IMG/VR virus record: IMGVR_UViG_3300020417_000001
Span: 1 to 43,169 of that record
Strand: one strand, 5' to 3'
Length of the DNA stretch: 43,169 nucleotides
Source: a virus
Both the position numbers and the translations under genes were made by a program. The notes under the pieces were generated by a model that was given only the letters and a program-made list of their open reading frames with translations, was not told the DNA's origin and searched no databases. Positions 1 to 43,169 of this stretch are shown piece by piece (positions within the stretch are counted from its first letter, which is position 1; each line of letters opens with the position of its first letter).

Positions 1-25
1 AAATGGCGGAGGAGGAGGGATTCGA
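1..25 (-). repeat. attL: attL core: displaced 3' end of tRNA-Ser
   Basis: Bases 1-25 are identical to 43145-43169. On the minus strand, 25 down to 4 reads as the last 22 bases of a tRNA: TCGAAT from the T loop, T stem CCCTC, acceptor CTCCTCC, discriminator G and CCA. G73 and this sequence type fit tRNA-Ser. The sequence diverges from a tRNA at base 26, so this is only the fragment left after integration; the intact gene should lie beyond the right end of the window. Confidence 0.9.
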
Positions 26-44
26 TTAAAATTAGAAGGAATAT

Positions 45-67
45 AAGGCATTGTTATTAAATGCTTT
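45..67. terminator. Weak hairpin at end of leftward operon
   Basis: AAGGCATT (45-52) and AATGCTTT (60-67) pair over eight positions with one G-U and a 7-base loop. On the plus strand it is followed by ATTTTG. On the minus strand, where the leftward operon ends, one pair becomes an A-C mismatch and no clean U tract follows. It may act weakly in either direction. Confidence 0.35.
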
Positions 68-98
68 ATTTTGCTTGGTCTGCAATATTTTTGCATGA

Positions 99-131
99 TG
101 TGTAGCAAACTGTGTAGCAAAACGCGTAGCA
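99..131 (+). promoter_or_regulatory. Three tandem 12-bp integrase arm-type sites (left arm)
   Basis: TGTGTAGCA at 99-107 and 111-119 and CGCGTAGCA at 123-131 repeat at exactly 12 bp. The same word, in the same orientation and with the same period, recurs at 43002-43034 on the other side of the core. In the circular phage these two clusters flank the attP core at about 75 and 110 bp, the arrangement expected of arm-type binding sites for a lambda-family tyrosine integrase. A more degenerate unit ending in TTGCA may sit at 87-95. Confidence 0.7.
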
Positions 132-142
132 TTTTACTAAAT

Positions 143-334
143 CTATCCTCCAATATTCTGTGATATTCTTTCAGCAAGGTCAAGTACGGAATCTTTATTC
201 TTAATTGATTCGTATTCATCATTCACACGCTTTAATAGTGGTATAGCGTAAGCAGCATTGAGTACGGTGATTCCGGCGGATAGCACCTGCATGACCTGTA
301 GTAGTTGATCTGATGTGTAGGGACGCTCACTCAT
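143..334 (-). CDS. Small protein of unknown function, last gene of leftward operon
   Basis: This encodes 63 residues. The start chosen is the ATG at 334, which overlaps the stop of the gene before it by eight bases (ATGAGTGA), as elsewhere in this operon. The protein has a mildly hydrophobic centre (residues 22-36, with the run GITVLNAAYAIPLL) and a charged C-terminal half. It resembles no family I can name. Its position next to the left arm sites would suit an excisionase, but I see no helix-turn-helix or winged-helix signature, so that role is not claimed. Confidence 0.6.
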   Translation of the reverse strand: MSERPYTSDQLLQVMQVLSAGITVLNAAYAIPLLKRVNDEYESIKNKDSVLDLAERISQNIGG

Positions 335-926
335 TTGTAGACCGCTCCTTTTTCGCTGCGTCAATCATAGCTTTCCACCATTCAATGTGGTCTTTATCTG
401 CTTGACCATCATCGCCGTCATAACCGTTTATAGTTCCTACACGCTCAAGCATATATGGAGTAGGCTCAACAGGTACAAGCACATATCCTTTAACCTTGTC
501 GATCTCTGCGTCATACGACTTATGTTTAGTGTCCCATTTCTCGCGGTCATTATTCCAAGGCGCGTAGGGGCTGTGTACCAACATTCCCAAACACTCACTA
601 ACGCTTAAACCCTTGTCAAAATAAGCGCGCTCAATCCAACGCCAGAAGAAGTCAATCATGTCGTACATTTCGCGCACATCGTCAGGCGCACCGAGATAGT
701 CTTTTTCTGATAGGTGGTCGATTAGCCAATCAAAAGCATATTTGACCAAATTCAAGTCATACGCTTCGCCTTTAAATGGGTAGCTTTCATCATCGCATTT
801 ATCCGACCATTCAAGCATTAAAGCTGTTGTATTAAGATTAACGCTTTCCTGCGCTTGGGTTAGGGCTTGCAATGCGTCTGATATTATTTTTGTGTCTGAC
901 TTCGCCCTTGCTTTCAATATTGGCAT
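327..926 (-). CDS. Hypothetical protein, 199 aa
   Basis: An acidic, tryptophan-rich soluble protein with no transmembrane segment. It starts at the ATG at 926, preceded by GGAAGG nine bases upstream. The middle is predicted helical and rich in Asp and aromatic residues (DFFWRWIERAYFDKG, around residue 92). It is translationally linked to its neighbours: it overlaps the 29-codon frame upstream by 13 bases and the 63-residue gene downstream by eight. I recognise no family. As part of the leftward early operon it is expected to be made early after induction. Confidence 0.75.
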   Translation of the reverse strand: MPILKARAKSDTKIISDALQALTQAQESVNLNTTALMLEWSDKCDDESYPFKGEAYDLNLVKYAFDWLIDHLSEKDYLGAPDDVREMYDMIDFFWRWIERAYFDKGLSVSECLGMLVHSPYAPWNNDREKWDTKHKSYDAEIDKVKGYVLVPVEPTPYMLERVGTINGYDGDDGQADKDHIEWWKAMIDAAKKERSTNE

Positions 927-1003
927 ATTGCAACACCTTCCGCCACAAGAGTTGTATAGCTTAAAGCTATTTCCAATGCTTCAATCGCGTCTTTATTTTT
1001 CAT
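914..1003 (-). CDS. Possible 29-residue microprotein
   Basis: An ATG at 1003 with GAGG eight bases upstream opens a frame of 29 codons ending at 914. It begins inside the last codons of the zinc-ribbon gene upstream and ends inside the first codons of the 199-residue gene downstream, filling a gap that would otherwise be untranslated in an operon that has almost none. The peptide is helical and acidic at its N-terminus (KNKDAIEALEIAL). It could be a real microprotein or only a translational coupler. Confidence 0.4.
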   Translation of the reverse strand: MKNKDAIEALEIALSYTTLVAEGVAICQY

Positions 1004-1145
1004 TTTCTTGATCCTCTAAATATTCGTCATAATCAACTTGATAATCGTTTAGTTCATTTTCGCATTGTTCACATAAGCAACAACCGCTATAGAAATGTGT
1101 CGCCGATTTACCACACTCGTCACAAGTTCCGTCCCATATAGGCAT
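993..1145 (-). CDS. 50-residue cysteine-rich zinc-ribbon-like protein
   Basis: Translated from an ATG at 1145 that overlaps the TGA of the Lar-like gene (TGATG). It is 50 residues long with a CDEC knuckle (residues 8-11), then CCLCEQC (residues 22-28), giving at least two CxxC pairs able to bind one zinc ion, and a strongly acidic C-terminal tail rich in Asp, Glu and Tyr. Too short for routine gene calling. With the Lar-like gene it makes a pair of adjacent zinc-knuckle proteins. Function unknown; protein or nucleic-acid binding is plausible. Confidence 0.65.
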   Translation of the reverse strand: MPIWDGTCDECGKSATHFYSGCCLCEQCENELNDYQVDYDEYLEDQENEK

Positions 1146-1462
1146 CATTCAGCCCCCATCCGCTCAAGCGCGGTTTTGATTGTTTCAACTTCAATATCCC
1201 AAGAATACGCGCCATCTAATAGCTGTAATCGGTTTGCCATATCAAGCAAAGCATCCAAAGCTTCCTGCACGTCTGCGCTCGGCGGCTTTGGCTCGGTGCG
1301 GGTGTTCCATGCAAGTATTGCATCACGCCAGTTGTCGTGTGTATTTGATACTGCAAAGCAACTCATACACATAACTGTCCCGCTGTTACTATCGCCAAGC
1401 TCGTCTGTCATTAAATCTGCTTCACCGCCGCAGAAAGGGCATTTCTTCAATTCTTCACTCAT
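1145..1462 (-). CDS. Lar-like restriction alleviation / zinc ribbon protein
   Basis: This 105-residue protein begins with the pattern of the Lar family (restriction alleviation, as in the Rac prophage): LKKCPFCGG near the start, a second knuckle CMSC, then AILAWNTR, which closes the zinc ribbon. Lar of Rac modulates type I restriction and modification; many phage homologues are known only by the zinc ribbon. Residues after about 55 form a separate helical tail. The start at 1462 (ATG) has GGAGG nine bases upstream; the preceding TTG is less likely. It overlaps the stop of the upstream gene by eight bases. Confidence 0.75.
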   Translation of the reverse strand: MSEELKKCPFCGGEADLMTDELGDSNSGTVMCMSCFAVSNTHDNWRDAILAWNTRTEPKPPSADVQEALDALLDMANRLQLLDGAYSWDIEVETIKTALERMGAE

Positions 1463-1985
1463 CAATCAATTCCTCCGTTGCAGCACATACACAAAACTTG
1501 CTTTTAGCGGCTTCAAGTTCAGCCAATAGCGCGTCATACTTCTTTTGCAAAGCATCGAACGTTTGCTTTTGACTTATTCCGTTTTGTATAAGCGCGTCAA
1601 TATCAGCGTCATACTTGTCTTTGCGGATGTATTCGGTACTTTCAGTAAATGGGTTATCCACTTGACATTTGACATTCTTGTGACCGCTTTCCCACCACGC
1701 TGTTACAGCATAAATAATCTCTGGCATATCACTCATTTTCGGCGCTTGGTAAGGCCTTTTAATCATAGAAATAACGCCAAACTTTTTAAAATAATTATGC
1801 AACTCTCTAGCTTTTAAATACTCTGCTGCATCTTTAGGGGCTAAGTTTACATGCATATCTCTTAACGATTTAGCCCATGTCGGGGTTAATGTGATTTCAG
1901 ATGCTTTTAGCAAGTTTGGGTTTTCTAATACTTCCATAAATTGATCTTTATAGTCATCATCCCAATAAATATATATTTCGCTCAT
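1455..1985 (-). CDS. Hypothetical protein, 176 aa
   Basis: The N-terminal part (residues 1-110) is globular and rich in aromatic residues, beginning MSEIYIYWDDDYKDQF. The C-terminal third is a likely coiled coil (about 125-165: KKYDALLAELEAAKSKF) ending with CVCAA and an acidic tail. The ATG at 1985 overlaps the TGA of the upstream gene (ATGA), so translation is coupled; the ribosome-binding site is weak. No family recognised. Its place among restriction-alleviation and methyltransferase genes is the only hint about role. Confidence 0.7.
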   Translation of the reverse strand: MSEIYIYWDDDYKDQFMEVLENPNLLKASEITLTPTWAKSLRDMHVNLAPKDAAEYLKARELHNYFKKFGVISMIKRPYQAPKMSDMPEIIYAVTAWWESGHKNVKCQVDNPFTESTEYIRKDKYDADIDALIQNGISQKQTFDALQKKYDALLAELEAAKSKFCVCAATEELIDE

Positions 1986-2155
1986 CTTCTGTTCTTCTTT
2001 CTGGCCTTGCGTGCGGCCTTATTCTTTTTGCGCTTCTTTTGCTTTTTGCTGCTTGGTGGCGGCTCGTCCTTGCTTTGTCGTGGCAAGTCGCCATGCAAGG
2101 CCATACCTGCCATAAGTGCGCGTGCTATTGCTGCGCCAGATAGTGCGTTATTCAT
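1982..2155 (-). CDS. Small, highly basic C-tail protein
   Basis: A 57-residue protein starting at the ATG at 2155, which overlaps the methyltransferase stop codon (TGATG). The first 28 residues are alanine-rich and mildly hydrophobic. The last 20 are almost entirely Lys, Arg and Ala (KKQKKRKKNKAARKARKKNRR region), a composition typical of nucleic-acid-binding tails. No family recognised. It is made from the same message as the methyltransferase and could bind DNA or RNA with it, but that is inference. Confidence 0.6.
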   Translation of the reverse strand: MNNALSGAAIARALMAGMALHGDLPRQSKDEPPPSSKKQKKRKKNKAARKARKKNRR

Positions 2156-3411
2156 CAATCTCTCTTCCACTTTGTTAGAATAGTTGTATTAATGTTGGTG
2201 CCGCTTTTTCTGAATGAACCAACTGGCAGATCTTCCCAGCGTCCATCAACTAAACCATGATCGTAACGTGCCGTAGCAGGCAATACAGCGATAAGGCGGC
2301 CACCTGGCTTTACGAATTTATATGCATGCTCTATATGTTTTGCGTAGTGCTTACCGTAAAAAGGCGGGTTCATTATCACGTAATCATAGCTTTCTGTAGG
2401 TTGCGTTTCTAAGAAGTTCTTAACAAGAACGCTATGTCCTTTTTCTCGACATATGCCCGCGCGTGTGGGGTCAACCTCTATACCAACAACATTTGCCCCT
2501 AGTTCGCTTAAGGCGTCCATGAAACGGCCGCAACCGCATGAAGGCTCAAGTATTTTTTTGCCCTGGATATTTGGTAAATCTCTTATTACGCGCTGAACAA
2601 CCGGTTCTGGTGTTGGATAATATTGCAGATCCTTTGCCACAGCAGTGCTGCCTTGCTTATCAATGTCTTTATCTTCACAGTCCGGCAATACTTCGCCATA
2701 ATATTCCGCCAGGGCTTTGTTAATATCATTCAGTGTATCAGGATGAAATATAAGGTGGCCGTTACCGTTTTTGTACCTTACTAATTTTACGCCACGGCTT
2801 TCCTTTAATGCATCTTCATCTTTCATTAAATCCATCAATTCCTGGCGTGTAACAAGGGGCTTGCTCTGGTAAGCGGCTAGCGCATTCAAAACATTCTCAA
2901 GCCTATCATTTCCCCATGAACCATAAGCGCCAACGGATTTTAGAATAATTCTTTTTGGCAGGCCTTTGACGCCTATTTTTACTTTGCTATGGGACTTATA
3001 GGCCGGGTCTAGATCACAAAATACTTCCGCCAGGCTGCGCAATATATTTCCCCAAGGATCTCGCACAAAATCACCATATGTTGCGCGTATATTTTCCATT
3101 GTGAATTCTGGTGGATCTTGCATTTCCTGCTCAATAATCCGCTTATCCCTTGCGCTTGCAAGCCTATCCATATGTAGAAGTTTATATAAATGCTGCCAGG
3201 CAGACTTTTTAATTGATGATATGATTGAACTCTCATATACATGGCCAGTGTCAATATGCGTATTGCCCCATGTACCACGAATGGTGGCCGCTACCTTTAG
3301 GTTCTCGCCAGCTTCTTTAAATGCAGTTAATGCCTGCGTAGCGTTTTCCATTTTGTATTCATATTCGGAAATAATATCAGTTATCTTTCCTGTAATTGCC
3401 AATTCGTTCAT
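2155..3411 (-). CDS. DUF4942 domain-containing N6-adenine methyltransferase
   Basis: 418 residues. The N-terminal two thirds match the character of DUF4942 (helical, with LVRYKNGNGHLIFH near residue 230), a domain found in phages fused to methylases. The C-terminal part is a class I SAM-dependent methyltransferase: motif I at residues 289-297 (EPSCGCGRF) and the catalytic motif IV NPPF at 348-351, diagnostic of amino-methyltransferases of the N6-adenine or N4-cytosine type. The start at ATG 3411 has GGAAGG upstream and follows the stop of the previous gene by a few bases. Likely role: protecting phage DNA or altering host methylation. No cognate restriction enzyme is present. Confidence 0.8.
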   Translation of the reverse strand: MNELAITGKITDIISEYEYKMENATQALTAFKEAGENLKVAATIRGTWGNTHIDTGHVYESSIISSIKKSAWQHLYKLLHMDRLASARDKRIIEQEMQDPPEFTMENIRATYGDFVRDPWGNILRSLAEVFCDLDPAYKSHSKVKIGVKGLPKRIILKSVGAYGSWGNDRLENVLNALAAYQSKPLVTRQELMDLMKDEDALKESRGVKLVRYKNGNGHLIFHPDTLNDINKALAEYYGEVLPDCEDKDIDKQGSTAVAKDLQYYPTPEPVVQRVIRDLPNIQGKKILEPSCGCGRFMDALSELGANVVGIEVDPTRAGICREKGHSVLVKNFLETQPTESYDYVIMNPPFYGKHYAKHIEHAYKFVKPGGRLIAVLPATARYDHGLVDGRWEDLPVGSFRKSGTNINTTILTKWKRD

Positions 3412-3415
3412 TGCA

Positions 3416-3613
3416 TTATACCTTCCAGTATATTTTCCCACATATATGCCTGTATTGTGCTTCCGTTTCGTTCCTTGCATTTCTTGCTGCGGCTAGCGCA
3501 TCGTCACTAAGAACAACTGGTGGCGCAATTGTGGCTCCCATTAATGCTTCTATAGATCTTTTTAAGAATTTTATTTCACTATCTTTAGATGTGCATTTCC
3601 CACAATCACTCAT
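3416..3613 (-). CDS. Small hypothetical protein with N-terminal CxxC
   Basis: 65 residues. It starts at the ATG at 3613, which overlaps the TGA of the XRE gene (ATGA); a longer frame exists but runs back into that gene. It begins MSDCGKC, giving one CxxC pair, continues as a helix (EIKFLKRSIEALM) and ends in a basic segment with another Cys. No family recognised. The single CxxC is too little to call zinc binding, though a dimer could do it. Confidence 0.6.
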   Translation of the reverse strand: MSDCGKCTSKDSEIKFLKRSIEALMGATIAPPVVLSDDALAAARNARNETEAQYRHICGKIYWKV

Positions 3614-3963
3614 GCCGCTTTTCCCAATTCCTGGCCAACGCGCATCCACACTTTAAGCTGGCTCTTGCTAAGTTTTCCTGCTACTGCCGCGGCCTTTGCC
3701 TGTGTCGGTGTAATCTCATACACATTGTTTTCGCCAAGACCTGCCGTGAAAGTTTCAAGGCTTACACCAATAACCTCTGCTATTTGCACAAGGCGTGACA
3801 TGCTTACACGGTTGCGGCCTGTTTCATATTTCTGTATCTGCTGAAAAGTTAGGCCACAGCCATTTGCCAATTTTTCCTGGCTAATGCCTAACATGCTGCG
3901 CTGCTCACGAATGCGCTTGCCAATTTCAACGTCTATGTGATGGTATGGGTTTTCTTTCTTCAT
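3610..3963 (-). CDS. XRE-family helix-turn-helix regulator
   Basis: 117 residues with one clear HTH_3/XRE domain at 12-70: IGKRIREQR, then LGISQEKLAN and LTFQQIQKYETGRNRVSMS. This last signature is frequent in alphaproteobacterial regulators. The C-terminal 45 residues are helical, probably for dimerisation. The ATG at 3963 has AGGA nine bases upstream. It lies inside the leftward operon and so is expressed with it, unlike the CI-like repressor. A role as a middle-stage regulator, or as an autoregulator of the distal half of the operon, is inference. Confidence 0.85.
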   Translation of the reverse strand: MKKENPYHHIDVEIGKRIREQRSMLGISQEKLANGCGLTFQQIQKYETGRNRVSMSRLVQIAEVIGVSLETFTAGLGENNVYEITPTQAKAAAVAGKLSKSQLKVWMRVGQELGKAA

Positions 3964-3990
3964 TGCTTTTGTCCTGTTCTGTTTAATGGT

Positions 3991-4053
3991 GGGGATGGCA
4001 GCTTATTAACCACTGCGCACCATTTGGCGGTTCACTTTAAAGAACGCATCCCC
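3991..4053. other. Long-range inverted repeat in front of the XRE gene
   Basis: GGGGATG (3991-3997) and CATCCCC (4047-4053) are perfect 7-base complements separated by 49 bases in the 97-base gap between the DUF2303 gene and the XRE gene. The enclosed part contains a near-palindrome GTTCACTTTAAAGAAC (4030-4045). This is the longest untranslated gap in the distal leftward operon and could hold an internal promoter, an operator or an mRNA structure. Confidence 0.3.
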
Positions 4054-4060
4054 GAACTGT

Positions 4061-4954
4061 TTACTCGGATTCCCCGTAAAATAGTGGCAGCTCAACGGCT
4101 TCCTTGATCTTTTCGCATGAAGCTTCAAAGGCCTGTTCAAGCATTGTTGAAACTTCATACATTTCGTAATACCAAGTTACCTTTCCTTCACGCTTGCGGT
4201 AACGAAGCTGACAAACGATACGGATAGGGGCGCCACCTTCAAAGATAGGCACGCGAATAACAAAGCAATCCGGGATAGATAGCGGCGTGCCGCTTGCGTC
4301 TGTATGCTCTGTTGTGAATTTTAACTCGCGTTCGCCGGAAGAAGTTTTATGCTTTTGCACCAGGCTTTCTTTTGAGTATATTTCCAACTCTCTTGAAAGC
4401 TCTAGTATGTCAATAGGGTCTGCAAATTTAGCGCCCAGCTTCGATACAAAAAGCTTGTCATTTTCTTCTGGTTCAACAAGGGCGTTCACATTCTTCTCTA
4501 AGAAGTACGCAAACTCTTCTTGATCAAGCCCTTTATTGTTAAGGCTTAACCACTTTTCAAATTCATGCGTTGTTGGGAACTTGTATTCCGCTTTGTGGCC
4601 AAGGTTTTCCGCCTGGCTTACATCGCCGCCTTCTGGGTGATAATCAAAAATAGCCTTAACATGTGCAGCTAAAGATGTTTCCGACACTTGCGCCTTGGCA
4701 AAGATAACCGAGTTTTCATTTTTAAAACGGTTCACAATATCAATAAACGATGACACACGCTTAATTGATATAGTCCCCTGTCTGCGGTCTGGCTTTTCTT
4801 TAAGCTCGTCAAAGAAACTCTTTGTTGATTTGGCGCTCATACCATCTGGCACAAGCATCACGTTTACTTTTTCGCTTGTGCTACTGTCTACAGCCACCAT
4901 TTCTGGCTTCGTGTTTTCTCTTACAATTCGTGCAATTTCTCTTGCGTCTTCCAT
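4061..4954 (-). CDS. DUF2303 family protein (YfdQ-like)
   Basis: 297 residues with the DUF2303 (PF10065, YfdQ) pattern throughout: a short N-terminal helix (DAREIARIV), a central TISIKRVSSFIDIVNRF segment, an ADPIDILELSREL block and a C-terminal beta-rich RVPIFEGGAPIRIVCQLRYR. The family is common in phage early operons near recombination genes; its biochemical role is not established. I start it at ATG 4954 (GGAG eight bases upstream) rather than the in-frame TTG at 4969. It sits directly downstream of a 130-residue gene and upstream of the XRE gene. Confidence 0.8.
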   Translation of the reverse strand: MEDAREIARIVRENTKPEMVAVDSSTSEKVNVMLVPDGMSAKSTKSFFDELKEKPDRRQGTISIKRVSSFIDIVNRFKNENSVIFAKAQVSETSLAAHVKAIFDYHPEGGDVSQAENLGHKAEYKFPTTHEFEKWLSLNNKGLDQEEFAYFLEKNVNALVEPEENDKLFVSKLGAKFADPIDILELSRELEIYSKESLVQKHKTSSGERELKFTTEHTDASGTPLSIPDCFVIRVPIFEGGAPIRIVCQLRYRKREGKVTWYYEMYEVSTMLEQAFEASCEKIKEAVELPLFYGESE

Positions 4955-4977
4955 TTTTACATACTCCAATATTGTAT

Positions 4978-5370
4978 TTAGTTTTGTTGATACATTTGCT
5001 CGGCCATAGCTTCCTTGGCCTTACGTTGACGCTCTAGCTCGTCTTCAATAGTTATTTGGCGTGGATCCTCACGGGTAAGGTTTCCTTCGGAGTCCGTGAA
5101 GTAAATAGCCGCGCGGCCACGTGGTGTTTTTGGAAGCGTTTGCTTTACATCGGCATTCACCTCTACATAGCGGTCTTTTTGATCCATCTTAAAATCAAGC
5201 TTGAGAACTAAAGAGCCTTTGTGCGTACCACCATGCTCAAAGCAATGGTCTGCAATTTGCTGTATAACTTCACGCATCTTGTCGGTCAGTTCTTCAGCTA
5301 ACGCTCCACCATCCACGTGTCCGATGAAGGATTGAAAGTGTTTTAAAAAATTTTCCTTTGGATTCCCCAT
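4978..5370 (-). CDS. Hypothetical early protein, 130 aa
   Basis: A soluble alpha/beta protein. The N-terminal half is helical, the middle alternates beta strands (GSLVLKLDFKM, RYVEVNADVKQTLP) and the C-terminus is a charged, probably coiled helix (EDELERQRKAKEAMAEQ). The ATG at 5370 has a purine-rich GGGGGA upstream. I do not know its family, but small proteins of this shape often sit next to DUF2303 genes in phage operons, so the two may act together (inference). Confidence 0.7.
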   Translation of the reverse strand: MGNPKENFLKHFQSFIGHVDGGALAEELTDKMREVIQQIADHCFEHGGTHKGSLVLKLDFKMDQKDRYVEVNADVKQTLPKTPRGRAAIYFTDSEGNLTREDPRQITIEDELERQRKAKEAMAEQMYQQN

Positions 5371-5381
5371 AACGTCCCCCT

Positions 5382-5948
5382 TTATGCTGCGGATTTTTCA
5401 AGATGGCCAATGATGCGGTTTAGTGACTTCATGGCTAAGTTCTGACGTGAACCTGTTTGCTCAATCATGGCATCAATCATCGTTGCTACTTCATCCGGCG
5501 TTGCATTTCCGCCAATGCCGCGCAGTTCACCTTTGCTATAAGACGTAACAAAAAGGCCAGAACCGTGCTGTTTTGCATGCTCAACCAAAGATATGACCTG
5601 ATCGTACAAAGAGGGATCAAAGTTTTCCTGGTAAGATGTTTCGGCAAACTCTTCTTGCTTGCTTAGCTCTTCGCGTAGCAAGTAGCCTTCAAGCGCCCAG
5701 ATCTGCTGGAAAGCATCGTCATAGGCAATCTTCTCACCCATGGCCTTGTCAAAGTTCTTAGGGCTTGCGCATGCACTTTTGCCAATAACAACATAGCCGT
5801 TAGACATTGTAAGAAGGCATATTGTAGATGTTGTACCTTCTGGCTGTATAAACTGCCGTGAAGCAATTTTGTCTTTGATGGTTTTTTGCGTAACCGTTTT
5901 CGCCGGTCGGATTTGTAATTTCTCTGCTAATTCTTTGTTTGATAGCAT
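5382..5948 (-). CDS. N4 gp49 / Sf6 gene 66 family protein with C-terminal extension
   Basis: 188 residues. Residues about 20-100 match the Phage_gp49_66 family (PF13876): VTQKTIKDKIASRQF, then LTMSNGYVVIGKSAC, NFDKAMGEKIAYDDAF and QIWALEGYLL. Family members are usually about 100 residues and of unknown function. Here about 80 further residues follow, with a compact GELRGIGGNATPDEVATMI block. The start chosen is ATG 5948 with AAGGA upstream; the longer GTG start at 6002 would fall inside a perfect hairpin. Confidence 0.75.
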   Translation of the reverse strand: MLSNKELAEKLQIRPAKTVTQKTIKDKIASRQFIQPEGTTSTICLLTMSNGYVVIGKSACASPKNFDKAMGEKIAYDDAFQQIWALEGYLLREELSKQEEFAETSYQENFDPSLYDQVISLVEHAKQHGSGLFVTSYSKGELRGIGGNATPDEVATMIDAMIEQTGSRQNLAMKSLNRIIGHLEKSAA

Positions 5949-5974
5949 CTTAATTTCCTTTTCTGGTTTTGGTA

Positions 5975-6002
5975 GTGAAGGGGGCATAACGCGCCCCTTC
6001 AC
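5975..6002. other. Perfect 9-bp hairpin before the gp49-like gene
   Basis: On the minus strand GTGAAGGGG and CCCCTTCAC form a 9-bp stem with a 10-base loop, ending 26 bases before the gp49-like start codon. It could be a transcription attenuator, an RNA-processing site or a protein-binding element. No U tract follows on the minus strand, so it is not a standard terminator. Confidence 0.55.
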
Positions 6003-6042
6003 ATGTCTTTTTAAAAAATCGAATGGTATATTTGATGCGGTA

Positions 6043-6059
6043 TTACATTTTAACCTCCT
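6043..6059 (-). promoter_or_regulatory. Strong Shine-Dalgarno followed by ATG-TAA (start-stop)
   Basis: AGGAGG (6059 down to 6054) is followed after five bases by ATG (6048-6046) and at once by TAA (6045-6043). This is one of the best ribosome-binding sites in the operon, yet it leads to an initiation codon with no sense codon after it. A ribosome landing here would start and terminate in place. Phage lambda bar minigenes (ATG-ATA-stop) are a known precedent for very short frames with an effect on translation. Confidence 0.5.
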
Positions 6060-6097
6060 GTATGTTTGTGTTTCTATTACCCGCCATTATCCTTAGT

Positions 6098-6129
6098 GGC
6101 TTGCGCACCTCATAAAGCATGCGCAAGCC
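6098..6129. other. Perfect 10-bp hairpin
   Basis: GGCTTGCGCA (6098-6107) and TGCGCAAGCC (6120-6129) are exact complements with a 12-base loop. On the plus strand TTT follows directly. On the operon strand no U tract follows. It lies in the untranslated gap between the 78-residue frame and the start-stop element. Confidence 0.65.
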
Positions 6130-6143
6130 TTTACGGTTTGGAC

Positions 6144-6380
6144 TTAGCCCGCTGCCGTTATGACTTTATTAATTCTGTGTTTGATTGTTATTCTCGCGTG
6201 TAAAAGGCAAGCAGCCGCCGCACGCACCAAGGATATGCGTGGCTGACTAACTGCCTGACCTTTTACGGGGGAGGGATGGCGTGAAGCACTAAGATACTTC
6301 ACGCCCCGCGCCATATTTGTCTTCAATAACCACAAAGAAGGTAACGTGGCGCGTTTTTCTTTATATCTTGATTCTTGCAT
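6144..6380 (-). CDS. Possible 78-residue basic protein inside a folded region
   Basis: An ATG at 6380 with AAGGTGG upstream opens 78 codons to a TAA at 6144. The product is basic, rich in Ala, Arg and Ser, with no recognised domain. About two thirds of the frame coincides with three consecutive RNA hairpins (6200-6353), which either constrain its codons or mean the RNA rather than the peptide is what matters. If it is not translated, the stretch 5949-6390 is a roughly 440-base gene gap filled with hairpins. Confidence 0.4.
   Translation of the reverse strand: MQESRYKEKRATLPSLWLLKTNMARGVKYLSASRHPSPVKGQAVSQPRISLVRAAAACLLHARITIKHRINKVITAAG
6200..6353. other. Three contiguous RNA hairpins (candidate structured RNA)
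   Basis: Three stems follow one another with few unpaired bases. 6307-6313/6347-6353 is 7 bp (CGCGCCA/TGGCGCG) with an inner CTTC/GAAG helix at 6321-6324/6337-6340. 6278-6286/6297-6305 is a perfect 9-bp stem with a 10-base loop. 6200-6207/6259-6266 is 8 bp (GTAAAAGG/CCTTTTAC) enclosing 212-216/241-245 and 222-226/236-240 (add 6000). On the plus strand the first is followed by GTTTTTCTTT, so it could also end antisense transcripts. Strand of action unproven. Confidence 0.5.
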
Positions 6381-6390
6381 TGTTTCCACC

Positions 6391-6612
6391 TTAGAACGGG
6401 ATTTCATCGAAGTCGTGCTGGTTGAAGGTAAAGTCTTCTTTTGCTACGTCCTGCTTTTGGAACTGTGATACAGACGCTAATACAACGAATGTTTCGCCTG
6501 GGTTTACGCGTGCCAAACGTGTTGCTTCGCGCTCTGCATCAGATTTTGTTTCGTGCTTGTGGTTTGTGCGCCCTGTATCTGGATTCCAAACTAAGAAATA
6601 TCCTTTTGACAT
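6391..6612 (-). CDS. Small protein ending in an SSB-like C-terminal tip
   Basis: 73 residues, directly downstream of ssb. The body (residues 1-55) looks like a small alpha/beta domain with FLVWNPDTGRTNHKH and SDAEREATRLARVNPGETFVVL. The last residues are DFDEIPF, nearly the same as the DLEDEIPF end of the phage SSB next door. In bacterial SSBs this acidic, Pro-Phe-ended tip is the docking site for replication and repair enzymes. The ATG at 6612 has GGAAAGGG upstream. Domain family not recognised. Confidence 0.75.
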   Translation of the reverse strand: MSKGYFLVWNPDTGRTNHKHETKSDAEREATRLARVNPGETFVVLASVSQFQKQDVAKEDFTFNQHDFDEIPF

Positions 6613-6630
6613 TTTGAATTACCCTTTCCT

Positions 6631-7041
6631 TTAAAACGGGATTTCATCTTCCAGGTCATCGACCTGTTGCGCTGGCTGCTGTGAAGCGTTGGCGCTGTCT
6701 AGCATGGTTAATGTGCCTGTGTAGGGGCGCATAACAACTTCGGTTGCGTACTTCTCAACGCCGTTTTGGTCTGTCCATTTACGGGTTTCCAGCTGGCCTT
6801 CCAGGTAAACCTTTGACCCCTTGCGCAAGAAACGCTCACAGATCCCAACTAATGCTTCATTAAAGATAACCACGCGGTGCCATTCCGTGCGCTCTTTACG
6901 CTGGCCTGTGCTTCTGTCTTTCCATGTTTCACTGGTGGCAATAGATAGGTTGCAAACCTTCTTGCCGCTTTGCATTGCACGTACATCTGGGTCACTTCCC
7001 AGGTTGCCGACTAAAATGACTTTGTTTACTGATCCGGCCAT
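6631..7041 (-). CDS. ssb: Single-stranded DNA-binding protein
   Basis: 136 residues, a full SSB: an OB fold at 4-108 (NKVILVGNLGSDPDVR, then LSIATSETW, RTEWHRVVIFN and KGSKVYLEGQLETRKW) and a short Gln/Ala linker ending in the acidic DDLEDEIPF tip. It coats single-stranded phage DNA and recruits partners through the tip. The linker is shorter than in most host SSBs, as usual for phages. The ATG at 7041 overlaps the exonuclease stop (TAATG), coupling it to the recombination pair upstream. Confidence 0.95.
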   Translation of the reverse strand: MAGSVNKVILVGNLGSDPDVRAMQSGKKVCNLSIATSETWKDRSTGQRKERTEWHRVVIFNEALVGICERFLRKGSKVYLEGQLETRKWTDQNGVEKYATEVVMRPYTGTLTMLDSANASQQPAQQVDDLEDEIPF

Positions 7042-7655
7042 TACATCATCCCTCTAATTTTGGTTACATAGTCTTGAACCTTCTGCGCAACTTCATTCAG
7101 TGCCGGCTCCAATGCGCCCAGATATTCCGCATCAGGGTTTACGTCCTTAATTACTGGCGGCAATTCTGGGTGATAGCTCATCACATTCCACCACTTGCGC
7201 TGGCACACCAGAATGTTTCCCTGGACTTGCGGTCTGTGTTCTTGCGTTAAATCGTCCAGGCCAAACAGGTAACGAAGATGCTGCTTCATTGATGGGCATT
7301 TAATTTCCAGCCCTCCATCCTCACCAACAAGACGGTCTGGGCTTGCGCCTATAGTCCCTTCATCATTGGTTACAAAGCCAACCTTAGTTGTGGTGTGGCC
7401 TGTAGTCATTTCGTACAACTCCACCGCATCCGGCTCCAACTCTTGGCCACGGTCTGTGTGGTAATTGCCCTGGAACTCTTCCGCGCTTACGCCCGTAATA
7501 ATTTCCCCCGCTAGGGAAAGGGCTAACTCTTCAGACTGTGAAGATAGCTGCAGCTTTTTAGGTGTAATGACCTTTGCGAAGTTTGATGCGGTTATCACAC
7601 CCAAGCGGGCGGAGCACCATTCTTGTGAGTTTTGTTCAAAATTATGAATTTTCAT
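7041..7655 (-). CDS. YqaJ / lambda Exo-type recombination nuclease
   Basis: 204 residues of the YqaJ viral recombinase family (PD-(D/E)XK fold). It opens with NSQEWCSARLGVITASNFAKV, the family N-terminal signature, then GQELEPDAVELYE with the first acidic residues, and ASPDRLV followed by GGLEIKCPS, in which the E-x-K pair is catalytic. The enzyme resects double-stranded ends 5' to 3' so that the annealing protein can load. The ATG at 7655 has AGGAG upstream; it overlaps the ERF gene by 14 bases. With ERF and SSB it forms a complete annealing-recombination module. Confidence 0.92.
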   Translation of the reverse strand: MKIHNFEQNSQEWCSARLGVITASNFAKVITPKKLQLSSQSEELALSLAGEIITGVSAEEFQGNYHTDRGQELEPDAVELYEMTTGHTTTKVGFVTNDEGTIGASPDRLVGEDGGLEIKCPSMKQHLRYLFGLDDLTQEHRPQVQGNILVCQRKWWNVMSYHPELPPVIKDVNPDAEYLGALEPALNEVAQKVQDYVTKIRGMM

Positions 7656-8412
7656 GGCCGCGCTCCTCTTTTGCACGTAATGCTGTTAGGGCTTTAGATA
7701 GCTTGCCTTTAGGAATTTCCTGGATCGCATTAACTTTCATATAACCAAGAAATTTGTTTTTATATTCGTTGGCATCCGTTAGCTTATTAATGCGGCTATC
7801 AATATCTGCTGCTATTTCAATTGAAATTGGCTCCTGGCCGCTACCGTTTCCATCATCATCTTCCGCAATGCGAACACCCAATGCGCGGCACAGTGATATA
7901 CGCTGGCCATATGACATTGATGATGCAGACGCGTGAATGCTGGTCTTGTTTACAGACCCCTTAATGCCTTTATCATCCAAAGCAAACTGTACGGTGTTAC
8001 GCTTAGAATGGCCTTGACGATGCACAATCTCGCAAGTTGTACGGATCATATTTCCATCAAGGAATTCATCCTCATATCTGTCATAAAAACCATACTTGCT
8101 TAGTAGCGGATCAACGGTCTTTTTAATTTCCGCCAGATCTGCATAGTTAGAGTTTGTTTGGTTGTTACGCTTGTTTTTAATGATTGGCGGCAACTCCTCG
8201 CGCAGCTTGGCCATATCAATATTAAAGGCCGTTTCAGCATCACGGTTGAGCATGCGCTCTTGAAGATCCATGATTTTTTCAAGCTTCGACACGTCCGCAT
8301 CTGGGTTCGATGCAACACGCTCAATCATTTCAAGAACCTGATCAGGCATAACCGCCGGTACGTTCTCATTTGCCTTTAATGGCAATGTTTCATTTTCTGC
8401 TATATCTTTCAT
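7642..8412 (-). CDS. erf: ERF-family single-strand annealing protein
   Basis: 256 residues. The central part (about 55-180) matches the ERF family (PF04404) of phage P22 Erf: MAKLREELPPIIKNKRNN, YADLAEIKKTVDPLLSKYGF, then MSYGQRISLCRALGVRI. The protein anneals complementary single strands, which supports replication, circularisation or concatemer formation. The N-terminal 55 residues are a likely helical oligomerisation region and the C-terminal 60 a charged tail. The ATG at 8412 has AAGGAG upstream. It overlaps the exonuclease gene and is co-transcribed with ssb. Confidence 0.92.
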   Translation of the reverse strand: MKDIAENETLPLKANENVPAVMPDQVLEMIERVASNPDADVSKLEKIMDLQERMLNRDAETAFNIDMAKLREELPPIIKNKRNNQTNSNYADLAEIKKTVDPLLSKYGFYDRYEDEFLDGNMIRTTCEIVHRQGHSKRNTVQFALDDKGIKGSVNKTSIHASASSMSYGQRISLCRALGVRIAEDDDGNGSGQEPISIEIAADIDSRINKLTDANEYKNKFLGYMKVNAIQEIPKGKLSKALTALRAKEERGHENS

Positions 8413-8417
8413 CTTTC

Positions 8418-8606
8418 TTACTCCTTGGTTTTACAAGGCTTGGTTAGGCCTTGGTTAGTGGCGTGAAGATTCATTTCAGCGCCGTAATACTTGCAATTCT
8501 TTTTCAATCGCCACTCCGCTTCAAATGCCATGGCATCAACGGCCATGGGTATGATGAATGATAAGCAGGTGATGGCGATTGCAATAAATGTCAGAAACTC
8601 TTTCAT
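8418..8606 (-). CDS. Small protein with N-terminal membrane segment
   Basis: 62 residues. A hydrophobic stretch at residues 4-26 (FLTFIAIAITCLSFIIPMAV region) is either one transmembrane helix or an uncleaved signal; the remainder is hydrophilic with two Cys. The ATG at 8606 overlaps the TGA upstream (ATGA). No family recognised. Small early membrane proteins in this position sometimes act on the host envelope or exclude other phages, but nothing specific supports that here. Confidence 0.6.
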   Translation of the reverse strand: MKEFLTFIAIAITCLSFIIPMAVDAMAFEAEWRLKKNCKYYGAEMNLHATNQGLTKPCKTKE

Positions 8607-8779
8607 CGTTGAGCCTGCTCAAGCTGTGCCTGACAAGTTCTGATGCGCTTGCATGCGTCATTGATTGTCTTTGGTGGGTTTGCCACAAAATCGTCAATGA
8701 TATGCCCGCAAGTGTCTATTGATCCCTGTTTGTATAAATAATCCGCATGAAACGGTGTTTTTACTGGTTGTGTTTGCAT
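8603..8779 (-). CDS. Small hypothetical early protein, 58 aa
   Basis: The start chosen is the ATG at 8779, which overlaps the TAA of the first operon gene (TAATG) with AGGGA just upstream. The product is soluble, with two Cys in its C-terminal half and a helical end (NDACKRIRTCQAQLEQAQR). No family recognised. It lies between the first gene of the leftward operon and a small membrane protein, with which it overlaps by four bases. Confidence 0.6.
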   Translation of the reverse strand: MQTQPVKTPFHADYLYKQGSIDTCGHIIDDFVANPPKTINDACKRIRTCQAQLEQAQR

Positions 8780-9159
8780 TAAATCCCTGCCTGTAAGTGC
8801 CATTCAGCTTTAACCTGTTGTTCATATGTGCCGTATGTAGCGGCATCTTGTTTTGCCTGGGCTTCTTCTTCAGCCAACTGTTCAGAATATGTGCGATATT
8901 CAGCAGCACGCTTCTGCGCGTACTTAATAAGCTCAAACACAAAGTTGCCAACCGCTAGGCTGAATTCACCTTTTGAGTTAAATTCAAACTTATCTGAATG
9001 ATCACCAAAGGCTTTTAGCTCCTCGGCAAAGGCATCCATTAAGTCAGCTTCTTTTGCGTATTCTGAAGATGTTGTGTGAGTGTTTGCATCGCAGTCCATA
9101 TTCTCTAAAAACTCGTGAATATCGCTGATTGCTTTAATATCTGTATGTATTATTGACAT
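8779..9159 (-). CDS. First gene of the leftward early operon, 126 aa, unknown
   Basis: An acidic helical protein. The middle has KGEFSLAVGNFVFELIKYAQKRAAEYR, which looks like a helix hairpin, and the C-terminal third is a coiled coil rich in Glu, Ala and Gln. The ATG at 9159 has AAGGA about nine bases upstream and lies some 25 bases downstream of the predicted start of the PL-like transcript, so it should be the first protein made from that promoter. No family recognised. Confidence 0.7.
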   Translation of the reverse strand: MSIIHTDIKAISDIHEFLENMDCDANTHTTSSEYAKEADLMDAFAEELKAFGDHSDKFEFNSKGEFSLAVGNFVFELIKYAQKRAAEYRTYSEQLAEEEAQAKQDAATYGTYEQQVKAEWHLQAGI

Positions 9160-9190
9160 TAGCTTGTTCCTTCATTGTGGTTACAAGTCT

Positions 9191-9219
9191 ATATTCACAC
9201 ATAGTGAATTAATTGTCAA
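9191..9219 (-). promoter_or_regulatory. Leftward early promoter (PL-like)
   Basis: On the minus strand a perfect -35 TTGACA (9219-9214) is followed after 17 bases by GAATAT (9196-9191), preceded by TGT to give an extended -10. The first operator palindrome (9194-9208) fills the spacer and overlaps the -10, so a bound repressor would block it. Predicted transcription start is near 9184. Confidence 0.75.
9194..9208. promoter_or_regulatory. Operator on PL (TTCACN5GTGAA)
   Basis: Perfect 15-bp palindrome with both half sites TTCAC/GTGAA and centre ACATA. It sits inside PL with the same offset from the -35 (five bases) as the operator at 10302 on PR. Confidence 0.8.
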
Positions 9220-9227
9220 ACAAAAAG

Positions 9228-9242
9228 TTCACCATGTGTGAA
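9228..9242. promoter_or_regulatory. Second left operator
   Basis: Perfect TTCAC/GTGAA palindrome with centre CATGT, 34 bp from the first, just upstream of the PL -35. Spacing near three helical turns would let bound dimers sit on the same face. Confidence 0.78.
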
Positions 9243-9260
9243 TAAAAGCAATGAAAAAAG

Positions 9261-9275
9261 TTCACGAACCGTGAA
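9261..9275. promoter_or_regulatory. Third left operator
   Basis: Perfect TTCAC/GTGAA palindrome with centre GAACC, 33 bp from the second. It lies between PL and the membrane-protein gene and could also act on rightward transcription toward 9391. Confidence 0.75.
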
Positions 9276-9350
9276 TTTAAAAGGAATCGGGCGCATGAAA
9301 AAAAATAAAAAAAGGTTAGTCAAATTGTTTTTTTATGGTAGAAACGCAGG

Positions 9351-9359
9351 TGTCATAAT
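9351..9359 (+). promoter_or_regulatory. Possible extended -10 promoter for the membrane-protein gene
   Basis: TGTCATAAT is an extended -10 element (TGn then CATAAT, five of six to consensus). No good -35 is visible at the right distance. It would start transcription near 9366, thirteen bases before the AGGAGG of the next gene, and does not overlap an operator, so it could be active in the lysogen. Confidence 0.4.
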
Positions 9360-9390
9360 TGAGAGTCATCAACTTTACAGGAGGTTTTGT

Positions 9391-9840
9391 ATGAACAGAA
9401 AGATATGGAGCGTTAAAATTGTTTTGAGCGCCGCGTTCTTAATGTTTGCTTTTTGGTTGTCGGCCTTATTAAGCATGATACCTTCAATCCTGTCCGGCGG
9501 CACGACCTTAACAGCCAATATTTTTATATTGACTATTTGTGCTGTAGTTTTTTGCGGGGTCGGTCGCCTTTCTATATGGAATAAATTGAATGCGCTCAAG
9601 ATGACTGGAGTTTGGCGGTCGGCAAAGGGCAGAATAACATTCCCATTTGTTGGGGTAGCATTATTCTCTACTGTTATAGTACTGGCAAGTGTTTTGTCTG
9701 GCTTTATTGCAAGTATTGGGAACGGTAATATTGCCCTGTTCTTGGTGGGGCTGCTCATAAACGCTGGAGCAGGCTTTTGTGGAGGAGTCATTCTTCTACT
9801 TGCTATAGCCAAGCGAATGGGCTTCACCCCAGAAGGATGA
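9391..9840 (+). CDS. Four-helix inner-membrane protein in the immunity region
   Basis: 149 residues with four predicted transmembrane helices, about 8-29, 38-58, 80-106 and 112-140 (for example VLSAAFLMFAFWLSALL and ALFLVGLLINAGAGFCGG). The start at ATG 9391 has a perfect AGGAGG six bases upstream and lies just before the first helix; an in-frame ATG at 9295 would add 32 basic residues but has a weaker site. It lies between the left operators and the repressor and points against the repressor gene. The site and its likely independent promoter are typical of genes expressed in lysogens; superinfection exclusion is a candidate role (inference). Confidence 0.75.
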   Translation: MNRKIWSVKIVLSAAFLMFAFWLSALLSMIPSILSGGTTLTANIFILTICAVVFCGVGRLSIWNKLNALKMTGVWRSAKGRITFPFVGVALFSTVIVLASVLSGFIASIGNGNIALFLVGLLINAGAGFCGGVILLLAIAKRMGFTPEG

Positions 9841-9851
9841 ACAATTTAATG

Positions 9852-10211
9852 CTATCCATTTTCTTTATGCGTAAATTGGATGGATGAAACACCCTCTTTA
9901 TTAAGCGCAAAGTCTATGAAGTCCAGTACAGATTGCTGACCCTCTGGTGAAAGACTATGGATCTTTGACAGCAAAGCCTTTTCTTCTTCAGATGGTAAAA
10001 TCACAGGGTCGTAAAACAGATGCTCCAATGGGACGCCTAATGTTTTAGCTGCGTCTTCAAGTGTATCAGCATTCCATCTTTTCTTTCCTGACATTAAATC
10101 AGATATGTAGCCGGGGACTTTATCCATACCTTCAGCCAGCCAAGCTTGGCGCTTGTCCAGGGTCTTAAGTATGCTCTTAATTCTATTCGCTATGATTTCA
10201 TATGTTTCCAT
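9852..10211 (-). CDS. CI-like prophage repressor (XRE helix-turn-helix)
   Basis: 119 residues. The N-terminal helix-turn-helix (about 8-70) includes KRQAWLAEGM, VPGYISDLMSGKKRWNADTLEDAAKTLGVPLEHLF; the C-terminal 45 residues (LSKIHSLSPEGQQSVLDFIDFAL) are a helical dimerisation tail. There is no LexA/CI-type autoprotease domain, so induction is not by classical RecA-stimulated self-cleavage. The ATG at 10211 coincides with the predicted transcription start of its promoter, so the message is probably leaderless, as for lambda cI from PRM. It is the best candidate for binding the TTCACN5GTGAA sites. Confidence 0.8.
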   Translation of the reverse strand: METYEIIANRIKSILKTLDKRQAWLAEGMDKVPGYISDLMSGKKRWNADTLEDAAKTLGVPLEHLFYDPVILPSEEEKALLSKIHSLSPEGQQSVLDFIDFALNKEGVSSIQFTHKENG

Positions 10212-10218
10212 GCGCAGG

Positions 10219-10247
10219 ATTATTCCAATTATTCATAAGTCCATCAA
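10219..10247 (-). promoter_or_regulatory. Repressor maintenance promoter (PRM-like)
   Basis: On the minus strand TTGATG (10247-10242), 17-base spacer, then AATAAT (10224-10219), five of six to the -10 consensus. The predicted start, about 10212, abuts the repressor ATG at 10211. The imperfect operator at 10248-10262 touches the -35, a position suited to activation or autoregulation. Confidence 0.65.
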
Positions 10248-10262
10248 TCCACTATTAGTGAA
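10248..10262. promoter_or_regulatory. Right operator next to the repressor promoter
   Basis: TCCAC TATTA GTGAA: one mismatch from the TTCACN5GTGAA consensus. It adjoins the -35 of the repressor promoter. Confidence 0.65.
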
Positions 10263-10275
10263 TAAATAAAATAAA

Positions 10276-10290
10276 TTCACTATTGGCTAA
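10276..10290. promoter_or_regulatory. Degenerate middle right operator
   Basis: TTCAC TATTG GCTAA: a good left half site and a poor right half (two mismatches). It lies 28 bp from the first and 26 bp before the third right site and ends just before the PR -35. Confidence 0.4.
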
Positions 10291-10319
10291 TTGACTAATA
10301 GTTCACCATATGTGAATAT
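10291..10319 (+). promoter_or_regulatory. Rightward early promoter (PR-like)
   Basis: TTGACT (10291-10296), 17-base spacer, GAATAT (10314-10319) with TGT before it as an extended -10. The -10 hexamer, spacer length and operator offset are the same as in the leftward promoter. Predicted start about 10326, one base before the cro-like ATG. Confidence 0.7.
10302..10316. promoter_or_regulatory. Operator on PR (TTCACN5GTGAA)
   Basis: Perfect 15-bp palindrome, centre CATAT, filling the PR spacer and overlapping its -10. It starts five bases after the -35, as on PL. Confidence 0.8.
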
Positions 10320-10326
10320 ATGTTTT

Positions 10327-10536
10327 ATGAAAGCAGTTGATTGGCGAAAGCAAAAAGGTATTACACTTAAGCAACTATCAGAAAAGATAAAATTTTCTGA
10401 TGGTTATTTGTGCGACATTGAGAATGGAAAGCGCGAGCCTTCTTATCGTGTTATGGCCGCATACCTTAAAGTTTCTAGCGGCGCAGTGCAGCCCAATGAC
10501 TTTTTTGAAATTCAATTTAATCAATTACATTCATAA
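10327..10536 (+). CDS. Cro-like helix-turn-helix protein
   Basis: 69 residues with an XRE-type helix-turn-helix: WRKQKGITLKQLSEKIKFSDGYLCDIENGKREPSY. It is short, as expected of Cro, divergent from the repressor and driven by the operator-bearing rightward promoter. The ATG at 10327 has no Shine-Dalgarno sequence; it falls at the predicted transcription start, so the message is probably leaderless. Its operator affinity order relative to the repressor would decide the lytic-lysogenic choice (inference from the lambda plan). Confidence 0.78.
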   Translation: MKAVDWRKQKGITLKQLSEKIKFSDGYLCDIENGKREPSYRVMAAYLKVSSGAVQPNDFFEIQFNQLHS

Positions 10537-10538
10537 AT

Positions 10539-10552
10539 CCGCATTCCTGCGG
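10539..10552. other. Hairpin after the cro-like gene
   Basis: CCGCA TTCC TGCGG, a perfect 5-bp stem with a 4-base loop two bases after the cro stop. No T run follows, so it is not a complete terminator; it could slow or attenuate transcription, or protect the 3' end of a cro message. Confidence 0.4.
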
Positions 10553-10576
10553 TAATTGCATAATAATAATTATAAC

Positions 10577-10597
10577 TTATACACAGAGTTATCCACA
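10577..10597 (+). promoter_or_regulatory. Two tandem DnaA boxes (candidate replication origin)
   Basis: TTATACACA (10577-10585) and TTATCCACA (10589-10597) both match the DnaA box consensus TTATNCACA exactly. They have the same orientation and a 3-base gap, and lie next to a very AT-rich stretch (10553-10576). They are in the rightward early operon upstream of a DUF1376 replication-type gene, so an origin that uses host DnaA is a reasonable reading. Confidence 0.6.
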
Positions 10598-10646
10598 AGG
10601 TCAAAGTTTTTTAAGGCCTTGAAACATAGACATAGGAGTACGCAAA

Positions 10647-10847
10647 GTGGGGCGAATAATCTTTTTCCGTGATGGTAGCAACTACATAGCGCGTGTTCTC
10701 ACAATAAGCCAGATCAATGCTGTTATGAACAAGCAAAGATCCTTGCCAGAATTTTGTGGCTTTTATTGTGAGCATCGTGAGGGCAAAGACAAGCCTTACA
10801 AGCAAGTTAAGCTTAAACAATTGCGCCAACTCCTAAGCAAAAACTAA
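10647..10847 (+). CDS. Small basic hypothetical protein, 66 aa
   Basis: It starts with GTG at 10647, supported by AGGAG eight bases upstream. The product is a compact, basic protein (RIIFFRDGSNYIARVLTIS, then YKQVKLKQLRQLL at the end) with two Cys (FCGFYC). No family recognised. It follows the candidate origin and precedes the methyltransferase by ten bases, so it belongs to the rightward early operon. An opposite-strand frame covers the same DNA but lacks a start site and points against the operon. Confidence 0.65.
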   Translation: MGRIIFFRDGSNYIARVLTISQINAVMNKQRSLPEFCGFYCEHREGKDKPYKQVKLKQLRQLLSKN

Positions 10848-10857
10848 GGGGTAGACC

Positions 10858-11487
10858 ATGAAAGATTTAGAAAATGGCAATTCTTGCCTTAAAGAGCGCA
10901 GCATAACACTCGAACACTTTGAAACGCCTAAATGGGCGGTTGATGCTATCTTGAAAAAAGAAGTCCTCAATAGTTTTGTTATTGATCCATGCTGTGGCAC
11001 GGGTGTTTTATCCGAAGCGGCGGATGACAGAGATTTGTGCGTCTTTCCTATTGATATTCATAACTGGGGATACAGAAAACAGCAATTAACTGCGGATTTT
11101 CTTACAATGCCTTACACGGCGATTACACCCGAATATATGGGTGCTGATGGTTTTTCCGTTTTAATGAATCCGCCATTTTCAAAGGCGTGTGAATTTGTAG
11201 AAAAATCCATTGAACTTGGTGCGCGAAAAATAATCTGCTTTCAGCGTTTTTCTTGGTGGGAATCATTAAAGCGAAAAGACTTCTGGAAGAAATATCCGCC
11301 ATCAAGGGTTTATATTTGCGGGAACCGCGCAAGCTGCTGGCGCCATGATCTGGCCGAACAATACAGGTTAAAGGGCGAAGATCTTAATACAAAAAGCGGT
11401 ACACCAACTGCACACGCATGGTTTGTATGGGATATAGGCACTCCAGCCGGAACGCTTCTAGGCCACATATGGAAGGATGAAGCGTAA
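10858..11487 (+). CDS. Phage N6-adenine methyltransferase-like protein
   Basis: 209 residues of the class I SAM-dependent methyltransferase type. Motif I is DPCCGTG (43-49), which binds the cofactor; the catalytic motif is NPPF (104-107). Before motif I, LEHFETPKWAVDAIL matches the substrate-entry region of small phage DNA methylases. No target-recognition domain is large enough to predict specificity. AAGGGG precedes the ATG at 10858, and the stop overlaps the next start (TAATG). This is the second methyltransferase of the prophage and is in the opposite early operon from the first. Confidence 0.8.
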   Translation: MKDLENGNSCLKERSITLEHFETPKWAVDAILKKEVLNSFVIDPCCGTGVLSEAADDRDLCVFPIDIHNWGYRKQQLTADFLTMPYTAITPEYMGADGFSVLMNPPFSKACEFVEKSIELGARKIICFQRFSWWESLKRKDFWKKYPPSRVYICGNRASCWRHDLAEQYRLKGEDLNTKSGTPTAHAWFVWDIGTPAGTLLGHIWKDEA

Positions 11488-12176
11488 TGACCCAGGTAAC
11501 GCATATTCAGTTCCATATAGGTGACTTTCTATCTGGTGTTATGCACATGGATGGCGCTGAAATTGGCGCATACACCATGCTAATTATGGCGCATTACCAG
11601 GCGGGTGAAAAAGGCATACCGGACGATGATAAAAAGCTAAAGCGCATCACAAGATGCAGCGGGAAGGTATGGAATCGCATCAAAGATACTGTGCTTGAAA
11701 AATTCTACCTGGAAGATGGCTTCTGGCGTCATAAAAGGGTTATGGAAGAGATCGAAAAAATAAGAGCAAAAGCCGGTACAGGACGCCCAAAACAGCCCCA
11801 AAAAAAACCATTAAGGGATTCCAAAACGGACTTAGAAAAACCCATTAAGGATTCCCAAGAAAAAAATAAGTCATTGAAAAATAAGGAAACTGAAAAAACA
11901 AACCATAAACCAATAACCAATAACCATGTTGTTGTTGAGGAACAACAGAATATTAAATTTTTGGGTTCTCTTTTGCCTGATGATTGGTTGGTGCCGGATG
12001 AGTGGGGGGAGTATGCCGAAAAGCGGGGACTGAATGAAGAGCAGATCATCGAATTGGCGGGAAGATTTAAAACGCATTACCTCCTGATGGGGGATTGCAA
12101 GGAAGCCTACAAGGAAGATTGGCAAGCAACATGGCGTTTTTGGGTTAGCAACGAAGTGAAAAAAGGAGTGGCGTAA
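11487..12176 (+). CDS. DUF1376 (YdaU-like) replication-associated protein
   Basis: 229 residues. Residues 6-85 match DUF1376: FHIGDFLSGVMHMDGAEIGAY, then LIMAHYQAGEKGIPDDDKKLKRITRCS and FWRHKRVMEEIEK. A Lys/Pro-rich flexible linker follows (90-150). The C-terminal 65 residues form a second helical domain with PDEWGEYAEKRGL and DWQATWRFWVSNEV, of the kind found at the end of phage replication initiators. The family is common in the O-protein position of phages. With the DnaA boxes upstream it probably initiates phage replication and recruits the host helicase. Confidence 0.75.
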   Translation: MTQVTHIQFHIGDFLSGVMHMDGAEIGAYTMLIMAHYQAGEKGIPDDDKKLKRITRCSGKVWNRIKDTVLEKFYLEDGFWRHKRVMEEIEKIRAKAGTGRPKQPQKKPLRDSKTDLEKPIKDSQEKNKSLKNKETEKTNHKPITNNHVVVEEQQNIKFLGSLLPDDWLVPDEWGEYAEKRGLNEEQIIELAGRFKTHYLLMGDCKEAYKEDWQATWRFWVSNEVKKGVA

Positions 12177-12177
12177 A

Positions 12178-12582
12178 ATGGGATATGCAGACAAACAAAA
12201 ACAAGCGGAAGAGCAGTTGGGCACAGCCATGGGCGGTGGTGTTGAATACACTCTGAACTGGTACAAAATGCGATATGGCGAAAACCTGCCTGCCTGGGTA
12301 GAGGAAACGGCACGCGCAAATCCTTCGGTGGCGGCTGGTGTTTGTTTCTTCTTGCGCCAGGTTAAGCGCGACATTACACCGAAAAAAGCACGCCTAACCT
12401 TTGAAAGCTATGACTTGATGTGCGTTACACGCCAAACGGTATTTGAGCGTTTAAGCGCAAACAGCATAAAAAATATCATTGGCGAAGGTAAAGAGCTTGA
12501 ATTTGCCTATCAACGCAAGCGCCGTGAATTCAAACAGCGTGTTGATCCAGTCATGATTCCTGAAGTCGAAGTCATAGTTTAA
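12178..12582 (+). CDS. Hypothetical early protein, 134 aa
   Basis: A soluble alpha-helical protein, with ENLPAWVEETARANPSVAAGV in the middle and a very basic segment AYQRKRREFKQR near the C-terminus. The ATG at 12178 has AAGGAG upstream and starts one base after the previous stop. Its place right after a replication-initiation type gene fits a helicase loader or recombination accessory, but it has no Walker A motif, so a DnaC-like ATPase is excluded. No family recognised. Confidence 0.65.
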   Translation: MGYADKQKQAEEQLGTAMGGGVEYTLNWYKMRYGENLPAWVEETARANPSVAAGVCFFLRQVKRDITPKKARLTFESYDLMCVTRQTVFERLSANSIKNIIGEGKELEFAYQRKRREFKQRVDPVMIPEVEVIV

Positions 12583-12604
12583 TCATAGCGGGAAAGGTGG
12601 ACAC

Positions 12605-13294
12605 ATGGATTTAAGTTACGAAGAATTTTCAGCAATATGCGAACAGATAAGCGAAGGCAAGAAATTAAAAGAGATCTTCCCAGACAAAGATGACCGCAAG
12701 GCATTCCAAAAGTATATCAGCCGCACGGTCGATGCAGAAAAACAGCTTAAACGCGCAGAACAGTTGGGTGAACATTGGCAGAAGCTTGGAGTGCCGCCTA
12801 CAAAGCAACGTTTGTTGCAAGAAGGGGGCGTGCGTTATCAATACCCATCAGAAGATAAAACTGGCGCAAAAGAAGTCCGTGTCCGTGCCAACCAGACGTG
12901 TCCGCTGGATTATTACCGCAAACACAAGGTTATTAATCGTCAAATGTGGATTGCGGGCGGCAGATATGCTGATCTTTGCTTTAATTCCGGTGTGTTTCCG
13001 CGGCAAATTTCTATTTATGAACGTGATCACATCAGATCTACAGCGGGTGATGTGGACGCTTTTATGGCCACAAAAACAGACGCACAAAAAGCATTAGATA
13101 ATATTTATCCACTGCTTGAACCGCTAGAATGGGACGTGTTGCTTGAAGTGTGCGTGCATTATCAATTCGCAGGCAAAGGCGCAAGACTACGGGCTTTGAA
13201 GGATGCGTTGAACAAGCTTGTTGGTTATTATGAATTGCCCTCTGACAAACAATCAAACAAAAGACCGATACAAACCCTGCATCAAAAATCTTGA
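12605..13294 (+). CDS. Putative late regulator, DUF6456-like C-terminus
   Basis: 229 residues. The N-terminal 60 (SAICEQISEGKKLKEIF and on) resemble the helix-turn-helix start of small terminase subunits and related DNA-binding proteins. The C-terminal half (ALDNIYPLLEPLEWDVLLEVC, then GARLRALKDALNKLVGYY) resembles the DUF6456 pattern of alphaproteobacterial proteins. GGAAAGGTGG precedes the ATG at 12605. It is the last gene before a strong terminator and the late operon, the position of the lambda Q gene, so control of late transcription is a fair guess but unproven. The DUF6456 match is from memory and weak. Confidence 0.5.
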   Translation: MDLSYEEFSAICEQISEGKKLKEIFPDKDDRKAFQKYISRTVDAEKQLKRAEQLGEHWQKLGVPPTKQRLLQEGGVRYQYPSEDKTGAKEVRVRANQTCPLDYYRKHKVINRQMWIAGGRYADLCFNSGVFPRQISIYERDHIRSTAGDVDAFMATKTDAQKALDNIYPLLEPLEWDVLLEVCVHYQFAGKGARLRALKDALNKLVGYYELPSDKQSNKRPIQTLHQKS

Positions 13295-13295
13295 C

Positions 13296-13308
13296 GGGGT
13301 GCCACCCC
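13296..13308 (+). other. GC hairpin right after the early operon
   Basis: GGGGT GCC ACCCC forms a perfect 5-bp stem with a 3-base loop starting two bases after the stop codon. No T tract follows. It may trim or protect the 3' end of the early transcript ahead of the terminator downstream. Confidence 0.4.
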
Positions 13309-13339
13309 ATATGACATGATTAAGTCACGCTTGAGAAAT

Positions 13340-13369
13340 GCGCCTACTGGAAACGGGGGCGCTTTTTTT
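13340..13369 (+). terminator. Rho-independent terminator between early and late operons
   Basis: GCGCC (13340-13344) pairs with GGCGC (13358-13362), followed at once by seven T. This closes the rightward early operon and separates it from terS by about 120 bases, the place where a late antitermination or activation event would act. Confidence 0.75.
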
Positions 13370-13429
13370 ATGGCTCCGTTTTGAACGTGAAACCTCCTTC
13401 ATATGTTGAACTTATGTGCTGCGGGCATT

Positions 13430-13448
13430 GTGTTGCTACGTGTTGCTA
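13430..13448 (+). repeat. Direct repeat upstream of terS
   Basis: GTGTTGCTA occurs at 13430-13438 and 13440-13448, a 10-bp period, in the leader between the terminator and the small terminase gene. One helical turn spacing suits cooperative binding of a late regulator, or of TerS at a packaging start site. Nothing else supports either reading. Confidence 0.35.
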
Positions 13449-13487
13449 ACTTGTGTTTGCCTGCAGCCTTCTTTTTCTAGGATTTCT

Positions 13488-13979
13488 ATGGCTGATACCA
13501 AATACAAAGAAGAATACGCTGAACAGGCGCGAAAGCTTTGTTTGCTTGGTGCTACTGACAAAGATTTAGCTGATTTTTTTGAAGTTTGTGAGAAGACAGT
13601 CAACAACTGGAAGAAGGATTTTCCAGACTTTTTACAGTCCATAAAAAGGGGCAAGACATTTGCAGACGCGAATGTGGCGGAAAGTCTTTATAACCGGGCT
13701 TGTGGCTACACACACCAAGAAGAAAAAGTTTTCGTTAGTGAGGGCAGTATTATCTCTCACGAAGTTACCAAGCATTACCCACCAGAAACAGCAGCCGTAA
13801 TATTCTGGTTAAAGAATAGAGATCCACAAAAATGGCGCGACAAACAAGAGGTTGATTTGAATGCAGATCTTTCAAAGTCCTTGGCAGATAGATTGTCACG
13901 CGCCTGTGAGCGAGTAGAAGGAACTGATGACGACACTGACACCGGAGCAGGAACAGCAGATAATACAGAAGGCTGCTGA
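13488..13979 (+). CDS. terS: Terminase small subunit
   Basis: 163 residues. The N-terminal helix-turn-helix LCLLGATDKDLADFFEVCE, then TVNNWKKDFPDFLQSIKRGK and ADANVAESLYNRACGY, is the standard small-subunit pattern of many alphaproteobacterial phages; it recognises the packaging site on phage DNA. The C-terminal tail is acidic and low in complexity, the part that usually contacts the large subunit. The start taken is ATG 13488 (AGGAT upstream); the longer frame would add a Cys-rich leader with no start signal. It overlaps terL by 53 bases. Confidence 0.85.
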   Translation: MADTKYKEEYAEQARKLCLLGATDKDLADFFEVCEKTVNNWKKDFPDFLQSIKRGKTFADANVAESLYNRACGYTHQEEKVFVSEGSIISHEVTKHYPPETAAVIFWLKNRDPQKWRDKQEVDLNADLSKSLADRLSRACERVEGTDDDTDTGAGTADNTEGC

Positions 13980-15387
13980 TTGCCAGTTAAAACCGGTTGA
14001 TTGGGTTACATTTGCTTTTGATTGGGGCTTTGATTGGCTTAAAGGCAAATTCATAAGAACATGGCAGTTAAAGATACTGCAAGACATACAGGACAGGCTT
14101 GCTGATCCTGAAACAAGATATATGCCAATTCAGCTGGCCGTTTCTTCTGGCCACGGTATTGGTAAATCCGCACTTATTTCCATGCTGTGCAACTACGTTA
14201 TGAGTTGCTTCGTTGACGCCCGTATAGTTGTTACGGCCAACACAGAAACGCAGCTACGAACAAAGACATGGCCTGAAGTTTCTAAATGGTTTAGATCCGC
14301 TATCAACGCCCACTGGTTTAAGGTTAATTCCTTATCCATATTCTCAATTAGTAAGGGACACGAGAAATCTTGGCGTGCTGACGCAGTAAGCTGGTCTAAA
14401 GACAACACAGAAGCGTTCGCTGGTCTTCACAATGAAGGCAAAGTGATCCTGGTTGTATATGACGAAGCTTCGGCCATCCATGACAATGTCTGGGAAGTTA
14501 CCGAAGGCGCACTGACCGATGAAAACACGGTTATTATATGGGTAGCTTTTGGGAACCCCACAAAGAACACAGGCCGCTTCCGTGAGTGCTTCAGAAAGTT
14601 TAAGAAACGCTGGATCAACTATCAGATTGATAGCCGTACGGTTGAAGGTACCAACAAAAAGAAGCTTGACGAATGGATTGAAGATCACGGTGAAGATTCA
14701 GACTTCGCCAAGATCCGTATTAGAGGAATATTCCCGAATATGTCTGCACGTCAATTTATTGCTGAAAGCGATGTTGATAGGGCTTACGGCAAGCACTTAC
14801 GCAAAGAACAATACGAATTTGCGCCAACAATACTTGCATGTGATCCCGCCTGGACTGGTGAAGATGACCTGGTTATTGGTGTGCGCCAGGGTTTGATGTT
14901 CAAGATCCTTGAAGTCATACCAAAGAACGATAATGATTTTTTAATTGCGCAGAAATTAGCCGCCTATGAGGACGAATACAAAGCAGACGCTGTGTTCATT
15001 GATCAGGGGTATGGCACCGGCATCTACTCGGCTGGTGAAACCATGGGGCGGGTTTGGCGGCTAGTAGCCTTTGGCGGTAAAGCGACAAGAAAAGGCTATT
15101 TCAACAAGCGTGATGAAATGTGGAAAGAAGCTAAGTCCTGGATCAAGGCAGGGGGCGCAATACCCGAAGATCCGGTCTTACGCGATGAATTGCTTTCCGT
15201 TGAAACGATACCTACCGCAGACGGAACCATCCGCCTGGAAAGTAAGGAAGACATGAAAAAGAAGAATCTTCCTTCGCCTAACCGCGCTGACGTATTGGCG
15301 CTCACCTTTGCCTTCCCGGTCAATGTGAAAACACACCATGAAACGGCAACACACCAAAACGCAATATCTGATTACGAACCAATTTAA
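13927..15387 (+). CDS. terL: Terminase large subunit (ATPase-nuclease)
   Basis: 486 residues, both domains complete. ATPase: Walker A GHGIGKS at 75-81 and Walker B VVYDEAS with D179-E180. RNase H-like nuclease: acidic residues D306 (ILACDPAW), D359 (FIDQGYG) and D455 (RADVLAL). It cuts and pumps DNA into the prohead through the portal. Its ATG at 13927 lies inside the end of terS, coupling the two. Headful or cos packaging cannot be read from the sequence. Confidence 0.95.
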   Translation: MTTLTPEQEQQIIQKAADCQLKPVDWVTFAFDWGFDWLKGKFIRTWQLKILQDIQDRLADPETRYMPIQLAVSSGHGIGKSALISMLCNYVMSCFVDARIVVTANTETQLRTKTWPEVSKWFRSAINAHWFKVNSLSIFSISKGHEKSWRADAVSWSKDNTEAFAGLHNEGKVILVVYDEASAIHDNVWEVTEGALTDENTVIIWVAFGNPTKNTGRFRECFRKFKKRWINYQIDSRTVEGTNKKKLDEWIEDHGEDSDFAKIRIRGIFPNMSARQFIAESDVDRAYGKHLRKEQYEFAPTILACDPAWTGEDDLVIGVRQGLMFKILEVIPKNDNDFLIAQKLAAYEDEYKADAVFIDQGYGTGIYSAGETMGRVWRLVAFGGKATRKGYFNKRDEMWKEAKSWIKAGGAIPEDPVLRDELLSVETIPTADGTIRLESKEDMKKKNLPSPNRADVLALTFAFPVNVKTHHETATHQNAISDYEPI

Positions 15388-15398
15388 GGAGTTAAGCC

Positions 15399-15605
15399 AT
15401 GTGTGGTGGATCCAAGCCTAAAACACCTGAAGTGCAGAAAGCCACGCCGCCTGCACCTATTGAACGATATGTAGACGCCAAAGTGGTGGAAAGCCGTTCT
15501 AAAACACGAAACCGCGCTATCGCAGCAGCAGGACGCCAGGGGACAATCCTTACTTCTGGCCTGGGATCAGCGACAACCGCACGTAAAACCTTACTAGGTC
15601 AATAA
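15399..15605 (+). CDS. Small conserved podovirus protein between terL and portal
   Basis: 68 residues, beginning MCGGSKPKTPE, followed by a Pro-rich stretch, a basic helix (RSKTRNRAIAAAGRQGT) and a Gly/Thr-rich end with KTLLGQ. Proteins of this shape occur between terminase and portal in many podoviruses; function unknown. GGAGT precedes the ATG. The second residue is Cys, but there is no signal peptide, so lipidation is not expected. Confidence 0.7.
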   Translation: MCGGSKPKTPEVQKATPPAPIERYVDAKVVESRSKTRNRAIAAAGRQGTILTSGLGSATTARKTLLGQ

Positions 15606-15607
15606 AT

Positions 15608-17257
15608 ATGCAAGATTACGCAAAGCTTCGTAAGGCTGTAGAAATGCAGTCTAACGAGATGAAGCGCATCCATGATGTGCATATAGACTATTGGAAAGAA
15701 TGTTCCATGTTCTTTTCACCGGTTCGCGGCCGCTTTTTGCTGTCTGATAAGAACAAAGACTTTAAAAAGTTTCACAATATCATCAACAACACTGGCCTAC
15801 GTGCGCTGCGTACACTTGTTAGTGGCCTAATGACAGGCGTTACAAACCCTGCAAGACCATGGTTTAGACTATCTACGCCAGATCCTTCACTGCGTGAAAG
15901 CTACAATGTGAAGATTTACCTGGAAGAAGTTGAACGCCGCATGCGCTATGTCTTCCAAAAGTCTAATCTCTATAACGTATTGCCGCAGTGCTACAAAGAA
16001 CTTGGCTTGTTTGGTACCGCAAACTTAAACATTGATGAAGACTTTGAAAAGGTTATTCACTGTACCAACTTCACATGCGGATCTTATTACATTGCACAGA
16101 ATGACAAGCTTGAGGTTGATACAACTATACGCCGCTTGAACAAGACTCCACGCCAGTTAGTGCGTGAGTTTGGCCTTGATAAAGTTAGCGCACCCGTAAA
16201 AAGCCTTTATGAGAAGCACAACACTGAAGGTGACGTGTCAATTACGGTTGCGATTATGCCGAATGAAGACCGTGACTTTGGCCGGGCAATGGATAAAGAG
16301 AACATGCCATATATCCAGGTTGTGTATGAAGATGATGCACCGAAGGACAAGGTATTGGCCGTTAGTGGCTATCACGAGTTTCCACAAGCCACACCACGCT
16401 GGGAAGCTGTAGGCGAAGATGTTTACTCAATATCCCCATGCATGGAAGCCCTGGGCGATAATAAACAACTTCAGCACGAAGAGAAGTCAAAGGCCAAGTC
16501 ACTAGACAAGATGAACAACCCGCCTTTGGTTGCCCCTGCAAGCATGAAGAACACACCTGTTAGCGCATTGCCTGGTGGAATTACCTTTGAAGACTCTCAA
16601 AGTGAGGGCAAAGGCCTACGCTCATTGTATGAAGTACGCACACCTATTGGTGAGTTAACCAACGACATACAAGAGGTTCAGCGCCGCATTAGTTCTGCAT
16701 TGTATGAAGATCTGTTCCTTATGCTGGCCAATGACAGACGCAGCGGCATTACCGCGCGTGAAGTTGAAGAGCGTCACGAAGAAAAGTTGCTTATGCTTGG
16801 CAATGTTCTTCAGCAGTTAAACAACGAACTTCTTGACCCTATCATTGACCGCACCTTTGCGATTATGGCGCGTAATAACCTTCTACCCACGCCGCCAGAA
16901 GAGTTGCAGGGCGTCACATTGAAGATTGAATATATTTCTGTGCTTCACCAGGCACAAAACGCTGTTGCATTGCGTGCTATCGAACGTTCATACGCATTCG
17001 TTTCTGGCCTTGTCGGGCTATATCCTGAAGCCCGCCATAAGTTTGATTCATTCCAAGCTATTGATGAATACGGTGAATATGCGGGCGTACCGTCCAAGAT
17101 AATCAAAACAAACGATGCAGCCAGCCAAGCGCAGAAAGCTGAACAGCAGCAGCAAGCGCAAGCGCAGGCCATGGAAATGATGCAGCAAGGCGCACAGACC
17201 GCCAAAGACGCTTCACAGATTGACACTGAAAAACTCCAAGAATTAACGGGGGCTTAA
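15608..17257 (+). CDS. Portal (head-to-tail connecting) protein
   Basis: 549 residues, the usual size of the Head-tail_con family (PF12236; T7 gp8 and BPP-1 portal type). Recognisable blocks: LRTLVSGLMTGVTNPARPWF near residue 63, LYNVLPQCYKELGLFGTANL near 118, SPCMEALGDNKQLQHEEKSK near 276 and SGITAREVEERHEEKL near 379. Twelve copies form the ring through which DNA enters and leaves. The C-terminus has a Gln/Ala run (around 512-535), often disordered. The gene starts two bases after the preceding stop. Confidence 0.93.
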   Translation: MQDYAKLRKAVEMQSNEMKRIHDVHIDYWKECSMFFSPVRGRFLLSDKNKDFKKFHNIINNTGLRALRTLVSGLMTGVTNPARPWFRLSTPDPSLRESYNVKIYLEEVERRMRYVFQKSNLYNVLPQCYKELGLFGTANLNIDEDFEKVIHCTNFTCGSYYIAQNDKLEVDTTIRRLNKTPRQLVREFGLDKVSAPVKSLYEKHNTEGDVSITVAIMPNEDRDFGRAMDKENMPYIQVVYEDDAPKDKVLAVSGYHEFPQATPRWEAVGEDVYSISPCMEALGDNKQLQHEEKSKAKSLDKMNNPPLVAPASMKNTPVSALPGGITFEDSQSEGKGLRSLYEVRTPIGELTNDIQEVQRRISSALYEDLFLMLANDRRSGITAREVEERHEEKLLMLGNVLQQLNNELLDPIIDRTFAIMARNNLLPTPPEELQGVTLKIEYISVLHQAQNAVALRAIERSYAFVSGLVGLYPEARHKFDSFQAIDEYGEYAGVPSKIIKTNDAASQAQKAEQQQQAQAQAMEMMQQGAQTAKDASQIDTEKLQELTGA

Positions 17258-17533
17258 ATGGCTTTAAACATAACTGAACTCGAAGGTGCCGCATTTGGCG
17301 ATACGGTTTCCGCTGAAGGGAAAACTTTAAAATTCCAGGAAATAACAGCTGGCAACGTAAGTAATGCCTTTGGCAAGCGCACACAGCTTGTACGCCTAGA
17401 GCCGGAAGAAGATGTGCGCATTGCTATTGGTGAGGATCCAACAGCCGTTTCCACTGATGAAAAGCTACTAGCTGACCGCACATATCATAAGGCCGTAACA
17501 CCTGGCCACAAAATCAGCGTTATTACTGCCTAA
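17258..17533 (+). CDS. Small virion-module protein, 91 aa
   Basis: A soluble, mostly beta protein with Glu and Asp spread through it (LEPEEDVRIAIGEDPTAVS). It begins directly after the portal stop (TAAATG) and is followed by the Bbp19-like gene. No family recognised. The position between portal and scaffold suggests a head-assembly accessory. Confidence 0.65.
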   Translation: MALNITELEGAAFGDTVSAEGKTLKFQEITAGNVSNAFGKRTQLVRLEPEEDVRIAIGEDPTAVSTDEKLLADRTYHKAVTPGHKISVITA

Positions 17534-17536
17534 TAG

Positions 17537-17845
17537 ATGAAACAGCCATATGACAGTTCTAATTCTGCGCATGTAGATCGTGCGCAGAACGAAGAGGATA
17601 TTAGCCAAAATCAGCTAATTAACGACCTTAAAGCCGTGATGGACACTAAAGCAGGGCGCAATGTCCTGGCCTGGATATTTGACCTATCCAAGCCCCATGC
17701 AATCAGCTTCACCGGCAATTCAACAACCTTCTTCAATGAAGGCAAAAGATCCGTAGGTGTGCCGTTATACGCGGCCATCATGGAAAACCACCCTGAACTT
17801 TACCTCAAACTTATAGAAGAAACGAAAGGACGCACCGATGAGTGA
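17537..17845 (+). CDS. Bbp19-like phage protein
   Basis: 102 residues. The central pattern DLKAVMDTKAGRNVLAWIFD followed by an FNEGKRSVGVPLYAAI block matches the Bbp19 family named after Bordetella phage BPP-1, found between portal and capsid genes of podoviruses. Function not established; a role in head assembly is likely from position. It overlaps the scaffold gene by eight bases. Confidence 0.75.
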   Translation: MKQPYDSSNSAHVDRAQNEEDISQNQLINDLKAVMDTKAGRNVLAWIFDLSKPHAISFTGNSTTFFNEGKRSVGVPLYAAIMENHPELYLKLIEETKGRTDE

Positions 17846-18557
17846 TGAAACAAACGCCGCCGAGAATAACACCAGCGCGGGTGATGTGGATGGCACGGAC
17901 GTTAATACCAACGCAGCTGATGATTTTTACCCTGATGATGAGAACGCGGAAGCGAATAACGCTGATGATCAAGACGATCAAGGCAGTGATGACGCTGAAG
18001 ATGAAAACTCTGATGATCAGAATGAAGAAGACGGTGACGATGCTGAAGATGATGAAGACGCAGAAGGCGAAGAAGATACAACGCCCTATGAAGAGTTCAC
18101 AACGCCAGAAGGCATTGAGATTGACCAAGATGCCCTGGCAAAAGCTACACCGCTTTTACGCAAGCTAAATGCATCGCAGGAAGATGCACAGGGCTTGGTT
18201 GATGTGGTTTCCGACCTCATTAAAGGCCAGATAGAAACAGCCAAGGAAGAAGGCGTCAACCATTGGGATCAGCAGCGCAAAGAATGGCGCGATGAGATTA
18301 ATGCCGACAAAGATTATGGCGGTGACAAACTTAAAGAAAATCTGCACTTCGCAGATAAGTTCCTGGACAACTTCGGTGACAAAGAAGCTGTCAAAGAAGC
18401 CCTGGAACTAACCGGTGTTGGTGATCATCCAGCACTAATCAAGCTTTTCATTAAAGCTGGCAAACACTTCGGTGAAGGCAAGGCAGTCACTACCGGCAAC
18501 AAAGCTGGCGGTGAAACAAGTGCTGCTGATGACTTCTACGGGGATTTCAAAATCTAA
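17838..18557 (+). CDS. Capsid scaffolding protein
   Basis: 239 residues. The first 85 are an extreme acidic, low-complexity stretch of Asp, Glu, Asn and Ala; the remainder is helical (LAKATPLLRKLNASQ, GQIETAKEEGVNHWDQQRKEWRD) with a Gly/Lys-rich end. This acidic-then-helical layout directly before the major capsid gene is typical of podovirus scaffolds such as T7 gp9. The region on the other strand shows a long hydrophobic frame, an artefact of the GAT/GAA codons. Confidence 0.82.
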   Translation: MSDETNAAENNTSAGDVDGTDVNTNAADDFYPDDENAEANNADDQDDQGSDDAEDENSDDQNEEDGDDAEDDEDAEGEEDTTPYEEFTTPEGIEIDQDALAKATPLLRKLNASQEDAQGLVDVVSDLIKGQIETAKEEGVNHWDQQRKEWRDEINADKDYGGDKLKENLHFADKFLDNFGDKEAVKEALELTGVGDHPALIKLFIKAGKHFGEGKAVTTGNKAGGETSAADDFYGDFKI

Positions 18558-18602
18558 CCCTAACCAACCTTAATTTTTTTTGACTATCCAAGGAGATAAT
18601 TA

Positions 18603-19616
18603 ATGTCCACATTAAACCAATCTTTCTTGTCCCTCGCGGATGTTTATAAACGCGAAGAGGGCGGGAGTCGTAAGGCTGCACGCATTATTGAAATGCTGGC
18701 AGAAACAAACGACATTATGCAAGATGCAACGACCATTGAGTGTAATGACGGTTCTTCTCATATTTCCACACAGCGTACAGGCTTACCAGAAGGTCAGTTC
18801 CGTTTGATTAACCGTGGTGTAAAAACCGAACGTTCTCAAACAGAACAAGCCAAGGATGCTTGTGGTATGCTTGAAGCATATTCGGAAGTTGATAAACGCT
18901 TGGTAATGAAAGCCAAAAGCCCTAAAGAATTCCGTATGTCTGAAGCTCGCTCATTCATTCACGGCATGGGCTTAACCATGGCAGAAACAGTGTTCTATGG
19001 TAACTTAAGCACAAGCCCTGAAAAGTTCATGGGTCTTGCGCCGCGCTATAACAGCATTGAGCAAACCGACAAAACTAAGCCAGGCTACAACGTGATTGAT
19101 GCCGGTGGTGAAGATTCAGACAACACATCTATTTGGATGGTTACGTTTGGTGAAGGCTTAACAAACTTCATTCACCCTGAAAACACCAAAGCGGGCTTCC
19201 AACACACAGACCTTGGTGAAGATACGTTAAAGGATGCCAATGGTAATAGCTACCAAGGCTACCGTGACCACTTCACATGGGATCTAGGCCTAGCTGTTGA
19301 AGACTGGCGTTATAACGGTCGTATTGCAAACATTGACGTATCTGACTTGCTTACAGCTGGTACAGGCACTGATACAGCCGCAGACCTTGAAATGCTGCTT
19401 ATTGACCTTGTTGAGCGCCGCCCAAGTGATTCACGTGGCCGCACGGTTCTATACATGAACAAGCAAGTTCACACAGCATTGCGCAAGAAAGCATTACGCG
19501 GAAGCAATACACAGCTTCGCATTGATGACTTTGGCGGCAAAAAAATCACAATGTTCGATACAATCCCACTTCGTACTTGTGAAGCTATCCTCAACACAGA
19601 AGGCCAGGTTACTTAA
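18603..19616 (+). CDS. Major capsid protein (BPP-1 Bbp17-like)
   Basis: 337 residues. It opens with LNQSFLSLADVYKREEGG, contains SEVDKRLVMKAKSPKEFRMSEA and ends with a FGGKKITMFDTIPLR block, as in HK97-fold capsid proteins of BPP-1-like podoviruses. AAGGAGATAATTA before the ATG at 18603 is a strong ribosome-binding site, fitting the most abundant virion protein. It is preceded by scaffold and followed by the cement protein. Confidence 0.9.
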   Translation: MSTLNQSFLSLADVYKREEGGSRKAARIIEMLAETNDIMQDATTIECNDGSSHISTQRTGLPEGQFRLINRGVKTERSQTEQAKDACGMLEAYSEVDKRLVMKAKSPKEFRMSEARSFIHGMGLTMAETVFYGNLSTSPEKFMGLAPRYNSIEQTDKTKPGYNVIDAGGEDSDNTSIWMVTFGEGLTNFIHPENTKAGFQHTDLGEDTLKDANGNSYQGYRDHFTWDLGLAVEDWRYNGRIANIDVSDLLTAGTGTDTAADLEMLLIDLVERRPSDSRGRTVLYMNKQVHTALRKKALRGSNTQLRIDDFGGKKITMFDTIPLRTCEAILNTEGQVT

Positions 19617-19637
19617 TCCTGGTCTTTGACCTTTTTT
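19600..19637 (+). terminator. Terminator-like hairpin after the capsid gene
   Basis: AAGGCCAGG (19600-19608) pairs with CCTGGTCTT (19618-19626) with one G-U. A competing small stem GGTC TTT GACC (19621-19631) is followed directly by six T (19632-19637). The two stems are mutually exclusive. It could be a partial terminator that raises capsid mRNA relative to downstream genes. Confidence 0.5.
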
Positions 19638-19664
19638 CTTAAATTAATCTGAAAGGATAATCCT

Positions 19665-20063
19665 ATGCATTTTGATGCTGAAAATCTATTCTCGGAAAAC
19701 CAGGCTATTACAGCTGATGCGGTTTCCACGAATGTAATTGATATGGGTGCAAAGACCAACCTAGCGGGCGGTACACCTATTGAAGTACATGCACAAATCA
19801 CAGAGGACTTTGCTACTTGTGATGATCTAACTGTTGAAATCGAAGAGTCTGACACAGAAAACTTCGCATCTTCAAAGGTTATTGCGTCTTCAGGTGCGCT
19901 ACCTCTTGCACAGCTTAAGGCAGGCGAAATCTTGCCACTTGCTTATCTTCCTCGCTCTACTGGCCAGTTCTACCGCCTAAAATATACGGTTGGTGGTGCT
20001 GATGCGACCGCCGGTAAGGTTTACGCGGGTATTACTCACGGTCGTCAAACGAATGGAGTGTAA
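19665..20063 (+). CDS. Bbp16-like capsid cement protein
   Basis: 132 residues, mostly beta: LTVEIEESDTENFASSKVIA, then GEILPLAYLPRSTGQFYRLKYTV and a short end. Together with its position directly after the major capsid protein this matches the Bbp16-type cement proteins of BPP-1-like phages, which stabilise the expanded capsid from outside. AAAGGAT precedes the ATG. Confidence 0.8.
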   Translation: MHFDAENLFSENQAITADAVSTNVIDMGAKTNLAGGTPIEVHAQITEDFATCDDLTVEIEESDTENFASSKVIASSGALPLAQLKAGEILPLAYLPRSTGQFYRLKYTVGGADATAGKVYAGITHGRQTNGV

Positions 20064-20066
20064 CAC

Positions 20067-20471
20067 ATGTTAGGTGTAGTTCTACGTGACGGGCATTATA
20101 AAGATGTCCTATATAAAGCTTCTACTGAAGAAGTAAATATTCCCCTTACTAAAGGTAAGCCTATTCCTTCATGGTTTAAGCCATCCGAAAAGTATGATGA
20201 GAATGATTACCCAGCAAAGAAGAAGAAACTTCCGAAGGACACAGCTGTTGCAGCGGCTGCTGCTCCTGTTGACTTGTCACCAGTAATTGGCCGCATTGAA
20301 GCACTTGAAGATGCTGAAGCTGTTGACGTTGCTCCTTTACTTGAGCGCATTGAAGCACTTGAAAAGCGCCTTGAAGCTCTTGAGGTGCCTAAACCTGATA
20401 CAAATTCTGTTGATGGTGATGCTGATAAAGGTGCTGCCGATGATGCAAAAGACAAAGGCAAGAAGAAGTAA
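20067..20471 (+). CDS. Virion-module protein with short coiled-coil repeat
   Basis: 134 residues. An N-terminal part (1-60) with IPSWFKPSEKYDENDYPAKKKK is followed by Ala-rich linker and two related segments (IGRIEALED and LLERIEALEKRLEALE) with heptad spacing, then an acidic/Lys-rich tail. It could be a head-completion or decoration accessory. No family recognised. It ends just before a strong terminator, closing the head module. Confidence 0.6.
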   Translation: MLGVVLRDGHYKDVLYKASTEEVNIPLTKGKPIPSWFKPSEKYDENDYPAKKKKLPKDTAVAAAAAPVDLSPVIGRIEALEDAEAVDVAPLLERIEALEKRLEALEVPKPDTNSVDGDADKGAADDAKDKGKKK

Positions 20472-20498
20472 GCTCCTATAAGCAAATTACATTAAACA

Positions 20499-20527
20499 AA
20501 AGCCGTCCTTAATTGGGCGGCTTTTTT
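20499..20527 (+). terminator. Rho-independent terminator after the head module
   Basis: AAGCCGTCC TTAATT GGGCGGCTT is a 9-bp stem (one G-U) followed by a T tract reaching 20527. It divides the late operon into packaging/head and tail/ejection parts, so downstream genes need read-through, antitermination or a promoter of their own. Confidence 0.8.
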
Positions 20528-20541
20528 CTTAGGAAAATCGC

Positions 20542-21126
20542 ATGACAAACCGCTTGGAAATATACAATCAATCGAATGGCCATCTTGGGAACAGCCAGTT
20601 AATATCTGATCCTAATGAAAATTCGCCTTCCGCGAAAAGCTGTGAACAGCATTATGCTGCTGCACGCAAAGCCACGCTACGTTTGCACAACTGGAAATGT
20701 GCAGGCACTTACCGTGCGCCATCATTGTCTACGGAAGAAAACTTGTCACACTGGAATTACATGTATGACTATCCGAATGATTGTCTAAAGATCCGCAAAG
20801 TTTCACTGAAAGGCCATAAAGAAGGCCTACTTTACGACACAGGCACTGTAAATGGGCAGCGTGTAATATACTGCAATGAGCCAGGTGTTATTGTTCATTA
20901 TACTTTTGACCAAAAGAATGAAGCACAGTTCGACCCGCTTTTTACAGATACGCTTTCTATTGAACTGGCCATACGCCGCTGTAAAGCCACAACGGGTAAA
21001 ACCACACTTAAGGACAAGCTAGAAAGCGAACGTGACAAGATCTTAACAGATGCAAGATCTGCTGACCTGGACGAAGAACAGCCTGAAGATGACCGTGAAG
21101 CAAGCTGGATAGAGGCGCGTAATTAA
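20542..21126 (+). CDS. Head-tail adaptor (T7 gp11-like)
   Basis: 194 residues. It begins LEIYNQSNGHLGNSQLI, has the Cys-His-rich EQHYAAARKATLRLHNWKCA and YDYPNDCLKIRKV blocks and an acidic C-terminus (DLDEEQPEDDREASW). These are the features of podovirus adaptor or tail tubular A proteins, which bind under the portal. The stop overlaps the nozzle gene start (TAATG). Confidence 0.8.
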   Translation: MTNRLEIYNQSNGHLGNSQLISDPNENSPSAKSCEQHYAAARKATLRLHNWKCAGTYRAPSLSTEENLSHWNYMYDYPNDCLKIRKVSLKGHKEGLLYDTGTVNGQRVIYCNEPGVIVHYTFDQKNEAQFDPLFTDTLSIELAIRRCKATTGKTTLKDKLESERDKILTDARSADLDEEQPEDDREASWIEARN

Positions 21127-23207
21127 TGGTTGTTAAGGTAAATCAATCTGCATTTACGGGCGGCATACAAGCCCCCACGCTCGTTGAACGCACAGACATA
21201 GCAAAGTATGCCATAAGCTGTAAGGACATACTCAACGCTGTTGTACGCGCCCATGGCGGTGTATTTAATCGTGCAGGCACTAAATTCATTGCTGAAATTA
21301 AAGATAGCACTGTGCCGGTTCGCCTGGTTCCATTTCAATTTGATGCTGAACAAAGCTATGTATTAGAGTTCGGCGATGAATATATGCGCATCATCAAAGA
21401 AGGTGAAGTTGTCCTGGATCCAGGTGATTCATCAATTGCAGAGATTGTTTCGCCATATACAGCAGATCAAATAGGCGTAGAACGCCTTAAATACACACAA
21501 TCTGCCGATGTTATGAAGCTATGCAATCCAGCTTATGCACCACATAATCTAAAGCGCCTTGACCATCACGATTGGGAATTTGAAGCAGAAACATTTGTGC
21601 CGAATATAGATGCACCATCTGGTGTAACAGTTTCAACAACCAGCACAGGAACTAAATTCACATACAGCTATATTGTTACAGCTGTTGCAGAAAACGGTGA
21701 AGAATCCGTTGGTTCAAGCAGTGTTTCTATTACAACAAATTACAAACACGGCCAACTCAATAGCTCAAACCAACCATCTGGCGAAATAACAATTGATTGG
21801 AACGCTGTTGCAGGCGCAGATAAATATAATGTTTATCTTGAATACCAGGGCATTTATGGCTGGCTTGCAGAGATAGACGCCAGTGAAACGGAATACAGTT
21901 ATTGGGAAAATTGGGTACCTAACGTAGCCGATACGCCGCAAGTTCTAAACAATCCTTTTGATGGCGCCGGAAAATACCCTGCCGTTGTATCTATCTATGA
22001 ACAACGCGTAGTCTTTTGCCGCACCGACAATGCAAAAGAATCCATATTTATGACGCGTGCAGGGCGATACAACAATATGAATGTATCTGAAGTTACGCGT
22101 GCAGATGATGCAATTGAGTATGTCTTATCTGGTGGTTCGCAGGTTAATGAAATACGCGGCCTAGCAGAATTAAATGACCTTATCATATTAACCTCCGGCG
22201 GGCTTTATAAGGCTAATGGCAAGGATGATGAGCGCGTATCACCTGATACATTCAAGGCCAAACGCCAAAACAAGAACGGCGCTTCACATTTACAGCCTTT
22301 TGTTATTGGTGAAAGCCTTGTTTATAACGAACGTAACAAGAAGACATACCGCGAAATTGATTATGATGCAGTTAAGCTTGGTTATTCTGGCCGAGATCTT
22401 ACACTTCTAGCAGAACACCTATTTGAAGATGCGCATGTTGTTGATCATGCTTGGCAAGAAATCCCTGACAAAGTTTTATGGTGTGTGATGAGTGACGGTA
22501 CATTGCTTGGTATGACGTACATGAAAGAGCATGAGATTTTCGCCTGGCATCGTCATAACACAGACGGCGAGTTTGAAAGCGTGTGCTGTGTGACTGAAGG
22601 TAATTACGATGCGGTATACTTTGTCGTTAAGCGTGAAATTGATGGTCAAACAAAGCGATATATTGAGCGCCTAGAAGAACGCATTGTGCGCAACGTAGAA
22701 GATTGTTACTTCGTGGATTGTGGGCTTTCATATGATGGCGAAGAAACAGACACAGTGACAGGTTTGGATCACCTTGAAGGCAAAACTGTAAGCATATTGG
22801 CAGATGGCAACGTAATGGATCAGCAAGTGGTTACAGGCGGTCAAATTCAAATTTCTGTGCCTGCATCAAAAATACATGTCGGACTGCCTTATATATCAGA
22901 CGTTGTGCCACATAATTTTGAACTTAACGGCGAAAAAGGGACAACAAAAGGCGTTGAAAAAAATATACGCAATGTCTTTGCTAACGTTTATAGAACACGC
23001 GGCCTATGGATTGGTACAGATGAAGATAATATCTATCCATACAAACAACGAACGTTTGAAGACCTGGGTGATCCTATCGAACTTTATACAGGCATTATGG
23101 AACAAGAAATTGATTCAGATTGGGAAAAAAACGGCGATGTTCTAATTCGTCAAATAGACCCGCTACCTTTTGAAATACTTGGCTTAACGCTTGATCTTGA
23201 TGTTTAA
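21126..23207 (+). CDS. Tail nozzle (T7 gp12-like tubular protein B)
   Basis: 693 residues. The N-terminus NQSAFTGGIQAPTLVERTDIAKY, then GGVFNRAGTKF and VRLVPFQFDAEQSYVLEFGDEYM, is the common start of gp12-like nozzle or stabilisation proteins. A fibronectin-like segment lies at about 165-265. The C-terminal half has KTYREIDYDAVKLGYSGRDLT and many aromatic beta strands. Six copies close the short tail and contact the fibres. Confidence 0.85.
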   Translation: MVVKVNQSAFTGGIQAPTLVERTDIAKYAISCKDILNAVVRAHGGVFNRAGTKFIAEIKDSTVPVRLVPFQFDAEQSYVLEFGDEYMRIIKEGEVVLDPGDSSIAEIVSPYTADQIGVERLKYTQSADVMKLCNPAYAPHNLKRLDHHDWEFEAETFVPNIDAPSGVTVSTTSTGTKFTYSYIVTAVAENGEESVGSSSVSITTNYKHGQLNSSNQPSGEITIDWNAVAGADKYNVYLEYQGIYGWLAEIDASETEYSYWENWVPNVADTPQVLNNPFDGAGKYPAVVSIYEQRVVFCRTDNAKESIFMTRAGRYNNMNVSEVTRADDAIEYVLSGGSQVNEIRGLAELNDLIILTSGGLYKANGKDDERVSPDTFKAKRQNKNGASHLQPFVIGESLVYNERNKKTYREIDYDAVKLGYSGRDLTLLAEHLFEDAHVVDHAWQEIPDKVLWCVMSDGTLLGMTYMKEHEIFAWHRHNTDGEFESVCCVTEGNYDAVYFVVKREIDGQTKRYIERLEERIVRNVEDCYFVDCGLSYDGEETDTVTGLDHLEGKTVSILADGNVMDQQVVTGGQIQISVPASKIHVGLPYISDVVPHNFELNGEKGTTKGVEKNIRNVFANVYRTRGLWIGTDEDNIYPYKQRTFEDLGDPIELYTGIMEQEIDSDWEKNGDVLIRQIDPLPFEILGLTLDLDV

Positions 23208-23210
23208 GGC

Positions 23211-23672
23211 ATGAACACAGAAATAATACCGGCCACACAGGAACACGCGCTTTACATCGCAGAAAACATGCGTAAAGCAGACCGTGAAGAAGTTATGGCA
23301 TCGCATGGCCACACACCTAAACAGGCCGTTATGCGTAGCCTAAATGTAAGTGATAAAAGCTGGGCATGCACATTAGATGGTGAGCCTGTATGCATATGGG
23401 GCGTGGCCACAATTGGATCAATACTATCCTTTACCGGCGCACCGTGGCTACTCGGTACCGACAAGGTAAATGACATTAAATTCTATTTTCTGCGTAATTC
23501 AGCCAATTACGTGGATGAAATGCATAAAAATTATGACCTGCTGGAAAACTATGTAGATGAAAGAAACACACTTTCAAAGGCATGGCTTAAATGGTTGGGT
23601 TTTAAAATAGACAAGGCAGAGCCGCACGGCGTTGCAGGATTGCCTTTTCATCGCTTTTACATGGGAAAATAA
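23211..23672 (+). CDS. DUF2833 internal virion protein (T7 gp13-like)
   Basis: 153 residues of the DUF2833 family: IAENMRKADREEVMA, PVCIWGVATIGSILSFTGAPWLLGT region, then NEMHK-type helix and WLKWLGFKID with PFHRFYM at the end. The fold resembles a GNAT acyltransferase, but the phage members are known from T7 as internal virion protein A, needed for core assembly. It lies at the start of the ejection gene cluster, four bases after the nozzle gene. Confidence 0.82.
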   Translation: MNTEIIPATQEHALYIAENMRKADREEVMASHGHTPKQAVMRSLNVSDKSWACTLDGEPVCIWGVATIGSILSFTGAPWLLGTDKVNDIKFYFLRNSANYVDEMHKNYDLLENYVDERNTLSKAWLKWLGFKIDKAEPHGVAGLPFHRFYMGK

Positions 23673-23675
23673 GAC

Positions 23676-24200
23676 ATGTGTGAACCAGTCACAGCGGCAC
23701 TAATGGCCGCACAATTCGCAATGGCGGCATATGGCCAATATCAACAAGGGCGTGCGCAGGAAGCACAGCAAAACTATGTTGCTGCTCAAAACCAAGAAAA
23801 CGCAAAGGCCGCAGAATGGCAAGCACAAGACGCTGAAGCACGCGGCGAACAAGAGCAGTTTAGACAACGCTTACAGCAAAGCCAATTAGAAGGGCAGCAA
23901 ATAAGCGCATTGGCATCTAATGGCGGCGCTATTGGCATTGGATCTTCAGGTGATCTGCTAAGTGATAGCTATATCATGGGTCAATACGACAACAATACAA
24001 TTGGTAATAACGCAGATAAAGAAGCGTATGGCTACCGCGTACAAAGCGCAAATTACACGAATGAAGCACAGCTAAACAGAATGGCGGGCAAGAACGCTAA
24101 AAAAGCAGGCATTATGAATGCTGGCACAACCTTACTGTCTGGCGCTTCGCAGTTTGGATCCACATTCCAATTTGATAACGGATCACTAGCATACAGGTAA
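23676..24200 (+). CDS. Internal virion protein (T7 gp14-like)
   Basis: 174 residues. The start MCEPVTAALMAAQFAMAAYG is the usual beginning of gp14-like proteins, with one short hydrophobic helix, followed by a long Gln/Ala-rich helix (25-80) and a Gly/Ser-rich segment SNGGAIGIGSSGDLLSDS. In T7, gp14 is ejected first and forms the outer-membrane channel. The gene precedes the gp15- and gp16-like genes, as in T7. Confidence 0.8.
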   Translation: MCEPVTAALMAAQFAMAAYGQYQQGRAQEAQQNYVAAQNQENAKAAEWQAQDAEARGEQEQFRQRLQQSQLEGQQISALASNGGAIGIGSSGDLLSDSYIMGQYDNNTIGNNADKEAYGYRVQSANYTNEAQLNRMAGKNAKKAGIMNAGTTLLSGASQFGSTFQFDNGSLAYR

Positions 24201-24204
24201 TGAA

Positions 24205-25848
24205 ATGGTAACAGTCCCAACACAAAACCAGCCTACGGTTAAGGCGCAGGCCTTACCAAGCGCACGGTACAGTACATCTGCGCCAATTGGTGCCTTTGGT
24301 GGGTATCAAGCAGATTCATTAATGAAAGGCGCTGCAGGCCTAGAAAAAGCCCGCAAGAACTTTGAATACGTTGCGCTTAAAGAAGATGAAGCCCGTGTAA
24401 AAGACCTGGATAGACAGTTCAATGAACAGCTGCGAAATATCCAATATGGTGACAATGGATATTATAACCAGCGTGGCGTTAATGCAGTAAACAGCTACCA
24501 GAACACGAATAAGCAAATAGATGATCTTTATAACAAGATGTCTAACGGCTTAACACCGCGCGTACTGGATATGTTTAAAGATGTAACACAGCGCCGCGTT
24601 GAAAGCGCCCGCCGCAGCATGATGGTTCATCGTGAACGTGAAAGCCGCGTATGGCAAAACGCAACTTCAGCTGCACGTATTGAAGACGCCTTAGAGGATG
24701 CTATCGTTAATGCAGGCAATGAAGAAGCCTTGCGCCATTCACTTGGCACTATCGAAGCAGAGTTAATAGACCGCGGTGAACGTGAAGGTATTGGCGGTGT
24801 TGCCCTTAGAGAACAGCTTGAAAACTACAGAAGCAAAGCACATGCTGGCGTTATTGGGAAGCTTCAAACATATAACGCACCATTGGCACAGCAGCATTAT
24901 GAACGCTTCAAACAGCAGATAGAGCCAAGCGAACAGATTAAGATTGAAAAAAGCCTGAAGGCACATGCTGACAAACAATACGCTGCGAATAAAGCTGATG
25001 AGATAATACAGGATGGCGGCGATATTGGTGACATGTTGACCAAAGCAAAATCCATTAAAGACGCCGACCGCCGTGAAGATATTGTTTCGCTTATCAAAGG
25101 ACACTGGAAAGACCAGGAACTAATAGAAAGCTCACGTGAAGAAGCAAAGGTTGAAGAAACCTGGCGCATCATTGAGAACAATAGAGAAGCGGGCATTTCT
25201 ATTAAAGATCAGCTTAATCTTATCCCGGCAGATCTACCGCACGATACAAAAGAAAAAATGCGCAAGTTTATCAACAATGGTGGTGAACAAACTAATTGGG
25301 ATGAGTACGAATATCTAACAAGCTTGAAGCCGGATGAGTTGGCCAAGGTTAATTTGAATGAATACGAATTAGCAGACACAGAACGAAAGCAGCTTATTAA
25401 ATTAAAGAACAGTGCAGCTGAAGGCAAAACAACCTTCACTGATATACAGGGCTATGCAAACGCCTTTCTTGATCAACACAACATTAAAAAAGAAAGACGC
25501 GGGGCATTTAAGGCACAGCTATTTTTACGCCAGGAAGAGTTTGAGCGCCGTGAAGGGCGTCCAATGACCCTGCAAGAACAAAAGCGTGAAATGCTAACAC
25601 TGATGCTGCCAACACGATTTGATCCGCAAGGCTTGCTTAACCAAGAAAAAGGCAAACTATTTGAAGTCCTGGACAAAGTGGACACAGCCGAACTTAACAA
25701 TGGCGCCACATATGAGGTTGCTAATGTACCTGAAAAATACGTGCAGCAGATTGTCGATGCTCTGGCTAAAAAAGGCGTAAGCATAACAGCCGCAAATATT
25801 GAAAGAACTTATTTAACAGCAAAACAACAAGGCTTAATACGTGAGTGA
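24205..25848 (+). CDS. Internal virion protein (T7 gp15-like)
   Basis: 547 residues, nearly all helical and hydrophilic, with a tandem of charged helices (EKARKNFEYVALKEDEARVKDLDRQF, then RRSMMVHRERESRVWQNATSAARIEDAL). YNQRGVNAVNSYQNTN near residue 92 is a conserved turn of this class. In T7, gp15 spans the periplasm as part of the ejectosome. It overlaps the giant gene by eight bases. Confidence 0.78.
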   Translation: MVTVPTQNQPTVKAQALPSARYSTSAPIGAFGGYQADSLMKGAAGLEKARKNFEYVALKEDEARVKDLDRQFNEQLRNIQYGDNGYYNQRGVNAVNSYQNTNKQIDDLYNKMSNGLTPRVLDMFKDVTQRRVESARRSMMVHRERESRVWQNATSAARIEDALEDAIVNAGNEEALRHSLGTIEAELIDRGEREGIGGVALREQLENYRSKAHAGVIGKLQTYNAPLAQQHYERFKQQIEPSEQIKIEKSLKAHADKQYAANKADEIIQDGGDIGDMLTKAKSIKDADRREDIVSLIKGHWKDQELIESSREEAKVEETWRIIENNREAGISIKDQLNLIPADLPHDTKEKMRKFINNGGEQTNWDEYEYLTSLKPDELAKVNLNEYELADTERKQLIKLKNSAAEGKTTFTDIQGYANAFLDQHNIKKERRGAFKAQLFLRQEEFERREGRPMTLQEQKREMLTLMLPTRFDPQGLLNQEKGKLFEVLDKVDTAELNNGATYEVANVPEKYVQQIVDALAKKGVSITAANIERTYLTAKQQGLIRE

Positions 25849-28800
25849 TTTAAACCCATTTATGCAGGCGGTAGGTACCGTCAATGAAGATCTTAGAAAT
25901 CCGTTTGAAGCAGCGGCTGCAGATCTTGTGAATGGTGAGAAGGCGCAGCTGTCATCAAGCATGCAGCTTGCCAAGACCGGCAGTGCAGATGATCACGCGC
26001 GTGCGCTCAAAGCTTCACAGAAAACTGGCATTCCTGTTGATGTTGTAAAAACAGACTTGAAACAAGTTGAACAGGACATTGAAGAACACGAATTTGATTA
26101 TGATGCATTGTACCAGGAAACGCCCAAAACAGCGTCATTCCTGATGAACCCAGATAATGCAGGCATAGCACATGATGATGTAGATAGCCTGACTGCATTT
26201 GAAAAAGCAGCGCAGACACTAAACACAAAAGAAGCCAATATATTCAATGAAGCTGGCGCAGTTCTCGAGAAGCAAACGGCATATCCGGCTTTATTAGCTG
26301 TTATGTACGGCGTTACAGACATTGAAACTGTTGCCGAATATTACGCTGATAGATCACGGGCATTGTCGAACGCACAGCAAAACCAGCCGCTATATATGCA
26401 GCGTTTTATGAACCGATTTGAAAATGCTGAAAGCTTCGCTGGCAAAGCTGCTGTTGCCCTAACAAGTCCACGCGCTATTGGACGAACAGCCTTTACACAA
26501 AGCCCAAACAGCATATTACCACTAGCAAGCGGCTATGCCTTCGGCAAGGTTGGCGCGGCTGGTGGCGCTACTGTTGGTTCGCTGGTTCCTGGTGCGGGCA
26601 CCGCAAGTGGTGCCGTTGTCGGCGGTGTTGGCGGGTTTGGTTTCGGTGCATTTGCTGGTGGGTCTTTTGTTGAAATCGCTGCATATGCAGATCAGAAGCT
26701 GAATGAATATGGTGTTGATCAGACAGACCCGCAACAACTTATAGAATTCTTTAATAACCCTGAAAACGCTGAAGCAATAAGTGAGTTGCGTGCAGAAGCA
26801 GAACGCAAAGGTATAACCACAGCCGCTGTTGATGCTGCATTCTCTTTAGTAGGCGGGCGTTTTCTAAGTGCAGGCAGATCCGGCGCAAAGAAGGCTGGTG
26901 ATACTGCTGCTGATATAGGCGTTGAATCTGTTGGTGAAGGCACAGCTGAAGCAGCAGGGCAGTACGCGGCAACTGGTGAGGTGGATGCAGGTGATGTGAT
27001 CTTAGAAACAGCCGCAGGTGTAGGGCAGTCTACAGGCACGGCATTTATCCAGGGCGCAAACCGTCAGGGCAAAGATGCGGTCAAAATTGTTGGCGATGAA
27101 ATCAAAAGCCTTATAAAACGTAGTGCGCAAGATGTTAATGCGGCTGAACGTGGCAATATGCTAATGGATATGTTTGCTGGCTTAAGTGAACGCGTTAAGC
27201 AGTCCAAGCTAAAAGACCGCTCACCAGAGAAACTTAAAGAGCATGTACGCAATAGCTTGGCAGGCACAGACGCAGAAACAGTTTATGTTGATAGCGATAA
27301 GTTCACTGAATACTTCCAATCCCGCGGCGATGATCCGGCCTTAATCGCTGAACAGCTTGGTATACTTCAGCAATATGAAGACGCACAGGAATCAGGTGGT
27401 GATTTGCTAATGTCACATGAAGAAGCCTTGGTTTCTTTAACACAGCTTGATGCATATGATGACCTATCGGCAGATATGCGCGTATCACCAGCGGATATGA
27501 CCTATAACGAAGCACAAGCCTTCAATGAAGAATCCCAGCTTATTTTAGAAGATTACATCGTGCATGCGCGTGAACAGGCTGACCGTGCCTTAAGCGAAGC
27601 CACATCTGAAGACCGTATTTATGAAGATGTATACAACCAGCTTATAAACACAGGCATGACCCCAGACGTAGCCAGCAAGCAAGCTACACTTCACCAGGCG
27701 TTTTACGCATCACAGGCTAAGAGAAATGGTATGGATGCATATAAGCTTTATTCTGGCCGTGAATTCAAAATACAAAGAGAGCTACCAGATAGCTTGAAAA
27801 TGCCCATAAATGAACTGGACTTCTTTGTTGATCGCTTAAAGAAATACGCGAACGGTAAATTAAAATTAGGCACAGACAATTCACCAACACTGTTGGAGTT
27901 CATTAAATCAACTGGCGGCATAAATGACAACGACCAGCTTGCAGGTGATTTAATTGGCCAGGATATAGACCGTGATGCCCAGGGGCAGTTATACCAAAAA
28001 ACAAAACGTGCAATTAAAGAGAATGACACAGCGAACCAACAAGACTTATTTAATCCAGGCAACAAGAAGCAGGGCGAAGGCCGCTTCCTGGATGACATAG
28101 CACTTGATGCCTGGGAAAAAGGTTACTTCCCCGAATTGCAAGAACGCCCCGATACATCAACATTGGTCGAAGCCATTAAAGATGAACTCAAAGGCAACGC
28201 ACGCAGATCAGACCAATCGTATATTGATGAAGCAAAGCCATATGACGATGCATTACAGCTGGCAAGCGAATTAGGCCTGGACATTGATAAATCAACTAAT
28301 AAGCAGATCAAAGACGCACTGTTCAATGCTATTGAAACTGAAGCACAGCAGAGTGAACAATCACAGCAGGGCTTAGATACTGATGACCTGATTGACAAAA
28401 TATCTGATACAGAAGAAGAAGCCCAGGCTTTAAAGGAAAAGGTCAGTAAGGTTGAAAAGGAAGAAGCTGAAACACCAGAATTTAAGGCCGAGAAGAAGCC
28501 TGCCCCCATTGAGCAGCAAGAGCGTATTGATGACTTTGGTGAAGTGCTGCATGGCGCACGCAAGCATGAGTTTGAAAAATTTAAAGATGCGTTATCTCAA
28601 GATCTTCCAGAAGATCCGTCTGATATTACAATTTCAAAATATTTCCCTATTCCGAACTATGAAGAGCTAAACAAAGCAGCTAATGGGGATATTGATTATG
28701 AGCGCATAGCAACACTCAAAGCAATACGTGACAATCTACCATCTAAGCCAAAACGCTATCAGAAGAGTTGGGCTGAAGCGATTGCTTTATACCGAGAGCT

Positions 28801-31800
28801 TGCAAACAAAATACTTGATGGTGAATTAGGCCTATATGCCGCGCAAGCTGAATTAAATAAACATGATAAGCACTACACGCATTTGAGCAAAAATGTACGC
28901 AAGATGATACTTGCGGCTGATCTGTATAAAAAGCTTGGCTACCCTTATTATATGAATGCAAAGGGCTATTCCCTTGAGGATGCAATGTTTTCTGTGTATC
29001 AGGGTGTCAAACACGATAAACCGGTTAGAAAGCACATTGTGAAGATGCCTAAACGCTTCCCGGAATACTTTGATACAGAGCAGGAAGCTCTTGACTTTAT
29101 GCGCCTTAAACTTGAAGTGGAAGCAAAGGGCGGAAATAAAAAGAAGACACGCCTGGACATATACCAGGTAACAAAGTCTGGTGAAATCATCATTGGCAAA
29201 AAAGTCGCTTCAAATAAATATATAGACCTAAAAAGTGGCTTTAAATCCTTAAAAGAAGCGCGTTTATATTTATCTGACAATGAAGATGCATTGCTCGTAA
29301 TTCTTGAAGAAAAGAAAAAAGTACCACCACAGCGCCGCAGCACGAATGACCCGCGTATTGGTGAAGACTACCGTAAAGGTGAAAGCATAACACCGGATAA
29401 GTTCGCACAAGAATTCGGCTTCAGAGGTGTTCAATTCGGCAACTACGTTGAGCAGGGACGGCGCCAAAAAGATCTTAACAATGCTTATGATGCATTACTT
29501 GACTTGGCGAATATTATTGATGTTCCTGCACGTGCAATATCGCTTAATGGTACTTTAGGCCTGGCGTTTGGCGCACGTGGTAAAGGCGGCATAAACTCGG
29601 CTGCTGCGCACTATGAACCAGATAACAAAGTTATTAACCTCACCAAGAAACATGGTGCCGGTTCGCTAGGTCACGAATGGTGGCACGCGCTTGATCACAA
29701 CATTGGTGAAAGACAAGAGGGTGGAAAGTACCTATCTGACAATCCTATTCTACGTAAATTCTCACGCAAGACGGGCAAAGAGATAACTGACTTTCCAATA
29801 CGTCCCGAAGTTGTTGATGCCTATAAAGATCTAATGAAGGCGTTGGTGCGGGAAACAGAAATATATAAACGCTCAAAAGAGCTGGATAAGAAAAGAACCA
29901 AAGATTACTGGTCAACTGATATTGAAGTTAGCGCACGCGCTTTTGAAAGCTATCTACGACACAAAGCAAAACAGAACAATGAAAGCAACGATTATCTTGC
30001 TAATGTGTTTGACAATAAAAAATCACAGGAATCTGACGAATACGCATATCTTACTGATGAAGAAATGGAAAAGGTTGCGCCTTATTTTGACAAGATCTTC
30101 CAAACATTTAAAACGCGCGAAACCAGCGAAGGCGTAGAGTTCTATCAATCTGGTAAGAAAAACATTTTCAAACCTAAAAAAGATCAAGCCAATCGCTACA
30201 GAGAATCCTTAAAAGCCTTAGAAGATGGTACAGCAAATATTGGGCGGGAAATAGTAATTGGCGATACACCTGAAGTGTATAAGATGCTTGGCGCTAATCC
30301 GTACAGCATGCGCATAAATGGATCCAAGATAAAGCGCATGCTTAATAAGCACGAAATATCTTACAAAACGTTAGAACAGCTGCCTGAAGCTTTAGCTGAT
30401 CCTATTATGGTTTTAGATTCATCCAGCCAGGATAAATCATTCGTTGTATTAACGGAGTTATTGGATGAAGCTGGCAATTCTGTGATGGCCGCAATTCACT
30501 TAGACAAGTCCGGCGAAGGCGCTGTATTAATCAATAAGATTGCAAGCGTGTATGGTAAGGATGATGCTGGCCAGTTTATCCGCTGGATAAAGCAAGGTAA
30601 AATGCTATATGCAGATAAAAAGAAAGCCTTGCAATGGTCACGATCAAACCGGCTCCAATTGCCGAAAGAAGTGACTGCTACAAGGCATAATAAAATTATA
30701 CGGAAAGAAAACTTAAAAAACAATAAGATTTTCAACCAAGACGTGCAAGGCGCTGATAATAAAGGGAAATATATTTCTTTTGAAAGTGCGTATAATTCTG
30801 AAAAGCGTGGATCAATAAAGTTTAGCGATAACACAGCCACAATCACGCTTACCGAAAAGGCAGATCTTTCAACATTTCTTCACGAAAGTGGTCACATGTT
30901 CTTGGAAACATTTATGAACTTGGCCAGCAATGACCGTGCGCCTGATGACATTAAGCGTGACAGGGATATTCTTTTAAAGTGGATGAACGTTAAAAGCATT
31001 AATGACATTGGCGTTGAACAGCATGAACAGTTTGCCCGTGGGTTTGAAGCCTATTTATTTGAGGGGAAAGCGCCAAGCATAGGTTTGCAGTCTGCCTTTG
31101 ATCGCTTTAAGGCTTGGCTCATGCGGATATATAAATCAATTAAAAGCCTTGATGTGAACTTAACTGATGAAGTGCGCGGCGTAATGGATCGTATGCTTGC
31201 GACAGATGAAGAAATAAAATACGCACAAGAGAACTTACAATTCGTACCTGATAGCAGCATTGAAGAATTGCTCAATAAAACTGAACAAAAAGAATATAGA
31301 AAGCTTGGCGAGAAAGCTACACTTGAAGCCCGCGAAAAAGCGTTAAAAGAATCCATGAAGGATATTGCACGTGAACAAAAAGCTTGGTGGAAGGATGAGA
31401 AGGCCGCGGTTAGAAAAGACGTTGAAGACCAGGTAAATCAATCGCCTGTATTCCGCGCCATACACTTCTTACAAAAAGGAAAGTATCTAGACCGCGATAC
31501 ACCTGAAGGCATAAAGCCTGTAAAGCTATCCAAGAAGATATTGATAGACCGCTACGGTGAAGAATCCTTAAAGTCTTTGCCGCGCCCTTATGTGTACTCT
31601 AACAAAGGCGGCACAAGTCCTGAAGTTATTGCGGAAATGTTTGATTTTTCTTCAGCTGACGAGCTAATGAATGCGTTGTGGAATTCTGAAAAGCGTGAAG
31701 ATGTAATCAACCGTATCACGAATGACCGTATGAAAGAGCGTCACGGTGACATGCTCAATGACGGATCATTAGAAGAAGAAGCCTTAAACGCTGTTTACAA

Positions 31801-34402
31801 TGATGAGCGTGCCAAGGTCATTGCAATGGAAATGCGTGCAATAGCGCGTCAACTTGGCGGCGATATGCCAGCGATTGATGCCCTTAAAGAAGCGGCACGT
31901 GCGACAATATCACGCATGCCAACGAATGATGCGGCAAAGTTCTCTAGGTACCATCACGCCACACGCAAAGCAGCACGTGAAGCAGGAAAAGCCCTGGGCG
32001 CAAAAGATTATGAAACAGCCGTTGAGTGGAAGCGTAAAGAGCTATTAAACCACTTTATATTTATGGAAGCGCGGGATGCATCAAAAGACATTGATAAAAT
32101 CCTGAAGCATATGTCTAAATATAAAAAACAGACAGTGCGCCAGAAAATTGAAGTTGGTTTTATGGATCAGATTGACGCAATCCTGGACAGGTTTGAATTC
32201 AGCAAAAGTGCCACACTAAAAGATGCCAAGCAATCTTTATCCGACTTTATAGCAATGCGCGAAAAAGAAGGTGAGATTGTTAGTGCCACTGACTTTGTGC
32301 GTTCTGGCCGTGGTGTTTCATATAAGATTATGCCCATGGAAGAACTGCGCGGCTTATATGATACAATTCGCAACCTGGATAAACTTGGTCGGTTAGAGCG
32401 TGATTACAAACTAGAAGGGCAGAAGATTGATGCATATGATGCCGTTGAAGCGATGGTCAACAGCATTGAAGATCTTAATAAAACAAAACTCATAACAAAG
32501 ACATTCAAGAACCTTGGCGATAAAACCAAAGAATTTGTAACTGGCATTGATAAAGAACTCACGCGCATGGAATTCATTATGAAGGCGCTTGATGGCAATG
32601 AATTGCAAGGGGTTGTTCAAAGTATACTTTTCCAACCGTTCGTAGAAGCCCAGGCACAGTCTGAAAAATTTAGCCGTGATGTTCACGACCGCTTAAAAGT
32701 TATATTTGAAGCAAACCCGAACGTTAAAAAATGGGAAACAGTATATAAGGATGAAAAGCTTGGTGTTGATTTTAAGATCAAGAATATCATCACAATTGCT
32801 TTAAATATGGGCAATGCATCAAACTATCAAAAGCTTTTGGATGGTGGCGTCAAAGGGCAGTCCTGGACTGAAGAAGATATACAGCGAATTGTATCAAAAC
32901 TCACAAAGGACGATTGGGACACGGTGCAATCTATATGGGATCTGTTTGAAGAACTGCGCCCAGGGCTTGAAAACACATTTAAAGAAATGACAAACCTAAA
33001 TATGGATGTGGTTGAACCAACGCCAGTGCAAACCCCATATGGTGTTTATAACGGCGGATATATGCCGTTGGTATATGATCGTGAAGTCACATATGAAGGA
33101 AGCAGAAACCTTGAGGGCGTATCTATCCTGGATGATAACTTTAATATTCCTTCAGTGAATAAAGGTATGACACAAACAAGATCTGACTTTGTGGCACCTT
33201 TAGAATTGAACTTCGATGACATATTGCTAACACACCTGGGTAAAACAATTCACTTCATCACACACGGAAACGTAATACGTAAGGCCAATAGATTGATCAT
33301 ACACCCAATGTTTAAGAAGGCTGTTTTAGAAACAGCTGGTGTTGATACATATAACCAATTCCGCCCCTGGCTTCAGTCCGTTGCTAAGAACAGTGTTTAT
33401 GATGCGCCGGTTGGTTTTGTTGACAAGTTCTTTAGACACTTAAGAACTGGCGTTACAACGGTATTTTTGGGCTTTTCACACGGCACAATAATGAAGCAAA
33501 CATTGGGTATAACGACCACGCAAGCCGCTATTTCACGTGGTGAAGCAACGCAGAAGAATTTTTATAAAGCTATACGTTCTTATATATCTGCACCAGGCAA
33601 AGCTTCGCAGTTTGTTTTTGAAAACTCTTTAGAAATGCAAGGCCGATTAAATAATGTAAATGCTGACTTAACCAATGTCATTAAAGCTACCGAACGCGGC
33701 CACGGGGTAATGAATGACCTTCAGCGTGTTGGCATGATGGGCATTGCATATTCACAGGTATATACAGTGGATATTCCGACATGGTTTACAGGCTATTATG
33801 AAGGCATGGATCGCTTTAACGACAAAGACCGTGCAGTTGCCTATGCAGATGCTTTGGTACGTCAAACGCAGGGTTCCGGCGCAGTAAAAGACCTGGCAAA
33901 AATTCAGCGCGGGTCTGAAGCGCAGAAAACTGTATCAACCATGTTTGGGACATATATTCTTGGCGTATTGTACCCAAGACTTCGTGAACTTGGTATAGAT
34001 GCAAGGCAGCACAAAAAATGGGGCAGGGCAGCTATAACAATAATTCCATTATTGATAATGCCTGCAATGCTTGAAGCCTTAATGTCCGGCGAACCACCTG
34101 AAGATGATGAAACATATGCAGAATGGGTTGCAACAAAAACATTGCTGTATGGCACATCGGCCGTTCCTTTCTTTGGCTCTACTGTACGTGCAGCAACGTC
34201 CGATTATTACGGAAGCGGCTTCCAGCTTTCACCAATAGAAAGCGTTGTGAATATGGGCATTAACGGTATTAAAGATTTAGAAGACGGTGAAATTGATCGT
34301 GCCTTCTTTAAAGGTATGGCGGCATCAAGCGGATTGATATTAAAGCTGCCAACCTATCATCCATACAAAACAATTGAAGAAATTTTACTTCTAGCTGAAT
34401 AA
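25841..34402 (+). CDS. Giant polyvalent ejection protein (gp16 position)
   Basis: 2853 residues, one fifth of the prophage. It starts with GTG at 25841 (AAGG upstream). N-terminal Gly/Ala hydrophobic stretch at about 225-283. An LPD1-like zincin domain lies at about 1188-1300, with H1278-EWW-H1282 after NGTLGLAFGARGKGG. A MuF-C-like domain lies at about 1468-1615 (GREIVIGDTPEVYKMLGANP, IASVYGKDD, RLQLPKEV). A second zincin lies at about 1670-1790, with H1681-ESG-H1685 and HEQFARGFEAYLFEGKAPS. Long helical middle; an LPD38-like C-terminal region with a hydrophobic helix near 2730-2750. It is probably ejected with the DNA; the domain names are from memory. Confidence 0.85.
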   Translation: MSDLNPFMQAVGTVNEDLRNPFEAAAADLVNGEKAQLSSSMQLAKTGSADDHARALKASQKTGIPVDVVKTDLKQVEQDIEEHEFDYDALYQETPKTASFLMNPDNAGIAHDDVDSLTAFEKAAQTLNTKEANIFNEAGAVLEKQTAYPALLAVMYGVTDIETVAEYYADRSRALSNAQQNQPLYMQRFMNRFENAESFAGKAAVALTSPRAIGRTAFTQSPNSILPLASGYAFGKVGAAGGATVGSLVPGAGTASGAVVGGVGGFGFGAFAGGSFVEIAAYADQKLNEYGVDQTDPQQLIEFFNNPENAEAISELRAEAERKGITTAAVDAAFSLVGGRFLSAGRSGAKKAGDTAADIGVESVGEGTAEAAGQYAATGEVDAGDVILETAAGVGQSTGTAFIQGANRQGKDAVKIVGDEIKSLIKRSAQDVNAAERGNMLMDMFAGLSERVKQSKLKDRSPEKLKEHVRNSLAGTDAETVYVDSDKFTEYFQSRGDDPALIAEQLGILQQYEDAQESGGDLLMSHEEALVSLTQLDAYDDLSADMRVSPADMTYNEAQAFNEESQLILEDYIVHAREQADRALSEATSEDRIYEDVYNQLINTGMTPDVASKQATLHQAFYASQAKRNGMDAYKLYSGREFKIQRELPDSLKMPINELDFFVDRLKKYANGKLKLGTDNSPTLLEFIKSTGGINDNDQLAGDLIGQDIDRDAQGQLYQKTKRAIKENDTANQQDLFNPGNKKQGEGRFLDDIALDAWEKGYFPELQERPDTSTLVEAIKDELKGNARRSDQSYIDEAKPYDDALQLASELGLDIDKSTNKQIKDALFNAIETEAQQSEQSQQGLDTDDLIDKISDTEEEAQALKEKVSKVEKEEAETPEFKAEKKPAPIEQQERIDDFGEVLHGARKHEFEKFKDALSQDLPEDPSDITISKYFPIPNYEELNKAANGDIDYERIATLKAIRDNLPSKPKRYQKSWAEAIALYRELANKILDGELGLYAAQAELNKHDKHYTHLSKNVRKMILAADLYKKLGYPYYMNAKGYSLEDAMFSVYQGVKHDKPVRKHIVKMPKRFPEYFDTEQEALDFMRLKLEVEAKGGNKKKTRLDIYQVTKSGEIIIGKKVASNKYIDLKSGFKSLKEARLYLSDNEDALLVILEEKKKVPPQRRSTNDPRIGEDYRKGESITPDKFAQEFGFRGVQFGNYVEQGRRQKDLNNAYDALLDLANIIDVPARAISLNGTLGLAFGARGKGGINSAAAHYEPDNKVINLTKKHGAGSLGHEWWHALDHNIGERQEGGKYLSDNPILRKFSRKTGKEITDFPIRPEVVDAYKDLMKALVRETEIYKRSKELDKKRTKDYWSTDIEVSARAFESYLRHKAKQNNESNDYLANVFDNKKSQESDEYAYLTDEEMEKVAPYFDKIFQTFKTRETSEGVEFYQSGKKNIFKPKKDQANRYRESLKALEDGTANIGREIVIGDTPEVYKMLGANPYSMRINGSKIKRMLNKHEISYKTLEQLPEALADPIMVLDSSSQDKSFVVLTELLDEAGNSVMAAIHLDKSGEGAVLINKIASVYGKDDAGQFIRWIKQGKMLYADKKKALQWSRSNRLQLPKEVTATRHNKIIRKENLKNNKIFNQDVQGADNKGKYISFESAYNSEKRGSIKFSDNTATITLTEKADLSTFLHESGHMFLETFMNLASNDRAPDDIKRDRDILLKWMNVKSINDIGVEQHEQFARGFEAYLFEGKAPSIGLQSAFDRFKAWLMRIYKSIKSLDVNLTDEVRGVMDRMLATDEEIKYAQENLQFVPDSSIEELLNKTEQKEYRKLGEKATLEAREKALKESMKDIAREQKAWWKDEKAAVRKDVEDQVNQSPVFRAIHFLQKGKYLDRDTPEGIKPVKLSKKILIDRYGEESLKSLPRPYVYSNKGGTSPEVIAEMFDFSSADELMNALWNSEKREDVINRITNDRMKERHGDMLNDGSLEEEALNAVYNDERAKVIAMEMRAIARQLGGDMPAIDALKEAARATISRMPTNDAAKFSRYHHATRKAAREAGKALGAKDYETAVEWKRKELLNHFIFMEARDASKDIDKILKHMSKYKKQTVRQKIEVGFMDQIDAILDRFEFSKSATLKDAKQSLSDFIAMREKEGEIVSATDFVRSGRGVSYKIMPMEELRGLYDTIRNLDKLGRLERDYKLEGQKIDAYDAVEAMVNSIEDLNKTKLITKTFKNLGDKTKEFVTGIDKELTRMEFIMKALDGNELQGVVQSILFQPFVEAQAQSEKFSRDVHDRLKVIFEANPNVKKWETVYKDEKLGVDFKIKNIITIALNMGNASNYQKLLDGGVKGQSWTEEDIQRIVSKLTKDDWDTVQSIWDLFEELRPGLENTFKEMTNLNMDVVEPTPVQTPYGVYNGGYMPLVYDREVTYEGSRNLEGVSILDDNFNIPSVNKGMTQTRSDFVAPLELNFDDILLTHLGKTIHFITHGNVIRKANRLIIHPMFKKAVLETAGVDTYNQFRPWLQSVAKNSVYDAPVGFVDKFFRHLRTGVTTVFLGFSHGTIMKQTLGITTTQAAISRGEATQKNFYKAIRSYISAPGKASQFVFENSLEMQGRLNNVNADLTNVIKATERGHGVMNDLQRVGMMGIAYSQVYTVDIPTWFTGYYEGMDRFNDKDRAVAYADALVRQTQGSGAVKDLAKIQRGSEAQKTVSTMFGTYILGVLYPRLRELGIDARQHKKWGRAAITIIPLLIMPAMLEALMSGEPPEDDETYAEWVATKTLLYGTSAVPFFGSTVRAATSDYYGSGFQLSPIESVVNMGINGIKDLEDGEIDRAFFKGMAASSGLILKLPTYHPYKTIEEILLLAE

Positions 34403-34413
34403 GGAATCTATAT

Positions 34414-35535
34414 ATGACTGTATCTAATTCTGTTTTCCGCAATGAACATGCGGGAACTGGCGAAGCTGTTATTTTTGACTATGATTTTAAGATCTTTGAA
34501 GAAGGCGACTTGCAAGTTTATCGCTATGATGCCCAGGGCAATGAAAACCTGCTTGTATACAATGTGGATTATACAATAACCAATATAGGTGAATCTGGTG
34601 GCGGTAAGGTCAATCATCCAATAGACGGTTCTGCATATAGTACATTAGCAGCCACAGAGAAATTATTTATAGTACCGAACTATAAGTCCACACAAAGCAC
34701 AGTCCTTAAGAATCAGGGCGGCATGTACCCGCAAGTAATTGAAAACGCGCTAGATAAACTTACAGGCCTTGTTAAAACCTTAGAGGAAAAGATAAGCCGT
34801 ACAGTATTGATTGACCACCTCAACGGCATTTCCGCGAATGATGTTGTGGATTTCATAAAGAATATGGCCAGTAATTTGGCAGCAACCGTCACATATAAAG
34901 ATCAGGCTGCAGCCAGCGCATCAGCAGCAAGCGCATCGGCGGACTTGTCAGATCAATATGCGAACGAAGCTGAAGATGTTGAGGTTACAACGGGCAAATA
35001 CAGTGCATATCACTGGGCGCAAAAAGCTATGGAAGCTGTACTTGGCATAGCTAATGTAGTAGAGGATGAAACCCCACAGCTTGGCGGAAACCTTGATGTT
35101 AATGGCCACAAAATAATATCTGCGGATGACGGAAACATTGTATTGGAACCAGATGGCACAGGTGAGGTTGTTTCAAAGTCACACATCAATATGGGGGCAA
35201 ACAAGACCCTTCGCATGGGTGTTAATGCCATAGGATCAATTGGCGGTGGCGCAAGAGAAATTGACCTTGATTTAGGCCGGACTGTTACAGCAACCATTGA
35301 CACAAGCGCCACCACTTTTACATTCAGCAATCCCCTTCCAACGGGCAGTGCTGACGCTTTTGATCTAATCCTAACAAATGGCGGCTCTCAAACAATCACT
35401 TGGCCTGCTACGGTTGATTGGGTAAGCGGCACCGCACCAACGCTTACAGCTTCGGGGGTTGATCATATTGTATTTACAACCGTTGACGGCGGGACAAATT
35501 GGAATGGCTATGTAGCCGGATTGGATCTAAAATAA
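34414..35535 (+). CDS. Tail fibre protein with T7 gp17-like N-terminus
   Basis: 373 residues. Residues 1-140 match the T7 fibre N-terminal domain that anchors fibres to the tail: FRNEHAGTGEAVIFDYDF, then YDAQGNENLLVYNVDYTI and a conserved YKSTQSTVLKN. A short Ala/Ser-rich helix (about 165-185) leads into a beta-rich C-terminal part ending in SQTITWPATVDW and DGGTNWNGYVAG, a common fibre terminus. There is no obvious receptor-binding domain, so this is probably the adaptor on which a second protein is mounted. Confidence 0.83.
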   Translation: MTVSNSVFRNEHAGTGEAVIFDYDFKIFEEGDLQVYRYDAQGNENLLVYNVDYTITNIGESGGGKVNHPIDGSAYSTLAATEKLFIVPNYKSTQSTVLKNQGGMYPQVIENALDKLTGLVKTLEEKISRTVLIDHLNGISANDVVDFIKNMASNLAATVTYKDQAAASASAASASADLSDQYANEAEDVEVTTGKYSAYHWAQKAMEAVLGIANVVEDETPQLGGNLDVNGHKIISADDGNIVLEPDGTGEVVSKSHINMGANKTLRMGVNAIGSIGGGAREIDLDLGRTVTATIDTSATTFTFSNPLPTGSADAFDLILTNGGSQTITWPATVDWVSGTAPTLTASGVDHIVFTTVDGGTNWNGYVAGLDLK

Positions 35536-36302
35536 TGTTGCCATATCATAAAAAACTTTTGTTAAGCTCTGCTGGTAATGCACAAAAAATTAAAGCCGCA
35601 CATTTTGATGGTGGTGATAATATTTACCGTGGCTCAAGCCTTGTTGGTAGTGCCGATAGCTTTAAAGGCACACTTTCATTTTGGATTAGGCCAAACGTAA
35701 CAGCAGGATCACCGTATTCCAGTATGGCTGTAATTATAGGTAAAGATACCGGTGGTAGTGGGTCTTTAAGATATGATTGCTTTATAAACTCATCCAACAA
35801 TCTTATCCTGCGTTTGCGAACAGACAATGGGTCGAGTCTACTTATTGTAAATCTAGTGCTGACTATCACAGACTTAGAGTGGAACCATATATTGGTGTCT
35901 TATGATGCATCCTCTAACGTAGTTAAAGGTTGTGTAAATGATGTGATACAGGTGCACGGAATAATGTGGGAAAGCAACACAAGTGACACCATTGACCATA
36001 CTCTGACAGAATGGGGGGTAGGTAAAGGTTTTAACACCTATAACGAGTATGTCGGGGATATGGCAGATTTTTGGATCAACTTTGGGACTTATATTGACCT
36101 CACTGTGGTCAGCAATAGGCGGAAATTCATTACAGACGAAGGTTTGCCAGCAGACATGGGGGCTGACGGTTCAACGCCCCTTGGCTCTCAACCACCTATA
36201 TTCTTCTCAATTCAAGATGGTGAAGATGCTACAGACTTCAGCACCAATAAAGGGAATGGCGGCGCTTGGGTCGAAAATGGAACTCTCACTAATTCTATAT
36301 AA
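35535..36302 (+). CDS. Second fibre protein, LamG/concanavalin-like
   Basis: 255 residues. The start at 35535 overlaps the previous stop (TAATG). After a short leader, residues 20-215 look like a laminin-G/concanavalin jelly roll: HFDGGDNIYRG, GTLSFWIRPNV, LEWNHILVSYDASSNVVKGCVND and GDMADFWINFG, the classical strand pattern of this fold in phage receptor-binding proteins. It probably recognises a host surface sugar and is carried by the gp17-like fibre just upstream. Confidence 0.75.
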   Translation: MLPYHKKLLLSSAGNAQKIKAAHFDGGDNIYRGSSLVGSADSFKGTLSFWIRPNVTAGSPYSSMAVIIGKDTGGSGSLRYDCFINSSNNLILRLRTDNGSSLLIVNLVLTITDLEWNHILVSYDASSNVVKGCVNDVIQVHGIMWESNTSDTIDHTLTEWGVGKGFNTYNEYVGDMADFWINFGTYIDLTVVSNRRKFITDEGLPADMGADGSTPLGSQPPIFFSIQDGEDATDFSTNKGNGGAWVENGTLTNSI

Positions 36303-36314
36303 GGGATAAACACT

Positions 36315-36866
36315 ATGTACGTAAAAATAGAAAACAATCAAATTGTCGAAACCACAACATCTTTAAAAAAGAAATTTCCAAACGTGTCTTTCTCAAAGGA
36401 AACGCCTGAAACATTTGAGCAATGGGCAGTCGTTAAAACACCAGGCGATGTTCCTGAAGATAAGGTTGTTTCAGCTGAAATTGAATTAATTGATGGTCTG
36501 CCTTTTTATAAACTCGTTGATATACCTTTGGAAGACAAACAATTACATCTTAAAGAGTATGCCAAGGCTTATGAGTACAGCCCATTGACCGTAAATGATT
36601 TTACTGAAACCCCTTTAGATGATCACCGCAGATTTTTAAAAGAAGCAGTTGATTATCTGCGTGAAATTAATGCGCCTTCAGACACAACAATCATGTGGCA
36701 GGGTAAGGTAGAGGTTACGCTTGGAACTGCGCTTGCGTGGCTTCTGGCGGCTGCACCACGCCGACAAAAACGATTTGCCGCTGAAGGTGTTGATATTACT
36801 GCTTGCAGGACATTGCAAGAAGTCGAAGAAGCGTTTGATGCAGCAATTGCGGGGCTTGAAGCATGA
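36315..36866 (+). CDS. Fibre-associated protein of unknown family
   Basis: 183 residues. A beta-rich N-terminal half (MYVKIENNQIVETT, with aromatic strands) is followed by a helical C-terminal region (EDKQLHLKEYAKAYEYS, LTVNDFTETPLDDHRRFLKEAVDYL, TALAWLLAAAPRRQKRF). Proteins placed right after fibre genes often act as fibre chaperones or assembly proteins; the helical end vaguely recalls DUF4376. AAGGGAT precedes the ATG at 36315. Confidence 0.6.
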   Translation: MYVKIENNQIVETTTSLKKKFPNVSFSKETPETFEQWAVVKTPGDVPEDKVVSAEIELIDGLPFYKLVDIPLEDKQLHLKEYAKAYEYSPLTVNDFTETPLDDHRRFLKEAVDYLREINAPSDTTIMWQGKVEVTLGTALAWLLAAAPRRQKRFAAEGVDITACRTLQEVEEAFDAAIAGLEA

Positions 36867-37258
36867 AGATAATTTTTGCCCCGCAGCCAAGCATTACGCC
36901 AGTTAAAGAAAGCAATGATCTTTATGTATTAGATAAAGATTATCATTTCACCATAGAAATGAAGGGGTATAAACGGCGGCATGTTATTAAAAAAGGCTTT
37001 AAATATGATGGTGCAAGCGTCCCTTTATGGGGCGTTTTTCTTATTGGGCTACAGCGTGACGGTATACACCGTGCCGCCGCGCTTATCCATGATTGGATTT
37101 ATACGAACAAAGGTGAATGCGGAAAGCATTATTACACCAAGAAATTGGCCGACAAGATTTTTTATAAAGTGATGAAATATCACGGCGTGAAGTCTTTGCG
37201 GGCAAAGGCTGCTTACTTAGCAGTTAAGTGTGCATTTTGGAAAGATTGGGAAAGATAG
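36863..37258 (+). CDS. DUF1353 family protein
   Basis: 131 residues matching DUF1353 (PF07087): FKYDGASVPLWGVFLIG, then GIHRAAALIHDWIYTNKGEC, and helices after it. The conserved His-Asp (IHDW) pair is present. The family is widespread in phages near the lysis genes or tail fibres; its role is not established. It overlaps the previous gene by four bases (ATGA). Confidence 0.85.
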   Translation: MKIIFAPQPSITPVKESNDLYVLDKDYHFTIEMKGYKRRHVIKKGFKYDGASVPLWGVFLIGLQRDGIHRAAALIHDWIYTNKGECGKHYYTKKLADKIFYKVMKYHGVKSLRAKAAYLAVKCAFWKDWER

Positions 37259-37259
37259 C

Positions 37260-37520
37260 ATGGGCGAAAAAACTTATACCTTCACCGAACTAGAACTTGA
37301 ATGTTTGATTTCTAAAGCCAACACAAAGGCGCTTGAAGAATTCACACAGAAAATCGGGTTTGACGAAAAAACAGCAGAAGACATTAAAGCTATCTCACAA
37401 TTCGTTGACACATGGCGGCTGGCTAAAAAGGTGGGCTTTACACACATGATCAAGCTAGTGGTCACATTGGTATGTGGTGCAGTGGCGCTTGGCTTTGCGC
37501 AATTAATCATAAAACAGTGA
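37260..37520 (+). CDS. DUF6127-like small membrane protein
   Basis: 86 residues. The start at ATG 37260 follows the previous stop by one base. The layout, a helical N-terminal half with ALEEFTQKIGFDEKTAEDIKAIS and a WRLAKKVGF block, then one C-terminal transmembrane helix (about 62-83), fits DUF6127, known from alphaproteobacterial phages next to endolysin genes. It may help lysis, for instance as a holin partner, but that is inference. Confidence 0.65.
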   Translation: MGEKTYTFTELELECLISKANTKALEEFTQKIGFDEKTAEDIKAISQFVDTWRLAKKVGFTHMIKLVVTLVCGAVALGFAQLIIKQ

Positions 37521-37528
37521 GGTTAGAC

Positions 37529-37969
37529 ATGGACGTATGCGAAGAAGAACTTGATACGCTTGCCCGCACAATTTACGGCGAAGCGCGTGGTGAAGGCATG
37601 GCGGGGATGCAAGCAATTGCGAATGTCATTATGAACCGTGTCGCAATATCAGAGAGATATAAGAACGGCTATTGGTGGGGCAAAGGCGTTATTGGTGTAT
37701 GCAAAAAGCCCTGGCAATTCTCATGCTGGAACAAAGGCGATGTGAACAAGGCAAAAATTGAAAACATAGACTTTGACGGTGACTTTGTTTTTGCCATTGC
37801 GCTTGATATTGCAGAGCAAGCTTTGCTTGGTGAACTTGAAGATATAACCAATGGATCAACAAGCTATCATGCTGACTATGTAACGCCGAAATGGGTTAAG
37901 GACGATAAGCCAAAAGCTACTATTGGCCGTCATCTATTTTACCACCTAAAAGGAACGCCGCGGCTATGA
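37529..37969 (+). CDS. SleB-type endolysin (cell wall hydrolase)
   Basis: 146 residues of the Hydrolase_2/SleB family (PF07486). TIYGEARGEGMAGMQAIANVI near the start carries the catalytic glutamate E18, followed by NRV, the CKKPWQFSCWN block and a C-terminal ATIGRHLFYHL. These enzymes are lytic transglycosylases cutting peptidoglycan glycan strands. No signal peptide is seen, so it needs a holin to reach the periplasm. GAGG precedes ATG 37529; the longer frame from 37472 overlaps the gene before it and has no start site. Confidence 0.88.
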   Translation: MDVCEEELDTLARTIYGEARGEGMAGMQAIANVIMNRVAISERYKNGYWWGKGVIGVCKKPWQFSCWNKGDVNKAKIENIDFDGDFVFAIALDIAEQALLGELEDITNGSTSYHADYVTPKWVKDDKPKATIGRHLFYHLKGTPRL

Positions 37970-38223
37970 TGGAAATTCTAACCCCAAAAGATGACCCAAA
38001 AGATAAGCTTAGAAACAGGCGGCTATTGGCTTTTTACTTTGTTGTGCTGTTCTTATGTGCCTGGGCGCTGCTTTTAATTTTATACCTGGTCGGATTGCTT
38101 GATCTTGAAGGTGCCAAATTATTTCTTGGCTTCTTCGGATCCGCAGGTTTTTTGGCCGTCATTCAATATGCAATAGGGACATTTATAAATGATTGGAATT
38201 CTAGGGATATTAAAAAGCTTTAA
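37966..38223 (+). CDS. Holin candidate, two transmembrane helices
   Basis: 85 residues. A charged N-terminus (MMEILTPKDDPKDKLRNRR) is followed by two hydrophobic helices, about 22-46 and 51-74, and a charged tail. That is a class II holin layout, and it lies between the endolysin and the spanins. Holin families are too diverse for a sequence-only match. It overlaps the endolysin by four bases and the Rz-like gene by 35. Confidence 0.65.
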   Translation: MMEILTPKDDPKDKLRNRRLLAFYFVVLFLCAWALLLILYLVGLLDLEGAKLFLGFFGSAGFLAVIQYAIGTFINDWNSRDIKKL

Positions 38224-38521
38224 ATACTGGCGTTTTATTGGCGCAGGAATAGGCGCCTTTTTGTCTGTTCTGTTTTGTTTGTATTTCATCCATACCGTTC
38301 AGCAAAACGCTGTACTGAAAGGGGAAATAAAGCAGCTTGAAGCCAATATCAAGGCAACTGCTGAAGCCTATAAAATAAAGCATGAATCCGAACTAAAAAT
38401 AGAGAGAGAAACCGCCCGGTTGCTGGGCAAATTGGAAGGTACAGAAGACCATGAAAACGGTGATGTTGCTCCTGTGTTGCGCCGCGCTATTGACGGCCTG
38501 CGACACATTGAAAGGAAATGA
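38189..38521 (+). CDS. Rz: Rz-like inner-membrane spanin
   Basis: 110 residues: one N-terminal transmembrane helix (about 15-37, with FIGAGIGAFLSVLFCLYFI), then a periplasmic coiled coil (KGEIKQLEANIKATAEAYKIKHE) and an Arg/Leu-rich end. This is the i-spanin plan. The Rz1-like gene starts inside it in another frame. Together they fuse the inner and outer membranes in the last step of lysis of a Gram-negative host. Confidence 0.8.
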   Translation: MIGILGILKSFKYWRFIGAGIGAFLSVLFCLYFIHTVQQNAVLKGEIKQLEANIKATAEAYKIKHESELKIERETARLLGKLEGTEDHENGDVAPVLRRAIDGLRHIERK

Positions 38522-38672
38522 AATATTAGACGAAGAAATTATGAAGGTTAGACCATACCCGGAAGAACCTTCGGGCGAATATAAACAGGACGCCGTGGCG
38601 GTGTACCTGGTCAAAGCTAAAGCCGCATACCTTAGTTGTGTGGCCACGTTGGAAAGCAGAAAGGCAAAATAA
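38451..38672 (+). CDS. Rz1: Rz1-like outer-membrane lipoprotein spanin
   Basis: 73 residues. A signal peptide ends in the lipobox LLTAC with the lipidated Cys at position 17, so the mature protein is about 57 residues, attached to the outer membrane. The ATG at 38451 lies inside the Rz gene in a shifted frame, with AGAAG upstream, and the gene runs past the Rz stop. The stop overlaps the next ATG (TAATG). Confidence 0.8.
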   Translation: MKTVMLLLCCAALLTACDTLKGNEILDEEIMKVRPYPEEPSGEYKQDAVAVYLVKAKAAYLSCVATLESRKAK

Positions 38673-41638
38673 TGAAAATTGGTTTAAATCTAAATATGAG
38701 CATGAATGCTGGTATTAGAACTGCAATAGCATACAACTTTGCAAACATGTCTGAATTACCTTCAGGTATGACAGTATCACGCTCTGGCGGTGCCTGGTAC
38801 AATGATGTAGATGGATATATCCAATATGAAAGCGCAAGCAACACTGCTAGACTTGGGCGTATATATGATACAGAAATGGGCTTGCTTGTTGAAAAGACTG
38901 AAAGCGCCGAAAACCTTTATTCACGCCCGTCTGTTGGTGCAGTGGGTGATCATCTAAGCGCAGGCTCAAGCATTGCATCAATCGTTACAGATGCCGACAA
39001 CCCATGTAAAAACTTGTCGAGCGGCACAAGCGTATGGGAGTTAGACAATAGCGGTGGGGGCGCGCCTGTAGATGTTGAGTGGGCTGGCGCAATATCAAGC
39101 GGCAAAGCTTCGGCTATGGCATATATTGAAACCGTTAGCGGCGATGCACCCACCTTGTCTATATCTGGCAACGGTACGCAGGAAACAGGCCACACGGTCG
39201 CAGGTTATACGCTATATCGCTGTGAGGATAGATCAGTTGGCGGCTCTGAAAATCTGCGCATATCAGTGCCTGCGGGTTCGGTAGTACGCGTAGCGTGTGT
39301 GAATCTACAAGCTTATGACTGTTTAACTTCATTCATTGATACAGCCGGTACTGCAGCGACAAGAAACGGTGATGATGTGAACTTTGACGCAGCGCACTAT
39401 GCGGGGCTTACTGATGTTACAATTTTATATGACTTTACTCTTGTTGATGACAGTGGTGAAACAACCCATCTCTTTGAGGTGCGGGATAGCTCTACCAACG
39501 AACGCATCACATTTTGGCAAGGGTCAGGGGTTGGTCAAAACCACGTTAAAAATAGTTCTGGATTTATAGTTAATACAACAACCGCAGCGTATTTTAACAG
39601 ACAGCGTTCACGTATAGCGCTTTCATATACAGACGGTCAAATCTATAAATCATTGAACGGCTTTACAGAAATTGACGACACAAGCGCGGGTCAAATTGAT
39701 TTTGATGCTATTGCTGCGCAAGGCGCTAACGCAGGATCATTTCTTTCAATAAACAGGTCAGGTTTCGCACCTGCCAATGGTGTTGTACATAGATACACAG
39801 TTTATAATAAAGCTTTTAGCGAGAGCGCTACAAACAGCTTGACTGACCCCAACACAAGCAATGAGCTATGGATCGCCATGTTCGGTGATAGCAACCTGTA
39901 TCGCTGGGAAGGCTTCTTTGACGGCGCACCGCAGGCCGCATTTATAAGCGCTCTTGAAGGCTCTTATTCTGGTGATATTAATATTGTAAATAAAGGCGAT
40001 TCATCAAGCGCAGCCAATTACGATACAGCACAGGCGCAAGGCGTTGATTATTGGTCGGGTAACGGGGATAGTGGCGGCGGCACATCTTGGTTGCAAGCCA
40101 TAGGCACAGATAACGGTTATTCAATTGTAGAAAACACATTTTATCAGAAAAAGAAAGTGGATTATGTGCTTGTCAATATCGCAGCCGCAGACATAGTTGG
40201 CATTGCGGATGCTGTGATTAATAAGGCTGAATATAAAGCTTCTATGCAAAACGTCCTTGATATTACGCTTGCGGAGTTAGGCGATCAGGTCAAGTTTGTA
40301 TTTCAGTTCCCACCTAACGCGACAAACGGCAATTACACGGACGCAGCAATGCAGGACGTGCGGGACGCAATGCGTGAGCTGGTAAGTGAAAATGATTCAG
40401 TGATAGGAAGCTATGACCTTTATGATGTTACGCTTGTTGATAGCGTCCACCCTAATGAAGCTGGATTTAACAAAGCCGCCGCAAGGGCAGCGAACATAAT
40501 CCTTAATGATTTAGGCCTAGCCGCATTAACCGAACCACCGAAGATCACAGGCGGCACATGGGGGCAAAATAAAGTTTATCTTGTCTGTGACAGTAATCTT
40601 ACAGGTGATGACCCCGCATCCATAAGAATTGAAGATGATGGCGCAGCTGTGTCTATATCCAGTGTTGCTATAGAAGACAATATCATTGAGCTAACCCTTT
40701 CAAGCGTTATAGCAGAAGGCAGCACAGTAACCTATTATGTTGGCTACGGGATGATGAACGGCATAGTTGAAGCTGATGTAATCCGCGATACAGCCACAGG
40801 CTTGCCGCTTCAAAGCACGGGCGAATTAAGCAATTTAGTTTATGATGAAGAAATACCTGCACCGCCTATAGCTGGGTGGGACGGGTCTGAATTGACCTAC
40901 AACGCAAGCGGCGATATAGCTGTTACAGGTGAAGACTATCCTTACGGCCTGTCTTACTTCAATAATGATAATTCCCTTGCTGTACTTGCCACGGGGCTAC
41001 AAACAGTCCAAGTTTGGCAATTAGCGTCTGCTGGCTCCACCGTTGGTGCCACACGGGACTCCGACAAAGATTATAACCTTGGGGTGAATGCTAACGATAT
41101 ACGCTTCAAACCTGATGGCAGTGAAATGTATACAGTGGAGGGCGGCAGGTACCTGCGAGTTTACACTATATCAGGTAATGACCCGTCCACTGCATCAAAT
41201 GTCGCTGCCCGTGAATTTGATTTTCTTGCAACTAACGTACAGGGGTTTGATATATCACCTGATGGCACGGTTGTTGTCGCATGTACAAGTGCAGCTTCTA
41301 ATAATATACGGTGGTTTGAAACGCCTGTCGCAGGGGACTTCTCACAGCTTGTTGAGGACACCAACAAAAACATGGATATTGCGGATGCGCTTGCGCTATA
41401 CGCTGTTAAATTCGGTGATAGTGGTGACGTTCTTTCAGTTATGGATAAAGTCCAAGACAAAGTGCGCTATTTTGACTTAGCAGCGCCTTATGACACAGAG
41501 AATATGACAGAAGACGTAAGCAAGGCCAAAGATATATCAGGACAAGAAACTGACGGTAACGGGGTTGATTGGACAATGGACGGCTCGAAAATGGTCGTTG
41601 TTGGCTGGTCGAGCGATACTGTTAAGCTCTATGAATAA
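38672..41638 (+). CDS. SGNH-hydrolase tail protein with beta-propeller C-terminus
   Basis: 988 residues. Start taken at ATG 38672. Residues about 220-390 are a LamG-like beta domain. An SGNH/GDSL hydrolase follows: block I FGDSNL with S407, an N-rich oxyanion block (VDYVLVNIAAADIVG), and block V D590-SV-H593. The last 220 residues repeat a WD/YVTN-like blade pattern (IRFKPDGSEMYTV, FDISPDGTVVVAC, VDWTMDGSKMVVV), a likely beta-propeller. The protein may deacetylate or cut surface polysaccharide as a tail spike. Its 3' end overlaps the convergent integrase gene by 10 bases. Confidence 0.75.
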   Translation: MKIGLNLNMSMNAGIRTAIAYNFANMSELPSGMTVSRSGGAWYNDVDGYIQYESASNTARLGRIYDTEMGLLVEKTESAENLYSRPSVGAVGDHLSAGSSIASIVTDADNPCKNLSSGTSVWELDNSGGGAPVDVEWAGAISSGKASAMAYIETVSGDAPTLSISGNGTQETGHTVAGYTLYRCEDRSVGGSENLRISVPAGSVVRVACVNLQAYDCLTSFIDTAGTAATRNGDDVNFDAAHYAGLTDVTILYDFTLVDDSGETTHLFEVRDSSTNERITFWQGSGVGQNHVKNSSGFIVNTTTAAYFNRQRSRIALSYTDGQIYKSLNGFTEIDDTSAGQIDFDAIAAQGANAGSFLSINRSGFAPANGVVHRYTVYNKAFSESATNSLTDPNTSNELWIAMFGDSNLYRWEGFFDGAPQAAFISALEGSYSGDINIVNKGDSSSAANYDTAQAQGVDYWSGNGDSGGGTSWLQAIGTDNGYSIVENTFYQKKKVDYVLVNIAAADIVGIADAVINKAEYKASMQNVLDITLAELGDQVKFVFQFPPNATNGNYTDAAMQDVRDAMRELVSENDSVIGSYDLYDVTLVDSVHPNEAGFNKAAARAANIILNDLGLAALTEPPKITGGTWGQNKVYLVCDSNLTGDDPASIRIEDDGAAVSISSVAIEDNIIELTLSSVIAEGSTVTYYVGYGMMNGIVEADVIRDTATGLPLQSTGELSNLVYDEEIPAPPIAGWDGSELTYNASGDIAVTGEDYPYGLSYFNNDNSLAVLATGLQTVQVWQLASAGSTVGATRDSDKDYNLGVNANDIRFKPDGSEMYTVEGGRYLRVYTISGNDPSTASNVAAREFDFLATNVQGFDISPDGTVVVACTSAASNNIRWFETPVAGDFSQLVEDTNKNMDIADALALYAVKFGDSGDVLSVMDKVQDKVRYFDLAAPYDTENMTEDVSKAKDISGQETDGNGVDWTMDGSKMVVVGWSSDTVKLYE

Positions 41639-42999
41639 TCTTTATGCATATCAAACGCCAAGGCTTTGACGGTTTCATAATACTCATCCAGTGAAGGCGC
41701 ACCATATTTGGGGCGTTCATATTTGTGTCCCATCAGGTCGCATTGTAAACGTTCATCCACTTTATGCATTCTTAAAAGATCCTGGAATGTGTGACGTAGA
41801 CAATAAGCCGTTGTGTGCCTTCCTTCTTTGTTTTGAATAAGGCCGTTTTCTCTCATGTATTTATTCAAAGCCGCGGATAAAGAACTGGACTTACGATAAT
41901 ACTTTTTGAAACCTTCAGGATATTTTTGAAAAGCCCATAGCGCGGAACCAGCAAGCGGTATTTTCCGTTCAGAATGTGGGGTTTTAAGCTTAAGATCTTT
42001 CTTTGGGCGTATGTGAACATACGGAACTTCAGCATCAAGGAATATATCTTCCTTATCCAAGCCGCAAACTTCAGAAGGGCGCATGCCCGTACTGGCCATT
42101 ATAGGTATCAGTGCATATGCTTCATCATTCAATGTTTTAAAGTTGTCCTGGTTAAGCAACACGTCACGCACGTAATCAATGTCGTAAGATATTCTTTTTC
42201 TTTCAGCCTGTTTAATTGTTACGTTTTTAAAAAGCGTTTCATTGTCCATATCTATTTGCAGCGTTTCTTTTATCGTTCTAAAGATTATGCGAAGATGGCC
42301 AAACTGCTTATTGAATGTATTGTCAATAATCTCACCCTCATCAAGTCGGTCAATCAGGTGTGATCTGAATTCAAGAACATGCTCACGCTTCAATTCACTT
42401 ACAAGCCTGTCACCAACGATATTGATAAAATTCTGCAAAGCGGCCTTTTTAGGGTTTAGCTTTTTCTTTGCCTGTCTTTCGTCCAGGCCGAAGCGTTGAT
42501 CTTTTGTGAACTCAACATATTTATCATAGCAATCGGAAAGATGAAGGCGCGGTTCTTCAACGCCACCGAACAGTGCGTCAAACTTACCACCGACCTTTGC
42601 AATAGATTCCCTGTTGGGCAAATCTTTAAATTGTTCAGACCTGGCTATCAATGTAAGCATAAGGTCTTCAGTTTCTTTCGCTTCTAATTCTTTAGAGGTG
42701 AGATACTTAAACCCATTTAACCTGGCAACCTTAACGGCACGCTGATATTTTTGCTCGTCCAGGCTTCCGCCGTTAATTCTTAGATCATCCCAAAGTGATT
42801 CTAGATTGTCGTTTATCTTAATAGCCTTGCTTTCAGCTATCTTCGGATCCTTCGTCCTTAGTGACTTGTAAACCTCATGCTTGCCGAACAGATCCTTAAC
42901 GTCTGCTGGCACGCGGCGCCTATAATGGTAGTTGCCATTACTCTTTCTAAGCTGCAAATAATCCTGTATCAAGGCCTGTTTTTCTTCTTCGTGTTGCAT
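41629..42999 (-). CDS. int: Tyrosine integrase
   Basis: 456 residues from the ATG at 42999. N-terminal arm/core-binding part with YLQLRKSNGNYHYRRRVPADV; C-terminal catalytic domain with R307 (GMRPSEV), the R402-H403 pair (CLRHTF, with Tyr in place of the usual first His), H425 (LMGH) and the nucleophile Tyr440 or Tyr441. It integrates the phage into tRNA-Ser. The frame continues upstream through ATG 43011 to TTG 43035 across the arm repeats; none of these starts has a good Shine-Dalgarno sequence, so the true N-terminus is uncertain. Confidence 0.92.
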   Translation of the reverse strand: MQHEEEKQALIQDYLQLRKSNGNYHYRRRVPADVKDLFGKHEVYKSLRTKDPKIAESKAIKINDNLESLWDDLRINGGSLDEQKYQRAVKVARLNGFKYLTSKELEAKETEDLMLTLIARSEQFKDLPNRESIAKVGGKFDALFGGVEEPRLHLSDCYDKYVEFTKDQRFGLDERQAKKKLNPKKAALQNFINIVGDRLVSELKREHVLEFRSHLIDRLDEGEIIDNTFNKQFGHLRIIFRTIKETLQIDMDNETLFKNVTIKQAERKRISYDIDYVRDVLLNQDNFKTLNDEAYALIPIMASTGMRPSEVCGLDKEDIFLDAEVPYVHIRPKKDLKLKTPHSERKIPLAGSALWAFQKYPEGFKKYYRKSSSLSAALNKYMRENGLIQNKEGRHTTAYCLRHTFQDLLRMHKVDERLQCDLMGHKYERPKYGAPSLDEYYETVKALAFDMHKDYS

Positions 43000-43034
43000 T
43001 GTGTGTAGCATCTTGTGTGTCAAAGTGTGTAGCA
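42990..43034 (+). promoter_or_regulatory. Tandem 12-bp integrase arm-type sites (right arm)
   Basis: TGTGTAGCA at 43002-43010 and 43026-43034, TGTGTGTCA at 43014-43022 and CGTGTTGCA at 42990-42998 lie at an exact 12-bp period, as on the left arm. They overlap the possible 5' coding codons of int. Because 12 is a multiple of three they encode a four-residue repeat there (MLHT, LTHK, MLHT, MQHE). Integrase bound to these sites would sit on its own start region, suggesting autoregulation. Confidence 0.7.
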
Positions 43035-43056
43035 AAAATGTTTTTAATTAGCAACT

Positions 43057-43073
43057 CGTTTTAGCTTAAAACG
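43057..43073. promoter_or_regulatory. Inverted repeat upstream of int
   Basis: CGTTTTA GCT TAAAACG, perfect 7-base arms with a 3-base centre, between the arm sites and the attR core. It may be an operator for int, a site for an accessory protein such as an excisionase, or an mRNA hairpin. An AT-rich run including TATATAAAT on the minus strand (about 43100) could be the int promoter. Confidence 0.4.
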
Positions 43074-43144
43074 ATAAAAAACAATCGAAAAAGCTTTATT
43101 TATATAGGCTTATATTACAGGTGAAAAATAACAATGCAAGGGCA

Positions 43145-43169
43145 AAATGGCGGAGGAGGAGGGATTCGA
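43145..43169 (-). repeat. attR: attR core: 3' end of the intact tRNA-Ser
   Basis: Identical to bases 1-25. On the minus strand it reads as the 3' end of tRNA-Ser with CCA at 43150-43148. As the tRNA 5' part should continue to the right of the window, the prophage rebuilds the tRNA gene on this side. Confidence 0.9.

Follow-up and report, generated by a model that had tools for sequence, protein, structure and literature searches.

Phage polyvalent proteins are giant proteins encoded near virion genes that combine zincin metallopeptidases (MPTases) and LPDs with ART and PBECR domains (Iyer et al. 2017, PMC5512222). Autoprocessing by the zincins has already been proposed for the class in general, and the PBECR domains are predicted to adopt a metal-independent RNase fold in which a His of helix 1 and a C-terminal Ser/Thr are expected at the active site (PMC5512222). 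The main text of that study mentions neither Bordetella nor BPP and describes neither a fixed-slot ejection chassis nor a cleavage motif. CLCA_X is a published zincin-like family for which residues 700-1000 of Bbp10 from Bordetella phage BPP-1 served as a seed, a region that contains the HESGH of Bbp10 (PMC3650047). The polyvalent-protein class, the zincin of Bbp10 and the individual domains are known. What is added here is a chassis, a slot and a candidate cleavage site; a fixed-slot ejection protein, pairs of empty and occupied slots, and the PhixQ rule described below were not found in the literature searched, in which PMC5512222 was covered by its main text.

The giant protein analysed here is encoded in a 43,169-base virus record, the whole of which is called the window. 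As in the polyvalent class, the protein is very large and contains several unrelated enzymatic or LPD domains (LPD22, LPD5, LPD1/zincin-1 and MuF_C, plus a second zincin-type domain, ZN2), and its gene sits among virion genes. Bbp10 and its orthologues (Rauchvirus type) share with it the domain order LPD22-X600-slot-ZN2-C1-C2-C3, the gene order and the HESGH zincin. However, the slot of Bbp10 measures about 180 aa and holds PBECR1, whereas that of the window protein measures about 850-880 aa and holds LPD5-zincin-1 and MuF_C. The phrog_616 giants of Stx-type podophages (e.g. Escherichia phage phi296) also contain the LPD5-zincin-1 block, followed downstream by MuF_C, but in these proteins zincin-1 belongs to the core and the ZN2-C chassis is missing, while in the window protein zincin-1 is cargo.

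Genomic setting of the giant gene

The giant gene (25841..34402; this and all other features lie on the plus strand) is one intact open reading frame with a GTG start that encodes 2853 residues, the coordinates and length given in a preceding sequence-only reading. The genes of the window follow the order portal, scaffold-like, capsid, two tail-tube proteins, gp13-like, T7_gp14, gp15-position protein, giant, tail fibre. Compared with the BPP-1 map, this is the arrangement of T7 and BPP-1, and it confirms the T7 gp16 position claimed in that reading. The giant is the final gene of a gp14-gp15-gp16 block, with the tail-tube genes upstream and the tail fibre downstream. Its neighbours in the block are a T7 gp14-like internal virion protein (23676..24200; Pfam T7_gp14, E 3.4e-9; PHROG internal virion protein) and a gp15-position protein (24205..25848) assigned to PHROG 10475 by its N part only. 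Since the window also encodes an integrase and has a repressor-like gene, the virus is probably temperate.

The gp15-position protein has no Pfam match whatever and hence no transglycosylase domain by Pfam; the PHROG 10475 members of BPP-1 and Pseudomonas include a transglycosylase/lysozyme, which the window version seems to lack. A Pfam search of the 2853-residue protein at E<=1 likewise gave no N-terminal transglycosylase. An N-terminal transglycosylase in gp16 is a feature of the T7 branch and is absent in P22-like phages. Because no such domain was found in the giant or in its gp15-like neighbour, the giant is not classed as a T7 gp16 homologue. It resembles T7 gp16 in its position after gp14- and gp15-like genes, its large size and a hydrophobic segment near the C terminus (PMC8954989), but differs in the lack of detected homology and of the N-terminal transglycosylase, in being more than twice as long and in its effector domains. 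Its synteny makes it likely that the giant is ejected with the DNA. An unrelated podophage giant, gp69 of JC1 (4515 aa), was identified in virions by 51 unique peptides (PMC9144972). For the present chassis, neither virion proteomics nor cleavage data turned up in literature searches.

A prophage that is 99.9% identical occurs in the metagenome-assembled genome (MAG) Alphaproteobacteria ARS11 54088 (L082, 10001-18558), where the copy of the giant gene, 99% identical, is broken by a 1-nt deletion and a TGA in frame (window position 31987). These lesions may represent genuine decay or stem from the assembly. A search of the order of the MAG host for a second intact copy of the giant returned just stand-alone MuF_C proteins.

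A conserved frame around one slot

Relatives were gathered by tblastn, pattern scans and profile HMMs. A scan of viral sequences with the N part alone gave no relatives and a plain C-part scan gave one; it was an alignment query that retrieved them, and the viral set consists of the 80 best matches to a window-led alignment, not of a random sample. The chassis occurs in 13 records of named phages and over 80 viral contigs, and no fewer than 575 contigs match it. The frame LPD22–X600–[slot]–ZN2–C1–C2–C3 is common to about 97 proteins, Bbp10 among them.

In the window protein the conserved N part starts with LPD22 (25952..26224, residues 38-128; Pfam PF18834, E 1e-19) and ends with X600 (27143..28198, residues 435-786), delimited by its own profile HMM. 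Between them lies a glycine-rich, weakly hydrophobic stretch (26531..26668, residues 231-276) recognised from its sequence and weak PHROG matches. By analogy with T7 gp16 this stretch is a possible membrane-active segment; its hydropathy is under the threshold in the window protein. Within X600 a YFQ is conserved (residues 491-493 of the window protein), which is probably structural or may be a further processing site. The conserved C part downstream of ZN2, C1-C2-C3 (31271..34372, residues 1811-2844), was defined by profile HMM and contains in C3 a hydrophobic TM-like segment (34028-34084, residues 2730-2748). Hydropathy analysis places a TM-like helix in C3 in 54 of 74 relatives and in the slot in one of the 74.

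The Pfam matches above gathering scores in the window protein are LPD22, LPD5, LPD1 and MuF_C, the first two of which were absent from the sequence-only reading. The LPD38-like end that it proposed was not recovered, neither at E<=1 in the protein itself nor at E<=1e-3 in 39 C parts. These 39 C parts gave no domain in a Pfam scan, and 39 N parts gave LPD22 in 38 cases, one DUF6861 and nothing else.

Among 70 complete proteins, length is nearly constant for the N part (696±70 aa) and for the ZN2-C part (1251±37 aa), while the slot measures 439±429 aa and ranges from 15 to 2138, with borders that depend on the HMM ends. A slot of at most 110 aa is found in 24 of 85 proteins. The 58 slots examined for content hold 18 Pfam families, enzyme and toxin domains among them; they include ART-PolyVal (19 slots), PBECR5 (7), LPD3 (5), GGDEF (4), GNAT (4) and RadC (3), as well as MuF_C, PBECR3, Zeta toxin and ddrB-ParB. 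The sample was selected and the ART count gives no estimate of prevalence; in a 2022 survey, only about 3% of podoviruses had ADP-ribosyltransferases (PMC9503650). Named phages also differ in their slots, with PBECR1 in Bbp10 of BPP-1, ART in Caulobacter SR18, PBECR5 in Cobetia Carin1, LPD23 in AF and GNAT in Vibrio 1.185.O. The slot of the window protein (28199..30739, residues about 787-1633) holds LPD5–zincin-1 and MuF_C.

In the sets L173/L175/L180, L236/L241, L155/L174 and L228/L229 the C parts are 94-99% and the N parts 78-97% identical, yet the slots are unrelated or absent. At the level of sequence, these comparisons establish a fixed frame with a single slot in which cargo is swapped. 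Since ZN2 is present in essentially all of the about 97 relatives and zincin-1 in two slots, that of the window and that of L001, ZN2 is assigned to the chassis and zincin-1 and MuF_C to the cargo. Recent insertion of the slot marked by base composition was considered and is not borne out in the window gene, where the GC content is 41% in the slot, 42% in the C part and 46% in the N part.

Several relatives deserve separate mention. The contig IMGVR_UViG_3300045977_000222 encodes two chassis genes (L236 and L241) with C parts 98% identical and slots of 1007 and 134 aa. In Nostoc phage Nsp-JY18 (L162, 1-6045) the giant gene is about 12 kb long, and some 2000 residues without a Pfam match precede the ZN2-C chassis, a region that possibly contains unrecognised effectors. 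Limnohabitans phage DC33 (L164, PQ492659.1) is classed in the Inoviridae yet encodes a podovirus-type ejection protein in the corresponding gene order, and the label is likely wrong. Bbp10 (L154) and its orthologues are often annotated as 'crystallin beta/gamma motif' or lysin, yet the RNase-like PBECR1 in the Bbp10 slot exceeds the Pfam cut-off. That older annotation, which has since been propagated to phages of Nostoc, Caulobacter and sea ice, is likely misleading.

The cargo of the window protein

Cargo module 1 has an IEQ (28508..28516, residues 890-892) that is tentatively assigned as its candidate left border. It contains LPD5 (28961..29410, residues 1041-1190; Pfam PF18799, E 3e-29; AF2 pLDDT mostly >90) followed by zincin-1, a domain of the CLCA_X/LPD1 type (29399..30148, residues about 1187-1436) identified by Pfam, NCBIfam, conservation and structural matching. 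The HEWWH of zincin-1 (29672-29686, residues 1278-1282) and the HESGH of ZN2 are the sole H[EQ]xxH motifs in the protein; they lie exactly where the sequence-only reading placed them, and their conservation in relatives shows that neither arose by chance. HEWWH is retained in 150 of 150 aligned relatives and the presumed third ligand, E1362 (29924-29926), in 89 of 91. That reading had also assigned HEWWH to an LPD1-like domain. Pfam does detect LPD1 (29882-30118, residues 1348-1426, E 1e-17), but the motif lies upstream of its borders: LPD1 is the C-terminal half of zincin-1 and bears the presumed third ligand. The NCBIfam model CLCA_X (NF041907) matches residues 1172-1422 with E 1.6e-45 and 155.5 bits, under its curated cut-off of 260.

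The AF2 model of zincin-1 is good, with most blocks above 90 pLDDT. Its top structural matches by VIA-align 2 are zincins, which rank ahead of unrelated entries: anthrax lethal factor with Z 8.7 (190 aligned residues, 4.2 A), PPEP-1 with 7.1, PepO with 5.4 and IRAP with 5.3. With plain Foldseek against the PDB, neither the zincin-1 model nor that of ZN2 had a significant match.

An FYQ (30140..30148, residues 1434-1436), a putative processing site, separates zincin-1 from cargo module 2, which is formed by MuF_C, a PBECR RNase-like domain (30332..30628, residues 1498-1596). The earlier suggestion of a MuF-C-like domain between the zincins is well supported, with a match to Pfam PF18819 at E 2.5e-29 and 101.8 bits against a cut-off of 27.6. 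The predicted catalytic residues are H1504 (30350-30352), a His in 19 of 20 aligned sequences, and S1569 (30545-30547), a Ser or Thr in most aligned rows. RNase activity is predicted for MuF_C, with both expected active-site residues retained; the AF2 model has low confidence in this region. Stand-alone MuF_C proteins of about 202-218 aa are encoded in related marine alphaproteobacterial genomes (L250, 985-1638; L251; L252), and the distance between the PhixQ tripeptides around the window MuF_C, 197 aa, is close to that size. The stand-alone genes adjoin a conserved gene that resembles a replication-initiation protein and gave no Pfam match in the one case checked.

The putative zincin of the chassis

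ZN2 (30827..31207) was recognised by profile and conserved residues. It contains HESGH (30881-30895, residues 1681-1685) and a conserved downstream Glu, E1729 (31025-31027), as presumed third ligand. Among 87 non-redundant relatives the two His residues of the motif are each found in 86, and the motif Glu and E1729 in all 87. The proposal of two zincin-type domains thus holds insofar as HExxH and a distal Glu are conserved in both families. Profiles of zincin-1 and ZN2 align HExxH on HExxH with P 8e-6 to 2e-5, as against >=0.01 in five control comparisons, and the same alignment pairs E-x-x-A-R-x-F-E of zincin-1 with E-x-F-A-R-x-F-E of ZN2. From these profile alignments, the two families are distantly homologous.

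Structure prediction, which had been suggested as a check on both zinc sites, supported the zincin fold of zincin-1 but gave a different outcome for ZN2. Its model has a mean pLDDT of 86.7, and no zincin was found among the structures compared with it by Foldseek and VIA-align 2, so the fold assignment of ZN2 rests on its residues and profile similarity. A sequence search of the PDB returned nothing convincing, with the zincin of Spartan at E about 1 for the ZN2 profile. Two relatives (L191, L203) have ZN2 interrupted by roughly 200 additional residues between HExxH and the Glu motif.

The slot junction

Comparison of relatives with empty and occupied slots shows that they differ by an insert at a conserved tripeptide [L/F/Y]-x-Q, abbreviated PhixQ, and that most inserts end in a PhixQ of their own. 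In L228, which is empty, ILFQ is followed by GGAAPRG, whereas in L229 ILFQ is followed by 203 aa ending in FFQS and then by SEAAPRG. Similarly, L160 reads VLTQ and then PDTSGARG, and L166 reads VLEQ, 444 aa ending in LLRQEK, and then PDTGTARG; L221 is similar. In L155/L174 the left edge is RFDQ or RYAQ, and KLEQ stands ahead of PRG. The left YGQ of L192/L219 lies a few residues ahead of the insert, and in L165/L158 the insert is merely upstream of a common LNQ; the right-hand PhixQ is not clean in these two pairs.

For a wider tally, [LFIYMVW]xQ was counted within 30 residues before ZN2. It occurs in 94% of 84 non-redundant proteins, compared with 44±5% in shuffles and 39-44% in control windows, which rejects composition as the source of the enrichment. 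A stricter pattern, [LFY][FNYIR]Q, reaches a density at the junction that is 7-11 times that of the N part, the slot or the C part. In the window protein the junction motif is FNQ (30731..30739, residues 1631-1633). The motif is present with 15 of 18 empty and 55 of 59 filled slots, and its spacing to ZN2 varies among chassis proteins. PBECR5 modules begin 8-13 residues past a PhixQ-type motif in five of seven cases, for which the chance expectation is about 1e-6. ZN2-like domains outside the chassis are also preceded by PhixQ, namely FYQ in L002 and L085, LFQ in L096 and TYQ in L140 and L143.

Codon usage at PhixQ is mixed, so that conservation acts at the protein level; a recombination site at the nucleotide level was considered for the junction and rejected, as the codons are not conserved. 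Given the probably structural YFQ inside X600, presence of the tripeptide is not enough to identify a site.

Possible modes of action

In view of the above, we favour as the probable reading that the giant, in a BPP-1-like temperate podovirus, acts as the large ejection protein at the gp16 position and serves as a delivery chassis with one slot, whose effectors would be freed by ZN2 at PhixQ. The layout is N-chassis - PhixQ - {cargo - PhixQ}n - ZN2 - C-chassis. LPD22, the glycine-rich stretch and X600 make up the N side of the chassis, and ZN2, C1-C3 and the TM-like helix its C side. The slot accepts zero, one or several modules, and in the window protein n = 2. The giant would be packed in the head and ejected alongside the gp14- and gp15-like proteins, after which the C part may anchor it in the inner membrane while the middle enters the cytoplasm. 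The central part of T7 gp16 is located in the host cytoplasm (PMC8954989). Cleavage by ZN2 at the PhixQ junctions would then release the effectors from the DNA-translocation machinery in the manner of a polyprotein. Freed MuF_C could cut host or CRISPR RNA, and zincin-1 might cut a host protein or assist in processing. To our knowledge, no preference of zincins for Gln sites has been described, which counts against cleavage at PhixQ.

The main rival is an uncut protein with the same chassis and slot, in which ZN2 is structural or directed at the host, PhixQ acts as a flexible linker or a strand for docking at which insertions are tolerated, and the effectors act while tethered. N4 vRNAP has a zincin of the same kind and is packaged without being cut (PMC5512222), which speaks for such a tethered protein and counts against self-cleavage by ZN2. 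The occurrence of PhixQ in most empty slots also agrees with it, as does the modelling of IFNQD as a strand, in a low-confidence part of the ZN2 model. However, PhixQ is found at both edges of cargo in natural pairs, with variable spacing to ZN2 and unconserved codons, features that would be expected of a recognition site more than of a rigid structural element. Moreover, HExxH and the Glu are essentially invariant, which would be needless in a purely structural domain. We therefore regard the tethered protein as unlikely, although it deserves more weight than the alternatives that follow.

The sequence-only reading had singled out the two zincins around MuF_C as a meaningful unit, two proteases around a toxin. 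The three domains do adjoin in the window, the zincin families are distantly homologous, and both zincins occur in other giant classes as well (L002, L085). Yet ZN2 occurs with any cargo or none, zincin-1 is found in only two of the about 97 slots, and the cargo domains come apart in relatives: L001 has zincin-1 without detected MuF_C, and L083 has MuF_C without zincin-1. A dedicated trio is thus improbable. It is still harder to believe that the gene is a decaying prophage remnant with no active function, as the broken copy in the MAG prophage could suggest. The lesions in that copy may be assembly errors, whereas the window copy runs uninterrupted for 8.5 kb with all predicted active-site residues retained, and the family is abundant in phages.

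Implications

The reading with cleavage by ZN2 can be extended, more tentatively, to podophages at large. In many of them the ejection protein may be a self-cleaving polyprotein launcher, in which a zincin would read PhixQ and modules ending in PhixQ could be plugged in and freed in the host. We consider this extension possible but short of probable; if true, it would amount to a general, site-coded system for the delivery of phage effectors. The slot rule, the empty and occupied pairs and PhixQ provide the question of zincin function in polyvalent proteins with named residues. In addition, hidden injected effectors can be picked out mechanically from the slot of each BPP-1-type ejection protein, that of BPP-1 itself included.
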